64,000 nt of DNA from Fidelibacterota bacterium (GTDB lineage: Bacteria; Fidelibacterota; UBA2242; JAOZSR01), in contig JAOZSR010000002.1 in NCBI GenBank assembly GCA_029939575.1, forward strand, positions 1 to 64,000, read 5' to 3'. The translations under genes and the position numbers were made by a program. Under the pieces are notes generated by a model. That model did not search any database and was not told the DNA's origin. It saw only the letters and a list, made by a program, of their open reading frames with translations. This document shows positions 1 through 64,000 of the stretch, piece by piece (within the stretch, counting starts at the first letter, position 1; each line of letters opens with the position of its first letter).

Positions 1-102
1 TAATAAATTTAATCACTAATTTTTAATTTGTTTAAGTGGCAAATTTTCTTTTTAGCCCGATAATAAAAGCAGATTATTGATTTCTCAAATATGGGGAAAG
101 TG

Positions 103-149
103 CAGAAAGCGAGCAATAGAGATTGGGAGTAAACTCTATTGCTCATTCT
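103..149. terminator. strong hairpin downstream of rarD
   Basis: Arms at 111-121 and 134-144 are perfectly complementary over 11 bp (GAGCAATAGAG / CTCTATTGCTC), with an outer CAGAA/TTCTG extension at 103-107 and 145-149. It lies about 35 bases past the stop of the minus-strand permease gene, so it may end that transcript. There is no clear T-run on either side, so a structured RNA 3' end or a REP-like repeat unit is also possible. Confidence 0.45.
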
Positions 150-181
150 GTCTCTTAAAACCACTTTTGCAGGAAAAATTC

Positions 182-1060
182 TTACTTCTTAAATAATGAA
201 ATAGTATATAGAATAAGTGCAATCCAAATAAATATAAAACTAATCAAATGAACCCGGGAAAAGGTTTCATGATATATCAAAGTGCCGATAATCAGCATAA
301 AAGTTGGTGCAATATATTGTAAAAACCCGACACTCTTTAATGGAATTCTCTGCACCCCTTTTCCAAAAAGATACAGTGGAAGTGCTGTTACAACACCTGA
401 AAATATTAACAATGAATCAATCCGGAAAGAATTATTTAAAAAAGTATTATTCTGACTAATAAACAAAAAAATTATATACCCAAATGTAAGTGGTGCCAAT
501 ACCAAAGTTTCGATAGTCAATGCCGGCAATGATTCAATATTCAGTTTTTTCTTAGTCAAACCATACAGGGCAAATGAAAAAGCCAGAATTAACGAAATTA
601 TCGGTAGTTTCCCAAAATTTATAGTAAGATATAGGACTCCGGAAAAAGCAAAAATCAAGGCAACAAGTTGAAGTAAGGTCAACCGCTCTTTAAGTACAAA
701 AACAGCAAGAAGTACAGAAATCAATGGATTAATATAATAGCCAAGACTAGCTTCGAGAATTCGATTGGAATTAACAGCAAAAATAAACACAAACCAATTT
801 GTTCCGATTAATAAACTTGCTAAAAATAATCCTTTAAGCAATTTTTTATTTTTAAAAATATTGAAAACATCTTGCCTTTTTTGAAAAAACATAATCAGAC
901 TTAAAAAAATAAATGACCAAAAAATTCTGTGAGCCAATAATTCAAAAACAGGAACAGTTTTAATTAATTTCCAGTAAATCGGTAAAATTCCCCAAAGAAA
1001 ATATGATAAAAAAGCAAATAAATATCCAAGTAATATTGTCTTATTTTTTTTTCTGATCAT
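182..1060 (-). CDS. rarD: RarD-like EamA/DMT-family permease
   Basis: A 292-residue inner-membrane protein with about ten hydrophobic segments, the size and layout of RarD proteins of the drug/metabolite transporter superfamily. The N-terminus has the family look (YFLWGILPIYWK, then AHRIFWS), and the second EamA half carries GYYINPL and VGFLQYIAPT, typical of RarD. The family is linked by homology to chloramphenicol sensitivity and metabolite export; the substrate is unknown. It is a single gene, transcribed away from the TPR gene, and ends just before a strong hairpin. ATG start. Family assignment is fairly sure, transport function is inferred. Confidence 0.85.
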   Translation of the reverse strand: MIRKKNKTILLGYLFAFLSYFLWGILPIYWKLIKTVPVFELLAHRIFWSFIFLSLIMFFQKRQDVFNIFKNKKLLKGLFLASLLIGTNWFVFIFAVNSNRILEASLGYYINPLISVLLAVFVLKERLTLLQLVALIFAFSGVLYLTINFGKLPIISLILAFSFALYGLTKKKLNIESLPALTIETLVLAPLTFGYIIFLFISQNNTFLNNSFRIDSLLIFSGVVTALPLYLFGKGVQRIPLKSVGFLQYIAPTFMLIIGTLIYHETFSRVHLISFIFIWIALILYTISLFKK

Positions 1061-1331
1061 CTGGTATATATTCCTAATTTACTTATTAAACTTTAATATT
1101 CCATTTTATCGGCAAGCGGATTTTACAATAGAATTCTCTTAAATACAATATGTTATTGTTCTCATAAACTTAAAATATTACCAGTAGTTAATTGTAATAA
1201 AAAAACTGTTTTCACTTTTATGAATAACGCTGAAACTCAATAAAAAGAAAATTTGTATTTTTCTCGATGATAACCTGTGAAATCCACTGTTATTTAAAAT
1301 CCTCTTTAAAAGAATCACCAGAATCAGAAAT

Positions 1332-2069
1332 TTATTTATGCAATTCAGGTAATAAAACATGTTTTACCCAGCCATTTTCAGGCTCAATTTCTAAACTTTT
1401 TTGATAATATTCTTTGGCTTTCATCTTATCCCCTTTTTTGGATTCTATAATTCCTAACCAAATATAGACTTCAGCATGTCCCCAGGATGGAATGACATTT
1501 TTCCCTGCTTCAGATTCAAATAATTCTATTGCTTTATTCAATGAAAGTTCTGCTTTAACAAATCCACCACCATATTTTTCCGGAGTAAAAATTTTCCCAA
1601 TTCCATCAAGTAAAAATACACGTGGTGAATCACTGCTATATTTGATAGCATTTCCCATATATTCCTGACTTTTTACCCCATTCCACATTCCGGAGATTGG
1701 AAGTAAACTAATTTTCCCACCATAATACGATGACATTAGGGCATGAGCTTCACCGAAATCCGGCATTTCATCCAAACATTCTGTTAATTTTTCCATACCG
1801 TCTTTGATATAAAACTTTGCTGCCTTTTTATTATCATTATTCAATTCCAGGTTATATAGCCTGTAATCACAATATGCGATAAAATAATTGGTTAACCATC
1901 GATCATTTTCTATACTTAAAAGTCTTTCGAAAATAGCCCGTGCTTCTAACATTTCCTTTTGATCATTATTTTGATATGCAAGGTTTATTTTTATTCTGGC
2001 AACATTCATTTGATTTTCTGCCATTAACATTGTGATTAACAAACTAAATATTACTAGTAATTTTCTCAT
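1332..2069 (-). CDS. exported TPR-repeat protein
   Basis: A 245-residue protein starting with a short signal peptide (residues 1-18, ending MLMAEN) and followed by helical repeats. A C-terminal TPR unit is clear around residues 198-232 (GHAEVYIWLGIIESKKGDK, then AKEYYQKSLEIEPENGWVK). The segment around residues 40-130 also looks like degenerate TPR. TPR domains bind partner proteins, so a periplasmic adaptor role is plausible. It lies 114 bases downstream of the TonB receptor on the same strand and is probably cotranscribed with it. No enzyme motif is visible. What the pair handles cannot be told from sequence. Confidence 0.75.
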   Translation of the reverse strand: MRKLLVIFSLLITMLMAENQMNVARIKINLAYQNNDQKEMLEARAIFERLLSIENDRWLTNYFIAYCDYRLYNLELNNDNKKAAKFYIKDGMEKLTECLDEMPDFGEAHALMSSYYGGKISLLPISGMWNGVKSQEYMGNAIKYSSDSPRVFLLDGIGKIFTPEKYGGGFVKAELSLNKAIELFESEAGKNVIPSWGHAEVYIWLGIIESKKGDKMKAKEYYQKSLEIEPENGWVKHVLLPELHK

Positions 2070-2183
2070 GATTTTTTTCCTTTTCTTTAAAATGGATTAG
2101 CAAGATTTACAGGACTATTTAAATTATAGTTATCCCTGATTCTTAAATTATTGCTTCAACTAAATTTTTCATACTAAAACCTA

Positions 2184-4337
2184 TTATAATATTGATGGTA
2201 ATTTTCCAAGACTCATTGTAAATCCAAAATATATACTTCTTCCAAATGTGGAAGTTATAGCAGTTCGCTCAGAATAATCCGGTGAATAGTAATACCCATA
2301 GGTATTTTTACTATCCAATATATTTGCAAGGGAAATATAATATACAATGAAATTATTCCCCTTAAATGATTGATAATAACTCCAGGATAAATCCAAACTC
2401 TGGATTGGAGGTAATCTTTTTTGATTCCATTGATTCAAGGCTCCGGTATATGGTCGCCCGGTATGAATTTTATAAGTCAAACTATATGATTGTCCTGATG
2501 AAAAATATTTTTTAAGAGCAGCCACAAAATTATGACGGATATCATAATCACCGGGTATCAATTCCTGGTATTCCAGTTGCTTTCGTTCTGTTTTTAAATA
2601 ACTATAAGAAATCCATCCTGAAATAAATGGCAGGGTTCCCTTTAGAAAAAAATCTCCACCATAAACATAGCCATATCCGCCACTATTATATAAATGGTTA
2701 TCAATTTCAAGTGGTAAATCATCATAATCTTTATAATAAAATTCAGATTTAAAATTCATAGATTCATTTTTAAGTTCATATCCAAGCACATAATGCTCTG
2801 ATTTCATAGGAGATAATTTTGATCCTCCATAATTTCCATCAATAAATTGTGATTTTGGAAATTGATGATAAATTCCGGATGCCAATTTTATAGAATGAGT
2901 ATTATTTAATTGATAAACAAAAGATATTCGAGGATCAATAATAGTTTTTTCATTATAATCAGAATCATCCATACGAATTCCCATAAGCGCCATCAATTTT
3001 CTGCTGAAATAATATTTAGATTCCAGGTAAAATCCCCGGTAAAGCATCTCTAATTTATGATTATATTCCTGGTAATTCCCATCTTCACTCAGATCATTAT
3101 TAACTATGGAATATTTCCCATTAATTTCATAATCCGTTTTATTTATTTCAAAACCATAGTTAAGAGAAAGATTTTTACTCCATTTATAAACAAAGTCACT
3201 GCGTATTTTCTGATCATAATCTTTAGTATTTATTTCCATTCCACCTAAAGAAAAGTTTTTATAAAATTTATTCATTGAAACTGATGTTTTCATAGATACC
3301 TTTTCAGAAAACATGGTAGTCAATTGCAAATTATTCAAGAAATTATTGTTTTTGTTATCTATAAACCCCTGGAATGTAGGAGATTGAAATTCTGCCTGAA
3401 TTTCATCCTGTGTGCCATATATAAAATATTTCACTTTCATTTTTTTTGAAATATTATATGTCAGATTCAAATTCATATCATAAGAAACAGGATATTGTTC
3501 AAACTGGTCATCTGTGCCATTAAGTTTGAAAAGTGCTTTGCAATCAGAATAATTACCAGAAAATCGTACACCAAGTTTATCATTAACCGGGGAGTTAAAT
3601 CCCAAAGAAATCGCAGCTAAGCCTACACCAAATTCCAATGACCTGTAAGCAGGCCGATCTAATGATTCCATTGCTAATACACCTGATAGAGCATTGCCAT
3701 ATTTTGCGGAAAAGGCTCCAGATGAAAAATATGTTCCTTTCAGGTGCCAGGGTGACATCATTCCAAAATACCCACCCTGATCTGTTTCATATTTATAAGG
3801 ATGAGATAGTGTTGCTCCGTCGAGATACATCTTGGTTTCCGATACATCGCCACCACGAACAAAAAGTCCGGCACTTTCATCAATCTGAGACACACCCGGA
3901 AATGTCTGAATAGTTTTTAATACATCTGCTTCTGCTCCAGCAGTAGTGTAAACATCCATAGAATTTAAAGTTTTACCCTCTTCATCTGCTGCAGAAAAAG
4001 AACTGGCGCTGACAGTAATCTCATCCATTTCAACAAAAGCCCGGACAAGTATAAAATTTAAATTTGTTATATCTCCTGACAGGACAATTTCTTTTTCAAT
4101 TTTTTCATATTGAATATGACTGATTACCAAGGTTTTAATTCCTGATAATTTTGTGCTAAATGTGAAATATCCATTATTATCGGTGATACTACCATCAGTC
4201 GATTTTTTCAGGAAAACATTAGCGAAACTTACCGGATTATCATCTTTATTCGAAATTTTCCCCTTTATAGTAATCGCGAAAAGATTTGTATATACCATGA
4301 TGAAAACAGCAATAATTGTTATTATTTTTTTGTTCAT
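2184..4337 (-). CDS. TonB-dependent outer-membrane receptor with CarboxypepD_reg-like domain
   Basis: A 717-residue outer-membrane protein. Residues 1-22 form a signal peptide. Residues about 24-105 are a carboxypeptidase-D regulatory-like beta-sandwich (IKGKISNKDDNPVSFANVFL). A plug domain follows (about 115-225, containing FPGVSQIDESAGLFVRGGD and YLDGATL), then a long beta-barrel ending in aromatic-rich strands (YFGFTMSLGKL). Such receptors import siderophores, peptides or glycans using TonB energy; the ligand is not evident. The gene is preceded by a small ORF whose stop is only 5 bases before this ATG, and is followed by the TPR gene. A palindrome resembling the nearby winged-helix operators lies about 145 bases upstream. 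No SusD partner is present. Confidence 0.85.
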   Translation of the reverse strand: MNKKIITIIAVFIMVYTNLFAITIKGKISNKDDNPVSFANVFLKKSTDGSITDNNGYFTFSTKLSGIKTLVISHIQYEKIEKEIVLSGDITNLNFILVRAFVEMDEITVSASSFSAADEEGKTLNSMDVYTTAGAEADVLKTIQTFPGVSQIDESAGLFVRGGDVSETKMYLDGATLSHPYKYETDQGGYFGMMSPWHLKGTYFSSGAFSAKYGNALSGVLAMESLDRPAYRSLEFGVGLAAISLGFNSPVNDKLGVRFSGNYSDCKALFKLNGTDDQFEQYPVSYDMNLNLTYNISKKMKVKYFIYGTQDEIQAEFQSPTFQGFIDNKNNNFLNNLQLTTMFSEKVSMKTSVSMNKFYKNFSLGGMEINTKDYDQKIRSDFVYKWSKNLSLNYGFEINKTDYEINGKYSIVNNDLSEDGNYQEYNHKLEMLYRGFYLESKYYFSRKLMALMGIRMDDSDYNEKTIIDPRISFVYQLNNTHSIKLASGIYHQFPKSQFIDGNYGGSKLSPMKSEHYVLGYELKNESMNFKSEFYYKDYDDLPLEIDNHLYNSGGYGYVYGGDFFLKGTLPFISGWISYSYLKTERKQLEYQELIPGDYDIRHNFVAALKKYFSSGQSYSLTYKIHTGRPYTGALNQWNQKRLPPIQSLDLSWSYYQSFKGNNFIVYYISLANILDSKNTYGYYYSPDYSERTAITSTFGRSIYFGFTMSLGKLPSIL

Positions 4338-4342
4338 GTTTA

Positions 4343-4438
4343 TTACTCTCCTATTTTGTTATATGATTTGAAAAACTTATAGCCATCATGACACAATGGA
4401 AAAATCTGGTTAAACTCCAGACGCATTGAATAAAACAT
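4343..4438 (-). CDS. 31-aa leader-like small ORF before TonB receptor
   Basis: An ATG ORF of 31 codons (begins MFYSMRLEFNQIF, ends SYNKIGE) preceded by an excellent Shine-Dalgarno AAGGAGG at 4446-4452, 7 bases before the start. Its tandem TAA stops lie immediately before the receptor ATG. The receptor's own ribosome site (GGAG) sits inside the last codons of this ORF, the arrangement expected for translational coupling or a leader peptide. It has no signal peptide or known motif. The strong ribosome site is the main evidence that it is translated; the function is unknown. Confidence 0.45.
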   Translation of the reverse strand: MFYSMRLEFNQIFPLCHDGYKFFKSYNKIGE

Positions 4439-4482
4439 GTTCTATCCTCCTTATATTACTCACTAAATTAAAATTTCAAAGA

Positions 4483-4499
4483 ACTTTGCAGTTCAAAGC
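4483..4499. promoter_or_regulatory. candidate winged-helix operator upstream of TonB receptor
   Basis: ACTTTGCAGTTCAAAGC is an imperfect 17-bp palindrome sharing the TTTG-YA---CAAA core of the sites at 5990-6006, 7761-7777 and 7779-7795. It lies between the terminator of the regulator operon and the leader ORF/receptor genes. No convincing -35/-10 could be placed on it, so it is weaker than the other sites. Confidence 0.3.
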
Positions 4500-4527
4500 A
4501 ACTACCTATAACTCAAATTAAACAGTT

Positions 4528-4566
4528 AATCTAAAGAGTTATGAAATCATCACAACTCTTTAGATT
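4528..4566 (-). terminator. hairpin terminator of the winged-helix/AraC operon
   Basis: Perfect 13-bp inverted repeat (AATCTAAAGAGTT at 4528-4540, AACTCTTTAGATT at 4554-4566) with a 13-base loop, 35 bases past the GyrI-domain stop codon of the AraC pseudogene on the minus strand. The T-tract after it is weak and AT-rich. Confidence 0.6.
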
Positions 4567-4600
4567 TTATTGCTAGATTTTTAAATATCTAATATTGTGA

Positions 4601-5051
4601 TTAAACCAGTGGTTTGACGGGAATTACAATATCTACATCAAACTTATGTTCAGGATCTTGTGCCGGATCATTGTTGCACAATTCAAAACTAGGACGATCA
4701 TCTGGTTGATAGCCACTTTCCGGTATATTTCTTGAATAACCTGGCAAAAGAAGATGAATCTGATAATCCACAGTCAAACATTACTTCTGTTATTGATTTA
4801 TTAATATCTGCAATTAAAAGTATAGCAGTTTTTTCCATTCGTAGCCGACTAATGAATTGATTAAGGGTTTCACCAATCATTGCAGCAAAAATCCTATGAA
4901 AATGATAGGAAGAAAAATTCGCCACAGTAGCAATTTCCTGAAGACTTAGATTTTGAGTTAAATTCATTTCAATATAATCAATAACCCGATTAATCCTGGA
5001 AACATATTCCCCCCGAAAATATTTATTATCCTTTATTTTGGAATTGTACAC
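4601..5051 (-). pseudogene. AraC-family regulator with GyrI-like domain, broken by internal deletion
   Basis: The reading frame from the GTG at 5051 encodes an intact pair of AraC helix-turn-helix motifs (residues about 15-112, containing LSLQEIATVANFSSYHFHRI and the second helix region ITEVMFDCGLSDSSSFARLF). It then shifts and stops after KKYTGKWLSTR at 4698. In another frame the sequence at 4601-4735 reads as the end of a GyrI-like effector domain (IPESGYQPDDRPSFELCNND, then KFDVDIVIPVKPLV and stop). About 120-150 residues normally between these parts are missing. The join falls where the HTH codons (..tataccggaaag..) and the GyrI codons (..ataccggaaagt..) share the same bases, so a short-homology deletion is likely. 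The GTG overlaps the stop of the winged-helix gene by one base. The truncated 117-residue DNA-binding protein could still be made. Confidence 0.75.
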
Positions 5052-5362
5052 TATTTCCCCTTTTCTTCATTTTTTGGATAGATCACATTTTCCAGGACTT
5101 TTACATATTTTCCAAAAGCCTTCCTGCCATTATCCGAAATCTTACAAATAGTTTTAGGTTTATTATCAACAAAATATTTCTTTATCTCAATATAACCGGC
5201 TTTATTTAATTTTTGAAGATGTGTGCTGAGATTTCCATCAGTTGCCCCGGTAGATTCTTTTATAAAATTAAAATCAACCTCCTCTACACTTATAAGAAGT
5301 GACATAATCGCCAGTCGAATTCGCGAATGTAATAATGGATCAATTTCTTTAAAATTTATCAT
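5051..5362 (-). CDS. winged-helix transcriptional regulator (paralogue 1)
   Basis: A 103-residue protein that is a single winged helix-turn-helix domain. It has an N-terminal helix with HSRIRLAIMSLL, a recognition helix region TGATDGNLSTHLQKLNKAGY, a wing (IEIKKYFVDNKPKTICKIS) and a C-terminal GRKAF helix. It belongs to the MarR/ArsR-like 'winged helix DNA-binding' group. It is about half identical by eye to the regulator at 9642-9959. It is encoded 4 bases downstream of the six-TM membrane protein and overlaps the AraC gene by one base, so all three form one operon. It probably represses its own operon through the palindromes at 5990-6026. No ligand-binding domain is visible beyond the HTH. 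Confidence 0.85.
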   Translation of the reverse strand: MINFKEIDPLLHSRIRLAIMSLLISVEEVDFNFIKESTGATDGNLSTHLQKLNKAGYIEIKKYFVDNKPKTICKISDNGRKAFGKYVKVLENVIYPKNEEKGK

Positions 5363-5366
5363 AATG

Positions 5367-5963
5367 TTACACTTTTTTATATTCTTTTCTGAGAGTATAG
5401 CCGGGAATTAAATATGCTATAATCACAACACCTCCAAAAATCATGTTATGATAAAAGGGATTAATAAACATTGTTGCAATGCCTGCTACCCACCACAGCA
5501 TGGAGCAATAAAACAAAAACTTCCATTCAATTATTTTTGAAGTTACCAATGTACCAATTCCAGCCAGTAATGCCATTAGTGGTGTAATTGCCTGCCAACC
5601 AATAATACCCGATGCCGGAGCAATAAATCCTATAATAAACATTGCTGATCCACACCCAATCCAAATCCAACCTATAGATTTTTCAGCATAGGTCAATATC
5701 TTTTGTGTTTTGTGAGTTTTAAATTCAATAATAAAATGAACAATTCCACCGGCAGGCATAAAAATAGCCCATGGCAACCACGATAATGGAGGAGAACCAA
5801 AAAAAATGATAATATAATGAAAAATACATGAAGCCAAAATAAACCAGCCCCACATAATTAAAGGCCAGCCGTTATCAACAGTATTTTTTTTTGTTTTTTC
5901 GATCATTTCCCGAATGACCAGGAGTTGTTCATTTGCAGAAATTTTTTGTTCATTAGTATTCAT
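5367..5963 (-). CDS. six-TM membrane protein of unknown function
   Basis: A 198-residue integral membrane protein with a short charged, cytosolic-looking N-terminus (residues 1-30, ending EKTKKNTVDNG). About six hydrophobic segments follow, starting at WPLIMWGWFILASCIFHYII, and it ends in a basic tail (RKEYKKV). No catalytic motif or transporter signature is seen. It is the first gene of the operon with the winged-helix regulator and AraC remnant, has a good ribosome site (GGAGG, 4 bases before ATG), and has a promoter and palindromes directly upstream. Proteins of this layout next to a small winged-helix regulator suggest a regulator-controlled membrane factor, but the role is unknown. Confidence 0.75.
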   Translation of the reverse strand: MNTNEQKISANEQLLVIREMIEKTKKNTVDNGWPLIMWGWFILASCIFHYIIIFFGSPPLSWLPWAIFMPAGGIVHFIIEFKTHKTQKILTYAEKSIGWIWIGCGSAMFIIGFIAPASGIIGWQAITPLMALLAGIGTLVTSKIIEWKFLFYCSMLWWVAGIATMFINPFYHNMIFGGVVIIAYLIPGYTLRKEYKKV

Positions 5964-5989
5964 AGCGCCTCCAAATTATTCTTTAAAGT

Positions 5990-6036
5990 ACTTTGTATTA
6001 CAAAGTAAGTTTACAAATACTTACTTTCTTTGTCAA
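5990..6036 (-). promoter_or_regulatory. promoter with overlapping palindromic operators
   Basis: On the minus strand TTGACA (6036-6031) is followed after 17 bases by TAAACT (6013-6008). A perfect 17-bp palindrome ACTTTGTATTACAAAGT at 5990-6006 covers the predicted start site. A second palindrome at 6003-6026 (arms AAGTAAGT / ACTTACTT, 8-base centre) fills the space between -35 and -10. This is the layout of a repressor-controlled promoter for the membrane protein/winged-helix operon. Confidence 0.65.
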
Positions 6037-6111
6037 GTTTTTTTAAAAATATTTTAAAAGATGGTAATTATATAACCTAAAAAATCTCGCAAGCCTGGAA
6101 GACCTAGGTTG

Positions 6112-7272
6112 TTATTTATCCTGCATTTCACCAATACTATTCATAATAAATTTATCAATTATTTCACCTGTAGGTGTTACCACTGTAAAACTGAGTCTAT
6201 CATTTTCAATCTCAACTTTACAGTAATGAAGAGTTTTAGCAGCTTTTACAATATTTGGTTGATCTTTTTTAAAATCATAAAGTGGCGCGCCACCACCTCC
6301 AGTTGTAATATGCTGAACTCTATTAACACTTGCTCTTGCGTAATAGTGATTGTGACCAGCTAAGACTAAATTAATATTATATTTCTCACAAATAGGTTGA
6401 ATTTTTTCTTGAACAAATTTTGAGTTTGAATGACCACCGGCAGTCCAACCGGGTTCATGAAGAGCTAATATTTTCCACTTTTTATTTGTGTTTTTCATAT
6501 CCTGTTCAAAATATTCCAATTCCTTTTCCATAGCCTCATCATTTTCCAAATATAGATCAAACATAAAAATATGTGCTGGCCCATAATCAAAAGACCAATA
6601 TTCACCTGCATGAAATGGGTAAGGAAAATATTTTCTTAATAAACCTTTTTGTCCATAATTATGATTCCCTTCAACAGGAAGAAGTGGTATATGGGAATAC
6701 AAATGACGAATATTTTTTAAATTTGGATCAAAAAATTCCCTTTGCCAATGAGATTCTTTTTTGCCTTTTCCAACAATATCACCAGATGAAATTATAAAAG
6801 ATTGAAAAAATGCATCTTTTTTAAATTCCTGAACCATTGACGCAGCAAGAGAATCGTGGTTTTGGGGATATGTTCTATGATCACCATAAACCATAAATTT
6901 TATTTTTGTTTCTGAATCTTTGGGTGCTGTAACAAAGGAACTTCGATATTTATTATCTTTGATTATTACTTCATAAAAATATTTTGTTCCCGGTTTTAAA
7001 TCTTTTAAAACTATTGAGTACAAATTAAAATCATCTTTATTAGATACTATTACTTTTTTTGATAACCATTTTTTATGTTTACCATACTTTAAAATCGATA
7101 ATCTAGTAGAATCCAGTTGAAAACATATTTTTGTTTCCGTATTATTTCCAGTAAAAATAAGATAAGGCTCTTTCACTACTATTTGTTTATTGTTTTTGCC
7201 AAAAACTGTCAAAACTAATATAAATATTAAAGTAATTAACTTTAAACTTTTCAAGATATTTTTTTGTATCAT
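6112..7272 (-). CDS. purple-acid-phosphatase-like metallophosphoesterase, exported
   Basis: A 386-residue secreted or periplasmic phosphoesterase. Residues 1-25 are a signal peptide. Residues about 30-118 form a fibronectin-like N-terminal domain as in purple acid phosphatases (DLKPGTKYFYEV at 91-102). The calcineurin-like catalytic domain follows with the metal-binding motifs in order: GDH at 130-132, GDIVGKG at 164-170, GNHNYG at 202-207, LHEPG at 271-275 and GHNH at 306-309. All five metal-ligand blocks are present, so it should be active on phosphate esters; the substrate is unknown. It is a single gene, flanked upstream by a long noncoding stretch. The start gives a clean signal peptide. 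Confidence 0.85.
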   Translation of the reverse strand: MIQKNILKSLKLITLIFILVLTVFGKNNKQIVVKEPYLIFTGNNTETKICFQLDSTRLSILKYGKHKKWLSKKVIVSNKDDFNLYSIVLKDLKPGTKYFYEVIIKDNKYRSSFVTAPKDSETKIKFMVYGDHRTYPQNHDSLAASMVQEFKKDAFFQSFIISSGDIVGKGKKESHWQREFFDPNLKNIRHLYSHIPLLPVEGNHNYGQKGLLRKYFPYPFHAGEYWSFDYGPAHIFMFDLYLENDEAMEKELEYFEQDMKNTNKKWKILALHEPGWTAGGHSNSKFVQEKIQPICEKYNINLVLAGHNHYYARASVNRVQHITTGGGGAPLYDFKKDQPNIVKAAKTLHYCKVEIENDRLSFTVVTPTGEIIDKFIMNSIGEMQDK

Positions 7273-7743
7273 ATGTTTAATCCTTTAATCATAATATGGT
7301 TTTATAAAAAAATTAATTCTCCAAAAAATACAAATAATAAACATATTTATTAAATGATTATTCTCATTTTTATTAAAAAAAAAGATTATTTATATATTAA
7401 TAAGACAGCACCAAGCATTGTGAAAAAATATCTATTTGCTAATTACATAAAACGGTGTTCTAATAAGCTCAATTAGGATTAATTCTTTAACTAAGATTAT
7501 CTCTCAATCCATTTTCAAAACAGATTAAAATAACAATCATGTCCTCTTTGAAATCAAAATCATATAAACTCTAATTAATTAATACAAATTCCCTATCAAC
7601 GACAATATAAATTCCCTGTTTTTTATGTCATTTCGTCAGCAGATCGTTGTTACACTACCTCAGACTATGTCCGGCTTTCGACGGAAAAACAGCTTCAAAC
7701 TTTTTTACAATTCCATTAACCAAAATAAAAAAATAAAAAAAAC
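7273..7743. other. long noncoding stretch with a dispersed repeat
   Basis: No supported gene lies between the metallophosphoesterase start and the promoter at 7744. The left part is very AT-rich and featureless. The right part contains a repeat copy (about 7641-7717) that recurs at about 63174-63254. Confidence 0.6.
7641..7717. repeat. dispersed intergenic repeat, copy A
   Basis: About 77 bp that aligns with 63174-63254 at the other end of the window. The central 26 bases (starting CCTCAGACTATGTCCGGC) are identical in both copies and the flanks diverge by small changes and a few indels. Both copies are intergenic and have the same orientation relative to the plus strand. No coding frame or transposase is associated. 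Confidence 0.7.
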
Positions 7744-7795
7744 TTGACTTTCAGTATTCCGGTTTGTAATATAAACCAAGTTTGCAACACAAACT
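7744..7795 (+). promoter_or_regulatory. promoter with tandem 17-bp operators
   Basis: TTGACT (7744-7749) is followed after 17 bases by TAATAT (7767-7772). Palindromes GGTTTGTAATATAAACC (7761-7777, over the -10) and AGTTTGCAACACAAACT (7779-7795, over the likely start site) have centres 18 bp apart. Both match the pattern RSTTTGYAWYAYAAASY also seen at 5990-6006. It drives the three-paralogue membrane operon that ends with a winged-helix gene. Confidence 0.6.
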
Positions 7796-7859
7796 AAGAA
7801 CTTGCCGCAAACTGGTTTCTGACAAACAAAAGAAATGAATTTAAAACAAATTGAAAACA

Positions 7860-8435
7860 ATGAGAAATAAAATGAGTACAAACAATTATGAATCAAAAGT
7901 ATATCTGGCTTTTATGGAAGATGGAGTTATGGAAATTGGATTAGGCATCTGGCTGTTGCTTATCGGATTATTCATAACATTCAATCAAATAGCATTTCTC
8001 GGTGTTGCAATAATTCCAACAATATTTATTGTACCTTTGAAGAAAAAATTCACTTATCCACGAATAGGATTTGTAAAGATTAAAACCAACACCAAACTAC
8101 AAACAAAAAGACTTAGTATTATCTTGTCTGTTGGACTAATTGGTATTCTGTCATCTATGTTTTTCATTCTTAAACCTGGTATCATGAGTATCAAATCTAT
8201 TATCTTTATTACCGGTATAGTTGCAATTATTATGTTGTTAACCGATGCAATTATAATGAAAATAAAGCGTAATTACATTTATGCATTAGTTACCGCAATA
8301 GTGTTTTTTATTGCGGGAATGAAGTGGTTAGAATTTAAAACCATATTATTAATACTTGGTGGAGCAGCAATTTTTGATGGTATCACAATGCTTTTAAAAT
8401 TTATTAAAAAATATCCAATAGAAAACATTGGATAG
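7860..8435 (+). CDS. membrane protein of the tandem family, copy 1
   Basis: A 191-residue protein with about six hydrophobic segments, the first of three tandem paralogues. Shared features are an N-terminal motif with an acidic residue and DG (ESKVYLAFMEDGVMEIGLG), a basic loop after TM2 (PLKKKFTYPRIGFVKI), and a C-terminal FIKKYP tail. I do not recognise the family. ATG at 7860 is chosen because it gives an N-terminus closest in length to the paralogues; ATG at 7872 or TTG at 7851 are alternatives, and none has a strong ribosome site. It is the first gene after the operator-bearing promoter, and the next gene starts 12 bases after its stop. Confidence 0.75.
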   Translation: MRNKMSTNNYESKVYLAFMEDGVMEIGLGIWLLLIGLFITFNQIAFLGVAIIPTIFIVPLKKKFTYPRIGFVKIKTNTKLQTKRLSIILSVGLIGILSSMFFILKPGIMSIKSIIFITGIVAIIMLLTDAIIMKIKRNYIYALVTAIVFFIAGMKWLEFKTILLILGGAAIFDGITMLLKFIKKYPIENIG

Positions 8436-8447
8436 GAGAAATTAATC

Positions 8448-9050
8448 ATGAAACCTTTGCATACAATTAAAGATATCGAAAATAATATCTACTTAAAATA
8501 TCAACAGGATGGCATATTAGAAACTTTGGTAGGAATTCTAATAATCGGTTTTGCCTTTGGAATCCATTTTGACCTCTATTATATTGGAACAATTTTTTTC
8601 TTGTTTGGTGTTCCGGTTTTCTATGGATTGAAGAAAAAATTCACATTGCCAAAACTTGGATATATTAAATTCAGTAGTACCAGGCAGAATAAAATAAAAA
8701 TGGAAAAATCTGTTTTTAGTATTTTCTTCTCATTAATACTTATTTCAGGCATTATTATATATTTTTATTTTACAAAAGATAATCGGTTTGAACCTTTTCT
8801 AAGAAAATTTATCTTATTACCTTTTGGCATAATTGGTTTAATCTGTTTTTCTTTAATTGCATATTTTAAAAAATTAATTAGGTTTATTTTTTATGCCCTG
8901 GTTCTGCTTCTTTCCACAATTATCGGTCCAATATTAAACCTTCCTGTTCCCCTTTATTTCAGTATTGCAGGCGCGATCATAACAATATCCGGACTAATAT
9001 ATTTAATAATTTTCATCAAAAAATATTCTTCTTATATTGGAGGACAGTAA
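8448..9050 (+). CDS. membrane protein of the tandem family, copy 2
   Basis: A 200-residue multi-TM protein homologous to its two neighbours. It shows the same N-terminal pattern (IENNIYLKYQQDGILETLVG), the same loop GLKKKFTLPKLGYIKF after the second membrane segment, and the same C-terminal hydrophobic pair ending FIKKY. A ribosome site (AGGAG, 8436-8440 region) precedes the ATG. Its stop overlaps the ATG of copy 3 (shared TAATG), so the three are translated as a unit. The conserved DG motif and positively charged loop suggest a common cytosolic contact surface; function unknown. It could form a hetero-oligomer with copies 1 and 3, which is speculation. Confidence 0.75.
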   Translation: MKPLHTIKDIENNIYLKYQQDGILETLVGILIIGFAFGIHFDLYYIGTIFFLFGVPVFYGLKKKFTLPKLGYIKFSSTRQNKIKMEKSVFSIFFSLILISGIIIYFYFTKDNRFEPFLRKFILLPFGIIGLICFSLIAYFKKLIRFIFYALVLLLSTIIGPILNLPVPLYFSIAGAIITISGLIYLIIFIKKYSSYIGGQ

Positions 9051-9652
9051 TGAATAATAAAATTAATCTTACACAAATCGAAAAAAAGGCATTCTTGACT
9101 TATTTCGAGGATGGAATTTTGGATATATGTGTCGGTTTGCTATTTTTAATTCAAGGTTTCCTGTTAGACTTTGGAAAAGCTCCATTCATTTATATTTCAT
9201 GGATACCTGTAATACTGATTTATCCCATAAAGAAAAGTATAACATTTCCAAGAATGGGATTTGTTCAATTTCGGAAAACAAAGAAAAGAAAAAATCAAAA
9301 AACTATCATGTTTCTGATGATGGCCGGTATTGTTGTATTTCTTGCATTATTACTTCATGTAAAAATTTTATCTAAGGGCAATTTCATTGAAAAATTTGGA
9401 TTTATTGTTTTGGGAATTATCATCTCAGCACCTCCATTTATTGGTTCAGTTATTACCGGAATTACTCGCTTCACAATATATTCACTTATATTATTAGTAG
9501 TATTTATTCATGAAAATTTCACTCATTCTACAGTTCCCATAGACTTTATGATCTTTGGTAGCATTATGCTGGTTATCGGAATATTTTTTCTATTCAAATT
9601 CCTAAAAAAATATCCAAATCAAAAAAATGAGGAATTATCTCATGAAAAATAA
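9050..9652 (+). CDS. membrane protein of the tandem family, copy 3
   Basis: A 200-residue multi-TM protein, third of the tandem set. Motifs line up with copies 1 and 2: IEKKAFLTYFEDGILDICVG near residue 10, PIKKSITFPRMGFVQF after TM2, and FLKKYP before a short acidic tail. It starts on the last base of copy 2's stop codon. Its last 11 bases overlap the start of the winged-helix regulator, so membrane proteins and regulator are coupled. Divergence between copies is high (conserved mainly at the motifs), which points to an old duplication rather than a recent one. Function not recognised. Confidence 0.75.
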   Translation: MNNKINLTQIEKKAFLTYFEDGILDICVGLLFLIQGFLLDFGKAPFIYISWIPVILIYPIKKSITFPRMGFVQFRKTKKRKNQKTIMFLMMAGIVVFLALLLHVKILSKGNFIEKFGFIVLGIIISAPPFIGSVITGITRFTIYSLILLVVFIHENFTHSTVPIDFMIFGSIMLVIGIFFLFKFLKKYPNQKNEELSHEK

Positions 9653-9959
9653 AACCGAATCAAATGGATTCCCAAAAATTGACAAAATCGTACATGAACC
9701 GGCACGACTTATGATTATGACCTTTCTTTATGTAATTGACAGTTCTGATTTTCTCTTTCTCATGCGTCAAACAGGATTAACAAAAGGAAATCTTTCATCC
9801 CATATGAATAAACTTGAAGATGCCGGATATGTTGACATAGAAAAAAAATTCATTGATAAAATTCCCAGAACAATGCTCAAACTTTCAAAAAAAGGACGAA
9901 AAGCTTTTAAAGATTACAGGAACACTATAATTGAATTATTTAAAGATATGCCGGAATGA
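9642..9959 (+). CDS. winged-helix transcriptional regulator (paralogue 2)
   Basis: A 105-residue single winged helix-turn-helix protein, about half identical by eye to the regulator at 5051-5362 (shared TKGNLSSHMNKLEDAGYVDI versus TDGNLSTHLQKLNKAGYIEI; both end with a GRKAF helix). ATG at 9642 is preferred over 9627 because GAGG lies 9 bases before it. It overlaps membrane copy 3 by 11 bases and is the last gene of that operon, followed by a small AT-rich terminator. It is expected to bind the tandem palindromes at 7761-7795 and control its own operon; cross-talk with the other operon is likely given the similar sites. Confidence 0.85.
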   Translation: MKNKTESNGFPKIDKIVHEPARLMIMTFLYVIDSSDFLFLMRQTGLTKGNLSSHMNKLEDAGYVDIEKKFIDKIPRTMLKLSKKGRKAFKDYRNTIIELFKDMPE

Positions 9960-9993
9960 AAACATATCCATTTTGCAAGTATTAACTATCTAT

Positions 9994-10016
9994 GATAAAT
10001 TTTATTTATCTTTTTT
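9994..10016 (+). terminator. small AT-rich terminator
   Basis: Stem GATAAA (9994-9999) / TTTATC (10005-10010) followed by six T, 35 bases past the winged-helix stop. The stem is short and AT-only, so it is probably leaky. It separates the paralogue operon from the XRE promoter. Confidence 0.4.
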
Positions 10017-10078
10017 GTAAAGCAGACTTGACATTACCAATTTCACAACCTATATTTCAATGTAAAGCGAACTTTACA
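10016..10078 (+). promoter_or_regulatory. XRE-gene promoter with two operator copies
   Basis: Consensus-like promoter TTGACA (10028-10033), 17-base spacer, TATATT (10051-10056). Two related palindromes flank it: TGTAAAGCAGACTTGACA at 10016-10033, overlapping the -35, and the perfect TGTAAAGCGAACTTTACA at 10061-10078, at the start site. Starts are 45 bp apart. Placement fits autorepression by the XRE protein encoded just downstream. Confidence 0.7.
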
Positions 10079-10095
10079 ATAACTGGAGATTAACG

Positions 10096-10314
10096 ATGAA
10101 GCCAAAAATTATTAACCAGGTCAGAGAATTTAGAAAATCATCTGCTATGACTCAGGACGAACTTGCTCACCTCACTAAAGTCAGCAGGCAATCGATTATT
10201 TCTATAGAAAAAGGTAAATATATACCAAGTCTTCCCCTTGCATTGAAATTGTCACAAATTTTCAACTGTTCAACAGATAAACTATTTTTTTTGGAGGAAA
10301 AACACCATGGATGA
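10096..10314 (+). CDS. XRE-family HTH regulator
   Basis: A 72-residue protein that is essentially one Cro/C1-type helix-turn-helix domain (residues about 5-60: FRKSSAMTQDELAHLTKVSR, then IISIEKGKYIPSLPLALKL). It ends soon after ...TDKLFFLEE, as in the small YozG-like regulators that sit beside small membrane proteins. A ribosome site GGAG lies 7 bases before the ATG. The last 8 bases overlap the following membrane gene. It probably represses its own promoter through the two palindromes around the -35 and +1. Confidence 0.88.
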   Translation: MKPKIINQVREFRKSSAMTQDELAHLTKVSRQSIISIEKGKYIPSLPLALKLSQIFNCSTDKLFFLEEKHHG

Positions 10315-10501
10315 AAGATTTATACTTCACAGATTGTATTCGACTCGATTTTCTATGTTAATTGGACTTATTGCTATGTTTATATGGTTCAATATTGAAA
10401 TGTTTAAAAATGATACTTTACGCTGGGATATTTTTTATTTTATATTGATTTTCGCAGTTAGTAAAGTTGGCGCAATGATCTATTTTAAATTGACTAATTA
10501 A
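10307..10501 (+). CDS. small two-TM membrane protein
   Basis: A 64-residue protein with two hydrophobic segments (residues about 17-30 and 40-60: FYFILIFAVSKVGAMIYF). It overlaps the XRE gene by 8 bases and is preceded by a strong ribosome site (GGAGG within the XRE 3' end), so it is translationally coupled. XRE/small-membrane-protein pairs are common in bacteria, with the membrane partner often of unknown function. No motif is recognised here. Confidence 0.65.
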   Translation: MDERFILHRLYSTRFSMLIGLIAMFIWFNIEMFKNDTLRWDIFYFILIFAVSKVGAMIYFKLTN

Positions 10502-10565
10502 GTTGAAATCGTGAATTGGTTAAATTCGTTGAAGTTGGAAATTAGGAAAATAAAAGGAAAAAATT

Positions 10566-10850
10566 ATGTTATTACTTTCAAAAAAATTTCGGGAAAAATT
10601 TAATACAGCACAAAAAATGATTGGATTAGGTCAGGCATTATTGGTATTTGGACTTGTCTTACTGGCTCTCGGAGTATTGACAATGAATATTATTGATGGT
10701 AATCTAATGACTGATTATTTTAATGCAGAAAATTGGGATACAAGACTCAACAACTTTCTTTCTGGATTATCATTAGGTTTAGGTTCCGTCTTAATGGGAC
10801 TTTCTATTGTGCTAAATGTACAAGGCATTAAAATGTATAAAAAAAAATAA
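10566..10850 (+). CDS. small two-TM membrane protein
   Basis: A 94-residue protein with two long hydrophobic segments (about 19-42 and 66-88, each rich in Gly and Leu: GLGQALLVFGLVLLALGVL and FLSGLSLGLGSVLMGLSIVL), separated by an acidic/aromatic loop. It has a basic N-terminus and a C-terminal KMYKKK. It lies 64 bases after the previous small membrane gene, probably in the same transcript. Family not recognised. Confidence 0.6.
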   Translation: MLLLSKKFREKFNTAQKMIGLGQALLVFGLVLLALGVLTMNIIDGNLMTDYFNAENWDTRLNNFLSGLSLGLGSVLMGLSIVLNVQGIKMYKKK

Positions 10851-10926
10851 GCGGACAACCATAATCTTTTAATAGAATCAAAAAACCTTAGAAATGGCAT
10901 AAATTATTTAATATAATGGTAAACAA

Positions 10927-11964
10927 ATGAAAATAGTTTTAAAATTACTTATAATTATCATAACAATTCCAACAATATCCTTTTCACAGATTCCATATCT
11001 TAACACCCTGATTTCTGACACTTTGTTCATAAAGATAAAAAACGATTCCCTTGTAGATAATTTTCAGAATAATTATAATATTTCTGATATTAGAAAATAT
11101 TCAGATAATGTTATTGGAATTACACAAATCAATAAATATAAATACTTTCCGGTTGATCAATATCTCTTTTTAAATCATTCAATTTCTAATTTATTAGGAT
11201 ATAAACTTGCTTCTGATTCAATTAATTTCCAGCATAAATTAATAATAGAAGATATTAATCTATGGAATGATACAAAATCCTTTTTCAAAAAAGCCCGGAT
11301 TTTGAGTGGATATTCATATCTTGTTGATGAAAATGATAATAAAACAAAAGATTGGTTGTGGGAAATTCGCTATAAAAATAAAAAGAAACTGGAGATTGAA
11401 GAAAATCTTTCCAATATCTTTGATACATGGCTATCTTCACAAACAGATTCTTTGAAATATTTAAATTTCAACACCCAAATTTATCCTTATAAATATCGCA
11501 GGGTTTTGGAGTCCTGGTTTGACTTTATCTTACTTCCTGATGGTTTCATTATCAATGGAAACCTGACTTTGAATTTTCCCCAAAACCATAAAAACAAATG
11601 GTTCCTGGGATCAGCAGGAATGTATTATCGAAAATCCTCCTATCATGAATCCTTTACTGTTGGTGGATTTGACCAGCACTGGTTCAAGCGATTTTCACCT
11701 ACAATAGTTTGGCGAAATAATAGTACATTTAGATTCGGTATCAATAGTTTCAATCATGAAAAATTTGAGCATGTTGATTATTGGAATATTCTGATGCTAA
11801 ATCTTGGGTTTTCTTCATCTTTTGAATATCGACCAAAAATTTTCCGAGGATTATTTTGTGGCGGAGGACTTTATCTCAACATAAATGGTTTGCCCTATAT
11901 TCCCGAAAAAATTAAAATCGTTGAACCCGGTATTTTTACTACAATAGGAATTTGTCTGCCATGA
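10927..11964 (+). CDS. exported protein of unknown function coupled to TonB receptor
   Basis: A 345-residue protein with a signal peptide (residues 1-20, ...ITIPTISFSQ). The first half is mixed and Asn/Asp-rich. The second half (about 200-345) consists of alternating amphipathic strands with many aromatic residues and ends in a run like an outer-membrane barrel (GLFCGGGLYLNINGL, then PGIFTTIGI). Its TGA overlaps the ATG of the following receptor (ATGA), so the two are made together. It could be a surface accessory or substrate-capture protein for the receptor. I do not recognise a family. Confidence 0.7.
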   Translation: MKIVLKLLIIIITIPTISFSQIPYLNTLISDTLFIKIKNDSLVDNFQNNYNISDIRKYSDNVIGITQINKYKYFPVDQYLFLNHSISNLLGYKLASDSINFQHKLIIEDINLWNDTKSFFKKARILSGYSYLVDENDNKTKDWLWEIRYKNKKKLEIEENLSNIFDTWLSSQTDSLKYLNFNTQIYPYKYRRVLESWFDFILLPDGFIINGNLTLNFPQNHKNKWFLGSAGMYYRKSSYHESFTVGGFDQHWFKRFSPTIVWRNNSTFRFGINSFNHEKFEHVDYWNILMLNLGFSSSFEYRPKIFRGLFCGGGLYLNINGLPYIPEKIKIVEPGIFTTIGICLP

Positions 11965-14267
11965 AAAAAATAATATCATTATTACTCCTCTGTTTTAACA
12001 TCACTTTTGCATATAACATTTCCGGTTACGTGATGGACAAAAGTTCCGGTGAAACAATAATTGGTGTTAACATCATGGTAAAAGATTCAAATAACGGAAC
12101 CGCGACCAATAATGATGGTTTTTTTATAATCCGTAATTTGAATGTTGGTGAAATCACCCTGCAATTTTCACATATTTCATATAAAATTTTCAAGAAAACA
12201 ATTACCCTGTCTAACAAAAATATATTCCTGGGAAACATTCCTCTGGAAACAACTTCAATTGAAACAGAGGCAATTGAAGTAACCGGAAAACGCAGTACAA
12301 TTATTGAAAAAGATCTTGATATTGCAAGTTTTGAAGTTGATCCAATCATTTTGTTTGAAGTACCCCAAATGAACAAAGATGTTTTTAAATTGATGAAATT
12401 TTCTCCCAGTGTTACAATTTCAGATCCTGCCTCTCCCCAATTTCATGTTCGGGGAAGTGATCCCGGAGAAAATCTTGTTCAATTGGATGGAATGACAGTT
12501 TACAATCCCCAACACTTCATGGCATCACAAGCCATTTTCAATCCTTATTCTATCAAAAATATAGAAATGCTGGTGGGTGGTTTTGATGCAGAACATGGTG
12601 GAAGGAATGCTTCAATTTTAAATATTACTTCCAGGGAAGGCCACAAAGATGAAGTTCATGGCGAATTTAAGCCCTCTATATCCGGATTATCCGGAGCTAT
12701 TGAATTTCCGATAAATGATAAATCAACTGCTATGATCTCCGGTCGCTATTACTCTGATTTAATGTTCCGGATCATGATGGGTGTTCCGAATACAATGTCT
12801 GATATCATCGGTACTTTCCAAACAAAAATGGGGAATACAAGATTGAGTTTTACAGGATTTCATGCCCAGGATTATATGGATTACAATGTTTCAAATTTTA
12901 TGATTTACCTGTCTGATCCTGTTTTTGATAATTTTGAAGAAGGATTTATTACCAAAACCAATAACAATGCCTATGGCATACATACTCATTCAGTTCTCTT
13001 ACCAAATTTACTTCTGGATAACCATATTTATTATTCTGCATCAAATGTGGCAAATGATACTTATTTTAAAATGACTTTTTCTGATAGTACAATGGATGAT
13101 TTCGGAGTATCCCTGAATTTTCGAACAAAAATCACCAATAAGATTTCTGACTACACTGTCAAATCCGGACTTACTTATTTCACCTTCTGGAATCAAGCTC
13201 TGAAACTCGGAACAGAACTCAATTTTCTGAATTTTGAAAACCGAATCGGTCAATCTTTTATTACAGAAGAAGTGACAAAAAGAGGTGCAGATCTTCAGGC
13301 TTTTTACCTGCAGGATAAAATCGATCTGGGTAATGTAATTTTCAAAGCTGGGCTGAGAAACACAAGATTTCAGAACGAGAATGTCTGGCGAATTGAACCT
13401 CGGCTTTCATTGGCTATTAAAAGCAATATTACAACTCTGAAGTTTGCCTGGGGAAAATACAATCAATATATCACGACTATGAATTCCAAAGACAATGAAT
13501 TTGTTCAAACCTTGGAATACTTTAATAGTCTGGAAAATTATGAGCCCATAGCTTCTGAACAATTTATTGCAGGATTTGAAGGTTATCTAAATGAAGATAT
13601 TTTCTGTTCGGTAACCGGATATTACAAAGACCTCTTTCGTCTATATAAATTTGATTATTCTGATGCGTCAGGTGAGCAAGCACCGGAAGCAGGTAAAGGT
13701 AAAGCCTATGGAATTGAAACTTTGATCCGTGGAAAATTCGGAAAACTGTCCGGTTGGATAAGTTATACATTATCCAGAGGAACCCGTAGTTTTCCATCTT
13801 ATCGGAATGGCAAAGAATTTCTCTATGATGGAGATCAAACCCATAATATTAAATCAGTTTTGATGTATAATCTAACCCGTGATATCACCGCAAGCACGAC
13901 ACTTCAATTCAGCAGTGGTTATCCAAAAACCTGGGAAACCGGAAAATATAATCAATATAGTTATGATGTTGTAAATGATTGGATTGGAATTTTTCCAAAA
14001 GATATTACTCCGGCAAAAAATAATGTCCGTTATCCACCAAGGATGTTGCTGGATATTGGCTGGAAGAAAAAATTGAGATCTGGTTTCGGCTATAATCTGG
14101 CTGAATATTTAGGTTCAGAAAATGCATATTTTACAATGACGATCAAAAATGTCCTGTTTTTAAAACGTAATCCTTACTACTATTTTTATCTAGAAGACTA
14201 TGGATATTATGGATTTGGAATGAACTATATGCCCAGTGTATCTGCCGGATATAGTATAAAATTTTAG
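11961..14267 (+). CDS. TonB-dependent outer-membrane receptor with CarboxypepD_reg-like domain
   Basis: A 768-residue receptor. It has a signal peptide (1-17), a carboxypeptidase-like regulatory domain (about 18-100, ISGYVMDKSSGETIIGVNIM), a plug (about 125-240 with FHVRGSDPGENLVQLDGM and GGFDAEHGGRNASIL), and a C-terminal barrel ending MPSVSAGYSIKF with the usual terminal phenylalanine. ATG at 11961 is chosen because it overlaps the upstream stop and gives a clean signal peptide. It shares domain order with the receptor at 2184-4337 but is clearly diverged. The DUF4249-like lipoprotein 8 bases downstream suggests a two-part receptor/lipoprotein complex. Ligand unknown. Confidence 0.87.
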   Translation: MKKIISLLLLCFNITFAYNISGYVMDKSSGETIIGVNIMVKDSNNGTATNNDGFFIIRNLNVGEITLQFSHISYKIFKKTITLSNKNIFLGNIPLETTSIETEAIEVTGKRSTIIEKDLDIASFEVDPIILFEVPQMNKDVFKLMKFSPSVTISDPASPQFHVRGSDPGENLVQLDGMTVYNPQHFMASQAIFNPYSIKNIEMLVGGFDAEHGGRNASILNITSREGHKDEVHGEFKPSISGLSGAIEFPINDKSTAMISGRYYSDLMFRIMMGVPNTMSDIIGTFQTKMGNTRLSFTGFHAQDYMDYNVSNFMIYLSDPVFDNFEEGFITKTNNNAYGIHTHSVLLPNLLLDNHIYYSASNVANDTYFKMTFSDSTMDDFGVSLNFRTKITNKISDYTVKSGLTYFTFWNQALKLGTELNFLNFENRIGQSFITEEVTKRGADLQAFYLQDKIDLGNVIFKAGLRNTRFQNENVWRIEPRLSLAIKSNITTLKFAWGKYNQYITTMNSKDNEFVQTLEYFNSLENYEPIASEQFIAGFEGYLNEDIFCSVTGYYKDLFRLYKFDYSDASGEQAPEAGKGKAYGIETLIRGKFGKLSGWISYTLSRGTRSFPSYRNGKEFLYDGDQTHNIKSVLMYNLTRDITASTTLQFSSGYPKTWETGKYNQYSYDVVNDWIGIFPKDITPAKNNVRYPPRMLLDIGWKKKLRSGFGYNLAEYLGSENAYFTMTIKNVLFLKRNPYYYFYLEDYGYYGFGMNYMPSVSAGYSIKF

Positions 14268-14275
14268 AGGAAAAA

Positions 14276-15109
14276 ATGACTAAGATATTTAAAGTAAAAT
14301 CTGCAGAGAAAAGACTAAGTAATTTTATAACTATAAATCTTATAATTATTTCGGTCAGTTTTTTAATAACTCTAATATCTTCTTGTGAATTACCACATCA
14401 GCCCGGACCAATGCCTAAGGAAATCATAGATCTGAACTTTGAACCCGGTTTTAATATATTGGGAGTAGTTCGATTAAATGGAAACAATCCCGAATCTTTT
14501 GTTTTTTTAGATGAAGCTCTAAAAACTGAAGATTATTACAAATATGAAAATCGATATGAGATAACTAATGCTTCTGTAATTATTAGTGATAATGACTCCT
14601 TATATCATTTTAATATTTATGATGAAATAGATTCAACCAGATATATCAACCAAAATTTTATACCTAAAGAAAATAAAACTTATTATCTGGAAATTTCCGC
14701 CACAGGAACATACGGAGATCTTCATCTTACAGCAGAAACTATCGTCCCAACTATTCCATCTCTAAATAAAAATTCCATAATTTTAAAAAATGACAACATA
14801 TCTTTCGATCTGTTTACTACAGATAATGCATTTCGATATGATATAGTTTTATTTTTTCAGAATGAAGAAATACGAGAATCAATTCTAATAAATGAAAGTA
14901 GCACACAAAATATTGAAATTAATTTCTCTAAGCAATTGGGAGAGCCTGTTTATATTGGAATTGCTGCTTATGATAAAAATCTCACTCAATATTTGAATGC
15001 AACATCGTCGATTATTCCTCAAACATACCATGAAGATATTTCTACTGTTGATGAGGGTTATGGATGTTTTGGTGCAATTAGTTTAAATTCAATTAAGTTG
15101 AGCGATTAA
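14276..15109 (+). CDS. DUF4249-like lipoprotein
   Basis: A 277-residue protein with an N-terminal hydrophobic segment ending in a lipobox (LISSC, Cys near residue 37), so a lipid-anchored envelope protein. The body is beta-rich with the pattern ITNASVIISDNDSLYHF followed later by YYLEISATGTYGDL and AETIVPTIP. This matches my knowledge of DUF4249 proteins that accompany TonB receptors in Bacteroidetes-like genomes. It starts 8 bases after the receptor stop with an AGAGG ribosome site. The N-terminal cytosolic stretch before the hydrophobic part is longer than usual, so an internal start is possible though no clear ATG was found. Confidence 0.65.
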   Translation: MTKIFKVKSAEKRLSNFITINLIIISVSFLITLISSCELPHQPGPMPKEIIDLNFEPGFNILGVVRLNGNNPESFVFLDEALKTEDYYKYENRYEITNASVIISDNDSLYHFNIYDEIDSTRYINQNFIPKENKTYYLEISATGTYGDLHLTAETIVPTIPSLNKNSIILKNDNISFDLFTTDNAFRYDIVLFFQNEEIRESILINESSTQNIEINFSKQLGEPVYIGIAAYDKNLTQYLNATSSIIPQTYHEDISTVDEGYGCFGAISLNSIKLSD

Positions 15110-15215
15110 TAATATTTTTATCATGTAACCTGATATGATTTTCTTTTGATTATTCAATCTCTTTGTGTACTTTTTATTTTTCAAATTTTTTATAAATAAA
15201 ATATAAAGGATAGAT

Positions 15216-16133
15216 ATGAAAGTTCTTGAAACAAACAAAATCATCAAAAAGTTTGGAGATTTCACAGCAGTTAATGAAATCTCATTTTCCATTGAAGAAG
15301 GGAAAATATTTGGATTATTAGGGCCTAACGGAGCCGGAAAAACTACCACAATTCGTATGATTATGGACATCATCGCCCCTGACTCCGGTTCTATATCCAT
15401 TATGGGTAAACCTCATAATGGAATGGCTACCGATAATATTGGCTATTTGCCGGAAGAAAGAGGAATGTATCGAAAAATGAAAGTTAGAGAGGTTTTGATC
15501 TTTCTGGCTGCTCTGAAATCCATGAAAAAGAAGGATGCGGATAAGGAAATTGATTATTGGTTAAAAAAAATTAACCTAACAGATTGGAAAAATAAAAAAA
15601 TTGAAGAACTGTCAAAAGGTATGCAGCAAAAAATCCAGTTTATCGGAACAGTTCTGCATAAACCAAAACTGTTAATTCTGGATGAACCCTTTGGCGGGCT
15701 TGATCCCATTAATCAAAACCTAATCAAAGACCTGATGGTTGAACTTAAAGAAAAAGGTACAACAATTATTTTCTCTACTCATGTTATGGAAAGTGCAGAG
15801 AAACTTTGTGATGAAATTTTCCTAATAAACAAAGGTATAGAAATAATATACGGAAATCTGTCAGATGTTAAAAAAAGTTATGGAAAAGAAAATATTCTGA
15901 TTGAATTTGACGGAGATGATTCTTTTCTTAAAAAATCCGATCAAATCAAAAAATTTAATAATTATGGAAAATATGCAGAAGCACAATTAATTAAAAACGC
16001 AGACACTCAATTAATACTCCGGGAAGCAATGAAAACCTGTAAAATCCGAAAATTCGAAATTAACGAACCTTCGCTTCATGATATTTTTATAGAATCTGTA
16101 GGTGAAGCAAACACAGAAGGAGAACTGGAATGA
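15216..16133 (+). CDS. ABC transporter ATP-binding protein, NatA-type
   Basis: A 305-residue ABC ATPase. Walker A GPNGAGKTT lies near residues 33-41, Q-loop region YLPEERGMYRKM near 73-84, signature LSKGMQQK near 135, Walker B LLILDEPFGGLDP near 151-163, and the switch His in IIFSTHVMES. The C-terminal extension (after about 225) and the EERG.Y motif are typical of the NatA/YhaQ group of exporters working with ABC-2 permeases. Its last 4 bases overlap the permease gene. Substrate unknown; the group includes sodium, antibiotic and peptide exporters. Confidence 0.87.
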   Translation: MKVLETNKIIKKFGDFTAVNEISFSIEEGKIFGLLGPNGAGKTTTIRMIMDIIAPDSGSISIMGKPHNGMATDNIGYLPEERGMYRKMKVREVLIFLAALKSMKKKDADKEIDYWLKKINLTDWKNKKIEELSKGMQQKIQFIGTVLHKPKLLILDEPFGGLDPINQNLIKDLMVELKEKGTTIIFSTHVMESAEKLCDEIFLINKGIEIIYGNLSDVKKSYGKENILIEFDGDDSFLKKSDQIKKFNNYGKYAEAQLIKNADTQLILREAMKTCKIRKFEINEPSLHDIFIESVGEANTEGELE

Positions 16134-17434
16134 GTAAAAAAATATTTGCTGTAATAAAAAGAGAATACTGGACACGTGCAAAAACCAAAGGATTTATTAT
16201 CGGAACTCTAATTTTTCCTCTATTTTTAGTTCTGATTTTCGGTGGAATTTTTATAGTTCAAAAAGTATTTACACCATCAACCAGAACCTATTATATTGTC
16301 GATAATTCTAATCAAATTTACTCAAAATTTTCCACTCAACTTACTGATACCTTAAAATCCGGTGAATTGAAATTCAAATTTTTTGAGAAAAAAGTTGAAC
16401 CTCAATTAATGGAATCAACCATAAAACAATTCCAGGAAGAAGTCCGAAACAAACAAATCTATGGATATTTAGTTATACCTGAGGATATAGTTGAATCCAA
16501 AGAGGTTAAATATGCGGCTCAGAGTGTCAGTGATTTCGAAGAACAAAGGTCGTTACAATGGGCTCTGTCAAAAGTTGTCTCAGATATTCGCCTTGAAAAA
16601 ATGGGCCTGGACGCTAATAAAATCAGACATGAAATGTGGTTAGGAAACATCAAATTGATTAGCAATCAAATTACAGAAAAAGGAGAAATTGAAAAAAGTG
16701 GCACATCCAGCTTTCTCCTGACCTATATCCTGGCTTATGTAATGTTTCTGATGATGATGATTTATGGTACTATGGTTATGCGAAGTGTTATCGAAGAAAA
16801 AAGTCAGCGTATTACTGAGATGATTGTATCAGCGATTAAACCTTTTGAATTAATGTTTGGAAAAATTGTTGGTATTTGCGCCTTGGGAATCACACAATTA
16901 ACTATTTTTGGTATTATGTTGTTTTTTATAGTAAAATATGGTGAACCAATAATGATAAAATTAGGTGCAACTGATACTGAGTTTCTGAATATTATCAAAC
17001 ATATTAACTTCACTGTACCTATTTTTCTTTTCTTTATTTTCTACTTTGTAATTGGATTTGTTTTCTTTTCTGCTCTTTATGCATCAATTGGAGCAATTGT
17101 AAATACTGAAGATGAGGGACAACAGTTCATGCCCCCTTTGGTTATTATTTTACTTTTAAGTTACTTCATAATGTTTGCTGCGGTCAAAAACCCGGATACA
17201 ACTATGGCTTTTTGGGCATCATTAATTCCTTTTTTCACACCTTTAGTAATGTTTGGAAGAGTCGCTGTAAGCGATCCGGCTTTACCTTCCGGAGCAATAC
17301 TATCCATTTTTACAATGATCTTATCTACCATATTAATTATCTGGCTGGCTAGTAAAATCTATAGAGTAGGCATTCTGATGTGTGGAAAAAAAGTATCCCT
17401 TAAAGAAGCAGTAAAGTGGATAAAATATAAATAA
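16130..17434 (+). CDS. ABC-2 type permease, NatB-like
   Basis: A 434-residue permease. It has one N-terminal TM segment (about 22-46), a large extracytoplasmic domain (about 47-195), and then five TM segments ending near residue 420. The motif MVMRSVIEEKSQRITEMIVS before the second membrane block is a hallmark of this NatB/YhaP family. It overlaps the ATPase gene by 4 bases, so the two form one exporter. A strong terminator follows. Its position right after the receptor/lipoprotein genes may be chance; the 106-base gap leaves room for a separate promoter. Confidence 0.87.
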   Translation: MSKKIFAVIKREYWTRAKTKGFIIGTLIFPLFLVLIFGGIFIVQKVFTPSTRTYYIVDNSNQIYSKFSTQLTDTLKSGELKFKFFEKKVEPQLMESTIKQFQEEVRNKQIYGYLVIPEDIVESKEVKYAAQSVSDFEEQRSLQWALSKVVSDIRLEKMGLDANKIRHEMWLGNIKLISNQITEKGEIEKSGTSSFLLTYILAYVMFLMMMIYGTMVMRSVIEEKSQRITEMIVSAIKPFELMFGKIVGICALGITQLTIFGIMLFFIVKYGEPIMIKLGATDTEFLNIIKHINFTVPIFLFFIFYFVIGFVFFSALYASIGAIVNTEDEGQQFMPPLVIILLLSYFIMFAAVKNPDTTMAFWASLIPFFTPLVMFGRVAVSDPALPSGAILSIFTMILSTILIIWLASKIYRVGILMCGKKVSLKEAVKWIKYK

Positions 17435-17444
17435 TATTCTTTAT

Positions 17445-17482
17445 AAAAAAGCCGCTTCAAATACTATTTAGCGGCTTTTTTT
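17445..17482. terminator. bidirectional terminator natB / mrp
   Basis: AAAAAAGCCGC (17445-17455) pairs with GCGGCTTTTTT (17471-17481), 15-base loop, T-run on the plus side and A-run on the left, so it can stop both the exporter operon and the convergent mrp operon. Confidence 0.8.
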
Positions 17483-17545
17483 AATTCTAAATATTAAGAG
17501 GGCAGATGATTAAAATGGAATAATCTGCCTTGCGATTATAAATTT

Positions 17546-18361
17546 TCAACCTAAAATTTTAATCACCTTAGTTGCAATTTCTCCAAAATTAGAGGCTGTT
17601 TTACTTTCAGGATATTTCAGTACAATCGGAGTTCCTGCATCGCCACATTCCCGATTTTCTTTTTCCATTGGAATATGTCCAAGAAATTCCACACCCATTT
17701 CTTCAGCCATTTTTTTTCCACCACCGATTCCAAAAAAATCAATTTCTTTATCACAATGAGGACAGACAAATCCTGACATATTCTCTATCACACCAATTTT
17801 GGGAATATTCAGTTTTTTTGCCATGTTCACTGCCCTGCGGCAATCCATTAATGAAACTTCCTGTGGAGTAGTAACCACAATCGCCATCTGAGGTAGCATT
17901 TTTTGAGATGCTGTCAAGACTTCGTCCCCGGTTCCCGGAGGCATATCCGAAAGTAAGACATCAAGTTTGTCCCAAACAACATCAGCTAAAAATTGTGTAA
18001 TGACTCCTGAGCGCAAAGGTCCGCGCCAGATAACAGGCTGATTATCCGGAATCATTGGCGCAATTGACATCACTCGTAAATCATGTTTAATTTGAGGTAA
18101 AATTCTATTTTCATCCATTGGTTGTGGTTGACCTTCAAGCCCAACCATTAATGGAATATTTGGTCCTGTAATATCAGCATCCAAAATTCCAATTTTTTTA
18201 TCTTGTTTAATTAGTGAATAAGCGAGGTTTACGGCAACTGTGCTTTTCCCAACTCCACCTTTACCACTAAAAACAACAATCCGGTTCTGAATTATATTTA
18301 AATTCTCAGAAATCCGTTTATCCTGCTGTATCATCTTATCCTGTTGATTCATTTGTTCCAT
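17546..18361 (-). CDS. apbC: Mrp/ApbC iron-sulfur cluster carrier ATPase
   Basis: A 271-residue P-loop ATPase of the Mrp/NBP35 family that carries Fe-S clusters to apo-proteins in the cytosol. The deviant Walker A GKGGVGKST is at residues 33-41 and the partner switch motif DADITGPNIP near 79-88. A CPHC pair (GFVCPHCDK) near residue 200 supplies the bridging cluster ligands. It lacks the N-terminal MIP18-like domain found in many longer Mrp proteins and instead has a short Gln-rich leader (MNQQDKMIQQDK). It follows the FAD-dependent reductase gene by 60 bases on the same strand. Confidence 0.88.
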   Translation of the reverse strand: MEQMNQQDKMIQQDKRISENLNIIQNRIVVFSGKGGVGKSTVAVNLAYSLIKQDKKIGILDADITGPNIPLMVGLEGQPQPMDENRILPQIKHDLRVMSIAPMIPDNQPVIWRGPLRSGVITQFLADVVWDKLDVLLSDMPPGTGDEVLTASQKMLPQMAIVVTTPQEVSLMDCRRAVNMAKKLNIPKIGVIENMSGFVCPHCDKEIDFFGIGGGKKMAEEMGVEFLGHIPMEKENRECGDAGTPIVLKYPESKTASNFGEIATKVIKILG

Positions 18362-18421
18362 TGATTTCCTTTCATATTTTTCACAAGTAAGTTATTATGA
18401 TTACTTATTACTTAGTCAAAT

Positions 18422-19783
18422 TTATTTTCTTTTTTTAATTTGGGCAATGGCCAATTCAGCAGCCTTAACCAAAACATATTTAGTAGGCGCTGTTGTTAAT
18501 AAAGGATGAGTCCCAAACTGGAAAGAGACAAATTCATATACAGTTACATATTTCTGAATCGCCAAACTAACAATGTTTATCATCTCTCCGACACCTTTTC
18601 CACCAAATAATTCACCACCGATAATTTCGCCATTTTCAGGATTTGCAATAATTTTTGCTTCAAGGGGATAAGTATCGGCAATTGTTCCCGGATGCCTGTC
18701 AACATCTTTAAATTGACCAATTACATAATCAATGTTTGCTTCTTTGGCAACTTGCTCAATTGCACCTGCAGATGCGAAGGCTTTTTTATTGATCTCGGTA
18801 GAAAATACGGAAAGTGTTCCTGTAAAACCTCTTAATAATTTGATATTAAATAAATTGTACCCCAGCACTCTGGCCTCTGCTGTTGCTGTAGAAGCAAGCA
18901 TAATATTATCAGTCCTACCAGTAATAAATCCAAGTGTCTGAGCACAATCACCGACAGCATATACATCTTTTTTACCAGTTCTCCGGTAATTATCTACACG
19001 AATCATTCCCCGACTGTTTATTTCCAGACCGGCCTTTTTTGCCAGGTCTGTTCTTGGTTTATATCCAACACAGAAAATAACAATATCAGCATTAATGACT
19101 TTTCCGGTAGATAATTTTACACTGCTAACTTTACCATCTTTTCCCAATATTTCTTCTACTTTAGTTTCTGTATACAGATTGACTCCGGATTCTTTGATTT
19201 CAATATCCGCTTTTAAAGCAAAATCAACAGAAAAAGCTTTGTAAAGACAATGTTTTTCCATTTCTATAAGAGATACTACTTTATCTTTATACTTTGCTAA
19301 TTGCTCAGCAATTTCCACTCCGATAAAACCGCCACCAATTACAACAATATTTTGAGCAGCATCTGTCTTTTTCATTAATTGATCGATATAACCGTAACTC
19401 TTTTTTATATTCTCTACACCATCCAGATCATAGCCTTTGATAAATTTTGGAATAGTTGGAGTAGAGCCAGTTGCAAAAACAAGTTTATTATAAGAAAACT
19501 CTTCACCGGATTCAGTTGTTAAACTTTTATTGTCAAAATTAATATTGGTGACTTTATCTACTAAAACTTCTCCACCGGCATCTACAAAGGGTTTCGGTCC
19601 CATGGCATTTTTTGACACATCTTCAAGATCATGGAAAATATAAGGAATTCCACAAGGAACCAGTCCCTTTTCTTCTTCTTTGATCATTAAAAATGATTTT
19701 TCAGGATTTTGTTTTTTTGCAGTGACACCGGTAATGATTCCTGAAGGACCACCTCCGATAATAATTACGTCATGATTTTTCAT
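18422..19783 (-). CDS. FAD/NAD(P)-dependent oxidoreductase, CoA-disulfide reductase/NADH oxidase family
   Basis: A 453-residue flavoprotein of the pyridine nucleotide-disulfide reductase family. FAD-binding GGGPSG lies at residues 10-15. The active-site cysteine is in VPCGIPYIF (Cys44), matching the single redox Cys of CoA-disulfide reductases and NADH oxidases. The NAD-binding motif IGGGFIGVEIAEQL follows, then GDCAQ in the second FAD motif, and a C-terminal dimerisation domain. ATG at 19783 is chosen over an upstream start because it has AGGAG at the right distance and gives the normal N-terminus. No rhodanese domain is attached. Likely role is thiol or sulfur redox, or peroxide/oxygen defence; substrate unproved. 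Confidence 0.83.
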   Translation of the reverse strand: MKNHDVIIIGGGPSGIITGVTAKKQNPEKSFLMIKEEEKGLVPCGIPYIFHDLEDVSKNAMGPKPFVDAGGEVLVDKVTNINFDNKSLTTESGEEFSYNKLVFATGSTPTIPKFIKGYDLDGVENIKKSYGYIDQLMKKTDAAQNIVVIGGGFIGVEIAEQLAKYKDKVVSLIEMEKHCLYKAFSVDFALKADIEIKESGVNLYTETKVEEILGKDGKVSSVKLSTGKVINADIVIFCVGYKPRTDLAKKAGLEINSRGMIRVDNYRRTGKKDVYAVGDCAQTLGFITGRTDNIMLASTATAEARVLGYNLFNIKLLRGFTGTLSVFSTEINKKAFASAGAIEQVAKEANIDYVIGQFKDVDRHPGTIADTYPLEAKIIANPENGEIIGGELFGGKGVGEMINIVSLAIQKYVTVYEFVSFQFGTHPLLTTAPTKYVLVKAAELAIAQIKKRK

Positions 19784-20161
19784 AGAAATTTCTCCTAAGT
19801 TAAAAATTATACATTCAAGCAACCGGATAATTTAACAATTTTTTTCAATATTATCATAAGAGAATATTTTCTTTTTAATTCAGGCATGTATAACGATACA
19901 TTTTAAAAATAAAATTAACTAACATATACATCGCTATTAAGATTTATAGAAAATCAGTAAATAAATAATCTTTTGCACTATGAATTGGTTTGATATTCCA
20001 ATGGAACTGCAAAACTGGCAGAAGCAGCTATTACAATTGGAATAATATCTGTAGCAATTTACGATTTTTAAAACTACTTTAAAAAATTGTCCTTGTTTAC
20101 AATTAGGTTGTAAATAAAGGCTATAATGACTTTAAACTAATGGCTATGAGAATATTTCAGA
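19784..20161. other. noncoding gap, possible gene remnant
   Basis: 378 bases between the flavoprotein start and a small membrane gene. The left half is AT-rich and presumably holds the flavoprotein promoter. At 20003-20071 a plus-strand frame reads 22 codons of membrane-like composition (GTAKLAEAAITIGIISVA..) to a stop, closed upstream by an in-frame stop; it may be the tail of a decayed gene. Nothing else is supported. Confidence 0.35.
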
Positions 20162-20578
20162 TTAGATTTTAGAATCATTATTCTTTTTTAGATATAGATA
20201 ACATTCTATCATTAATATTAAGAATATCATATCCAGCACGCCAAAAAGTCCGACAAAAAGCCAATGCGGAATTTTACCAAAAAACGCATAAAAAAGAGCA
20301 ATTGAAACGTAAGCCAATTTATATAAAGTACCAACTAAAATAAGATCACGGTTTTTATTCAGATCACCACGATAAATTAAATAATAAGCAACACCTATTA
20401 CAAACAGGAACGCACCAATCAAAGAAATATATGCTCCATATTCAGGTAATTTTTCCGAAATTCCAATTAAATTAAAAGCAAACTTATAAAAGAATGTAAA
20501 AACAATTCCCAGTATCAGGTCATAAATAGCCGTAGCCAAAAAAATAGCCTTATAAAACTTTTCCCTCTTTTGTTCCAT
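20162..20578 (-). CDS. small four-TM membrane protein of unknown function
   Basis: A 138-residue protein with four hydrophobic segments (about 10-33, 46-67, 79-100 and 105-128) joined by short loops (YRGDLNKNRD between TM2 and TM3). It begins with a basic/acidic cytosolic MEQKREKFYK. GGAGG-like ribosome site AGGAGG precedes the ATG. It is the last of three minus-strand genes after the esterase and Gfo/Idh/MocA genes, with gaps of about 50 bases. No family recognised. Confidence 0.7.
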   Translation of the reverse strand: MEQKREKFYKAIFLATAIYDLILGIVFTFFYKFAFNLIGISEKLPEYGAYISLIGAFLFVIGVAYYLIYRGDLNKNRDLILVGTLYKLAYVSIALFYAFFGKIPHWLFVGLFGVLDMIFLILMIECYLYLKKNNDSKI

Positions 20579-20628
20579 AATAGACCTCCTTGTTTTTAAA
20601 TTATATGAAAATGTAAATATAATTCAAC

Positions 20629-21630
20629 TCATTCAAAAGGATATTTAAAGCCCCACTCATTTCGCATTTTGTCCATCACTTCCATGATTTTAACTGTTTC
20701 ATCTAAAGAAATAATTTCACTTTCCAACCTTCCTTCATTAATACATCGAAATACTTCTTCTACCTGGTAAACAAATCCATTGTCATGACATGGCTCATGA
20801 ACTTCTGACTTGTTAACTATCTCATTTGTACCATTGTGTTGCGAGACTGTAAACCGCTGACCAACCTGGAATTGTGGATATTCAATATAACCTTTTGAAC
20901 CATAAATAATTGCCTTATCTATCATATGAAGGTTAAAACTTGTACAAATATTCACTAAACAGCCAGAAGGAAATCGAAACATATAATTAGCGATTTCATC
21001 TACTCCCAAATCACTAAAACGGGTCATTGATTTAATTTCTACAGGAATTTCTCCCAACACATTACAAATAAAGGAAATCGGATAAATTCCCATATCCAGC
21101 GTAACGCCTCCTGCCAAATTTGGATCTTTTAATCTTGTTTCATATTTAGGTGATACAATTCCGCCAAATGTAATATTGCACTCTTTTATTTCACCAATTT
21201 CCTGATTTTTGAGCATCTTCTTCAAAGTTTTTTGAGCAGGTAAAAATCTCACCCACATTGCCTCCATCAAAAAAAGTTTCTTCTTCCGTGCAATACGAAC
21301 AAGTTCCCGAGCCTCATTAGCATTAACGGTAAATGGCTTCTCAATCAAAACATGTTTTCCATTCTCCAAAGCCAATTTGGCATTTTCAAAATGAAAATTA
21401 TGAGTTGTTGCCACATAAACAACATCAATTGCTTTACTTGTAACTAATTCCTGGTAAGAATAAGTCTGATCAACACCATTTTCATCAGCAAATATTTTTG
21501 CCCTTGATGGAGTTTTTGAGGCTATGCCATAGAGATGATTTTGAGGAGTTTTATTAAGAGCATTCGCCATTCTTTTTGCAATTACTCCGGCTCCCATTAT
21601 ACCCCAATTAAGTTTTTTTACTTTTTCCAT
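20629..21630 (-). CDS. Gfo/Idh/MocA family oxidoreductase
   Basis: A 333-residue NAD(P)-dependent sugar or cyclitol dehydrogenase-like protein. The Rossmann motif GIMGAGVIAKRMANAL is at residues 10-25. The conserved EKPF (near 97-100) supplies the catalytic lysine, and MEAMWVRFLPA plus GGVTLDMGIYPI show the substrate domain of the trans-1,2-dihydrobenzene-1,2-diol/xylose dehydrogenase-like branch. It is complete and of normal length. It lies 52 bases downstream of the Fes-like esterase gene on the same strand; the substrate link between them is not apparent. Confidence 0.85.
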   Translation of the reverse strand: MEKVKKLNWGIMGAGVIAKRMANALNKTPQNHLYGIASKTPSRAKIFADENGVDQTYSYQELVTSKAIDVVYVATTHNFHFENAKLALENGKHVLIEKPFTVNANEARELVRIARKKKLFLMEAMWVRFLPAQKTLKKMLKNQEIGEIKECNITFGGIVSPKYETRLKDPNLAGGVTLDMGIYPISFICNVLGEIPVEIKSMTRFSDLGVDEIANYMFRFPSGCLVNICTSFNLHMIDKAIIYGSKGYIEYPQFQVGQRFTVSQHNGTNEIVNKSEVHEPCHDNGFVYQVEEVFRCINEGRLESEIISLDETVKIMEVMDKMRNEWGFKYPFE

Positions 21631-21682
21631 ACCATTTCCTCTTGCTAATTACTTTTCCAATATATGATTTTTACCAAATATC

Positions 21683-22840
21683 TTATTTTGATTTTGGAAA
21701 AAATTGGATTAAAATATTATCAATGTGAGCACGCCAATTGCCCCAGCTATGACCTTCATGAAATTCATTTGTCTTAACAAAATATTCTTTTTTGTTAAGA
21801 GTTGATAATAATAATTTATTAGCCTTTTGTATCGATGGTTCATAACTACCCCAATCAAGATAAAAGGATATATTTTTCCTTTCTCCATTAAAAAGTAAAT
21901 TGATAATCCTATTATCATCTACCCAAAAAGCCCCCGATTGACTGGCACAAAGGCCAATAATTTGCGGATAATGGTAACAAATATAAACTGAAATCAACCC
22001 TCCGAGAGATGCTCCCATTATACACCTTTTATCTGGTTTATCAATTGTTCGATAATGACTGTCGATATAAGGAACAAGTTCTTTGACAATCATTTCCATA
22101 TATTTGGTATTTATCCAATATTCTGTATTTCGCTTAACGGGATTAATAAAAACAACAATACACTCTTCAATTTTATTATGTGCAATCAGGTAATCCAGGA
22201 TATTATTCATCTTTGCAATATTTTTGTATTCCTCTCCGTCATTAACATAAACAACCGGATATTTCTTCGGCTCCTTATCGTCATACTTCGGGGGTAAATA
22301 AACATAAATCTGTCTGGAATTATTCAACGAATCACTGTGAAAATTCAAGGATGATACATTACCTTGAAAAATATCAGAATAAAATTCAATTTCCCGGGGC
22401 TGTCTATAATCTCCCATAGCTAATTCGGAATTTTGTCCAAATCCGCTCAAAATTGCTTTAGAATTCAGAGGATCCAAAATCCAGGAAGTTCCATCTTTTA
22501 CAAATTTATAGTCAATTCGGGCATCTTTCTCAAATATTTTTGTCAAATATTGAAAATTAGTTCCCGGTACATTTGTCATTGTGTCTTTCTCCGGACTCCA
22601 TCCATTGAAATCCCCGGTCACAATTACTGGTGCTGATGAAAAACTATTAAAAATAAAATGAGCCATTGTATCTTCTATTATCGGAAATTCTTTCTCGGAT
22701 TGCATAAAATTATCTATTATTTCAATCCTACGATTTTGCTCGGCATTCCTAACAGAATTTAGAAAATCATGGAAATCTTGTCCCTTTAAGACACTGGAAA
22801 AAATCAGTAACAAAACACAAAATAATTTTTGGTAGTTCAT
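21683..22840 (-). CDS. exported Fes-like esterase (E-set domain plus alpha/beta hydrolase)
   Basis: A 385-residue secreted protein. It has a signal peptide (1-20), an early-set/CBM48-like domain (about 50-130, with VTGDFNGWSPEKD), then an esterase-D/enterochelin-esterase type alpha/beta hydrolase. The nucleophile elbow is MGASLGGL (Ser near 275). The likely catalytic His is in FHEGHSWGNW near the C-terminus (about 362-371). The family hydrolyses esters such as siderophore trilactones or feruloyl-sugar esters; the combination with an E-set domain favours surface carbohydrate or siderophore esters. It is followed by the Gfo/Idh/MocA gene in the same direction. Confidence 0.82.
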   Translation of the reverse strand: MNYQKLFCVLLLIFSSVLKGQDFHDFLNSVRNAEQNRRIEIIDNFMQSEKEFPIIEDTMAHFIFNSFSSAPVIVTGDFNGWSPEKDTMTNVPGTNFQYLTKIFEKDARIDYKFVKDGTSWILDPLNSKAILSGFGQNSELAMGDYRQPREIEFYSDIFQGNVSSLNFHSDSLNNSRQIYVYLPPKYDDKEPKKYPVVYVNDGEEYKNIAKMNNILDYLIAHNKIEECIVVFINPVKRNTEYWINTKYMEMIVKELVPYIDSHYRTIDKPDKRCIMGASLGGLISVYICYHYPQIIGLCASQSGAFWVDDNRIINLLFNGERKNISFYLDWGSYEPSIQKANKLLLSTLNKKEYFVKTNEFHEGHSWGNWRAHIDNILIQFFPKSK

Positions 22841-23062
22841 AAATACTCACTGTTTTTAATTTTAAAAGTTTATCTGATTCATTTTGGAATTTATAAAAGA
22901 ATATACACCATGCCAAATGGATTGCTTCGGAATTATTAAAATTCTTATATGTACATTTATTTTTGAATCCATTCAATTAATTATTAATATTAAAAAGAAA
23001 TATTAATTAATGGAAAAATGATTGATTTTACTAAATAACAGGTAGTTGAGGAGTTTAGAAAA

Positions 23063-24187
23063 ATGTTTGAAAATATAAATATAATGCAAGAATCGGAAGT
23101 TAAGCCGGCAATTAACAGGCTAATTAAAGCAAGAGCTTTTTCATTAATGATAAAAGGTATATCCAGGGATCTACCAAAAGAAAAATTGATCAAAATATTT
23201 GATAATATCTCAACAATTAAAGACTTTCAAACAAAATTTATTAAGCCTTTATTAGATACAATTATTTTTAAAACTACAAATGGACTTTCTTATGATGGAG
23301 TAAATAATCTTGACCCATCCCAGGCTTATTTATTTATTTCAAATCATAGAGATATTATTCTGGATTCAACATTTTTAAATTATATCTTATTAAACAATAG
23401 CCATGAAACAACCCAGCTGGCTATTGGGGACAATCTGCTAATTTACCCCTGGATTACTGACTTTTTAAGACTGAATAAAAGTTTTATTGTGAAAAGAGAT
23501 ATGTCACCACGACAACTCTACACTTACTCAAAAAAACTTTCTGAATATATTCACAATACTATTACAAATGAAAAAGTATCTATCTGGATCGCCCAGCGTG
23601 AAGGTCGTGCAAAAGACGGACATGATGAAACACAAACCGGTGTTCTAAAAATGCTTAGCATGGGGAATAAAACAAATTTTGTTGACCATTTTAAATCATT
23701 ACAAATTGTTCCGGTATCAATTTCCTATGAGTTTGATCCTTGTGATAATATAAAAATTAAAGAATTATATCAGAAAAAAACAGGTGGTGAATATTCTAAA
23801 ACAACCAAAGATGATTTGAAAAGTATGATTACCGGCATTACCGGACAAAAAGGACGAGTTCATTATTCAATTGGAAAACCAATTAACAAAGAATTAAATG
23901 ATTTTCAGACTTTCCCGAATCTTAACACTTTTGTTAAAAATTTGGCACTTTTACTCGACCATGAAATCCAATCAAATTATAAACTCTGGAGTACTAATTA
24001 TCTTGCTCATGATATGCTAAATAATACTAGTATGTATACAGATAAATATAACGACAAGGATAAAAAAAGTTTTCAGGAATTGATAGCAGAAAGAATTAAA
24101 GGAATTGACGGTAAAAAAACCGTATTAGAAACCATTTTATTAGAAATGTATTCCAATCCGGTTAAAAATCGACTAAAACGCAGTTAA
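23063..24187 (+). CDS. PlsC-like glycerolipid acyltransferase
   Basis: A 374-residue acyltransferase of the lysophosphatidic-acid/glycerol-3-phosphate group. Catalytic motif I reads SNHRDIILDS near residues 95-104 (His, with the Asp one residue further than in the classic HX4D). A motif III-like AQREGRAKDG lies near 184-193. The C-terminal part is helical. No TM anchor is obvious. It is transcribed alone and ends 2 bases from the end of the convergent GT25 gene, with no terminator between them. Likely role is acylation of a lipid precursor at the membrane; acceptor unknown. Confidence 0.75.
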   Translation: MFENINIMQESEVKPAINRLIKARAFSLMIKGISRDLPKEKLIKIFDNISTIKDFQTKFIKPLLDTIIFKTTNGLSYDGVNNLDPSQAYLFISNHRDIILDSTFLNYILLNNSHETTQLAIGDNLLIYPWITDFLRLNKSFIVKRDMSPRQLYTYSKKLSEYIHNTITNEKVSIWIAQREGRAKDGHDETQTGVLKMLSMGNKTNFVDHFKSLQIVPVSISYEFDPCDNIKIKELYQKKTGGEYSKTTKDDLKSMITGITGQKGRVHYSIGKPINKELNDFQTFPNLNTFVKNLALLLDHEIQSNYKLWSTNYLAHDMLNNTSMYTDKYNDKDKKSFQELIAERIKGIDGKKTVLETILLEMYSNPVKNRLKRS

Positions 24188-24189
24188 TA

Positions 24190-24897
24190 TTATTTAAGAA
24201 ACCAGCGACTAATTTTAATTAAAATCCGTTTTGATAATTTACTTTTTCCATGATTTACATTTAACTCCTGCCTGACAGAATACCTGTAACGGGTTTCTTT
24301 CGCCAAAGCATTTGCCAAAAAATAAGGATGATATTGTCCGGCCTTGTTACGTAAAATTACATCCATGGACTGTTTGTTATCGTAAGGTATTAATTGTTTT
24401 TTTAAATTTAAAGCATTTTTACAATTTACGAGGTAACAGAATGTACCATTGTTAATTCCTCTTTTACGGATTAATTGTGGTTTGAGAAAATATTCATTAA
24501 CCGGAATACCAGTGACATTATGATATCCTAATCTTATCATATCCCAGTCATCCGGAACATTTTCCCAGGGAATGTCTGAAAGCTTTTCCAAAAAATCTTT
24601 TCTCAAAACAGCATCATCTTCACAGATCAATGCAACTTCACAATCAGGATCATTATGAACTTTTTCCCACAAAGTCACATGACTAAGCAAGCAGCCCAGG
24701 CTTCCCGGCATGCGTAGTTTAAAATTTTTCCCAAGATATTCATTTTGCTTATATTCTTCTATATTAACATTGCCTCCGTTCACTGCCGGCCACAAAGTCA
24801 CATCTATTCCAGCTTCCTTACTACTTTTAAAAAATCGCTTTAATCTTTCCGCACCTTCTACTTCCATACCTATTACATAGGCTTTATCAAAATGCAT
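24190..24897 (-). CDS. glycosyltransferase family 25 protein
   Basis: A 235-residue protein with the GT25 (LPS galactosyl/glucosyltransferase) signature. It has the start YVIGMEVEGAERLKRF, GCLLSHVTLWEKV near residues 68-80, and the metal/nucleotide-binding acidic motif ICEDDAVLR near 91-99. Then come DWDMIRLG and a basic C-terminus that could bind the membrane. It probably adds a sugar to lipopolysaccharide or another surface glycan. It starts 10 bases after the stop of the peptidase U32 gene and is cotranscribed. Convergent and nearly abutting with the acyltransferase gene. Confidence 0.83.
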   Translation of the reverse strand: MHFDKAYVIGMEVEGAERLKRFFKSSKEAGIDVTLWPAVNGGNVNIEEYKQNEYLGKNFKLRMPGSLGCLLSHVTLWEKVHNDPDCEVALICEDDAVLRKDFLEKLSDIPWENVPDDWDMIRLGYHNVTGIPVNEYFLKPQLIRKRGINNGTFCYLVNCKNALNLKKQLIPYDNKQSMDVILRNKAGQYHPYFLANALAKETRYRYSVRQELNVNHGKSKLSKRILIKISRWFLK

Positions 24898-24907
24898 TAA
24901 TACCCCT

Positions 24908-26152
24908 TTATTTTCGTTTTACATATTTATAAATTTTATCAGAACGGCGAATTATATTTTGAATTTTCATTGAAAAATAAACACCTTTTTCAGCAATAGT
25001 TACTTTCTTATCATCAATTCGTATTTCATCAATTACAGATTCCACAACTCCTGTTGTTGGACCAATAATCAAAATTTCATCACCCTTTTTTACTGAATTC
25101 GCTTCTGTAAAAACTTCACCAACTTTGATTTTCGAAAAATAATTAGTGATTTTTCCAACATATATTTTTTTCCTGGTAGCGACTGATCCATATTTATGAG
25201 ACCACTCACCTAATTTTTGTCCCAAGTAATAACCATCCCAAAATCCCCGGTTAAAAACAGAACTTAACCTTTTATTCCACTGATCAATTTTATCTTTAGT
25301 AAAATCATTATTAAAATAAGCAGTTAACGCCTCTTTATAACATTTTGTTACAGTTAATACATATTCTGGCGAACGAGCCCGTCCTTCAATTTTCAAAACA
25401 GTAACACCAGCATCAAGAATCTTATTTAAAAAATGAATTGTGCACAGATCCTTGGGTGACATAATATATTCATTATCAATTTCCAGTTCATTCCCGGTTT
25501 CAATATCAGTTACCCTGTAGGCTCTTCTACAAACCTGGAGACAAGCACCACGATTAGCAGAATAATTCATAGAATGAAGACTCAGATAACATTTCCCGGA
25601 AATGGCCATACACAAAGCACCATGAATAAACATTTCAATTTTGACCAAATTCCCAGACGGTCCGGTGATTTTTTCTTCTTTAATGGCCCTGGAAATTTGA
25701 CCAACCTGCTCCAAAGTTACTTCTCTCGCTAAAACAACTACATCAGCAAATTGGGCGAAAAATTTTACAGCTTCAATATTACTAATATTTGCCTGGGTTG
25801 ACATATGAATTTCAACATTTTTTGTAATTGCATAATTCAAAACAGCCATATCACTGGCAATAATTGCAGAAACATCACTCTTTTTTGCAGTATCAACTAT
25901 TTGTTTCATCAAATCCAAATCATTATTGTAAATGACGGTATTGAGGGTGAGATAACTTTTAATCTTTTCTTTTTTACAAATCAGGACAATTTCCTGCAAA
26001 TCATCTATTGTAAAATTTTGTGATGATTTTGAACGCATATTTAATCGTGAAATGCCAAAGTATACTGAATTGGCACCTGCTTGAATGGCAGCTCTTAAAG
26101 ATGAAAAAGAACCAACCGGAGCCATTATTTCTATTTCATTTTTACTAACCAT
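24908..26152 (-). CDS. peptidase U32 family protein, TrhP-like
   Basis: A 414-residue protein of the U32 family. It starts with the typical IMAPVGSFSSLRAAIQAGANS. It carries the cysteine motifs ISGKCYLSLHSMNYSANRGA and CLQVCRRAY (about 180-210) that in relatives bind an Fe-S cluster. A C-terminal beta-barrel domain follows from about 335 (YVGKITNYFSKIKVGEVF). By homology, TrhP/YegQ-type members hydroxylate uridine 34 of tRNA using prephenate-derived intermediates rather than cutting peptides. No partner is adjacent except the GT25 gene. Full length, ATG start. Confidence 0.83.
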   Translation of the reverse strand: MVSKNEIEIMAPVGSFSSLRAAIQAGANSVYFGISRLNMRSKSSQNFTIDDLQEIVLICKKEKIKSYLTLNTVIYNNDLDLMKQIVDTAKKSDVSAIIASDMAVLNYAITKNVEIHMSTQANISNIEAVKFFAQFADVVVLAREVTLEQVGQISRAIKEEKITGPSGNLVKIEMFIHGALCMAISGKCYLSLHSMNYSANRGACLQVCRRAYRVTDIETGNELEIDNEYIMSPKDLCTIHFLNKILDAGVTVLKIEGRARSPEYVLTVTKCYKEALTAYFNNDFTKDKIDQWNKRLSSVFNRGFWDGYYLGQKLGEWSHKYGSVATRKKIYVGKITNYFSKIKVGEVFTEANSVKKGDEILIIGPTTGVVESVIDEIRIDDKKVTIAEKGVYFSMKIQNIIRRSDKIYKYVKRK

Positions 26153-26438
26153 TTTCCTCTAACCAAAAATTTTAATTTCATTGAAAAATATACAATAAAA
26201 AAGATAGAATATAAAAAATAATTGACATATTTTTTATATAATGGCAAATATACAGGCTATTTCATACAATACAAACGCCTATAAGATAAATAAAAACAAT
26301 GATATTTCCCATGATTAAATCAACAAAACTACTATCAAAAAATAATTCAACAGTTTGTACGTTATTTGACTTGCATAAGGAAAGTGAAAAAATTAAATTT
26401 GTCTGCTATATGCATTAGATAGAAATTGAATCAGGAAT

Positions 26439-27761
26439 ATGTTAGAACAGTTACAAAATAGTTTTGGAAAAATAGTTAAAACTCTTCGTGGAGAAGGCAA
26501 AATTACGGAAAGCAATATCCGTGACAGGATGCGTGACGTCCGTCGCGCTTTGCTGGAAGCCGATGTAAATTATAAAGTAGTAAAAGATTTTATTAAGACT
26601 ACTGAAGAAAAAGCAATTGGTGTCAAAATCACTAAAAGCCTTTCTCCAGGTCAGGTAATTGTCAAAATTATAAACGATGAGTTAACTGCACTTCTTGGTA
26701 AACAGAAATACAATCTCAAAACCGCTTCAACCCCACCAACAATAATCCTGTTAACCGGACTCCAGGGATGTGGAAAAACTACATTTGCCGCGAAATTAGC
26801 CAACCATTTGAAAAAGCAAAATCATAAACCATTATTAGTTCCGGTAGATATTTATAGACCTGCAGCAGTGCAGCAATTAGAAATACTTGGAAAACAAATT
26901 GATACAGATGTTTATTCTGAAAAAAAGAAGGTCCTCAAAAGAATAAAAGGAGCTGTTAGTTTTGCACGGGAAAATAATCATGATACGATCATTGTAGATA
27001 CAGCAGGGCGTTTGCATATTGATGATAAAATGATGAAAGAACTGGTTAGCATAAAAAAAACATTTTCTCCGGACAATACTTTCTTTGTTGCTGACGGACT
27101 TACAGGGCAGGATGCAGTAAACACGGCAAAAGTCTTTGATGAACAGATTAATTTTGATGGAATAGTACTTACAAAAATGGATAGTGATGCCCGCGGTGGT
27201 GCAGCTTTATCCGTTGTAAAAGCCACAGGTAAACCAATAGCTTTTATTGGCATTGGCGAAAAACCGGAAGATCTTGAAATTTTTCATCCGGACCGCATAG
27301 CAAACAGAATTTTAGGCATGGGTGATATAGTTTCCCTGGTTGAAAAAGTACAGGAAACAGTAGATATAGAAGAAGCCCAAAAATTGGAAAAAAAACTTCG
27401 TAAAAATGAATTCACTTTAGAAGATTTTCTTTCTCAACTTAAACAGATGAAAAAACTTGGACCTTTAGAAAACATCATAGAAATGATGCCCGGTATGGGA
27501 AATAAATTTAAAAATATGCAAGTAGATAATAAAGAATTATCCCGTACAGAAGCGATAATTCACTCAATGACAAAAAAAGAACGAATAAAACCAAATATTA
27601 TAAATGGAAGTCGCAGGAAGAGAATAGCAAGAGGTAGTGGTACAAAAGTAAATGATGTAAACAGACTACTTAATCAATATAAACAATTAAATAAACTTAT
27701 GAAACGGATGGGTAAAATGAGGCTTCCGAAAAACCTGTCATCGTTAAAAATGGGTATTTAA
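26439..27761 (+). CDS. ffh: signal recognition particle protein Ffh
   Basis: A 440-residue SRP54 GTPase that binds signal sequences and 4.5S RNA for cotranslational targeting. The N domain is residues 1-95. The G domain has GLQGCGKTT (107-115), DTAGRLH (about 187-193) and TKMDSDARGGAAL (about 245-257). The M domain from about 296 has methionine-rich helices and the RNA-binding SRRKRIARGSG segment. It leads the conserved ffh-rpsP-khpA-rimM-trmD-rplS cluster. No 4.5S RNA gene was found nearby. Confidence 0.96.
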   Translation: MLEQLQNSFGKIVKTLRGEGKITESNIRDRMRDVRRALLEADVNYKVVKDFIKTTEEKAIGVKITKSLSPGQVIVKIINDELTALLGKQKYNLKTASTPPTIILLTGLQGCGKTTFAAKLANHLKKQNHKPLLVPVDIYRPAAVQQLEILGKQIDTDVYSEKKKVLKRIKGAVSFARENNHDTIIVDTAGRLHIDDKMMKELVSIKKTFSPDNTFFVADGLTGQDAVNTAKVFDEQINFDGIVLTKMDSDARGGAALSVVKATGKPIAFIGIGEKPEDLEIFHPDRIANRILGMGDIVSLVEKVQETVDIEEAQKLEKKLRKNEFTLEDFLSQLKQMKKLGPLENIIEMMPGMGNKFKNMQVDNKELSRTEAIIHSMTKKERIKPNIINGSRRKRIARGSGTKVNDVNRLLNQYKQLNKLMKRMGKMRLPKNLSSLKMGI

Positions 27762-27779
27762 AAAATAAAGGAGATATCT

Positions 27780-28229
27780 TTGGCAGTTAAAATTAGATTA
27801 CAAAGGTTGGGAAGGAAAAAGAAACCATTTTTCCGTATAATAGTAATTGATTCCAGGAAAAGAAGAGATGGAAGATACTTAGAAAAAATCGGATACTATG
27901 ATCCATTGACAAAACCAGCAACAGTAAAAATTGATAAAGAAAAGGTACTAGCCTGGCTAGAAAAAGGTGCCATTCCTTCTGATACAGTTTTTAATCTATT
28001 GCAAAAAGAAGGCATTGCCCTTGAATGGCATCTTATCAGGAATAAAGTTGGCGAAAAAAGTCGTAATATTGAATTACAAAAATGGGAATTAGCCAAAAAA
28101 GAACGTGAGACAAAAAGTACAGAAACACCTGTAGAAGAAAAAATAGAAAAAACAGAAGAGCCTAAAAAAGAAGATAAAACTGTAGAGAATACTAAACCGG
28201 CTGAAACAGAAGAATCTAAATCAAAATAA
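27780..28229 (+). CDS. rpsP: 30S ribosomal protein S16
   Basis: A 149-residue S16. The first about 85 residues are the standard domain (VKIRLQRLGRKKKPFFRIIV, then SRKRRDGRYLEKIGYYDP). A highly charged Lys/Glu/Thr extension of about 55 residues follows, longer than in most bacteria. TTG start at 27780 with AAGGAG 7 bases upstream; no ATG is available that would retain the N-terminus. It is 18 bases after ffh. The charged tail is seen in several FCB-group lineages and is presumably disordered. Confidence 0.95.
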   Translation: MAVKIRLQRLGRKKKPFFRIIVIDSRKRRDGRYLEKIGYYDPLTKPATVKIDKEKVLAWLEKGAIPSDTVFNLLQKEGIALEWHLIRNKVGEKSRNIELQKWELAKKERETKSTETPVEEKIEKTEEPKKEDKTVENTKPAETEESKSK

Positions 28230-28305
28230 TTTAGAAAAGATTTTGATGACCTGTCAATTTTAAATATTACTACTATTTATTAAATTTTTCTTTAAATTAG
28301 TAGGC

Positions 28306-28333
28306 TTGACTTTTGGAAAAAACGTGTTTTATT
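28306..28333 (+). promoter_or_regulatory. possible internal promoter for khpA-rimM-trmD-rplS
   Basis: TTGACT (28306-28311), 16-base spacer, TTTATT (28328-28333), in the 130-base gap between rpsP and khpA. An AT-rich imperfect inverted repeat (about 28271-28304, ends CTACTA / TAGTAG) lies just upstream. The -10 match is weak. Confidence 0.35.
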
Positions 28334-28359
28334 GAAATCAGTTATAAAGGAGAATCAGA

Positions 28360-28593
28360 ATGCAAGAATTCATTGAATTTATCGTCAAAAAATTAGTTGA
28401 CAATCCGGATGAAGTAAAAGTAACTCAGGTTGATAGTGAAAAAACTATTATTCTTGAACTTCAGGTTAAAGAAGGTGATCTTGGTAAAGTTATCGGTAAA
28501 AAAGGTCGAACAGCAAAATCTATAAGAACTCTGTTAACTGCAGCTGCAGCTAAACAAGGACAAAAAAGAGCGATTCTGGAAATTATAGAGTAG
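28360..28593 (+). CDS. khpA: KhpA, KH-domain RNA-binding protein
   Basis: A 77-residue single KH domain with the RNA-binding loop IGKKGRTAKSIRTLL (GKKG near residues 47-50). In other bacteria KhpA pairs with KhpB/Jag in small-RNA and cell-division related RNA binding. It has AAGGAGA before the ATG. It sits in the usual place between rpsP and rimM, and its stop is 3 bases from the rimM start codon. Confidence 0.92.
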   Translation: MQEFIEFIVKKLVDNPDEVKVTQVDSEKTIILELQVKEGDLGKVIGKKGRTAKSIRTLLTAAAAKQGQKRAILEIIE

Positions 28594-28596
28594 TAT

Positions 28597-29106
28597 TTGA
28601 AAACACGAGAAAGCAAACTGGTTCCAATTGGCTCAGTATCCAAACCACATGGAATAAAAGGTGAACTGGTTGTTGCACTCAATTATTCTGACATTGAGAT
28701 TGATAAAAATTTAAGGATAATATGGTTGGGAGATTCACCTAACCACATTCATCCCTGGAAAATTGAAACTTATCGTTTAGGTGAAAAACGAATTTTTTTG
28801 AAATTGCGAGATGTAAATTCTTTAGAGGAAGCCAAATATTTAGAAGAAATTAAAGTTTTTTTACCCCAAAATTTAATTCAACATACTGCTTTTTCGGAAA
28901 TTCTAAATTTTACTGTTTTTGATTCTAAAACTCAGAAACAAGTCGGAATTGTTAAGAGTATTGATCTTACTAATCCACAAATTCTCATGTTAATCGAAAC
29001 TGGTAAAAATGAATTAATGCTGCCCATAGTTGATGAATTTGTAAAAGAAATAGATCAAGCAAAAAAAAGAATATCAGTTGAATTAATTGAAGGCTTTGGT
29101 ATTTAA
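28597..29106 (+). CDS. rimM: ribosome maturation factor RimM
   Basis: A 169-residue 16S rRNA processing protein that helps assemble the 30S head together with S19. The N-terminal domain shows IGSVSKPHGIKGELVV (about 10-25). A C-terminal PRC-barrel is present (about 100-169, VGIVKSIDLTNPQILMLIE, MLPIVDEFVKEID). TTG start, 3 bases after khpA. Its last base is shared with the trmD ATG region (stop TAATG), so translation is coupled. Confidence 0.93.
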   Translation: MKTRESKLVPIGSVSKPHGIKGELVVALNYSDIEIDKNLRIIWLGDSPNHIHPWKIETYRLGEKRIFLKLRDVNSLEEAKYLEEIKVFLPQNLIQHTAFSEILNFTVFDSKTQKQVGIVKSIDLTNPQILMLIETGKNELMLPIVDEFVKEIDQAKKRISVELIEGFGI

Positions 29107-29831
29107 TGAATATTTATGTAGTAACAGCATTTCCAGATATGATTAAATCATGTGTTGGAGAAAGTATGTTTAAAAAGGCAGCAACCAAAGCTGGCGTTAA
29201 TTACAATATTTGGAACCTTAGAGACTTTACAAAAGATAAACATCGCCAGATTGATGACACTCCTTATGGCGGAGGTGCGGGAATGGTGTTAAAACCGGAA
29301 CCTTTCTTTCGCGCTTATGACAAGCTCACTGATGAATTGAATAATGCAAAACAGCGTATTATTTTTCCATCTCCACAGGGCAAAACATTTGACCATGAGA
29401 CAGCAGTAACGCTTTCTAAAGAAAAAAACCTGGTGTTTTTTTGTGGTCACTATAAAGGTGTTGACGAAAGAGTGATTGAAGAATTAGTTACTGATGAAAT
29501 TAGCATTGGTGATTTTGTGTTAACAGGTGGCGAATTACCATCATTAATGATGATAGATGCAATCATCAGACATATTCCTGGTGTATTGCACACTTATGAA
29601 TCTGCACAAACAGATTCATTTGCCGATGAATTACTTGAAGGTCCCATTTATACAAAGCCGGATGTATATAGGAATCTGAAAGTACCGGAAATATTATTTT
29701 CCGGGCATCATGCAAATATCGCTGATTGGAGATTTGAACAGCGATTAAAAAGAACCAAAGAAAGAAGAAAAGATTTGTTAAAAGAGAAAACAAAAAAAAC
29801 TATAAATGATCTTGGAGGAAATAATGGATAA
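29106..29831 (+). CDS. trmD: tRNA (guanine-N1)-methyltransferase TrmD
   Basis: A 241-residue SPOUT methyltransferase that makes m1G37 in tRNAs. The hallmark motifs are present: [17 protein letters not shown] (about 56-72), [14 protein letters not shown] (about 115-128) and the knotted SAM site [20 protein letters not shown] (about 137-156). The last 8 bases overlap rplS. Normal length. Confidence 0.96.
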
Positions 29832-30171
29832 ATTGGCTGCTGCAGTAGCGGATCAGTTAAAAACAGACATTCCTGAATTCAAAGCTGGAGATACAGTAAC
29901 CGTTGATTATAAAATTATCGAGGGTACCAGAGAAAGAATCCAGCAGTTTCAAGGAGTTGTAATCGCCCGAAAAGGTGGCGGAATTAGCGAAAATTTTACT
30001 GTTAGAAAAATTTCAAATGGTGTTGGTGTAGAAAGAATTTTTCCAATTCACTCACCAAAAATTAAAAAAATTGTACGAGTTTCCATTGGAAAAGTTCGTA
30101 GAGCAAAACTCTATTATTTAAGAAAAATTAAAGGTAAAGCCGCCAGAATTAAAACCAAAACACCAAAATAG
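29824..30171 (+). CDS. rplS: 50S ribosomal protein L19
   Basis: A 115-residue L19 with the standard features [20 protein letters not shown] and [19 protein letters not shown], then [16 protein letters not shown] at 29824 is used because GGAGG lies 7 bases upstream and it gives the usual N-terminus. It overlaps the trmD end by 8 bases. It closes the ffh-rplS cluster and is followed by a clear terminator. Confidence 0.95.
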
Positions 30172-30230
30172 AATATCTTAAGACTCAAACATATTTTAAA
30201 TATTCATATAATAGGGTAATTACAAATTTA

Positions 30231-30259
30231 AATGCCACCTTACTGGTGGCATTTTTTTT
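30231..30259 (+). terminator. rho-independent terminator after rplS
   Basis: AATGCCACC (30231-30239) and GGTGGCATT (30245-30253) form a 9-bp stem with a 5-base loop, followed by an unbroken T-run. It lies 60 bases past the rplS stop. Confidence 0.88.
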
Positions 30260-30302
30260 ATACAAAGATAATGCAAGTCTTGTATTAAATATTAAAAATA
30301 AA

Positions 30303-30334
30303 TTGTGACAAGCCTATATGACTTTATGTCACAA
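30303..30334. promoter_or_regulatory. inverted repeat upstream of groESL
   Basis: TTGTGACA (30303-30310) and TGTCACAA (30327-30334) are perfect 8-base inverted arms separated by 16 bases, about 120 bases upstream of groES. The common CIRCE element (TTAGCACTC / GAGTGCTAA) is not present in this 280-base region. The repeat may be an operator for a different heat-shock regulator. Confidence 0.35.
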
Positions 30335-30453
30335 ATCTTTTCTGGCATACCATTTGTTCAAGTTGTGCCGCTTTATAAAAATTTAACAAAGAATTTATTA
30401 AAAACTGAAAGTAATGGTAATTTAAAATTACTTTATTGAAAGGAGAAACAAAT

Positions 30454-30738
30454 ATGGCTATTAAACCTTTAGCAGACCGAGTACTTGTGAAACCTGCAAT
30501 TGCAGAAGAAAAAACTAGCGGTGGAATAATATTACCTGACTCAGCAAAAGAAAAACCACAAGAGGGAACCATTGTGGCTGCAGGACCTGGGAAAATTTCT
30601 GAAGCTGGAAACAAAATTCCAATGGAAGTTAAAGTAGGAGATAAAGTTCTTTATGGTAAATATTCAGGAACAGAAGTTACTGTTGCTGGTGAAGAACAAT
30701 TAATTATGCGAGAAAGTGATATTCTGGCTATACTATAA
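30454..30738 (+). CDS. groES: co-chaperonin GroES
   Basis: A 94-residue Cpn10 that caps the GroEL chamber. It shows [20 protein letters not shown] at the N-terminus, the mobile loop ([16 protein letters not shown]) and [15 protein letters not shown] at 30454 is used because AAGGAG lies about 9 bases upstream and it gives the standard start. groEL follows after 26 bases. Confidence 0.96.
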
Positions 30739-30746
30739 GTCAGTAA

Positions 30747-32414
<1,668 letters not shown>

Positions 32415-32436
32415 TCAATATATTTACCATATTTTT

Positions 32437-32466
32437 AAAAACCCCGGTTATTTGGCCGGGGTTTTT
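32437..32466. terminator. bidirectional terminator groEL / pepF
   Basis: AAAAACCCCGG (32437-32447) pairs with CCGGGGTTTTT (32456-32466), 8-base loop, A-run on the left and T-run on the right, between convergent groEL and the peptidase gene. Confidence 0.88.
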
Positions 32467-32501
32467 ATTTTTAAATTTATTACTACTTTTTAATTTTATG
32501 T

Positions 32502-34391
32502 TTATAAATTATTTACTTCTTTTTCTAATAATTCTACTAACCTGTCGAAATGTTTTACAACATTCATAATTGTTTCCGATTGAGTTAAATCAACCCCACT
32601 ATCCAATAATTGGTTCATAGGATAATCACTTCCACCTGATTTTAATAAATTAAGATATTTTCCCCTGGTCTTGCGTTTTGTCAACGGAGAACCTTTTATA
32701 ACTTCATTGTATAATTTTGCAGAGGAAACAAAACAGGTTGCATATTGATAAACATAATATGGAGCCCTGTAAAAATGGCCGATTCTGGCCCAGACAGTAT
32801 TTAACAAATCATTTTCCTCAACAGTATCACCATAATATGTATTATTCAACTCCTTCATTATATTATTCAGGACTGTAGCAGTGATTGGTTTTCCCTTTTC
32901 AACCAATTCATGAACCTGTAATTCAAAATCTGCTAATAAAGTCTGGAAATATAAGGTTCCGGTAATATTTCGAATTGCCTGCTGTAACAATGCAATTCTT
33001 TCTTTTGGATTATCTGTTTTTTCGAGTAAATACTCAAGTAGCAATTGTTCATTAAAAGTTGATGCAACTTCTGCAACAAAAATTGTATAAGAATGTATCG
33101 CAAATGGTTGATTTGAATTAGATAAAGTTGTGTGCATTGTATGACCTAATTCATGTGCTAATGTAAATACATCTCCCAGTGTTTCATTATAATTCATTAA
33201 CATATAGGGATGTACTCCATAAACATCTGCAGAATATGCTCCAGACCGTTTTCCTTCATTTTCATAGACATCAAGCCATCCACCTTTAATTGCTTGTTTC
33301 ATTTTTTCCTGGTATGCTTTTCCCAGAGGCTCCACAGATTCCAAAATCCACTCAAGTGCAGTTTCATAAGAATATTTCTTATCAAAGTCAGTAATTGGTA
33401 CAGAACCATCATAAGAATAATATTTATCTAACTTTAATATTTTTTTACGCAGTCTGTTATACTTTTTTAAAGGCTCTGTATTATCTTTTACTGTTTTAAT
33501 TAAATTTTTATAAACTTCTACAGGAATATTATTACCATCTAAAGCAGCTTCTAATGTGCTATTGTAATCACGTGCTTGTGCTGATGCCCAATCTCTCTGA
33601 CAAATAGCATTATAAACTGCTGCATAAGTATTCTCTTGTTTTTTATAAACCTGGTAATGGTTTTCAAATACAAGTTTTCGGTCTTCCTGATTTCTGTTGG
33701 TAGCCAGAATCATTCCATAATTCCCATTAGTTACTTTGACTTCAGAGCCATCAGATAACTTAACTGTTGGAAAATCAATATCAGAAGTTGATAATTCTGT
33801 GTATATTGAATTTGGTGTTCCATTAAATTGGGAAAAAAAGGAAATTAATTTTTCTTTATCTTCATCTAAAACATGTTTTTGCTGACGATATAAATCTTCC
33901 ATTCCAAAGCGATATGGATCATAACTTTTGTCTTTTATCCATTTTTCCATCGTCTCCCAGGGTATTTGTAATATTTCAGGATTAATCCAGGCAGTTGCAG
34001 TACCAAATCCTGAGAATAAAAGGCTCACTTTTTGGAGGTGAGCAGAAATCTCCTGATTTCTGGTATCAGTATCCCTCATTAATTGTGGGTAACGATAAAC
34101 CCGATAAGATAAAATACCAAGTTCATCTTGTAATTTTAAAGCATTCAATAAGTTTTTCGGTGATTTTCCAAGAGTTCCTTTTAATTTAACAATTTCATCC
34201 ATCTTCTTTTCCAAAGAGACCAGGCCTTCCTCCCAGGCATCCCAATCTGAATAAATATCAGAAAAATTCCATTTATATTTAGCTGGAATTTCATGCCGGT
34301 TCATGGTTTCTGGTTTTTGAGCAAAAAGACTTGTTGAAATTAACATCACAAAAAAAACGGGAAATAAGACTCGCCAAAATTTTACATTCAT
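32502..34391 (-). CDS. pepF: oligoendopeptidase F (M3 family) with signal peptide
   Basis: A 629-residue zinc metallopeptidase of family M3. The HEXXH site is in TLAHELGHTMH near residue 415, with the downstream glutamate ligand in VAEVASTFNEQLL. PepF family blocks FQTLLADFELQVHE and YVYQYATCFVSSAKLY follow. The N-terminus is an evident Sec signal (residues 1-25, FWRVLFPVFFVMLISTSLFA), so the enzyme is exported; typical PepF is cytosolic. ATG at 34391 is preferred (AAGG 6 bases upstream) over 34397. It probably degrades imported or periplasmic oligopeptides. Single gene. Confidence 0.87.
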   Translation of the reverse strand: MNVKFWRVLFPVFFVMLISTSLFAQKPETMNRHEIPAKYKWNFSDIYSDWDAWEEGLVSLEKKMDEIVKLKGTLGKSPKNLLNALKLQDELGILSYRVYRYPQLMRDTDTRNQEISAHLQKVSLLFSGFGTATAWINPEILQIPWETMEKWIKDKSYDPYRFGMEDLYRQQKHVLDEDKEKLISFFSQFNGTPNSIYTELSTSDIDFPTVKLSDGSEVKVTNGNYGMILATNRNQEDRKLVFENHYQVYKKQENTYAAVYNAICQRDWASAQARDYNSTLEAALDGNNIPVEVYKNLIKTVKDNTEPLKKYNRLRKKILKLDKYYSYDGSVPITDFDKKYSYETALEWILESVEPLGKAYQEKMKQAIKGGWLDVYENEGKRSGAYSADVYGVHPYMLMNYNETLGDVFTLAHELGHTMHTTLSNSNQPFAIHSYTIFVAEVASTFNEQLLLEYLLEKTDNPKERIALLQQAIRNITGTLYFQTLLADFELQVHELVEKGKPITATVLNNIMKELNNTYYGDTVEENDLLNTVWARIGHFYRAPYYVYQYATCFVSSAKLYNEVIKGSPLTKRKTRGKYLNLLKSGGSDYPMNQLLDSGVDLTQSETIMNVVKHFDRLVELLEKEVNNL

Positions 34392-34598
34392 AATCATCCT
34401 TTCAATGTTTTAATTATTATTCTTCATACATAAGATTATTTGGATACATTTACATCTAAAAAGTTGTCAAAAACAATAATTTTTTATCATGGAAATTTGT
34501 TTCATTATTTCTAAAATTAACTATTACCCTTCTCTTCCTTCTTGTCTTTTATTAAATAATAAATTAACTTTCAAAAATTATGAAAGGAAAGACATCTT

Positions 34599-35135
34599 AT
34601 GGAATTGACAAAAAAAGCCACAGAATTATTAAAACTACAAAATTATGCACCCAAAACTCAAATAGAAGGTGTAAAAATTATAAAATTAAAACGGTTTAAT
34701 GATGATGGTGGCTCATTTACCGAACTTGCACGAATGGATAATGGAATGTTTCAGGAATTACCAGACATTGAAATAAAACAGATTAATTATAGTGAAATGG
34801 ATATCAATTCAATAAAAGCCTTTCACCTTCATAAAAAACAATCTGATATTTGGTTTGTACCTCATAGTGAAAAAATATTATTAACTCTGATTGATTTACG
34901 AAAATCCTCTTCAACAAAAGATAAATATATGCGAATTGTTATGGGAGATTCCAATTCGTTCCTGGTTTATATTCCACCCGGAGTTGCACACGGATGTAAA
35001 AATATTTCGAATAAAATTGCCCGAATAATTTATTTTAATGACCAACATTTTTCTGCTGACCCCGATAAATGTGATGAGGGAAGACTTCCCTGGGATTATT
35101 TAGGAAAAGAGATCTGGGATATCACGAAAGAATAA
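34599..35135 (+). CDS. RmlC-like cupin (dTDP-sugar 3,5-epimerase family)
   Basis: A 178-residue cupin related to dTDP-4-dehydrorhamnose 3,5-epimerase. It shows EGVKIIKLKRFNDDGGSFTE (about 23-42), the epimerase-like KAFHLHKKQSDIWFVPH (His near residues 85-87), and YIPPGVAHGCKNIS (about 126-139). No rmlA, rmlB or rmlD gene is adjacent, so the dTDP-rhamnose assignment is by family only. AAAGGAAAG precedes the ATG. It ends 3 bases before the end of the convergent response-regulator gene. Confidence 0.75.
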   Translation: MELTKKATELLKLQNYAPKTQIEGVKIIKLKRFNDDGGSFTELARMDNGMFQELPDIEIKQINYSEMDINSIKAFHLHKKQSDIWFVPHSEKILLTLIDLRKSSSTKDKYMRIVMGDSNSFLVYIPPGVAHGCKNISNKIARIIYFNDQHFSADPDKCDEGRLPWDYLGKEIWDITKE

Positions 35136-35138
35136 ATA

Positions 35139-36542
35139 TTATTCAGCCGGATTACCATTTTTGTCAATAGCATACATTTTCATTTTTTTATAAAAAGATG
35201 TTCTATCAATGCCAAATATATCCGCAGCAGATGAGATGTTATTTCTGCTGGCTTTTATAGAACGTAAGAGTAATTCTTTTTCAATATTCTGTTTCAAATA
35301 CATCAAAGCTTCTTTATAAGTTTCAGATTGTTTTATGGCTCTGTCTATATCAAAACAAGGATTATTTTTTTTGTTACGTATATCAAAAATTGAAAGATGT
35401 TGGGGTAGAATTTTTTTGGTAGCGTGAAGCATCGAGTTTCTTATCACATTTCTTAACTGGCGGATATTTCCCGGCCAGTCAAATTCTATCAACAATTCCA
35501 AAGCCTCATCAGAAATACCCTCAATATTCTTACCAAGTTCCTTGCTTGTTTCTTGGATAAATTTATTTACTAACCCTGGAATATCATCTAATCTATCTCT
35601 TAATGGTGGAATGTGAATAGTATATTCTGAAATTCTATAAAAAAGATCTTCTCTAAAATTTCCATTGGTCACTTCGTCTGACAGATTTTTTAAAGTAGCA
35701 AAAATGAGCCTGGAATCAATAGCAATATCTTGTTTAGAACCGATAGGAGATATCCTTTTTGATTCAACGACTCTTAACATCCTTCGTTGCTGACTCATTG
35801 GCATATTACCAATTTCATCTAAAAACAAGGTACTTTTATTTGACTTTTGAAAACTGCCCTCTTTTTTTTCATATGCTCCAGTAAAAGAACCTTTTTCATG
35901 GCCAAAAAGTTCACTTTCGAATAGAGCTTCTGGAATAGCACCACAATTCACTGTAACCATTTGAGATGAAGCCCTATTACTTTGATTATGAATAAAGGTT
36001 GCAACTACCTCTTTTCCGGAGCCTGTTTCACCCTGGAGTAAAACACTAAAATCAGTTTGTGCAACAGTATTAATTTGATTTATTAATTTTTTCGCTGCAT
36101 CACTGGAGCCAAAAATACTTTCGCCATCACTTGGATCACCTAAGAATAATTTTAAATCTTTTAACTCATTTTTAACACTTTGAGAACTTATACCTCTTTC
36201 AACATTGAGAAGTAAAACCTGATTATTAAAAGGCTTTTCAATAAAATAAAAAGCTCCCATTTTAATAGCTTTAACAGCACTTTCAATAGCCCCAAAAGCC
36301 GTAATAACTATAACGACTAATCCATCTTCAATTTTCTTTTTTAGTTTGCTTAGAACTTCCCAGCCATCAATCACTGGTAATTTCAAATCTAAAATTACAC
36401 AATTCAGATATTTATTATTAATAATATTCAGGGCTTCATTTCCATCTGAGGCTGTATAAATACTATATCCCTGTTCACTGAATAATTCAGCAATATTCTC
36501 ACGAGTATCAATATTATCATCCACAATTAAAATTTTATTCAT
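35139..36542 (-). CDS. sigma-54-dependent NtrC-family response regulator
   Basis: A 467-residue regulator. The receiver domain is 1-120 with acidic pocket DD at 8-9, phospho-acceptor Asp52, Thr81 and Lys103. The AAA+ domain is about 140-375 with Walker A GETGSGKE (171-178), the sigma-54 contact loop GSFTGA (218-223, Ser in place of the common Ala) and Walker B LFLDEIGN. The C-terminal Fis-type HTH is about 425-460 (NNISSAADIFGIDRTSFYKK). It lies 86 bases downstream of the propeller histidine kinase, its obvious partner. Targets would have -24/-12 promoters; none was identified with confidence here. Confidence 0.9.
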   Translation of the reverse strand: MNKILIVDDNIDTRENIAELFSEQGYSIYTASDGNEALNIINNKYLNCVILDLKLPVIDGWEVLSKLKKKIEDGLVVIVITAFGAIESAVKAIKMGAFYFIEKPFNNQVLLLNVERGISSQSVKNELKDLKLFLGDPSDGESIFGSSDAAKKLINQINTVAQTDFSVLLQGETGSGKEVVATFIHNQSNRASSQMVTVNCGAIPEALFESELFGHEKGSFTGAYEKKEGSFQKSNKSTLFLDEIGNMPMSQQRRMLRVVESKRISPIGSKQDIAIDSRLIFATLKNLSDEVTNGNFREDLFYRISEYTIHIPPLRDRLDDIPGLVNKFIQETSKELGKNIEGISDEALELLIEFDWPGNIRQLRNVIRNSMLHATKKILPQHLSIFDIRNKKNNPCFDIDRAIKQSETYKEALMYLKQNIEKELLLRSIKASRNNISSAADIFGIDRTSFYKKMKMYAIDKNGNPAE

Positions 36543-36628
36543 AATATCTCTCCGGGCAGTTAAATTTATTATAGAAAGTTATAATAAATAGTGCGACAAT
36601 TTATAAAATATCAACATTTATCAAAAAT

Positions 36629-39600
36629 TTATGTTTGCCTATTGGCAAACTTTGTAGCAGGCAAAGTAACTAGAAAGCGAGTCCCTTTATTTATCTCACT
36701 TTCTACTTTTATTTCACCTTTATGAACTTTTATTATCTCATTTACCAAGGATAATCCCAAGCCAAATCCAGTAGGTTTAGTTGAATAAAATGGATTAAAT
36801 ACTTTTTGCAAATTTTCTTTATTTATCCCGATTCCGGTATCACTTATTTCTATTGTAACACTTCCGTTTTTTATAGGAAGTGCCTGGATTTTCAGAACCC
36901 CTTCTGATTCCATAGCATCAAATCCATTATTAATAATGTTTTTTAGAGCCTGAAGCAATTTAAATTCATCAACATAAATTTGTATATCCTTATCCAATGA
37001 TTTTGTTATAATTTTAATTAAACTCTTGTCTTCACTTTTTTCTTTGGCATAATTTATTATTTTTCCAAATATATTATTAAAACTATTCGCCTTTAGAAAT
37101 AATCCGTCCTGATGAGTATAATCATACAATTCTCCAATTACTTTATTACATATTATAACATTACGGTTTATTACATCCATATGTCTTATGATTTTCGAAT
37201 CATTCTGAAATTTTGAAGAGGAACCAACTAATTGGGCAGAACTATTAATACTCGCCAAAGGATTCTTGATTTCATGAGCCAACTGCAAAGTAAGTTTCTT
37301 TAAACTTTCCCTTTTAAGTCGTTCTGAATTAATCAGTTCATCTTCTGCTTCAATTCTGGTTTTTATTTCCATTGATAATTGTTTATTAGCTTGCAGTAAA
37401 TCATTGGTTTGCTTTTGTACCTGGATTTCAAGGTTCTTTTTTGAATCAGTTAAAACTTTTTCAATCTTTATCTGATCTGTAATATCCTTAGAATAAATTG
37501 CAATAGAAGTAATATTCTCTTCGAAATCGGTTATAGGATAAATATGATTTGAAAAAACTTTATCATCAAATTTATCCCGAAATAAAATTGCTCTTTTTTG
37601 ATTCAAACAATTCCTGATATTTTGGATTCGTTGTTCGCTGATAAAATTATTAGGCTTAAAGTCAAATACTGACTGACCAACTACTTTTTCCTGTGACAAT
37701 TTTGCTAAACTACAGGCAGCTTCATTAGCATCTAAAATAATACCCTGTTTATTTATTAGTACCGAACAATCCAGTGCAGAATTCAACAAAGCCCTGGCAG
37801 TTTTCTCACTTTTCTTTAGGTAATATTCAATTTTTTTTCTCGCATAAGCATTTGAAACAATATTTGACATTGTATGTACAAGATCAATTTCTGATTTATT
37901 CCAATTTCTACATTTTCTACACTCAACAAAACAAATGAACCCAAAATATTCGTTAAAAACCATTAAAGGAAAAATAAGCACCGATTTGATTTTCTGAGTT
38001 TTAAAAATTTTAGACAACTTGATTGGCAATTCGTGAATATTTGATGCACAAATCGGTTCGCCTGTCAATAAAGTGTCTTTTAAATTTGTAGATTCTTCCT
38101 CTGAAAAAGTGATACCATTTTTACTAAAATATGAAGGATTATTCTGACTAACCCATTGATATTTTTCTTTTGAATATTGTCCATCAATTATATTATGAAA
38201 AAGATATGTACAGCATAAATTCAGATGTTTCCCACTTTCAGAAAGAGCAAAATTTACTTTGTTATCAAAATTTTCCAAAGTATTGAAACTCAGGGCAACA
38301 CTTCCGATCAATTCCTGCTGATAAAGATGAGATCTCAACACTTGTTCTTTCTTCTGAAGTGCATTCTGGGCTTTTTCTCTTTCTTTAACTTCTTTTTTAA
38401 GTTCAATGTTTTTTGTGGCTAATTCCTGCGTTCTTTCCTCTACCCTTTCTTCTAATTTATCATGAGCTTCCTTTAGATCCTTGTTCTTAATATTTAATTC
38501 TTTAGTCTGAATCTCAACTTCCTTAATCAATTTCTGTTTCTGAGATATCAGTCTGGCAGTCCTTAATTTGATTATAAAAAAAATAATTAAAACAAATAAA
38601 ATAACAACAAACAAATAAAACCACTTGGTTTGATAAAAAGGCGGTTTAATATATAATTTAACTGCTGCTTCTTTTTCTGACCAGACACCAAAACAATTGG
38701 CTCCTCTGGCTCGCATTACATAATGTCCGGGTTTAATATTAGTATAGGTTACTGAATGTTGAGTGTTAAAATATTGCCACTCCTTATCATACCCTTCCAA
38801 AAAGAATTCATAAGTATTTTTCTTGCTATCTAAATAATTAATTAATAAAAAATTAAAAGAAAAAATATAATCCTGATAAGAAATTTCTATTTCTCCATTT
38901 ATATTATACAGATTCCAAAGATTCTGTTTTTTACCAAAAATTTTGAAATCAAATAATTTTATTTCAGAATCTATCTTTTTATTAAAAAGTTTAGGATCAA
39001 AACTATAGATTCCGCCAACTCCTGTCACATTTATTTTTCCATCCCTCCCGGTTAAAATAGTACCATAAGAAAAACCCGGGGCAGTAATATTAAAACCATC
39101 TTCACCTGAATAATTTGAAAAAATCTCTTTTTCGGGATCAAGTCGTGTTATACCAAGATTAGTTTGTATCCAAATATTATCATTAAAATCCTCTGTAATT
39201 CCAACAATTCTATTTGAAGATAAACCATCTAGATCGTGATAACTTTTTTCCAATTGCCCCATTTTGTTAAATTTATAAAGTCCTTCATACCTGGAACCAG
39301 CCCAAATATTCCCTTTTCTATCACAATAGGTATCTACAAATCTTAATCCACCATTTGTTGATGATGTTCTTCTTAAAGGAAAATTTTTTAAAAAACATTC
39401 TTTCACAGGATCAAATAAAACCATACCGTTAGCTAAGTATCCTAACCAAAGTAGCCCAGAATGATCCTGAATTATAGAAACCAAGAAAATATTCGAATTA
39501 TTTCCTGATTTCACTATAAAAAGAGAATCCGGCAAAGGAAATTCCTGAAACTCAGTAGTCTCTTTATTAAATTTAAATAATCCACGTGCAGTACCTAACC

Positions 39601-41044
39601 AAAATTTTCCTGATTCATCTTCAAAGAAATTATTTATTAAATTAGAGAATCTTTTTTTTCTAATATTTTCGTAACTGGCATTCTCAATATGATAATTATT
39701 GTTCTCATAATACTTAAATTTTTCCTGGTATGGATTGAAAAATATCAAACCTTTATTAGTGGCTAACCAAATATTTGAATCTTTATCTTCAAGAATTTTC
39801 TTAATTTTTCCCGGATTTATCTTGCATTGCTCAAAAGGATTAAATTTTATAAATTTATTATTATAATATTTTATTAATAATGTATCAGTACCAACCCAAA
39901 TATTTCCCTGTCTATCCTCTGTAATAGAGTAATTTTTCCTTTCTCTCTCAGATGGCAAAGTATAATTTGATATTTGATTCCAACTTTTGTTTTTATATAA
40001 TCCATTTCCTATAGTTCCCAACCAGATAACTCTGTCTTTATCAACAAAAATATTGCTAATATAATTATAATCCAATCCGGATATCCTATCTCTGGGTTCT
40101 TTTGAATTCCTAAACTCCCCGGTTTCTTTATTAAAAATGGAAAAACCAATATTTGAATTGCCTAATAATAAATATTGTTCATTAATATCATTTATACAAG
40201 TTAAACAATTGGTAAACAGTAAATGATTTTTGGGATCATTAACATCATAATTTTCAAGAATAAATCCATTAAAATATTTTATTAATTTTTTTGATTTAAT
40301 ATTATATTCATAAAATTTGTTATTACCGCACCCAAACCATAACGAATTATTATGTCCTGAACAAAAACTGAATATAGTTGTTCCTTTTTCAAATTCGATG
40401 GGACATTCTTTAAAAATATTATCAACCAGATTATTTCGATAAAACTTTTCATATATTTGAATATACAAATAATTATCTTGGCTGATTTTTAATTCTCCAT
40501 TACTTTTTCTTTCTGTATGCCTATCATCCTTCTTAGTCTTCCATTTATTTAAAAGAAATAAGTGGTTAGTGCCTGATTTAACTTTCCACAGTTCCATTGA
40601 ATTCAATAAAAAATATATGTTACCATATTTATCCTTGGTCATATCAATTATATGGTCATCTGCATGTTGCTTATACCTTATTATTTTTCCGGTTTTGTTT
40701 TCATAGCGATTGAGACCTCTTTTCGTTCCAACCCACATATCATTGTTTTTGTCTGTCAGTAAACTGGTAATATAACTATGTCCAATAGAAGTGCTATCAT
40801 CATATAAATAAATAAATTTTTTAAAATTATCACCGGAATAATAAAACAGACCACGATTAGTACCAAACCACATTATTCCATCTTGATCCTGCTCTATTGC
40901 ATTGATACTTAGACTTGCAAAACCTGGTTCTAAAATAATTTTTTCAAATTCCAGATCATTATTAAAATAGGCGAGGCCAAAAGAGTAAAATAGAAAAGTT
41001 ATCAGTAAAATTCTTATAATTTTATTATATAATATATTACTCAA
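36629..41044 (-). CDS. giant sensor histidine kinase: beta-propeller, Y_Y_Y, GAF, PAS, HisKA, HATPase
   Basis: A 1471-residue membrane sensor. It has a signal/anchor (about 8-25) and about 700 residues of repeated propeller blades with the recurrent pattern D-x-x-G-x-I/L-W-x-G-T (for example QDGIMWFGTNRGLFYY, KNNDMWVGTKRGLNRY). A Y_Y_Y domain follows (about 728-798), then a TM segment (about 805-825) and a coiled coil (about 835-895). Next come a GAF-like domain (about 918-1080), a PAS domain (about 1085-1195) and a second coiled coil. HisKA carries the phospho-His in LAHEIKNPLAS (about 1256), and HATPase has N, DTGIGI and GFGLGLSLV boxes. It phosphorylates the downstream NtrC-type regulator. 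The ligand is probably sensed in the periplasm. Confidence 0.88.
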   Translation of the reverse strand: MSNILYNKIIRILLITFLFYSFGLAYFNNDLEFEKIILEPGFASLSINAIEQDQDGIMWFGTNRGLFYYSGDNFKKFIYLYDDSTSIGHSYITSLLTDKNNDMWVGTKRGLNRYENKTGKIIRYKQHADDHIIDMTKDKYGNIYFLLNSMELWKVKSGTNHLFLLNKWKTKKDDRHTERKSNGELKISQDNYLYIQIYEKFYRNNLVDNIFKECPIEFEKGTTIFSFCSGHNNSLWFGCGNNKFYEYNIKSKKLIKYFNGFILENYDVNDPKNHLLFTNCLTCINDINEQYLLLGNSNIGFSIFNKETGEFRNSKEPRDRISGLDYNYISNIFVDKDRVIWLGTIGNGLYKNKSWNQISNYTLPSERERKNYSITEDRQGNIWVGTDTLLIKYYNNKFIKFNPFEQCKINPGKIKKILEDKDSNIWLATNKGLIFFNPYQEKFKYYENNNYHIENASYENIRKKRFSNLINNFFEDESGKFWLGTARGLFKFNKETTEFQEFPLPDSLFIVKSGNNSNIFLVSIIQDHSGLLWLGYLANGMVLFDPVKECFLKNFPLRRTSSTNGGLRFVDTYCDRKGNIWAGSRYEGLYKFNKMGQLEKSYHDLDGLSSNRIVGITEDFNDNIWIQTNLGITRLDPEKEIFSNYSGEDGFNITAPGFSYGTILTGRDGKINVTGVGGIYSFDPKLFNKKIDSEIKLFDFKIFGKKQNLWNLYNINGEIEISYQDYIFSFNFLLINYLDSKKNTYEFFLEGYDKEWQYFNTQHSVTYTNIKPGHYVMRARGANCFGVWSEKEAAVKLYIKPPFYQTKWFYLFVVILFVLIIFFIIKLRTARLISQKQKLIKEVEIQTKELNIKNKDLKEAHDKLEERVEERTQELATKNIELKKEVKEREKAQNALQKKEQVLRSHLYQQELIGSVALSFNTLENFDNKVNFALSESGKHLNLCCTYLFHNIIDGQYSKEKYQWVSQNNPSYFSKNGITFSEEESTNLKDTLLTGEPICASNIHELPIKLSKIFKTQKIKSVLIFPLMVFNEYFGFICFVECRKCRNWNKSEIDLVHTMSNIVSNAYARKKIEYYLKKSEKTARALLNSALDCSVLINKQGIILDANEAACSLAKLSQEKVVGQSVFDFKPNNFISEQRIQNIRNCLNQKRAILFRDKFDDKVFSNHIYPITDFEENITSIAIYSKDITDQIKIEKVLTDSKKNLEIQVQKQTNDLLQANKQLSMEIKTRIEAEDELINSERLKRESLKKLTLQLAHEIKNPLASINSSAQLVGSSSKFQNDSKIIRHMDVINRNVIICNKVIGELYDYTHQDGLFLKANSFNNIFGKIINYAKEKSEDKSLIKIITKSLDKDIQIYVDEFKLLQALKNIINNGFDAMESEGVLKIQALPIKNGSVTIEISDTGIGINKENLQKVFNPFYSTKPTGFGLGLSLVNEIIKVHKGEIKVESEINKGTRFLVTLPATKFANRQT

Positions 41045-41171
41045 TTCTCTGCCTTTTCCTATTCAAAATTACTAAAAAAATGTAGAACTATTAAAGATTA
41101 TTATTTAACCAGTTACATAAAATTTATTAAAACTTATCCTCACGATTTTTTTGTATCTAAAACAAAAAAAG

Positions 41172-42677
41172 TTATCTAATAATCTCCTTTTTTTCAACTA
41201 TGTCTCGATTAATTGTATTTGATGAAAAAGCTACCAATGGCTTAATATTACCTTCCGGGTCAAGTACTCTGTGTATAATATTTTTATTTAAAACAGATTG
41301 TTGTATAATACAATCATTTTCAATTATAGAGCCAAAAATGTTAGTAGAACCTTTTAAAACAACATTTTCTCCAATTCTTACCGGATGCTGAATATTTCCT
41401 TCAATAATAACACCATAGTCACTTTTTGTTCCGGCTCCCACTTTGATATCACCTTTTAATATATTTCCATTTTTTAAATGGGAATCTTTATCAATAAAAA
41501 TTATCGCTTCCCCTGGATCCAATATCACATTGTCTTCTATTATTACTCCCGATTCAATAGTGACATTAGAATATATTTTTGTATTTCGACCAATTTTGAT
41601 ATTCCTGGCCAATTTTACATTTTTTTCAATATAAGCACCCTTACCGATTTCAATATTCAAAATATTATATGTTTTACTCATTTCAATAATATCCGTGACA
41701 ACTTCATCTGCTAAAAAAAAGTCATTTTTATCTTCAATTGTTACTATATCACAGAGGCTATTATAAACATAATTTCGATAAATATTATTCATTTCATTTA
41801 AAACACTTTTAGTATTAAATCCCATTACAGCATTATTATTTTCAGTTGCAAATCCCTGAACAGTGATATTATTATTATTAAAAATTTTTATCAAATCTGT
41901 AATATATATTTCACCTTGAACATTGTCAGTTCCAATAGTATGTATATATTTAGAAATTAATTGAAATTTTGCAGCATAAACACCTGAATTATACTCAGGA
42001 ATATTTAACAGTTCCTGTTTTGTATAGCAATACCTGGAATTATTATAATCAAAGAAATATTTCTCATTTTCTTCCATAGCCAAAATATCTTTATGCTCTT
42101 TTATTTCAAATACTTTACCATGATTCTCAGCAATAAAATTTCCATTAATATCATTTTTTGGAACTCTTACTATTCTGCCATAATAATTTTTTGAAGGATT
42201 ACCAGAGTAAATCCCGGTTAAAATCATCATCCCACAATTTGATTTTTCAAAAGCCGTTCTAAATTGGCTCATTATGTCAGATGTCATTATCCCCATATCA
42301 CCAGGTAAAATATAAATATCACCAATATTTTTGGATTCATCAATTTTATCAAGAGCAACCCGAGCAGCATCCCCTGTACCATTTTGATTTTCCTGTAAAA
42401 CAAACAGACGGTTAGCAACTTTACCGATTTGATGGGCTACATCACCTGCTTTAATACCTACTACTATAATCTGATTTTTTGTATTTAGACCATTTGAGCT
42501 TACCCTGGCAACTCTGATTGCTGTTGGTTCTCCCCAAATCTTATGTAACATTTTAGAATGATCTGATTTAATACGCTTTCCATGACCTGCCGCTAAGATT
42601 ATTGCAACAGGATCTCCATTATAATTCAAATCAGAGCTCATTTCATCTAAATATTTAATGATTTTTATATCGGACAT
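41172..42677 (-). CDS. GlmU-like nucleotidyltransferase with left-handed beta-helix
   Basis: A 501-residue protein. The N-terminal half is a sugar-1-phosphate uridylyltransferase domain with AIILAAGHGKRIKSDHSKML near residue 24, LQENQNGTGDAARVAL, and an acidic metal motif PGDMGIM. The C-terminal half (about 330-470) is a hexapeptide beta-helix (IGRNTKIYSNVTIESGVII). I cannot find the acetyltransferase active-site segment of true GlmU, and the helix is short, so it may make only the uridylyl transfer or use another sugar phosphate. It lies 13 bases after cdsA in the same direction, which suggests envelope precursor supply. Confidence 0.75.
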   Translation of the reverse strand: MSDIKIIKYLDEMSSDLNYNGDPVAIILAAGHGKRIKSDHSKMLHKIWGEPTAIRVARVSSNGLNTKNQIIVVGIKAGDVAHQIGKVANRLFVLQENQNGTGDAARVALDKIDESKNIGDIYILPGDMGIMTSDIMSQFRTAFEKSNCGMMILTGIYSGNPSKNYYGRIVRVPKNDINGNFIAENHGKVFEIKEHKDILAMEENEKYFFDYNNSRYCYTKQELLNIPEYNSGVYAAKFQLISKYIHTIGTDNVQGEIYITDLIKIFNNNNITVQGFATENNNAVMGFNTKSVLNEMNNIYRNYVYNSLCDIVTIEDKNDFFLADEVVTDIIEMSKTYNILNIEIGKGAYIEKNVKLARNIKIGRNTKIYSNVTIESGVIIEDNVILDPGEAIIFIDKDSHLKNGNILKGDIKVGAGTKSDYGVIIEGNIQHPVRIGENVVLKGSTNIFGSIIENDCIIQQSVLNKNIIHRVLDPEGNIKPLVAFSSNTINRDIVEKKEIIR

Positions 42678-42690
42678 CCTTTCCTTTCAT

Positions 42691-43512
42691 TTAAATGATA
42701 AAAAACACATAAATATAAATAACAGGGGCTGTAATAAAAAAAGTATCAAACCTATCCAAAACTCCTCCATGACCTAACAAAATTTTACCTGAATCCTTAA
42801 TTTTGTTATCACGTTTAAAAACAGATTCTGTAAAATCACCCAATTGGCTTACTACTCCGGCAATAATTACAAATATTATAATTTGCATAAAATTCATAAA
42901 ATCCGGTTTCAGATTAAATAAATAAAAAACAAGACCGACAACAATAGCGCCAACTAATCCTGAAACACTTCCAACAATTGATTTATTAGGGCTGATTTTG
43001 GGAGCAATTTTCTTTTTACCAAACCAACTTCCGAAAAAATAGGCAAAAGTATCACATATCCAAATCGTGACCAAAAGTAGCAAAATCAAATTAAATCCCT
43101 GACTTTCGTCCATCTCAACATAGCCGGGAATATTCCGTAACATAATCATACATGAAAGAAAAACGGGAATATAAATAAATCCAACAAGTGTTACCGAAAG
43201 CTTTTTAGTAGAACCTTCAATCAATCCTGACAAATTCAATAAAAAAATCATAATACCGAGACCAAGAAAAATTTCAAACAAATAACCTGGAAAAAACTGA
43301 ACACCCAAAATCCAGACTATCCCTGCTAAAAGTCCGGGCAAAAAATAAACTGACATTTCATTTTTTTTAACCATAGAATAAAACTCGATCTGAGCCAGTA
43401 ATGATACTAATAAAATAAATCCGGCAAAAAATAGCCCCCCAAAATAAACTATAGCCAATATGATTGGTATTCCAAAAATACTTACTAATACTCGTGTCAA
43501 TAAACTATCCAT
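42691..43512 (-). CDS. cdsA: phosphatidate cytidylyltransferase CdsA
   Basis: A 273-residue, eight-TM enzyme that makes CDP-diacylglycerol from phosphatidate and CTP, the entry to phospholipid head-group synthesis. The C-terminal CDS signature is clear: SQLGDFTESVFKRDNKIKDS near residues 218-237, followed by LLGHGGVLDRFDT. WICDTFAYFFGSWFGKKK matches the family's internal motif. It starts 2 bases after the rlpA-like gene and precedes the GlmU-like gene, so the three form one operon. Confidence 0.93.
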   Translation of the reverse strand: MDSLLTRVLVSIFGIPIILAIVYFGGLFFAGFILLVSLLAQIEFYSMVKKNEMSVYFLPGLLAGIVWILGVQFFPGYLFEIFLGLGIMIFLLNLSGLIEGSTKKLSVTLVGFIYIPVFLSCMIMLRNIPGYVEMDESQGFNLILLLLVTIWICDTFAYFFGSWFGKKKIAPKISPNKSIVGSVSGLVGAIVVGLVFYLFNLKPDFMNFMQIIIFVIIAGVVSQLGDFTESVFKRDNKIKDSGKILLGHGGVLDRFDTFFITAPVIYIYVFFII

Positions 43513-43514
43513 AA

Positions 43515-44003
43515 TTAATCCTTTTTATGAAATGTTTTTCCATCACCCCATTTTACAACTGTCACTTTTACTTTTCCAACTCCGTTTTTGACCAACCCAA
43601 TTTTTGATGCTGCTCCAAAAGATAAATCCAGGTCCCTGCCTTTTACAAAAGGTCCCCTGTCTGTAACCCGTACAGTAACCGATTTTTTAGTAACCGGATA
43701 TGTGACCTTCAGAATTGTTCCAAAAGCTAAAGTTTTATGGGCTGCAGTATAATCATGCATATCAAAAACCTGCCCGTTTGAGGCCAATTTACCATGAAAC
43801 TTATCTCCGTAATAAGATGCAGTAAATATAGCTGTATGTTGCTTCCCTTTTGTTAATAACGGTGGATTCTTCGTTTCAACAGTTTTTTCCGAATTCCTGA
43901 TAATCGAAGAATGATATCTTGGAGCAGATGTACAATTTGATATTATTACAATAAAACTTAATAATAGAATTTTTTTAATTTTTTGTCTAATATTTTTCAC
44001 CAT
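43515..44003 (-). CDS. rlpA: RlpA-family septal lipoprotein
   Basis: A 162-residue lipoprotein with signal peptide and lipobox ending ISNC (Cys near residue 24), then a linker and a double-psi beta-barrel domain (about 60-160). It contains ASYYGDKFHGKLASNGQVFD, KTLAFGTILKVTYP and VTDRGPFVKGRDLDLS, with the catalytic-type Asp of RlpA. The family cleaves denuded glycan strands at the septum. No SPOR domain is attached. First gene of the rlpA-cdsA-glmU-like operon. Confidence 0.88.
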   Translation of the reverse strand: MVKNIRQKIKKILLLSFIVIISNCTSAPRYHSSIIRNSEKTVETKNPPLLTKGKQHTAIFTASYYGDKFHGKLASNGQVFDMHDYTAAHKTLAFGTILKVTYPVTKKSVTVRVTDRGPFVKGRDLDLSFGAASKIGLVKNGVGKVKVTVVKWGDGKTFHKKD

Positions 44004-44254
44004 AATTTCTTAGAAAACGATAAAAACTTATACTTAATTTATATAATTATACTAAGTTTGACAAACTTTTTTAATTACTATTTTCTTTAGATATCTGCAA
44101 TAAATCATTAAGGCACTAAGGATAAAATTGTTAGTAAACAAAATAGACCCTGAATTTTCTGATCATTTTTTTTATTTGTCTGTTACCTAAAATTTTTCTA
44201 ATTTCTTATTATCTAAGACATTGTTAAAACACATAAAACTTTTGAGGAGGATTT

Positions 44255-44716
44255 ATGGAATTTTTAAAGGAAATGTTTACAACGCCGGTAATCTGGTTTC
44301 TAATTGGATTAATATTAGCATTATTAGAATTCATTCTTCCCGGATTAATTATATTATTTTTTGGAGTTGGTGCCTGGGTAGTTGCCTTAATTTGCGCAAT
44401 TTTTAATATTGGAATCAATTCCCAGTTATTAATTTTCATTCTTTCCTCTGTTTTGCTTTTAATTTTCTTAAGAAAAAAAGTAAAATCAATTTTCATGGGG
44501 AAAACAGATGAAAACCTACCAACCGGACAAAATCTGGAAGATATAATTGGCCAGAAAGTAAAAGTCACGGAAGCAATCAAACCTAGAACTCCGGGTAAAG
44601 TAGAATTTCATGGAACAATCTGGAAAGCAGAATCAGATGAAGATGTAGCTGAAGGTGCTTTTGCAGAAATAGTTCGCCAAGACAGTATCACTTTAATAGT
44701 AAAAAATATTAAATAG
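44255..44716 (+). CDS. NfeD-like membrane protein, short form
   Basis: A 153-residue protein with three hydrophobic segments (about 10-75) followed by a soluble OB-fold NfeD domain (about 90-150, with GQKVKVTEAI, GKVEFHGTIWKAESD and EGAFAEIV). It lacks the N-terminal ClpP-like protease domain of long NfeD. GAGGAGG precedes the ATG. It is 12 bases upstream of the stomatin gene; NfeD/stomatin pairs act together in membrane quality control or lipid-raft-like assemblies. Confidence 0.88.
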   Translation: MEFLKEMFTTPVIWFLIGLILALLEFILPGLIILFFGVGAWVVALICAIFNIGINSQLLIFILSSVLLLIFLRKKVKSIFMGKTDENLPTGQNLEDIIGQKVKVTEAIKPRTPGKVEFHGTIWKAESDEDVAEGAFAEIVRQDSITLIVKNIK

Positions 44717-44728
44717 GGAGGCTATATT

Positions 44729-45646
44729 ATGGATAGTTTTACAATTGTTTTAATCGCATTAATTGTATTAGCAGTCATTGTTTTTTTCAAAACAATTCGT
44801 ATTGTTCCACAAAAATCAGCATTTATTGTAGAAAAACTTGGAAAATACTCAGGTACACTCGAGGCTGGTTTTCATATCTTAATACCTTTTTTAGATAAAG
44901 TTTCTTATAAACACACTCTCAAAGAACAGGCAATTGATGTCCCGCCACAAACATGTATCACAAGGGACAATATCTCAGTTGAAGTCGATGGTATTCTTTA
45001 TATGCAGGTAATGGACGCTAAGAAAGCCTCGTATGGGATAGATAATTATAGATTTGCATCCACCCAATTAGCCCAAACTACTATGAGAAGTGTAATTGGA
45101 AAACTTGATCTTGATAAAACCTTTGAAGAAAGGGAAACAATAAATGGAGTAATTGTTGAAGCGGTTGACAAAGCATCAGATCCCTGGGGAGTTAAAGTTA
45201 CTCGTTATGAAGTTAAGAATATTGTACCTCCTCAAAGCATTAAAGATGCGATGGAAAAACAGATGCGTGCCGAACGAGAAAAACGAGCCTTGATTGCTGA
45301 ATCCGAAGGTGACAGACAGGCAAAAATAAATCGTGCCGAAGGTGAAAAGCAGGAAGCTATTGCTAAATCTGAGGGAGAAAAATTAAAACGCATTAATGAA
45401 GCCGAAGGTAAAGCAGAAGAAATCATGAAAGTAGCAGAAGCAACAGGCCAGGGAATTCTGACAATCGCTAAGGCAATAAATGAAAAAGGTGGTATTCAGG
45501 CTGTAAATCTCAGGATTGCAGAACAATATCTTAATGAATTTGGGAAACTAGCTAAAACTAATAATACTTTGATAATTCCTTCAAACCTGTCAGATGTTGC
45601 CGGAATGATAAAGGCTGCAAAGACAGTTCTAAAAGAAGTGGAATAA
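44729..45646 (+). CDS. SPFH/stomatin-like protein (slipin/QmcA type)
   Basis: A 305-residue stomatin homologue. It has an N-terminal membrane anchor (about 4-20), then the SPFH/band-7 domain (about 23-190, VPQKSAFIVEKLGKYSGTLE, then RDNISVEVDGILYMQVMDA). A long charged alpha-helix follows (about 185-245, repeats of EGEKQEAIAKSEGEKLKRIN type), and a C-terminal oligomerisation part. It forms ring-like membrane scaffolds. Paired with NfeD just upstream and followed by a strong bidirectional terminator. Confidence 0.92.
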   Translation: MDSFTIVLIALIVLAVIVFFKTIRIVPQKSAFIVEKLGKYSGTLEAGFHILIPFLDKVSYKHTLKEQAIDVPPQTCITRDNISVEVDGILYMQVMDAKKASYGIDNYRFASTQLAQTTMRSVIGKLDLDKTFEERETINGVIVEAVDKASDPWGVKVTRYEVKNIVPPQSIKDAMEKQMRAEREKRALIAESEGDRQAKINRAEGEKQEAIAKSEGEKLKRINEAEGKAEEIMKVAEATGQGILTIAKAINEKGGIQAVNLRIAEQYLNEFGKLAKTNNTLIIPSNLSDVAGMIKAAKTVLKEVE

Positions 45647-45660
45647 ACCTAATATACAAT

Positions 45661-45693
45661 ACAAAAGCCCGATTTTAATAATCGGGCTTTTGT
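45661..45693. terminator. bidirectional terminator slipin / xerD
   Basis: Perfect 14-bp stem ACAAAAGCCCGATT (45661-45674) / AATCGGGCTTTTGT (45680-45693) with a 5-base loop between two convergent genes. Confidence 0.82.
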
Positions 45694-45730
45694 AATTTAA
45701 TAGTTTTTAATCTGATATGATTTTGGATAA

Positions 45731-46633
45731 CTATTTCTCAGAAATCCATCTTGGATGAAATGTACGATGTTGCTCTTTCAGATATTCTCTGTCCAAATGA
45801 GAATAAATCTGGGTGGTGGAAATATCAGAATGACCAAGCATTTCCTGTACAGCACGCAAATGAGCACCACCTTCCAGCAAATGCGTAGCAAAGGAATGTC
45901 GAAAAACATGAGGGCTAACTTCTTTTTTTATTCCTGCCAAAACAACATATTGCCTAATAATTTTCCAAATTCCCATTCTGCTTATTGGCGATCCCCGCAT
46001 ATTTAAAAATAAAAAATCTTTACTCTTGGTACCTCTTGATAAATGAGACCGAACAGCAGTAATATATTTATTAATATCGTCATGAGCCTGTTTTCCAAAA
46101 GGTACAATCCGTTCTTTTGATCCTTTACCAAAAACCCTGATTATTTTATGCTCCAGGAAAACATCACTCATTTTCAATCCAATAAGTTCAGACACGCGTA
46201 ATCCTGAGGAATATAATATTTCTATGATTGCTTTGTCTCTTATCCCTTTACTACTGGTAGTATCAATCTGCGCCACAATCTGATTTATTTCATTTAAATC
46301 TAAGACTTTGGGTAATTTTCTTGGTAATCTTGGTGATTGAAGTAATTCAGATGGATCAATTTGTACTAAATTTTCACCTAATAAAAACTTGTGGAAAATG
46401 CGTAAACTTGAAATATTTCGTGTTATACTTGTAGCTGCTAATCCAAGATCAACCAGACAACCAATGAATTTTTGTATATCAGTTAAATGTATTTGGCCCG
46501 GTTGAGTTATTTTTCTTTCTTCCAGAAACTGAATATACCTGTTTAAATCATTTTGATAAGCATCTATAGTATTGTTAGAAAGATTTCTTTCAAACTTGAG
46601 ATAATTAATAAAATCTTTAATATAAATTTGCAT
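45731..46633 (-). CDS. xerD: tyrosine recombinase XerD/XerC
   Basis: A 300-residue site-specific recombinase that resolves chromosome dimers at dif. It has an N-terminal SAM-like domain (1-90, IKDFINYLKFERNLSNNTI). The catalytic set is complete: Arg in SSGLRVSELIGL, Lys in GKGSKERIVPF, HxxR in SPHVFRHSFATHLLEGG, His in LGHSDISTTQIY, and Tyr in the same segment (IYSHL). It is XerD-like in length; only one xer gene is in the window, so it could be the sole Xer. There are no phage or integron features around. Confidence 0.9.
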   Translation of the reverse strand: MQIYIKDFINYLKFERNLSNNTIDAYQNDLNRYIQFLEERKITQPGQIHLTDIQKFIGCLVDLGLAATSITRNISSLRIFHKFLLGENLVQIDPSELLQSPRLPRKLPKVLDLNEINQIVAQIDTTSSKGIRDKAIIEILYSSGLRVSELIGLKMSDVFLEHKIIRVFGKGSKERIVPFGKQAHDDINKYITAVRSHLSRGTKSKDFLFLNMRGSPISRMGIWKIIRQYVVLAGIKKEVSPHVFRHSFATHLLEGGAHLRAVQEMLGHSDISTTQIYSHLDREYLKEQHRTFHPRWISEK

Positions 46634-46789
46634 AATCTATTTAATAATATTTAACATCTTTTGCCTCGAAAAAATCATAGGCACATTTTTTTATATTCTG
46701 TTTTCAATTATTCTCTGTTTCTAACACTATTATTTTATTTATTGAAATCACTAGTGCTTAAAATTTATTAATAATGCAGGTTTGGAAAT

Positions 46790-47386
46790 TTATTTTTTTA
46801 TCGGAAAGAGACTTTGTTCTATCAAATCACAAAAAATATGTCCAATACAAATATGAGCCTCCTGGATTCTTTGGGTACTATTTGAGGGAACAATAATTGA
46901 AAAATCGGCTAATTCTTTTAATATTCCTCCAGAACCACCAGTTAGAATTATTGATTTTATTTTGTTCCGATTAGAATATTTTACTGCTTTGATTATATTT
47001 TTTGAATTGCCACTTGTGCTGATTCCTACTAAAACATCATTTGGTTTTCCAAATGCTTCTAATTGTCTTTCAAAAATTCCTGAAAAGTCATCATCATTTG
47101 AAAAAGCTGTAATAAAAGAAGTATCAGTTGTTAAAGCAAGTGCCGGTAAAGCTCTGCGCCGAATATTTAATTTGGCAACTAATTCAGCAGCCAAATGCTG
47201 TGAATCAGCCGCGCTTCCGCCATTACCACAAAAATATACACTTCCACCATTTTTTAGGGATTCAATTAAAATATTTGTAGCATTTAAAATTTCAGCAGAA
47301 AATTCTGAAGCTAGTTTTTGTTTTATATCAGCGCTTTCAGTTAATTGACCTTTAATGAAGTTGATATTACTGATATCTTTGCCCAT
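46790..47386 (-). CDS. gmhA: GmhA-type phosphoheptose isomerase (SIS domain)
   Basis: A 198-residue SIS-domain isomerase converting sedoheptulose-7-phosphate to heptose-7-phosphate for LPS heptose. Motifs: VYFCGNGGSAADSQHLAAEL (about 51-70, active-site region), GISTSGNSKNIIKAV (about 120-134) and RIQEAHICIGHIFCDLIEQ near the C-terminus with the conserved Glu and His. It starts 2 bases after the GGGP synthase gene in the same direction. Other gmh/hld genes are not in the window. Confidence 0.88.
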   Translation of the reverse strand: MGKDISNINFIKGQLTESADIKQKLASEFSAEILNATNILIESLKNGGSVYFCGNGGSAADSQHLAAELVAKLNIRRRALPALALTTDTSFITAFSNDDDFSGIFERQLEAFGKPNDVLVGISTSGNSKNIIKAVKYSNRNKIKSIILTGGSGGILKELADFSIIVPSNSTQRIQEAHICIGHIFCDLIEQSLFPIKK

Positions 47387-47388
47387 AT

Positions 47389-48138
47389 TTACTTTTCTTT
47401 ATAATGAATAGCTTTGGCAAAATCTTCAACTTTGCTAAGTTTTTCATCATCGTCAAAAATATTTCCGGTTACAATGAATGTAGCTCCAGCTTCAACCTTT
47501 TTCCTGGCGTCATCAGGGGTCACAATTCCCCCACCGGTGATAATTGGAATATTAACATATTTTCGAATGGCTTTAATTATATCAACGGGAATTGATTGGT
47601 CGGCACCACTTCCGGCTTCTAAATATATAGTTTTCATTCCAAGATATTGGGCAGCCAATGCATGGGCTACCGCTATTTCCGGCTTATGAACCGGTAAAGG
47701 TTTAGTATTGCTCATAAACTCTGCTGTTGTTGTACGTCCTGATTCAAACAACATATATCCGGTAGAAATTGGTTCTAATCCTGATTTCAATATTGCTGGT
47801 GCAGCAATAACCTGGTCACCAATTAAATAACGTGGATTTCTGCCACTAATAATTGATAAAAAAAGAATTGCGTCAGCATAAGATGAAATTTGTTGCAAAG
47901 AACCCGGAAAAATGATTACAGGAATAGAACAGGTTTCTTTTACAATTTTTATCGTAGTTTCAAAGGTAGAATCCATTATCAGACTGCCACCAATTAAAAA
48001 AGCATCTACTCCCTTATTACTGATTGTTGAAACAAAATCTCTTAATTCGTTTTCTTTACGGGTGTCCGGATCAATCAGGATAAAGTATCCTCCACCTTTT
48101 TTCTGTGCTGAAGCAACTAACTGTTCGTAGATTTTCAT
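47389..48138 (-). CDS. geranylgeranylglyceryl phosphate synthase family protein
   Basis: A 249-residue TIM-barrel prenyltransferase of the GGGPS/PcrB family. It shows GGGYFILIDPDTRKENEL (16-33, phosphate/Mg Asp), FLIGGSL (46-52), IIFPGS, YLEAGSGADQSIPVD and ITGGGIVTPDDARKK with the phosphate-binding TGN at the end. In archaea this enzyme makes the first ether bond of membrane lipids from sn-glycerol-1-phosphate; FCB-superphylum bacteria are known to encode the group II form. Length fits group II rather than short PcrB. It is 5 bases after gcvPA and 2 bases before gmhA. Confidence 0.88.
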   Translation of the reverse strand: MKIYEQLVASAQKKGGGYFILIDPDTRKENELRDFVSTISNKGVDAFLIGGSLIMDSTFETTIKIVKETCSIPVIIFPGSLQQISSYADAILFLSIISGRNPRYLIGDQVIAAPAILKSGLEPISTGYMLFESGRTTTAEFMSNTKPLPVHKPEIAVAHALAAQYLGMKTIYLEAGSGADQSIPVDIIKAIRKYVNIPIITGGGIVTPDDARKKVEAGATFIVTGNIFDDDEKLSKVEDFAKAIHYKEK

Positions 48139-48143
48139 ATATC

Positions 48144-49481
48144 CTATAGTTTTGATAATACGTTAATAAACAAATCCATTTCCTTTTGATCACGCTTTTC
48201 TGTAACAGCTATCAGTAAATGGTTTTTCCATTCTTTTCTATATTCTCCAAGATTGATACCGGCAAATATTTTTTCTTTTAAACAGACATTAATTATTTTT
48301 TGTGGATCAATTTTTGTTTTTACTACAAATTCTTTAAAAAATGGAACGCCAGGATAAGCTAACTCAAAATTACTTAATTTATTAATATTTTCGGCAAGGT
48401 AATGGGCATTGTTCAGACATAGATTAGATATTTTTTCCATTCCCTGTTTTCCAACTAAAGCCAAATATATTGTAGCAGCCAAAGCCATTAAGGCCTGGTT
48501 TGAACAAATATTAGATGTTGCCCGCTCCCTGCGTATATGCTGCTCTCTAGTCTGAAGAATTAATACATATCCTCGTTTACCATCTACATCCTCTGTTTCG
48601 CCAACAATTCTTCCTGGCATTTTCCTGGCTAAAGATTTTTTTGCAGTAAATATTCCCAGGTATGGACCACCAAAAGATTGGTGAATCCCAAGGGGTTGTC
48701 CTTCTGCAACTGCAATATCAGCACCTAATTCGCCGGGAGTTTTTAAAGTTCCCAAGGAAATAGGATCAGTAGAAATAATAAAGTGGGTTTTGTGATTCTG
48801 GATTTGGTTTTTAAGTGCACCAAGTTCTTCAATATTTCCAAGAAAATTTGGAGATTGGACAAGTAATGCAGCAGATTCCGAAAATTTTGAATCTAAATTT
48901 TCAAATAAAGTTCTTCCATTTTCTTCTGCCAACATTTCTATTTCTATATCCCGATTACTCAAATAAGTCTGCAAAACTTCAAGAGATGTCGGGTTAATTA
49001 ATGGTGAAACGAGCACTTTATTCTTCCGATTCACCCCTACACTTAAAATAGCAGCTTCGGCTAAGGCAGTTGCTCCGTCATACATTGACGCATTCCCAAT
49101 TTCCATATCCATTAATTGACAGATCATAGATTGATATTCATAAATTGCCTGTAAAGTTCCCTGGCTTACTTCAGGTTGGTATGGTGTGTATGCAGTGTAA
49201 AATTCTGACCTGGAAAGCAAATAATCAACAACAGCAGGAATATGATGGTCATAGGCTCCACCACCAAGAAAGGAAATATTTTCAGATGTATTTTTATTTT
49301 TTCCGGCAAGTTCAAACATGTGCTTATTTATATCAATATCTGACATAGGTTCAGGAAGTTTGATTTTACATTTTTCCAAAAACTTTTTCGGAATATTTCC
49401 AACAAGTTCTTGAAAATCTTTTTTACCAAGAAACTCTAATATTTTCTTTTCAATTTCCGGTGTGTTAGGTATATACTTCAT
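48144..49481 (-). CDS. gcvPA: glycine dehydrogenase (decarboxylating) subunit 1
   Basis: A 445-residue N-terminal half of split glycine cleavage P-protein. It shows MKYIPNTPEIEKKILEFLG at the start, GGGAYDHHIPAVVDYL (about 86-101), YTAYTPYQPEVSQGTLQAIY (about 112-131) and QTREQHIRRERATSNIC. The PLP lysine resides on subunit 2 (gcvPB), which is not adjacent and not in the window. It lies 2 bases after gcvH. Part of the glycine cleavage/synthase system. Confidence 0.93.
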   Translation of the reverse strand: MKYIPNTPEIEKKILEFLGKKDFQELVGNIPKKFLEKCKIKLPEPMSDIDINKHMFELAGKNKNTSENISFLGGGAYDHHIPAVVDYLLSRSEFYTAYTPYQPEVSQGTLQAIYEYQSMICQLMDMEIGNASMYDGATALAEAAILSVGVNRKNKVLVSPLINPTSLEVLQTYLSNRDIEIEMLAEENGRTLFENLDSKFSESAALLVQSPNFLGNIEELGALKNQIQNHKTHFIISTDPISLGTLKTPGELGADIAVAEGQPLGIHQSFGGPYLGIFTAKKSLARKMPGRIVGETEDVDGKRGYVLILQTREQHIRRERATSNICSNQALMALAATIYLALVGKQGMEKISNLCLNNAHYLAENINKLSNFELAYPGVPFFKEFVVKTKIDPQKIINVCLKEKIFAGINLGEYRKEWKNHLLIAVTEKRDQKEMDLFINVLSKL

Positions 49482-49483
49482 TT

Positions 49484-49861
49484 TTATCCTATTAATTCTT
49501 GATATTTTTCAGCGGATAAAAGATCATTTACTTCTGAGGCATCAGAAAATTTTAACTTAGCAATCCAACCTTCTGTATAAGGATCAGTATTCACAGTCTC
49601 AGATTCATCAATTAATTTTTCATTTATCTCAACTATTTCTCCGGATACAGGTGTGTTCATATCAGCAACTGTTTTAACTGCTTCAATTGTTCCAATAGCA
49701 TCACCTTTTGCAAACTCATCTCCGACTTCCGGTAATTCAATAAATACAATATCACCTAATTCACTTTGTGCATAATCAGTGATACCAACTGTTGCAATTT
49801 CGCCTTCAATTAATACCCATTCATGATTTGATGTATATTTATAATTTTCAGGTGTTTTCAT
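49484..49861 (-). CDS. gcvH: glycine cleavage system H protein
   Basis: A 125-residue lipoyl carrier protein. The lipoylated lysine is in [20 protein letters not shown] (Lys near 63-64). It has the usual start [15 protein letters not shown] and [20 protein letters not shown]. It carries the aminomethyl group between P- and T-proteins and the hydride path to dihydrolipoamide dehydrogenase. Its ATG overlaps the accC stop (ATGA), so it is coupled to the biotin carboxylase gene. No gcvT in the window. Confidence 0.95.
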
Positions 49862-51222
49862 TTCAAAGTCTCCTTTATTTTTAAGAATTTAAATGTATTT
49901 AAAAAACCGGTGTGAAAATCCCCGGAAATAAATGATTTGTCTTGTAAAATAGCCTTATGGAATGGTATCGTTGTTTCGACTCCTGTGATAATAAATTCTT
50001 CCAGAGCTCTTTTCATACGGACAATCGCCTCTTCCCTGTTTTCCCCATGAGTGATTATTTTTGCAATCAATGAATCATAATATGGTGGAATAGTGTATCC
50101 GGTATAAACATGTGTATCAATTCTTGTACTTGGTCCGCCTGGCGCATGAAAATTTATGATTTTTCCGGGATTTGGACGAAAGTTATGATATGGATCTTCA
50201 GCATTTATCCTGCATTCAATAGCATGTCCTCTAATCTTAAAATTCTTTAGCCAATCAGGATTTTTAATATCCATAGCACATTTTATTTGACCTTTTAGTA
50301 AATCAAAATGAGTTACCATCTCAGTTACAGGATGCTCTACCTGAATCCTGGTATTCATTTCTATAAAATATAATTCTCCATCCTGATCCAATAAAAATTC
50401 AACTGTTCCAGCGCTGGTATAATTAACTGCTTTTGCAGCTTTTACAGCAAAAGATCCGATTTTTTCCCGTAATTCTTTATTTACTGCTGGAGATGGAGAT
50501 TCTTCTATTAACTTTTGATGTCTGCGTTGGATAGAACATTCTCTTTCACCAAGATGAACAATATTCCCAAAAGAATCTCCCAGTATCTGGACTTCAATAT
50601 GACGTGCATTCAACACTAATTTTTCCATATATAATTCAGCGTTGCCAAATGCTTTTTGGGCTTCATTTGAAGCTGTTATAAAAGCCTTTTCAATTTCCTC
50701 TTCTTTTTGGACAATTCGCATCCCTTTGCCACCACCGCCAGCGGTGGCTTTTAACAATACTGGAAAACCAATTTTTTTAGCAATAATTTTAGCGTGTGAA
50801 ATATCAGTAATTATACCATCACTTCCGGGAATAACCGGAACTCCTGCTTTAATCATTGTTTTTTTTGCCTGGGCTTTATTGCCCATTAAATTAATAATTT
50901 TAGCAGATGGGCCGATAAATTTCAAATTATTATCTTCGCACATCTGGGCAAAATCAGCATCTTCTGCAAGAAAGCCATATCCTGGATGAATTGCATCAGC
51001 GTTGCTAACTTCCGCAGCACTAATAATTTGTGATTTTTTTAAATAACTGTCACTTCCGGCCGGAGGACCAATACATATTGCTTCATCAGCAAATTTCACA
51101 TGTAAAGATAGTTCGTCAGCAGTAGAATGAACCGCAACAGTAGATATTCCAAGTTCCTTACACGCCCTGATTATCCGAAGTGCAATTTCTCCTCTATTTG
51201 CAATGAGTATTTTCTTTAACAC
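49858..51222 (-). CDS. accC: acetyl-CoA carboxylase biotin carboxylase subunit
   Basis: A 454-residue ATP-grasp enzyme that carboxylates biotin on AccB. It shows the standard [20 protein letters not shown] start, [14 protein letters not shown], the Gly-rich loop [30 protein letters not shown] and [19 protein letters not shown] at 51222 is chosen as start because it gives the canonical N-terminus; an in-frame GTG at 51234 is possible. Follows accB and overlaps gcvH by 4 bases. No accA/accD in the window. Confidence 0.94.
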
Positions 51223-51246
51223 GAGACATTTCACCTTATCTTAAAT

Positions 51247-51780
51247 TTATTCAATAACAAATAAAACCTGATCAAATTCTACAGGTTGAGAGTTTTCAAC
51301 TAATATTTTTACAATTTTTCCGGAATAAGGAGATTCAATTTCATTCATAATTTTCATAGCTTCAATAATACACAAAGTTTGACCTTTTGTAACCACATCT
51401 CCAACTTTAACAAAAGGACCGGCATCCGGAGCAGGCGCATGGTAAAAAGTCCCAACAATTGGTGTCTTCACTTCAAGAATTTCTGAAGATGGTGCAGGTG
51501 AAACGCCGTTTGAATCTGGTAGTATTGGAGGTTGTTGGACTGGTACCTGAGCTGCTGGTAAAACTGTTGCCCCAACCTGTCCGGTATTTTTTGATACCCT
51601 GATTTTTGTACCCCATTTAGAAATCTCAATTTCATCTATATCATGAGATTCCACAACCTTAACAAGATCAAGAACCTGGTCTGTATCATATGATTCAACA
51701 TTTTTTATAAATTTTAATAATTCGTCAAGATTCTTAACATTAACATTTTTCATTAATTCGAGAATTTCTGTAGATTTCAT
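51247..51780 (-). CDS. accB: biotin carboxyl carrier protein of acetyl-CoA carboxylase
   Basis: A 177-residue BCCP. The biotinylated lysine is in CIIEAMKIMNEIESPYSG (Lys near residue 142). A Pro/Ala/Gln-rich linker (about 72-100) precedes the C-terminal biotinyl domain. The N-terminal about 60 residues hold two similar segments (KNVNVKNLDELLKFIKNVES and VLDLVKVVESHDIDEIEISK). Preceded by efp 12 bases upstream and followed by accC; the efp-accB-accC order is common in bacteria. Confidence 0.94.
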   Translation of the reverse strand: MKSTEILELMKNVNVKNLDELLKFIKNVESYDTDQVLDLVKVVESHDIDEIEISKWGTKIRVSKNTGQVGATVLPAAQVPVQQPPILPDSNGVSPAPSSEILEVKTPIVGTFYHAPAPDAGPFVKVGDVVTKGQTLCIIEAMKIMNEIESPYSGKIVKILVENSQPVEFDQVLFVIE

Positions 51781-51792
51781 GCTATCTCCAAT

Positions 51793-52353
51793 TTATTTGA
51801 CACGTTCGCAGTAGCTTCCATCACGAGTATCAATTTTAATTAATTCACCTTCATTGAGAAATAATGGTACATTGACCTTTAAGCCGGTTTCCATTTCTGC
51901 CGGTTTTGATCCCCCGGAAACAGTATCACCTTTTACTCCGGGTTCGGTCTTGGCTATTTTTAATTCAACATGAGTAGGAATTTCTATATCTATTGGATTA
52001 TCAACCTCAAATAGCACTTTTACAACATCGTTTTCTTTTACAAATGGAGCATAACTCTCAAAAATCAAGTCACTTACTACAACTTGTTCATAAGTTTCAT
52101 TGTCCATAAAAACATAATTCATACCGTCATTATAAAGATATTGCATTTTTTTAGCTTCAAGACGAACCACATCCAGTTTTTCTCCTGAGCGAAAAGTATT
52201 ATCAATAACCTGTCCCGAGCGAATATTTTTCATTTTGGTACGGATTTTTGCCCCACCACGTGCAGTTTTTACATGCTGAAACTCAACTATTTTTACTAAA
52301 TCATCTTTATATCTTATTACTAAACCATTTTTTATATCTGATGTTGATGCCAA
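51793..52353 (-). CDS. efp: translation elongation factor P
   Basis: A 186-residue EF-P that rescues ribosomes stalled at polyproline. Three beta-barrel domains are intact. The tip loop of domain I reads KTARGGAKIRTK, with Arg at residue 32 instead of the common modified Lys. TTG start at 52353 with AAGGAG upstream; it gives the standard ASTSDIKNGLVI N-terminus. A sigma-70-like promoter lies 47-75 bases upstream. First gene of the efp-accBC-gcvH-gcvPA-GGGPS-gmhA run. Confidence 0.95.
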   Translation of the reverse strand: MASTSDIKNGLVIRYKDDLVKIVEFQHVKTARGGAKIRTKMKNIRSGQVIDNTFRSGEKLDVVRLEAKKMQYLYNDGMNYVFMDNETYEQVVVSDLIFESYAPFVKENDVVKVLFEVDNPIDIEIPTHVELKIAKTEPGVKGDTVSGGSKPAEMETGLKVNVPLFLNEGELIKIDTRDGSYCERVK

Positions 52354-52399
52354 TTTTTCTCCTTTATTATTTTTTTCTTCTTATATCAAATGAGTATGC

Positions 52400-52428
52400 A
52401 ATTTAAATTTTACGATAATTATAGTCAA
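52400..52428 (-). promoter_or_regulatory. promoter of the efp-accBC-gcv run
   Basis: On the minus strand TTGACT (52428-52423), 17-base spacer, TAAATT (52405-52400), 47 bases before the efp start codon. Nothing palindromic overlaps it. The divergent carA start lies about 170 bases away. Confidence 0.5.
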
Positions 52429-52601
52429 CTTATTTTTCATTTTCTTTCTGCTTTATTAGTATAAAGATTTATAAATTCAAATAATTCGCTTCTTTCTGAT
52501 TTTTTTATTAAAAAGTTATTCAAAATGTTCATCTAATCAATTATATTTGGCCAAAGTTAAAATATGAATTAAATTATTTAAGAAATTGAAAAAATATTTT
52601 T

Positions 52602-53663
52602 ATGAAAACACAAAGAGCAAAACTAATCCTGGAAAATAAAATGTCTTTTAACGGATTTTCCTTCGGTCAAAAAAAATCAACTGCCGGTGAAGTGGTCTTT
52701 AATACAGGAATGACCGGATATCCTGAAAGTTTCACTGACCCGTCCTATTATGGCCAAATTTTAACCATGACTTATCCATTAATAGGAAATTATGGAGTAC
52801 CTGATTTTTCAAAAAGAAATGAACCGGACAGTGATTTTGAATCTCAAAAAATCCAGATAAAAGGATTAATTGTTTCTGAAAATGCAACAAACTATAGTCA
52901 TTGGAAAGCCACCCAAAGCCTTTCTGAATGGTTAAGTGAGCAAAATATTCCGGCTATTTGCAATATTGACACTCGAAGTCTTACAAAAGTACTAAGAGAG
53001 AATGGAACTATGTCAGGAAAAATTGTTATTGAGGAAGATATTAATTTTTTTGATCCTAACAATCAAAATCTGATGAACGATGTTAGCATTAAAAAACCTG
53101 AAATATATGGACAAGGGAAAAAGCGTATTGCATTATTTGATTGCGGATGCAAATCAAGTATTATTAAAAATTTTACCAGGCGCAATATTGAAGTTTTACG
53201 TTTACCCTGGAATTCTGATATAACTAAAAAAAACTTTGATGCAGTATTTATTTCCAACGGTCCCGGTAATCCCAAAATGTGTCAGGAGACAATTAAAAGT
53301 GCTAAATATTGTCTCGATAATAACATACCTACTATGGGAATTTGTCTGGGTCATCAAATATTATCTCTTGCAGCGGGAGCCGATACTTATAAATTAAAAT
53401 ATGGACATCGAAGTCAAAATCAGCCTGTAATGGATATTAGAAGTAAGCGTTGCTTTATTACTTCTCAAAATCACGGTTTTGCAGTTGATGCTGACAACCT
53501 TCCTGACGGATGGTCTCCCTGGTATATAAATTTAAATGATCATACTAATGAAGGAATAATACATGAATCGGGCCGTTTTATGAGTGTCCAATTTCATCCG
53601 GAAGCCACACCAGGACCAGTTGATACTGTTTTTATTTTTGACAGGTTTATTGATTTAATTTAA
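52602..53663 (+). CDS. carA: carbamoyl-phosphate synthase small subunit
   Basis: A 353-residue glutamine amidotransferase subunit that feeds ammonia to CarB for arginine and pyrimidine synthesis. It has the N-terminal CPSase domain (FNTGMTGYPESFTDPSYYGQ), then a class I GATase with the catalytic Cys in MGICLGHQILSLA (about 245-257), substrate SQNHGFAVD and His/Glu in QFHPEATPGP. ATG at 52602. carB follows after 17 bases. Complete. Confidence 0.95.
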   Translation: MKTQRAKLILENKMSFNGFSFGQKKSTAGEVVFNTGMTGYPESFTDPSYYGQILTMTYPLIGNYGVPDFSKRNEPDSDFESQKIQIKGLIVSENATNYSHWKATQSLSEWLSEQNIPAICNIDTRSLTKVLRENGTMSGKIVIEEDINFFDPNNQNLMNDVSIKKPEIYGQGKKRIALFDCGCKSSIIKNFTRRNIEVLRLPWNSDITKKNFDAVFISNGPGNPKMCQETIKSAKYCLDNNIPTMGICLGHQILSLAAGADTYKLKYGHRSQNQPVMDIRSKRCFITSQNHGFAVDADNLPDGWSPWYINLNDHTNEGIIHESGRFMSVQFHPEATPGPVDTVFIFDRFIDLI

Positions 53664-53680
53664 AAAAATAAGATTAATTT

Positions 53681-56600
53681 ATGAGAACTTCTATTAAAAA
53701 AGTATTGATTTTGGGCAGTGCCGCCCTAAAAATAGGTGAAGCCGGAGAGTTTGATTATTCCGGCAGCCAGGCTATTAAAGCATTAAAGGAAGAAGGTGTA
53801 TACACAATCCTCGTAAATCCCAACATTGCCACAATCCAAACATCCGACGATCTGGCAGACGAAGTTTTTTTCCTGCCGGTCAACCTTGAATTCGTTACTA
53901 AGGTAATTGAGAAAACCCGCCCCGATGGTCTGCTTTTAGGATTTGGAGGTCAAACCGCACTTAATACAGGTCTGGATTTAGAAAAAAATGGCGTTCTGGG
54001 AAAATATAATATTAAAGTTCTGGGTACATCTATAGAAAGTATTATAAATACGGAAGACCGAAATAAATTTATCAATAAACTTAATGAAATTGATGTCAAA
54101 ACTGCAAAGAGTAAAATCGCCATTAACACAGATGAGGCTGTTCATATAGGGAATAATTTTGGCTATCCTGTGATGATCCGCATTGCCTATGCTTTGGGAG
54201 GACTTGGTTCTGGTGTATGTTATGACGAAAATGAAATCCGGTCAATGGCGAAAAAATCGTTCAAACATACATCTCAAATATTGATAGAAGAATATTTAGA
54301 AGGCTGGAAAGAAATTGAATACGAAGTGATGTGCGATCAATATGATAATTGCATTACTATTTGTAATATGGAAAACCTTGATCCAATGGGCATTCATACA
54401 GGAGAAAGCATTGTAGTTGCTCCCAGCCAGACTCTTTCAAATACTGATTATCACAAATTACGCGAAGTCGCTATCAAAACGATCAGACACCTGAAAATTA
54501 TCGGCGAATGTAATATTCAATATGCATATAATATGGACTCGGAAGATTACCGTGTGATTGAAGTCAATGCAAGATTATCAAGAAGCTCAGCCCTGGCATC
54601 TAAGGCTACAGGTTACCCAATTGCATTTATTGCCTCAAAATTATCTCTTGGCTACGGACTTTATGAATTAAAAAATAATATTACGAAAACTACTAGTGCA
54701 TTTTTTGAACCAGCTCTCGATTATGTTGTAGTGAAAATCCCCCGCTGGGACCTGAAAAAATTCACTAAAGTATCACGTAAAATCGGCACAGGCATGAAGT
54801 CAGTAGGTGAAATTATGGCAATTGGCCGAAATTTTGAAGAGGCGCTTCAAAAAGGCTTACGAATGCTTGAAATTGGTGCCAATGGAGTAATCGGAGATGA
54901 TACTTATCAATTTGAGAATCTTAAATTTGAATTACAGGAACCAACTGAAGAGAGAATTTTTGCAGTGGCAAAAGCAATCTATCAAGGTTTTTCTATTGAT
55001 AAAATTCATGATTTAACCCATATAAACAAATGGTTTTTATACAAAATCAAAAACATTGTTGATATTACAAAAGAATTGGAATTATCTGATTCCAAAATCA
55101 AACCGGATTTATTATTAACAGCCAAAAAATTCGGTTTTTCCGATAAACAAATCGCTTTTATCAAACAGGCAAAAGAACAGGATATAATATCACTGAGAAA
55201 GGAATATAAAATATTTCCGTTTATCAGGCAAATTGATACATTGGCAGCGGAATATCCGGCACAGACAAATTACCTCTATTTAACTTATAACAGCCAGACA
55301 AGCGATATTAACAACTTTCCTAATAATACAGTACTGATTCTGGGTTCCGGAGCCTATAGAATAGGCAGTTCAGTGGAGTTTGACTGGAGTTGTGTGAATG
55401 CCGGCAAAACTTTAAGAAAATTAGGTTACAAAACAATAATGTTAAATTACAATCCGGAAACCGTAAGTACTGATTATGATGAATTTGACTATCTTTGCTT
55501 CGATGAGATTAGTTTTGAATCAATTGGAGAAATTTATCATAAATTTAATCCTATCGGGATCATTGTTTCTATGGGCGGTCAGATTCCAAATAATCTTGCT
55601 TTAAAATTGCACAATAACAATATTCGGATTTTAGGCACTTCTCCGGAAGATATTAACCGGGCAGAAAACAGGAGAATTTTTTCTGACCTACTTGATAAAT
55701 TAAACATTGATCAGCCGATCTGGAAAGAAATCACATCTATTGAATTGGCAAAAAAATTCGCAAAACATAGTGATTATCCTGTATTAATCAGACCATCTTA
55801 TGTTCTAAGCGGGGCTGCAATGGCAGTTGCTTCAAACGATGAAGAACTTGAAGAATATTTAAAAAAAGCTATTACAATATCTCCAGAGTATCCAACTGTT
55901 ATCAGTAAATTTCTGGAAAATGCCAAAGAAATTGAAATGGACGGGGTAGCTCAAAATGGTGAAATAATTGCATATGCTATTTCTGAGCATGTAGAAAATG
56001 CCGGAGTTCATTCCGGAGATGCAACCCTGGTTTTACCACCCCAGAGAACCTATCTGGAAACAATTCGCCGGATCAGAAAAATTTCCCGAAAAATTGTATC
56101 AGCACTAAATATTAACGGACCATTTAATATTCAATATATTGCAAAACAAAATCAGGTAAAAGTTATCGAATGTAATTTGCGGGCATCACGTAGTTTTCCC
56201 TTTGTTTCAAAAGTAATGGATCAGAATTTTATTGATATTGCCACAAAAATAATTATGCGTGTGCCAGTAAATATTGAAAACAAATCTCCTTTTGAACTGG
56301 ATTATGTTGGGGTTAAAGCACCGCAGTTTTCCTTCACCCGTTTAAAAGGAGCCGACCCAAGTCTGGGTGTAGAGATGGCATCTACCGGTGAAGTTGCTTG
56401 TCTTGGAGATAATTTTCATGAAGCTTTTTTAAAATCTCTCCTCTCTGTTGGCTATCATTTTAACATCAAAAGCGTTCTACTATCCACAGGACCATTGGAA
56501 TCAAAAACAGACTTACTGGAAAGTACCAAATATTTAAAACAATTTGGTACAAAATTTTATGCAACTGCCGGTACAGCTAAATTCCTAAATGAAAATAATT

Positions 56601-56875
56601 TCCCAACCGAAACACTTCATTGGCCTTTAGACAAAACACAGCCAAATGTGATAGACTATATTAAAGAAGGCAAAATTGATCTGGTTATAAATATTCCCAA
56701 AAACTTTCGCCAGGAAGAATTAACAAATGGGTATTTAATCAGAAGGGCAGCTGTTGATTATAATGTCATGCTAATTACAAACCGGCAGATTGCAATGCGA
56801 TTTATAGAGGCGCTTGCAAAAATGAATCTCGGTGATTTAAAAATTCATAACTGGAAAGATTATTTACAAAAATAA
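53681..56875 (+). CDS. carB: carbamoyl-phosphate synthase large subunit
   Basis: A 1064-residue enzyme with two homologous ATP-grasp halves. The first half has KVLILGSAALKIGEAGEFDY and SQAIKALKEEG. The second begins near 547 with TVLILGSGAYRIGSSVEFDW. Glycine-rich ATP loops (IAYALGGLGSG; PSYVLSGAAMAVA) lie in each half. A C-terminal MGS-like allosteric domain follows (about 925-1064, SVLLSTGPLESKTDLLE, LVINIPKNF). In the first motif an Ala-Leu replaces the usual Gly-Pro of bacterial CarB (LGSAALKIG). Operon with carA; no terminator before the convergent helicase gene. Confidence 0.95.
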   Translation: MRTSIKKVLILGSAALKIGEAGEFDYSGSQAIKALKEEGVYTILVNPNIATIQTSDDLADEVFFLPVNLEFVTKVIEKTRPDGLLLGFGGQTALNTGLDLEKNGVLGKYNIKVLGTSIESIINTEDRNKFINKLNEIDVKTAKSKIAINTDEAVHIGNNFGYPVMIRIAYALGGLGSGVCYDENEIRSMAKKSFKHTSQILIEEYLEGWKEIEYEVMCDQYDNCITICNMENLDPMGIHTGESIVVAPSQTLSNTDYHKLREVAIKTIRHLKIIGECNIQYAYNMDSEDYRVIEVNARLSRSSALASKATGYPIAFIASKLSLGYGLYELKNNITKTTSAFFEPALDYVVVKIPRWDLKKFTKVSRKIGTGMKSVGEIMAIGRNFEEALQKGLRMLEIGANGVIGDDTYQFENLKFELQEPTEERIFAVAKAIYQGFSIDKIHDLTHINKWFLYKIKNIVDITKELELSDSKIKPDLLLTAKKFGFSDKQIAFIKQAKEQDIISLRKEYKIFPFIRQIDTLAAEYPAQTNYLYLTYNSQTSDINNFPNNTVLILGSGAYRIGSSVEFDWSCVNAGKTLRKLGYKTIMLNYNPETVSTDYDEFDYLCFDEISFESIGEIYHKFNPIGIIVSMGGQIPNNLALKLHNNNIRILGTSPEDINRAENRRIFSDLLDKLNIDQPIWKEITSIELAKKFAKHSDYPVLIRPSYVLSGAAMAVASNDEELEEYLKKAITISPEYPTVISKFLENAKEIEMDGVAQNGEIIAYAISEHVENAGVHSGDATLVLPPQRTYLETIRRIRKISRKIVSALNINGPFNIQYIAKQNQVKVIECNLRASRSFPFVSKVMDQNFIDIATKIIMRVPVNIENKSPFELDYVGVKAPQFSFTRLKGADPSLGVEMASTGEVACLGDNFHEAFLKSLLSVGYHFNIKSVLLSTGPLESKTDLLESTKYLKQFGTKFYATAGTAKFLNENNFPTETLHWPLDKTQPNVIDYIKEGKIDLVINIPKNFRQEELTNGYLIRRAAVDYNVMLITNRQIAMRFIEALAKMNLGDLKIHNWKDYLQK

Positions 56876-56911
56876 TATACTTAGTAGAAATATTTGCATT
56901 TTTTTTGAACT

Positions 56912-59092
56912 TTAACTTTTTATTTTAACATATTTAGCAATTATGGTCTTTTTACCTGAATCTCTAAACATAATGGTTAATTTGGCATTTTTCCCAAATC
57001 CGGCTACATTAATAATTTTTCCTGCTCCAAAAATTTTATGAGAAACCATCATGCCGGGCATAGCGTCAACCACAGAATCTGAAACAGACTTATCCAATTT
57101 TGTGGTTGGTTCTGGCGAAGAATTAAATGTTTGAGATGATTTTCTAATGCGTGAAGGAGAAATAACACGTTCTTTCGTCTTTCCCTTTTCAAGTAATTCA
57201 AAAGGAATTTCCTTCATAAAAGGTGAAATTTCATATCGCAAATTTTCACCTCTAAAATTCCTCGTCTCCGCGGAACTAAGAAATATTTTTTCCATCGCAC
57301 GAGTTAAACCTACATAAAATAATCTACGTTCTTCTTCATTACTTTCTTCCGGATCTCTTTGAATCGGGAAAAGCCCTTTATTCATTCCACATAGAAAAAC
57401 TACCGGAAATTCAAGTCCTTTGGCACTATGAAAAGTCATCATAGATACAGCATTTTTTTTATCATCCCATGAATCAATATCTGTAATTAGGGCAACCTCT
57501 TCCAAATATCCTTCCAAAGTTGGCTCCTCTACTTTACTACAATAATCCGCAATCGAGTTTAAAAGTTCATCAATATTTGCTAATCTCTGATCGGACTCTT
57601 CTCCCCCATCTTCTTTAAAATATTTTCGCATTCCAAGCCGGTCTATGACTATATTTGCCCATTCTTCAAAAGTTATTGTACTTCGAATATCCTGAAATTG
57701 TTTTATTAAATTCCGAAATCCAGTTAGCGCATTTTTGGCACGGGCACTCATTTTCATTTCATCAACATAATTCAAGGTTTCATAATAAGAAAAATCGTTT
57801 AAATTTGCATATTCTATCAATTTATCAAGAGTTACTTTCCCAATACCACGCGTGGGAGTATTTATTATTCTTTGAAAGGCCACATTATCCCTATTATTGG
57901 CTAATAGACGAAAATAGGCCAAAATATCTTTAATTTCTTTCCGTTCATAAAAACGCACACCACCAATAATAACATTAGGAATTCTATTCCTGGTAAGCAC
58001 TTGTTCCAAAATTCGGCTTTGTGCGTTTGTTCTGTATAAAATAGCAAAATCTTTAAAGTTGCGCTTATTCTGCCTGATTTCATTCAAAATTGAAGAGGCC
58101 ATTCTACCAGATTCATCCCATTCATCACTAGCCTCTATCTGGGTGATTAATTCGCCCTTCTCTTTATCAGCCCAAAGAGTTTTTTCCGCTCTGTTTTCAT
58201 TGTTTTTAACAATAGCTGAAGCGGCTGCAAGAATATTTTTTGTAGAGCGATAATTTTGTTCAAGTTTAAAAACACGGCAATTAGGGAATGTTTTATCAAA
58301 TTTTAAAATATTTTCTACTTTTGCACCTCGCCAACTATAAATACTCTGATCATCATCTCCAACAACGCAAATATTTTTATGCAGATCACTGAGCATTGAC
58401 ACCAGTTGAAACTGTGGAATATTTGTATCCTGGTATTCATCTACTAATATATATTTGAAAATCTGCTGATATTTTCTGAGTATTTTAGGATGTTCTTTAA
58501 AAAGTATCAAAGGTAAAAGTAATAAATCATCAAAATCAACCGCGCCCACTCTTTTTAAGGCCGCCTGGTATAATGGATAAATATATTCAGTAAGTCTGTC
58601 AAGAGGTACAAATTTCCGGGCTTTAAAATCCTTGGGTTCAATCATTTCGTTTTTTAAATATGATATTTTTCCCTTAATAGAATTTGGTTTAACACCCTCA
58701 AGATCAATATTATTATCTCTAATAATTGATTTTATTAAAGCCTGTTGATCGGCAGCATCATAGATACTGAAATTTTTATCATAACCAATATGCTCAATTT
58801 CCATTCTGAGTAACCTGGCGCAAATGGAATGAAATGTGCCGATATTTACTTGCCCGGCCCGGTGGCCGATAAATTTCTTTACTCTTTCTTTTAATTCTCT
58901 GGCTGCTTTATTTGTAAATGTTACAGCCAAAATATTTCGGGGATATACAAATTGTTTTTCAATAATATATGCAATTTTGTGGGTTAGAACTCTTGTTTTT
59001 CCGCTACCTGCTCCGGCAAAAATTAATGTAGGTCCTTTTAAAAATTCAACAGCGCTACGTTGTACATCATTCAATCCATCTAATAAATTCAA
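56912..59092 (-). CDS. pcrA: ATP-dependent DNA helicase PcrA/UvrD
   Basis: A 726-residue superfamily 1A helicase for repair and removal of proteins from DNA. Motifs: Q motif DGLNDVQRSAVEFL, Walker A IFAGAGSGKTRVL (about 27-39), VDEYQDTN (motif II, about 218-225), QNYRSTKNIL (motif IV region), TFHSAKGLEFPVVFLCGM (V) and RRLFYVGLTRA (VI). The C-terminal Tudor-like segment starts GMMVSHKIFGAGKII. TTG start overlaps the mltG stop (TTGA). Normal length. Confidence 0.95.
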   Translation of the reverse strand: MNLLDGLNDVQRSAVEFLKGPTLIFAGAGSGKTRVLTHKIAYIIEKQFVYPRNILAVTFTNKAARELKERVKKFIGHRAGQVNIGTFHSICARLLRMEIEHIGYDKNFSIYDAADQQALIKSIIRDNNIDLEGVKPNSIKGKISYLKNEMIEPKDFKARKFVPLDRLTEYIYPLYQAALKRVGAVDFDDLLLLPLILFKEHPKILRKYQQIFKYILVDEYQDTNIPQFQLVSMLSDLHKNICVVGDDDQSIYSWRGAKVENILKFDKTFPNCRVFKLEQNYRSTKNILAAASAIVKNNENRAEKTLWADKEKGELITQIEASDEWDESGRMASSILNEIRQNKRNFKDFAILYRTNAQSRILEQVLTRNRIPNVIIGGVRFYERKEIKDILAYFRLLANNRDNVAFQRIINTPTRGIGKVTLDKLIEYANLNDFSYYETLNYVDEMKMSARAKNALTGFRNLIKQFQDIRSTITFEEWANIVIDRLGMRKYFKEDGGEESDQRLANIDELLNSIADYCSKVEEPTLEGYLEEVALITDIDSWDDKKNAVSMMTFHSAKGLEFPVVFLCGMNKGLFPIQRDPEESNEEERRLFYVGLTRAMEKIFLSSAETRNFRGENLRYEISPFMKEIPFELLEKGKTKERVISPSRIRKSSQTFNSSPEPTTKLDKSVSDSVVDAMPGMMVSHKIFGAGKIINVAGFGKNAKLTIMFRDSGKKTIIAKYVKIKS

Positions 59093-60180
59093 TTACTATT
59101 CTCCATTTTCTTCTCTCTGGCTACCTGTCTTCTGATTTTTTGAAATTTCAATTTTGCCTTCATAAATTCCTGGTAACTTACTGTAAAAGTATGCGATCCA
59201 TCACCGTTAGCAACCATATATAGATAATCTGTATCAGCCGGACGAAGCACTGCCAGAATAGATAGTTGCCCGGGATTATTAATTGGTCCTGGCGGCAACC
59301 CTCGATATCTGTAAGTATTATATGGAGATTTTATTTTAAGGTCTTTGTTTAATATTCTTCTTGGACCATCATCTATTATGTATTGAATAGTTGGATCAGC
59401 CTCAAGACGCATATTTTTCTTTAACCTGTTTAAATATAATGATGCCACGATTGGTCTTTCTTCATCAACCATACATTCACCTTCAACAATTGAGGCCAAA
59501 GTTAAAATTTGATTTAGCGTCATTTCAGATGCATTAATTTCACTTAATATTGAATCATCGACAACTTCATAAAATCTATCAATTATTTTAATTATAACAT
59601 CTTCCACTGTTGATGCTTCACTAAACATATAAGTATCGGGAAACAAATATCCTTCAAGGGAAACACCTTTTACATTTAAACTTTGTAAAAATTCTTTATT
59701 TTCTATTTTAGTTAAAAATTGTTTGCTTGTGAATTTCAGTTTCTTTGATAACAAATCTGCGATTTCCAAAGCCCTGGTTCCCTCAGGAATTGTAATTTTT
59801 ATTCCATAATCCCTGGATTTGCTCAACTCATTTATTAACTGATTATAGTTTGTAATGTTATCAAGATAAAATTTTCCGGCTTTCAAAGATTTTGATTTAA
59901 ACTTCAATCTGACAGCGAAAATAAAACTATTTTGATTTTTAATAATTTTTCTTTCATATAACTGCCTGGCTATACTATTCAACGAGGCACCTTTATCAAT
60001 TCTAAATACAAGATTATCCTGATTAATATTTATTGAAATTGACAAAATCAGTGATAAAAACAAAAACCATCCGGATATTAATACAATTAATCCAAGTAAA
60101 TAGGGACGAATAATAATAAATTGTTTTGATTTTATTATTTTAACCACATTTTCTTTTATTTTACCATAATCAAATTTCAT
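59089..60180 (-). CDS. mltG: endolytic transglycosylase MltG
   Basis: A 363-residue inner-membrane protein with one TM segment (about 27-50). A YceG/MltG catalytic domain follows, with IPEGTRALEIADLLS, EGYLFPDTYMF, LASIVEGECMVDEERPIVAS (catalytic Glu in this segment), and RLEADPTIQY, ending YKSPYNTYRYRGLPPGPI-type residues. It cuts nascent peptidoglycan glycan strands to set their length. ATG at 60180 is preferred over an upstream ATG because AGGG lies 5 bases before it and it gives the usual short cytosolic tail. Overlaps pcrA by 4 bases. Confidence 0.92.
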   Translation of the reverse strand: MKFDYGKIKENVVKIIKSKQFIIIRPYLLGLIVLISGWFLFLSLILSISININQDNLVFRIDKGASLNSIARQLYERKIIKNQNSFIFAVRLKFKSKSLKAGKFYLDNITNYNQLINELSKSRDYGIKITIPEGTRALEIADLLSKKLKFTSKQFLTKIENKEFLQSLNVKGVSLEGYLFPDTYMFSEASTVEDVIIKIIDRFYEVVDDSILSEINASEMTLNQILTLASIVEGECMVDEERPIVASLYLNRLKKNMRLEADPTIQYIIDDGPRRILNKDLKIKSPYNTYRYRGLPPGPINNPGQLSILAVLRPADTDYLYMVANGDGSHTFTVSYQEFMKAKLKFQKIRRQVAREKKMENSN

Positions 60181-60345
60181 AGTTTCCCTATATATTTTTA
60201 AAATAAATACCGGTGAGCATCTAATTAATTTCATATTTTCAGACAAAATATAATATTAATCATTAACTCAATATTCTTGAATTTTATTTTTTCCCCAGAA
60301 ATTTCAATTACCTTGTATTAACTAAGTAATATAAAAATTTCCCAG

Positions 60346-61407
60346 CTAAATTCTAATAGGAATCGGAATAAAAGTCAAAATTAATATTAGTAAGGAAATC
60401 ACTCCCAGTATTATTTCCAATTTAGAAATCTTCTCGTATTCATTAAAAACAGGAGGGTGTTTGATTTTAACCAAAAAAAAGACCAAAACCATCCAAATAA
60501 TCCAATTCAATGAGTAAACCTTAAAAAACATTGGAATTAAACCCAAGACAAGAATCAGCCCAAAGACAGTCCAGGCTAAATGCTTATGTTTTTTACCTAA
60601 AATACCATAGGCTACATGCCCACCATCTAATTGTCCAATTGGTAACAAATTAAGCATTGTTACTATCATACCTATCCAGGCTGCAAAGGCGATCGGATTT
60701 AGCATAATATCCATATTTTCTTTTAGATTGGGATAAACAATAAAAGTAAGAAATTTTGTGATTATTGAGTCACCAAGAATAATTCCCTCTGTAGCAGTTG
60801 GTAAATCAACAATATGTGATAATTTTAATCCAATGTAAAAAGCCGGAACCGCTACACAAAACCCGGCTATAGGTCCCGCAGCTCCAATCTGAGTTAAAGC
60901 TCTGCGATTTTTTACCGGAGAACGCATTTTTATAAAAGCTCCAAAAGTGCCTATCAAAGTTGGGGCAGGAATGAAATATGGCAAACTGGCGTCAACATCA
61001 TGTTTTTTAGCAAAATAGTAATGTCCAAACTCATGAACTCCCAAAATAAGCATTAGAGTAAAGGAAAAAGGAAATCCTTTTATAATATTGTATGGATTCT
61101 TAATCGGATCTGCTCCTTCCATAATCGAGCCGACAAAAAGAGTTGAAAGTATAGTAATAAAAAATAAAATGACATTTATATATATTCTTTTTTTTGCTGG
61201 TTTTACATAAAAAATTGAGCCTGCAATTGTCGATTCTTCATGTATAGAGCCAATTATTGCCCGCAATTTTCTTCTGATCTGCTTAAGTGAATATTCTTGA
61301 ATTCTATGTCCGCGGATTATTAGTTCATCATTAATTTCATTAACTTCAGATATGGCAACAAACTGACTTAAGTATAGAATTATATTATTTTTAACTTTCT
61401 GTTCCAT
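60346..61407 (-). CDS. site-2 protease (M50) family membrane metalloprotease
   Basis: A 353-residue intramembrane zinc protease. It has an N-terminal soluble region (1-72). The first zinc motif is HEFGH (125-129) in a TM segment and the second is LDGGH (260-264, NLLPIGQLDGGHVAYGIL). Several flanking TM segments are present. There is no PDZ or CBS domain, unlike RseP. The FIPAP and FGAFIKMRSP stretches match the soluble-loop type of the EGY1/YUP-like subgroup. Likely role is regulated intramembrane proteolysis; no anti-sigma factor gene is adjacent. Confidence 0.87.
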   Translation of the reverse strand: MEQKVKNNIILYLSQFVAISEVNEINDELIIRGHRIQEYSLKQIRRKLRAIIGSIHEESTIAGSIFYVKPAKKRIYINVILFFITILSTLFVGSIMEGADPIKNPYNIIKGFPFSFTLMLILGVHEFGHYYFAKKHDVDASLPYFIPAPTLIGTFGAFIKMRSPVKNRRALTQIGAAGPIAGFCVAVPAFYIGLKLSHIVDLPTATEGIILGDSIITKFLTFIVYPNLKENMDIMLNPIAFAAWIGMIVTMLNLLPIGQLDGGHVAYGILGKKHKHLAWTVFGLILVLGLIPMFFKVYSLNWIIWMVLVFFLVKIKHPPVFNEYEKISKLEIILGVISLLILILTFIPIPIRI

Positions 61408-61615
61408 TAGTCTTTCTTTTCAATTTAACAGGTTTGAAAATTACATTTTTCAGAGTAGAATTCAAATGGAAAACTAGTAAAATTCACGACCACTTTATTT
61501 TACTAAGATACCAATTTTAAAATTTTGACTTTTAAACAGTCAACAATTACAATATTTTTATAAATAATTAAAGGATTACTTATTAGATTTACTGACTTTT
61601 TTGAGAAATGAATAA

Positions 61616-62995
61616 ATGAAATTAATAATACAAAAATATTGGCATGGAAAAGGTGGAATAAAGGAATTACTGATACTATCCTTTCCACTAATCTTAAGTA
61701 CTGGTGCCCATTCCATACAACATTTCGTTGACAGAGTTTTTCTGACATGGTATTCTCCGGAAGCTATCGCTGCAGCTATGCCGGCTGCAATGTTAAACTT
61801 TGCTCCAATGTGTATTTTTCTTGGCACAGCAGGCTACTCCAGCACTTTTGTTGCCCAATATTTTGGATCAAAAAATTACAAAATGATTGGTCCGGTGATT
61901 TGGCAGGGAATTTACCTGGCAATAATCGGAGCTATTTTCCATTTTTCTTTAATACCTTTTGCTGATGAGATTTTTAACTTGATTGGCCATCCGGAAAAAG
62001 TCATCCAGAACGAAATCATTTATTTCAGGATTATTTGTTTTAGCGCTTTCCCGGTTATTGCTGCATCAGCACTTGCTGGATTTTTCTCGGGAAGAAGTCG
62101 CCCCTGGGCAATTATGTGGATTCATTCTATTACAACCGTAATCAATATTGTTCTGGATTACACGTTAATTTTTGGCAACTTTGGCTTTCCTGCAATGGGA
62201 ATAAAAGGTGCAGCTATAGCAACTGTTATTGCCACCTGTTTTCCTTTTGTTACCCTGCTAATTTTATTCTGTTTACCAAAACATGAATCTAAATTCAAAA
62301 GCCTATCTAACTGGAAATTTAACCCAAAACTATTTGCCAGAATTATTCGGTTTGGATTTCCAAATGGTTTTCAGTTTTTCCTGGATATTGCCGGATTTAG
62401 TATTTTTGTATTTATGATTGGTAGATTGGGTATGATAGAGTTAGCCGCCTCAAATATTGCTCTGAATATCAACAATTTAATATTCCTGCCAATGATTGGA
62501 TTAGGAATTGCCGTATCAGTTTCAGTTGGACAATATATTGGTAAAAATGATCCTTTAACTGCTCAACGATCAACTTATTCAGGCTTCATTATTACTTTTA
62601 TTTATATGATTCCGGCAGCTCTTTCTTTTGTGTTATTACCAGAAATTTATATTTCATTATTTTCATCAAATTCAAATTCCGATGAACTTATTAAAATTTC
62701 TGAGATAACCACAATTCTACTAAAATTTGTTGCTATATATTCTATTTTTGATGTTTTCAATATTATTTTCTCAGCATCAATAAAAGGTGCCGGCGATACC
62801 AAATTTGTCATGATCTTTATCTTGACAACTGCCTTGATAATATTAGTAATTCCCGTATTTTTCGTTATTTTTATTTGGAACCTGGGAATCTTTTTTGCAT
62901 GGGGAATTCTTACCTTTTATATTTTTATCCTGGGTTTGGGTTTCTATTTACGGTTTAAAACAGGAAAATGGCAAAAAATGAGTGTGATCAGGTAG
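61616..62995 (+). CDS. MATE-family efflux transporter
   Basis: A 459-residue, twelve-TM cation-coupled exporter of the multidrug and toxin extrusion family. It shows SFPLILSTGAHSIQHFVDRV near the start, the conserved TM1-TM2 region, VATCFPFVTLLILF, and GFPNGFQFFLDIAGFSIFVF at the beginning of the second half (an internal repeat). Substrate unknown. A single gene, divergent from the M50 protease gene; weak ribosome site. Confidence 0.88.
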   Translation: MKLIIQKYWHGKGGIKELLILSFPLILSTGAHSIQHFVDRVFLTWYSPEAIAAAMPAAMLNFAPMCIFLGTAGYSSTFVAQYFGSKNYKMIGPVIWQGIYLAIIGAIFHFSLIPFADEIFNLIGHPEKVIQNEIIYFRIICFSAFPVIAASALAGFFSGRSRPWAIMWIHSITTVINIVLDYTLIFGNFGFPAMGIKGAAIATVIATCFPFVTLLILFCLPKHESKFKSLSNWKFNPKLFARIIRFGFPNGFQFFLDIAGFSIFVFMIGRLGMIELAASNIALNINNLIFLPMIGLGIAVSVSVGQYIGKNDPLTAQRSTYSGFIITFIYMIPAALSFVLLPEIYISLFSSNSNSDELIKISEITTILLKFVAIYSIFDVFNIIFSASIKGAGDTKFVMIFILTTALIILVIPVFFVIFIWNLGIFFAWGILTFYIFILGLGFYLRFKTGKWQKMSVIR

Positions 62996-63326
62996 GAAAT
63001 ATTTATTGAGTGATGGTTACTGGTCACTAAATTCCAACCATTGATAATTATAAAAACTTGACGATACTCCCATTTGACAATTAAGTAAAAAGTAAATTTG
63101 CTGTCATTCTGAATGAGGTACGAATGTTTACAATCAGGTTTTTGACTGAAAGAATTTCCTATAATTATCAACGAGATTCTTCATTGCTACACTGCCTCAG
63201 ACTATGTCCGGCTTTCGACGAAAAGGCAGCTTAGAACCTTTTTACGACTCCATCCCTTTTGGTTTATATTAAAATTTGTCAGAACTTACAAACAATTAAT
63301 AACTATTAAATTAGAGAATAAATAAA
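62996..63326. other. noncoding gap with a dispersed repeat
   Basis: Between the MATE and adenosine deaminase genes, which converge. The middle holds the repeat copy at about 63174-63254, and just before it a stretch (63101-63180) with TGTCATTCTGAA and GAGATTCTTC words common in intergenic mobile repeats of several bacterial groups. No ORF is supported. Confidence 0.55.
63174..63254. repeat. dispersed intergenic repeat, copy B
   Basis: Aligns with 7641-7717. Core from CCTCAGACTATGTCCGGC is identical over 26 bases, with related flanks (both continue into a GACTCC/ATTCC CAT block). It is preceded by GAGATTCTTC and lies between convergent genes. Confidence 0.7.
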
Positions 63327-64000
63327 TTATAAAGAAATATAAGTATCCAGTTCTTCAGCAATATCCTTGATTATTTTTGTTTTTGTCCTATGAGGAATAA
63401 ATGCACTTTTAAAACCACTAATAATTATTTCTTTAAAATCAGTTATTTTTAAGTTATAATATTTATAGGCTATCATAAATTCGTTGGTTAAGGTCGTGTT
63501 TGAGATTAATCTATTATCGGTATTCAAGGTAACACGTAGTCCAAAATCAAGATAAAATTTGAATGGGTGGGATATAAAATTTGGGACACTTCCGGTATGA
63601 ACATTACTTGTTATACACATTTCCAGGGCAATCCTGTGATCGTTTACATAATTTAATAAATCACCATTTTGTTTTAGTCTGACACCATGCCCAATCCTAT
63701 GAGCTCCACAATAATGGATTGCCTGATGAATTGATTCAGGACCATAATCTTCACCGGCGTGTATAGTTGTATTAATATTATTACTTAAAATCAGAAAAAA
63801 AGCTTCTCTGTGGTCTTTGGCTGGAAAATTCTCCTCTACTCCTGCTAAATCGAAACCAACTACTCCACGATTTTTATAGGCCACAGATAACTCAGCAAGT
63901 TGATAGGAAACTTCAGGAGAAATGCTTCTGATGCCACATACAATCACTCCTGTTTTTATTTTATATTCATCTTCGGCCTGTTTTAATCCTGCCAGAACCG
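63327..64000 (-). CDS. adenosine deaminase family protein, N-terminus cut by window edge
   Basis: The open frame runs without a start into the window edge; only the C-terminal 223 or so residues are here. It begins VLAGLKQAEDEYKIKTGVIV and contains VVGFDLAGVEENFP, the metal-ligand His in TIHAGEDYG, RIGHGVRLK, and LNTDNRLISNTTLTNE with the catalytic Asp pair region. This matches adenosine/adenine deaminases, which convert (deoxy)adenosine to inosine in purine salvage. The stop is at 63327-63329. Adenine deaminase cannot be ruled out without the N-terminal half. Confidence 0.85.
   Translation of the reverse strand, partial: VLAGLKQAEDEYKIKTGVIVCGIRSISPEVSYQLAELSVAYKNRGVVGFDLAGVEENFPAKDHREAFFLILSNNINTTIHAGEDYGPESIHQAIHYCGAHRIGHGVRLKQNGDLLNYVNDHRIALEMCITSNVHTGSVPNFISHPFKFYLDFGLRVTLNTDNRLISNTTLTNEFMIAYKYYNLKITDFKEIIISGFKSAFIPHRTKTKIIKDIAEELDTYISL

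Follow-up and report, generated by a model that had tools for sequence, protein, structure and literature searches.

The window analysed here is a stretch of 64,000 nucleotides from a 3.79 Mb MAG (190 contigs, 95% complete) of the Marinimicrobia, an FCB-group phylum that NCBI names Fidelibacterota. The window genes given below with both coordinates lie on the minus strand. At 47389..48138, an open reading frame of 249 aa, with its ATG at 48138 and its stop codon ending at 47389, encodes a group II GGGP synthase (GGGPS) of bacterial type, as the original prediction had claimed; the protein scored above the cut-offs of both NF003198 (GGGPS subfamily; 293 bits, cut-off 247) and TIGR01769 (GGGP equivalog; 213 bits, cut-off 161.6). 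The predicted spacing was also exact, with gcvPA (48144..49481; NF001696, 596 bits, cut-off 364) 5 bases upstream and a gmhA-like gene for a SIS-domain phosphosugar isomerase (46790..47386; PF13580; TIGR00441, 186 bits, below the cut-off of 209) 2 bases downstream. The gene had been placed within a glycine-cleavage/biotin run. The glycine-cleavage part of this description held, as gcvPA and gcvH (49484..49861; NF002270, 176 bits, cut-off 117) exceeded their NCBIfam cut-offs, whereas the "biotin" genes turned out to be accC (biotin carboxylase; 49858..51234) and accB (biotin carboxyl carrier; 51247..51780) of acetyl-CoA carboxylase and not genes of biotin biosynthesis. These two genes were assigned from sequence and motif without HMM scoring; accC has a same-order ortholog in relatives, and accB, whose order is also conserved, contains the biotinylation motif EAMKIMNEI. 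The run begins with efp (51793..52353) and ends with a gene for a xerC-type recombinase (45731..46633). A CdsA and an acyltransferase had also been proposed in the window. The phosphatidate cytidylyltransferase CdsA (42691..43512) matched PRK11624 only below the cut-off (116 bits, cut-off 385), and a search of NCBIfam at E<=1e-25 gave no match for the candidate acyltransferase at 23063; our argument does not depend on 23063.

The solved structures closest to the window GGGPS were FjGGGPS (4jej, E=1e-51) and MtGGGPS (4mm1, E=1.6e-48), and PcrB was not among the nearest. In the AlphaFold model (pLDDT 88, pTM 0.89), the predicted fold was closest to group II, ahead of PcrB and group I, with a TM of ~0.9 to 4jej, 4mm1, 6jo3 and 6nke and of ~0.75 to group I/PcrB. 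The window protein and FjGGGPS, a group IIb enzyme from Flavobacterium johnsoniae (Bacteroidota), share their length, their fold (TM ~0.9) and 43% identity in the structural alignment, together with the catalytic Tyr/Tyr/Glu residues, the Mg-binding Asp and the limiter Ile. As predicted, the phosphate- and Mg-binding motifs of a group II protein were retained (D23, S177/G178, G203/G204 and T224-G225-N226), and the catalytic residues Y128, Y172 and E174 were present. D23 and Y128 were invariant in an alignment of 112 sequences, in which the other key residues varied in one or two sequences. Ile84, at the position of the proposed group II chain-length limiter, aligned with Ile90 of FjGGGPS and Val86 of MtGGGPS, and this equivalence with FjGGGPS is the one feature that supports a C20 (GGPP) donor.

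A difference was present in the phosphate site. According to PMC9385802, group II enzymes conserve a Thr in place of group I Asn216, and FjGGGPS and MtGGGPS both have Thr at this position, whereas residue 226 of the window GGGPS is Asn. The same residue was found in 88 of the 112 aligned sequences, so the stated Thr rule seems not to define group II, and the remaining group II evidence all appeared to be present in the protein despite Asn226. PcrB, the heptaprenylglyceryl phosphate synthase of Bacillus subtilis, has the superfamily, the fold and the G1P site in common with GGGPS; it belongs to group I, however, and the similarity is weak (profile E of ~1e-9, compared with 1e-71 for 4jej). A PcrB function was rejected at the family level (NF003197, 24 bits, cut-off 260). 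A PcrB-like short-prenyl specificity, which the original prediction had named as a finding that would count against it, is disfavoured because the protein is of group II and not group I and because I84 matches I90 of FjGGGPS.

The order efp-accB-accC-gcvH-gcvPA-GGGPS-gmhA-xerC was found unchanged at the loci of relatives (L098, L099 and L100). This run is widely conserved in Fidelibacterota, with local loss of gmhA or gcvPA, and gcvPA is the neighbour of GGGPS in most members of the phylum too; the glycine-cleavage/acetyl-CoA carboxylase run around GGGPS is the normal gene order for the phylum. Outside Fidelibacterota, GGGPS was often found in an alaS-GGGPS-(PHP)-gmhA arrangement (loci within L098-L177). 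On the same strand and no more than 1.2 kb after GGGPS, a gmhA homologue was found at 6 of 11 loci in Fidelibacterota, 8 of 8 in Zixibacteria, 3 of 3 in Ignavibacteriota, 2 of 2 in Kryptoniota, 3 of 4 in KSB1 and 8 of 15 labelled as Bacteroidota. This adjacency, seen in at least five FCB groups, is an independent marker that supports old vertical inheritance of GGGPS in the FCB group. It is no proof of a functional linkage. The kinase domain of HldE in this genome scored near its cut-off (341 bits, cut-off 345), and gmhA therefore probably serves ordinary heptose synthesis. In the GGGPS tree, the window protein was placed among Fidelibacterota: the smallest set containing it comprised 21 rows (SH-aLRT 96), and all rows labelled Fidelibacterota formed one group. 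GGGPS is vertically inherited, and both the shared gene order and the position in the tree exclude an origin by contamination or by recent transfer.

The original prediction had also suggested that an FCB bacterium may carry archaeal-type lipid genes beside the bacterial ester pathway and that a DGGGP synthase (DGGGPS) and a prenyl synthase should be sought in the genome. Both were found (L004 and L008), as were a geranylgeranyl reductase (GGR) and PlsY (TIGR00023, 153 bits, cut-off 137), and the genome therefore contains ester and ether pathway genes together. The ether-pathway genes are not linked to each other in this genome. Among its five UbiA-family genes, the DGGGPS gene (L004:1225-2091, on contig C19) lies next to a prmC-like gene; its best PDB match was MjDGGGPS (6m31, E=1.1e-33), followed by chlorophyll synthase at only 1e-8. 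The scores of this protein were below the NCBIfam equivalog cut-offs (208 against 269 and 193 against 296). In the tree, it grouped with the DGGGPS homologues of relatives and of poribacteria and with MjDGGGPS, with deep forks that are unsure owing to long branches. The other four UbiA homologues were rejected as DGGGPS: L003 was CyoE-like, L005 was MenA-like, and L006 and L007 were too distant.

The GGR gene (L178:8985-10166, on contig C41) encodes a protein that scored 230 bits with TIGR02032 (cut-off 158.8) and was closest in the PDB to the Thermoplasma acidophilum GGR (3oz2, E=5e-64). Two trans-prenyl synthases were present, L008 and L009. In L008 (on contig C125), the residue five positions ahead of the DDIMD motif is Phe, whereas L009 has Ala at that position. 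Phe at the fifth position before the first Asp-rich motif is the archaeal type-I GGPPS pattern (PMC9385802), and L008 is a probable type-I-like C20 GGPP synthase. We also observed that the MenA-like prenyltransferase near GGR (L178:4693-6069) carries an additional N-terminal region of ~145 residues that, as far as sequence can indicate, resembles a flavin domain of the pyridoxamine-phosphate-oxidase type.

A divergent UbiA homologue, which we term UbiA2 (L178:10372-11328, C41), is the neighbour of GGR here and in related genomes throughout the order. Its model revealed a UbiA fold, with A. fulgidus UbiA and MjDGGGPS as the best PDB matches (TM ~0.6). UbiA2 is probably an accessory gene, because several families with GGGPS, DGGGPS and GGR do not have it next to GGR and because its catalytic Asp motifs are lost in two relatives; a C-terminal YYxxRFxLxYPTF motif is better conserved. 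A poribacterium carries a contiguous UbiA2-DGGGPS-GGR-GGGPS cluster (L132:2452-6732), which opens with UbiA2 (L132:2452-3480). Villanueva 2021 found co-localisation of bacterial GGGPS and DGGGPS only in Cloacimonadota (PMC7852524), and the poribacterial cluster extends it beyond that phylum.

The original prediction held that the lack of a glycerol-1-phosphate dehydrogenase (G1PDH) anywhere in the genome would refute it, and a search for EgsA or AraM with PF13685 and NF002022 found none in this 95% complete genome. The only matches, both rejected as G1PDH, were AroB (L001) and an iron alcohol dehydrogenase (L002). AroB, whose gene adjoins an aroA-like gene, scored 369 bits with TIGR01357 and only 53 bits with the G1PDH model (cut-off 413), and the dehydrogenase scored only 23 bits with that model. 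We consider this view of the G1PDH too strict, because the GGGPS and DGGGPS of Cloacimonadota, which lack a G1PDH, produced PG-archaeol in E. coli engineered for GGPP and G1P (PMC7852524). None of 61 Fidelibacterota genomes had a G1PDH above the curated cut-off; a clear AraM-like homologue (160-166 bits) was found in four of the 61. The one of these four that was checked (L050) was closest in the PDB to a G1PDH (9h4x, E=2.5e-37). In that relative, the AraM-like gene is flanked by two genes named from sequence, one for a glycerophosphodiester phosphodiesterase and the other for a HAD phosphatase (L050:503-3654), and the cluster looks like one for the catabolism of glycerol-1-phosphate compounds.

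The co-occurrence of the pathway genes was counted in those of the 61 genomes that were at least 90% complete. DGGGPS was present in all 33 genomes with GGGPS, and a close GGR was present in 29 of them. Eight genomes were without GGGPS; four of the eight lacked GGGPS, DGGGPS and GGR altogether, and three of these four were small (~1 Mb) genomes of a single family. The association of GGGPS with DGGGPS was significant by Fisher's test at p=0.0007, a value not corrected for shared ancestry. G1PDH is thus nearly absent from the phylum while the other ether-lipid genes are kept, and this makes the glycerol backbone a conspicuous puzzle.

Taken together, the genome carries genes for almost all of the archaeal ether-lipid pathway as it is known, and only the enzyme that usually provides the glycerol building block is missing. 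We consider it likely that the vertically inherited group II GGGPS works with DGGGPS, GGR, the GGPP synthase and CdsA of the same genome in an archaeal-type ether-lipid pathway beside ester lipids. In such a pathway, the type-I-like GGPP synthase would make the C20 donor, GGGPS would form the first ether bond between the geranylgeranyl chain and a glycerol phosphate, DGGGPS would attach the second chain, and GGR would saturate both chains. CdsA and bacterial head-group enzymes would then complete the lipid, while PlsY and related enzymes would supply ordinary ester lipids in parallel, and the cell would have the mixed ether/ester membrane that the original prediction had suggested. As neither PF13685 nor NF002022 detected a G1PDH, the source of G1P is missing, and the backbone may be G1P from another source or G3P. 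More tentatively, Fidelibacterota in general may have mixed membranes with archaeol-type diethers made without a G1P dehydrogenase, either on G3P, giving bacterial stereochemistry, or on G1P supplied by another enzyme, in which the UbiA-like gene beside the reductase would be an accessory part. Whether a natural bacterium has a mixed archaeal/bacterial membrane matters for the lipid divide and for the kind of membrane that early life had.

We also considered that GGGPS might yield only a single-chain prenylglycerol in a PcrB-like manner, dephosphorylated or acetylated, with the UbiA homologue and GGR serving quinone or other prenyl chemistry. Many substrates are known for the UbiA and GGR families, and GGR homologues can act on other prenyl compounds; moreover, GGR lies near MenA in this genome, and four genomes at least 90% complete have GGGPS and DGGGPS without a close GGR. 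There is a precedent in Bacillus PcrB, which makes such a dephosphorylated or acetylated product with a C35 chain (PMC9179154). This explanation is nevertheless unlikely, as the GGGPS is of group II with the same Ile limiter as FjGGGPS, DGGGPS accompanies GGGPS in every near-complete genome and is closest to MjDGGGPS, GGR resembles the DGGGPL reductases (233 bits) far more than it does MenJ (67 bits), and the poribacterial cluster joins DGGGPS, GGR and GGGPS.

Operation of the enzymes in reverse or for uptake, by which archaeal lipids would be degraded or salvaged, has been suggested for FCB bacteria without G1PDH (PMC6431249). The lack of a G1PDH for synthesis and the gene order around the AraM-like G1PDH in at least one relative, which fits catabolism, are both compatible with this suggestion. 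However, prenyl transfer from a diphosphate runs strongly downhill towards synthesis, CdsA-type and PlsY genes coexist here, and this genome is itself without the G1PDH. The Cloacimonadota enzymes also acted in synthesis in E. coli (PMC7852524), and we regard salvage as improbable. An archaeal-type enzyme in a fragmented MAG could, finally, be a contaminant or have been acquired recently from an archaeon. This has next to no probability, since the gene lies within its contig in an order shared with many relatives, groups with Fidelibacterota, was closer in the profile search to bacterial than to archaeal GGGPS, and has a GC content of 36.5%, similar to that of its neighbours.

One carrier of these genes is apparently in culture. 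Genome G036 (L032, L080, L210 and L230) is a single contig of 2,788,509 bp with a GC content of 45.7% (120 kb sampled), in which murA was not found, the only match being weak (85 bits). Fidelibacter multiformis IA91T has a genome of 2.79 Mb with 45.6% GC and depends on other bacteria for peptidoglycan (PMC11652737). From the size, the GC content, the single contig and the missing murA, G036 is very probably this strain. It carries GGGPS above the cut-off, DGGGPS and GGR and no recognisable G1PDH, and a direct lipid test on cells is therefore possible. FAME analysis is not expected to reveal ether-linked isoprenoids. The species description of IA91T gives only fatty acid methyl esters, and the fatty acids are ordinary (PMC11652737). 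In Cloacimonadota, the principal case in the literature, lipid analysis had to wait for an isolate (PMC7852524). Separately, G003 (L239; 98% complete), from the same order as the window genome, had no murA above the cut-off (121 bits) and is a second Fidelibacterota genome, after G036, that may lack peptidoglycan synthesis.

Such gene sets, with GGGPS and DGGGPS and mostly without G1PDH, are already known across FCB phyla, Marinimicrobia included. Coleman 2019 reported GGGPS and DGGGPS orthologs in 12 of 12 FCB phyla surveyed, among them Marinimicrobia, and G1PDH in the FCB group only in Fibrobacteres and Cloacimonetes (PMC6431249). That work was a survey at the phylum level, whereas the present analysis describes one genome with its locus context and four Fidelibacterota with an AraM-like G1PDH homologue. 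The pathway of Cloacimonadota is similar in that an FCB lineage has GGGPS, DGGGPS, GGR, polyprenyl synthases and the bacterial ester pathway but no G1PDH; its GGGPS and DGGGPS were found to be active, its GGGPS also uses G3P to a certain degree, and CdsA can replace CarS (PMC7852524). Archaeal-type phosphatidic acid can be activated by bacterial CdsA homologues. In contrast, GGGPS and DGGGPS are unlinked here, the phylum is another one, and the pathway is predicted from the genome. What is new here is the GGGPS-gmhA adjacency, the UbiA-like gene beside the reductase, the poribacterial cluster and a candidate cultured carrier, and the present locus is a new Fidelibacterota member with a fuller gene inventory and a synteny argument.
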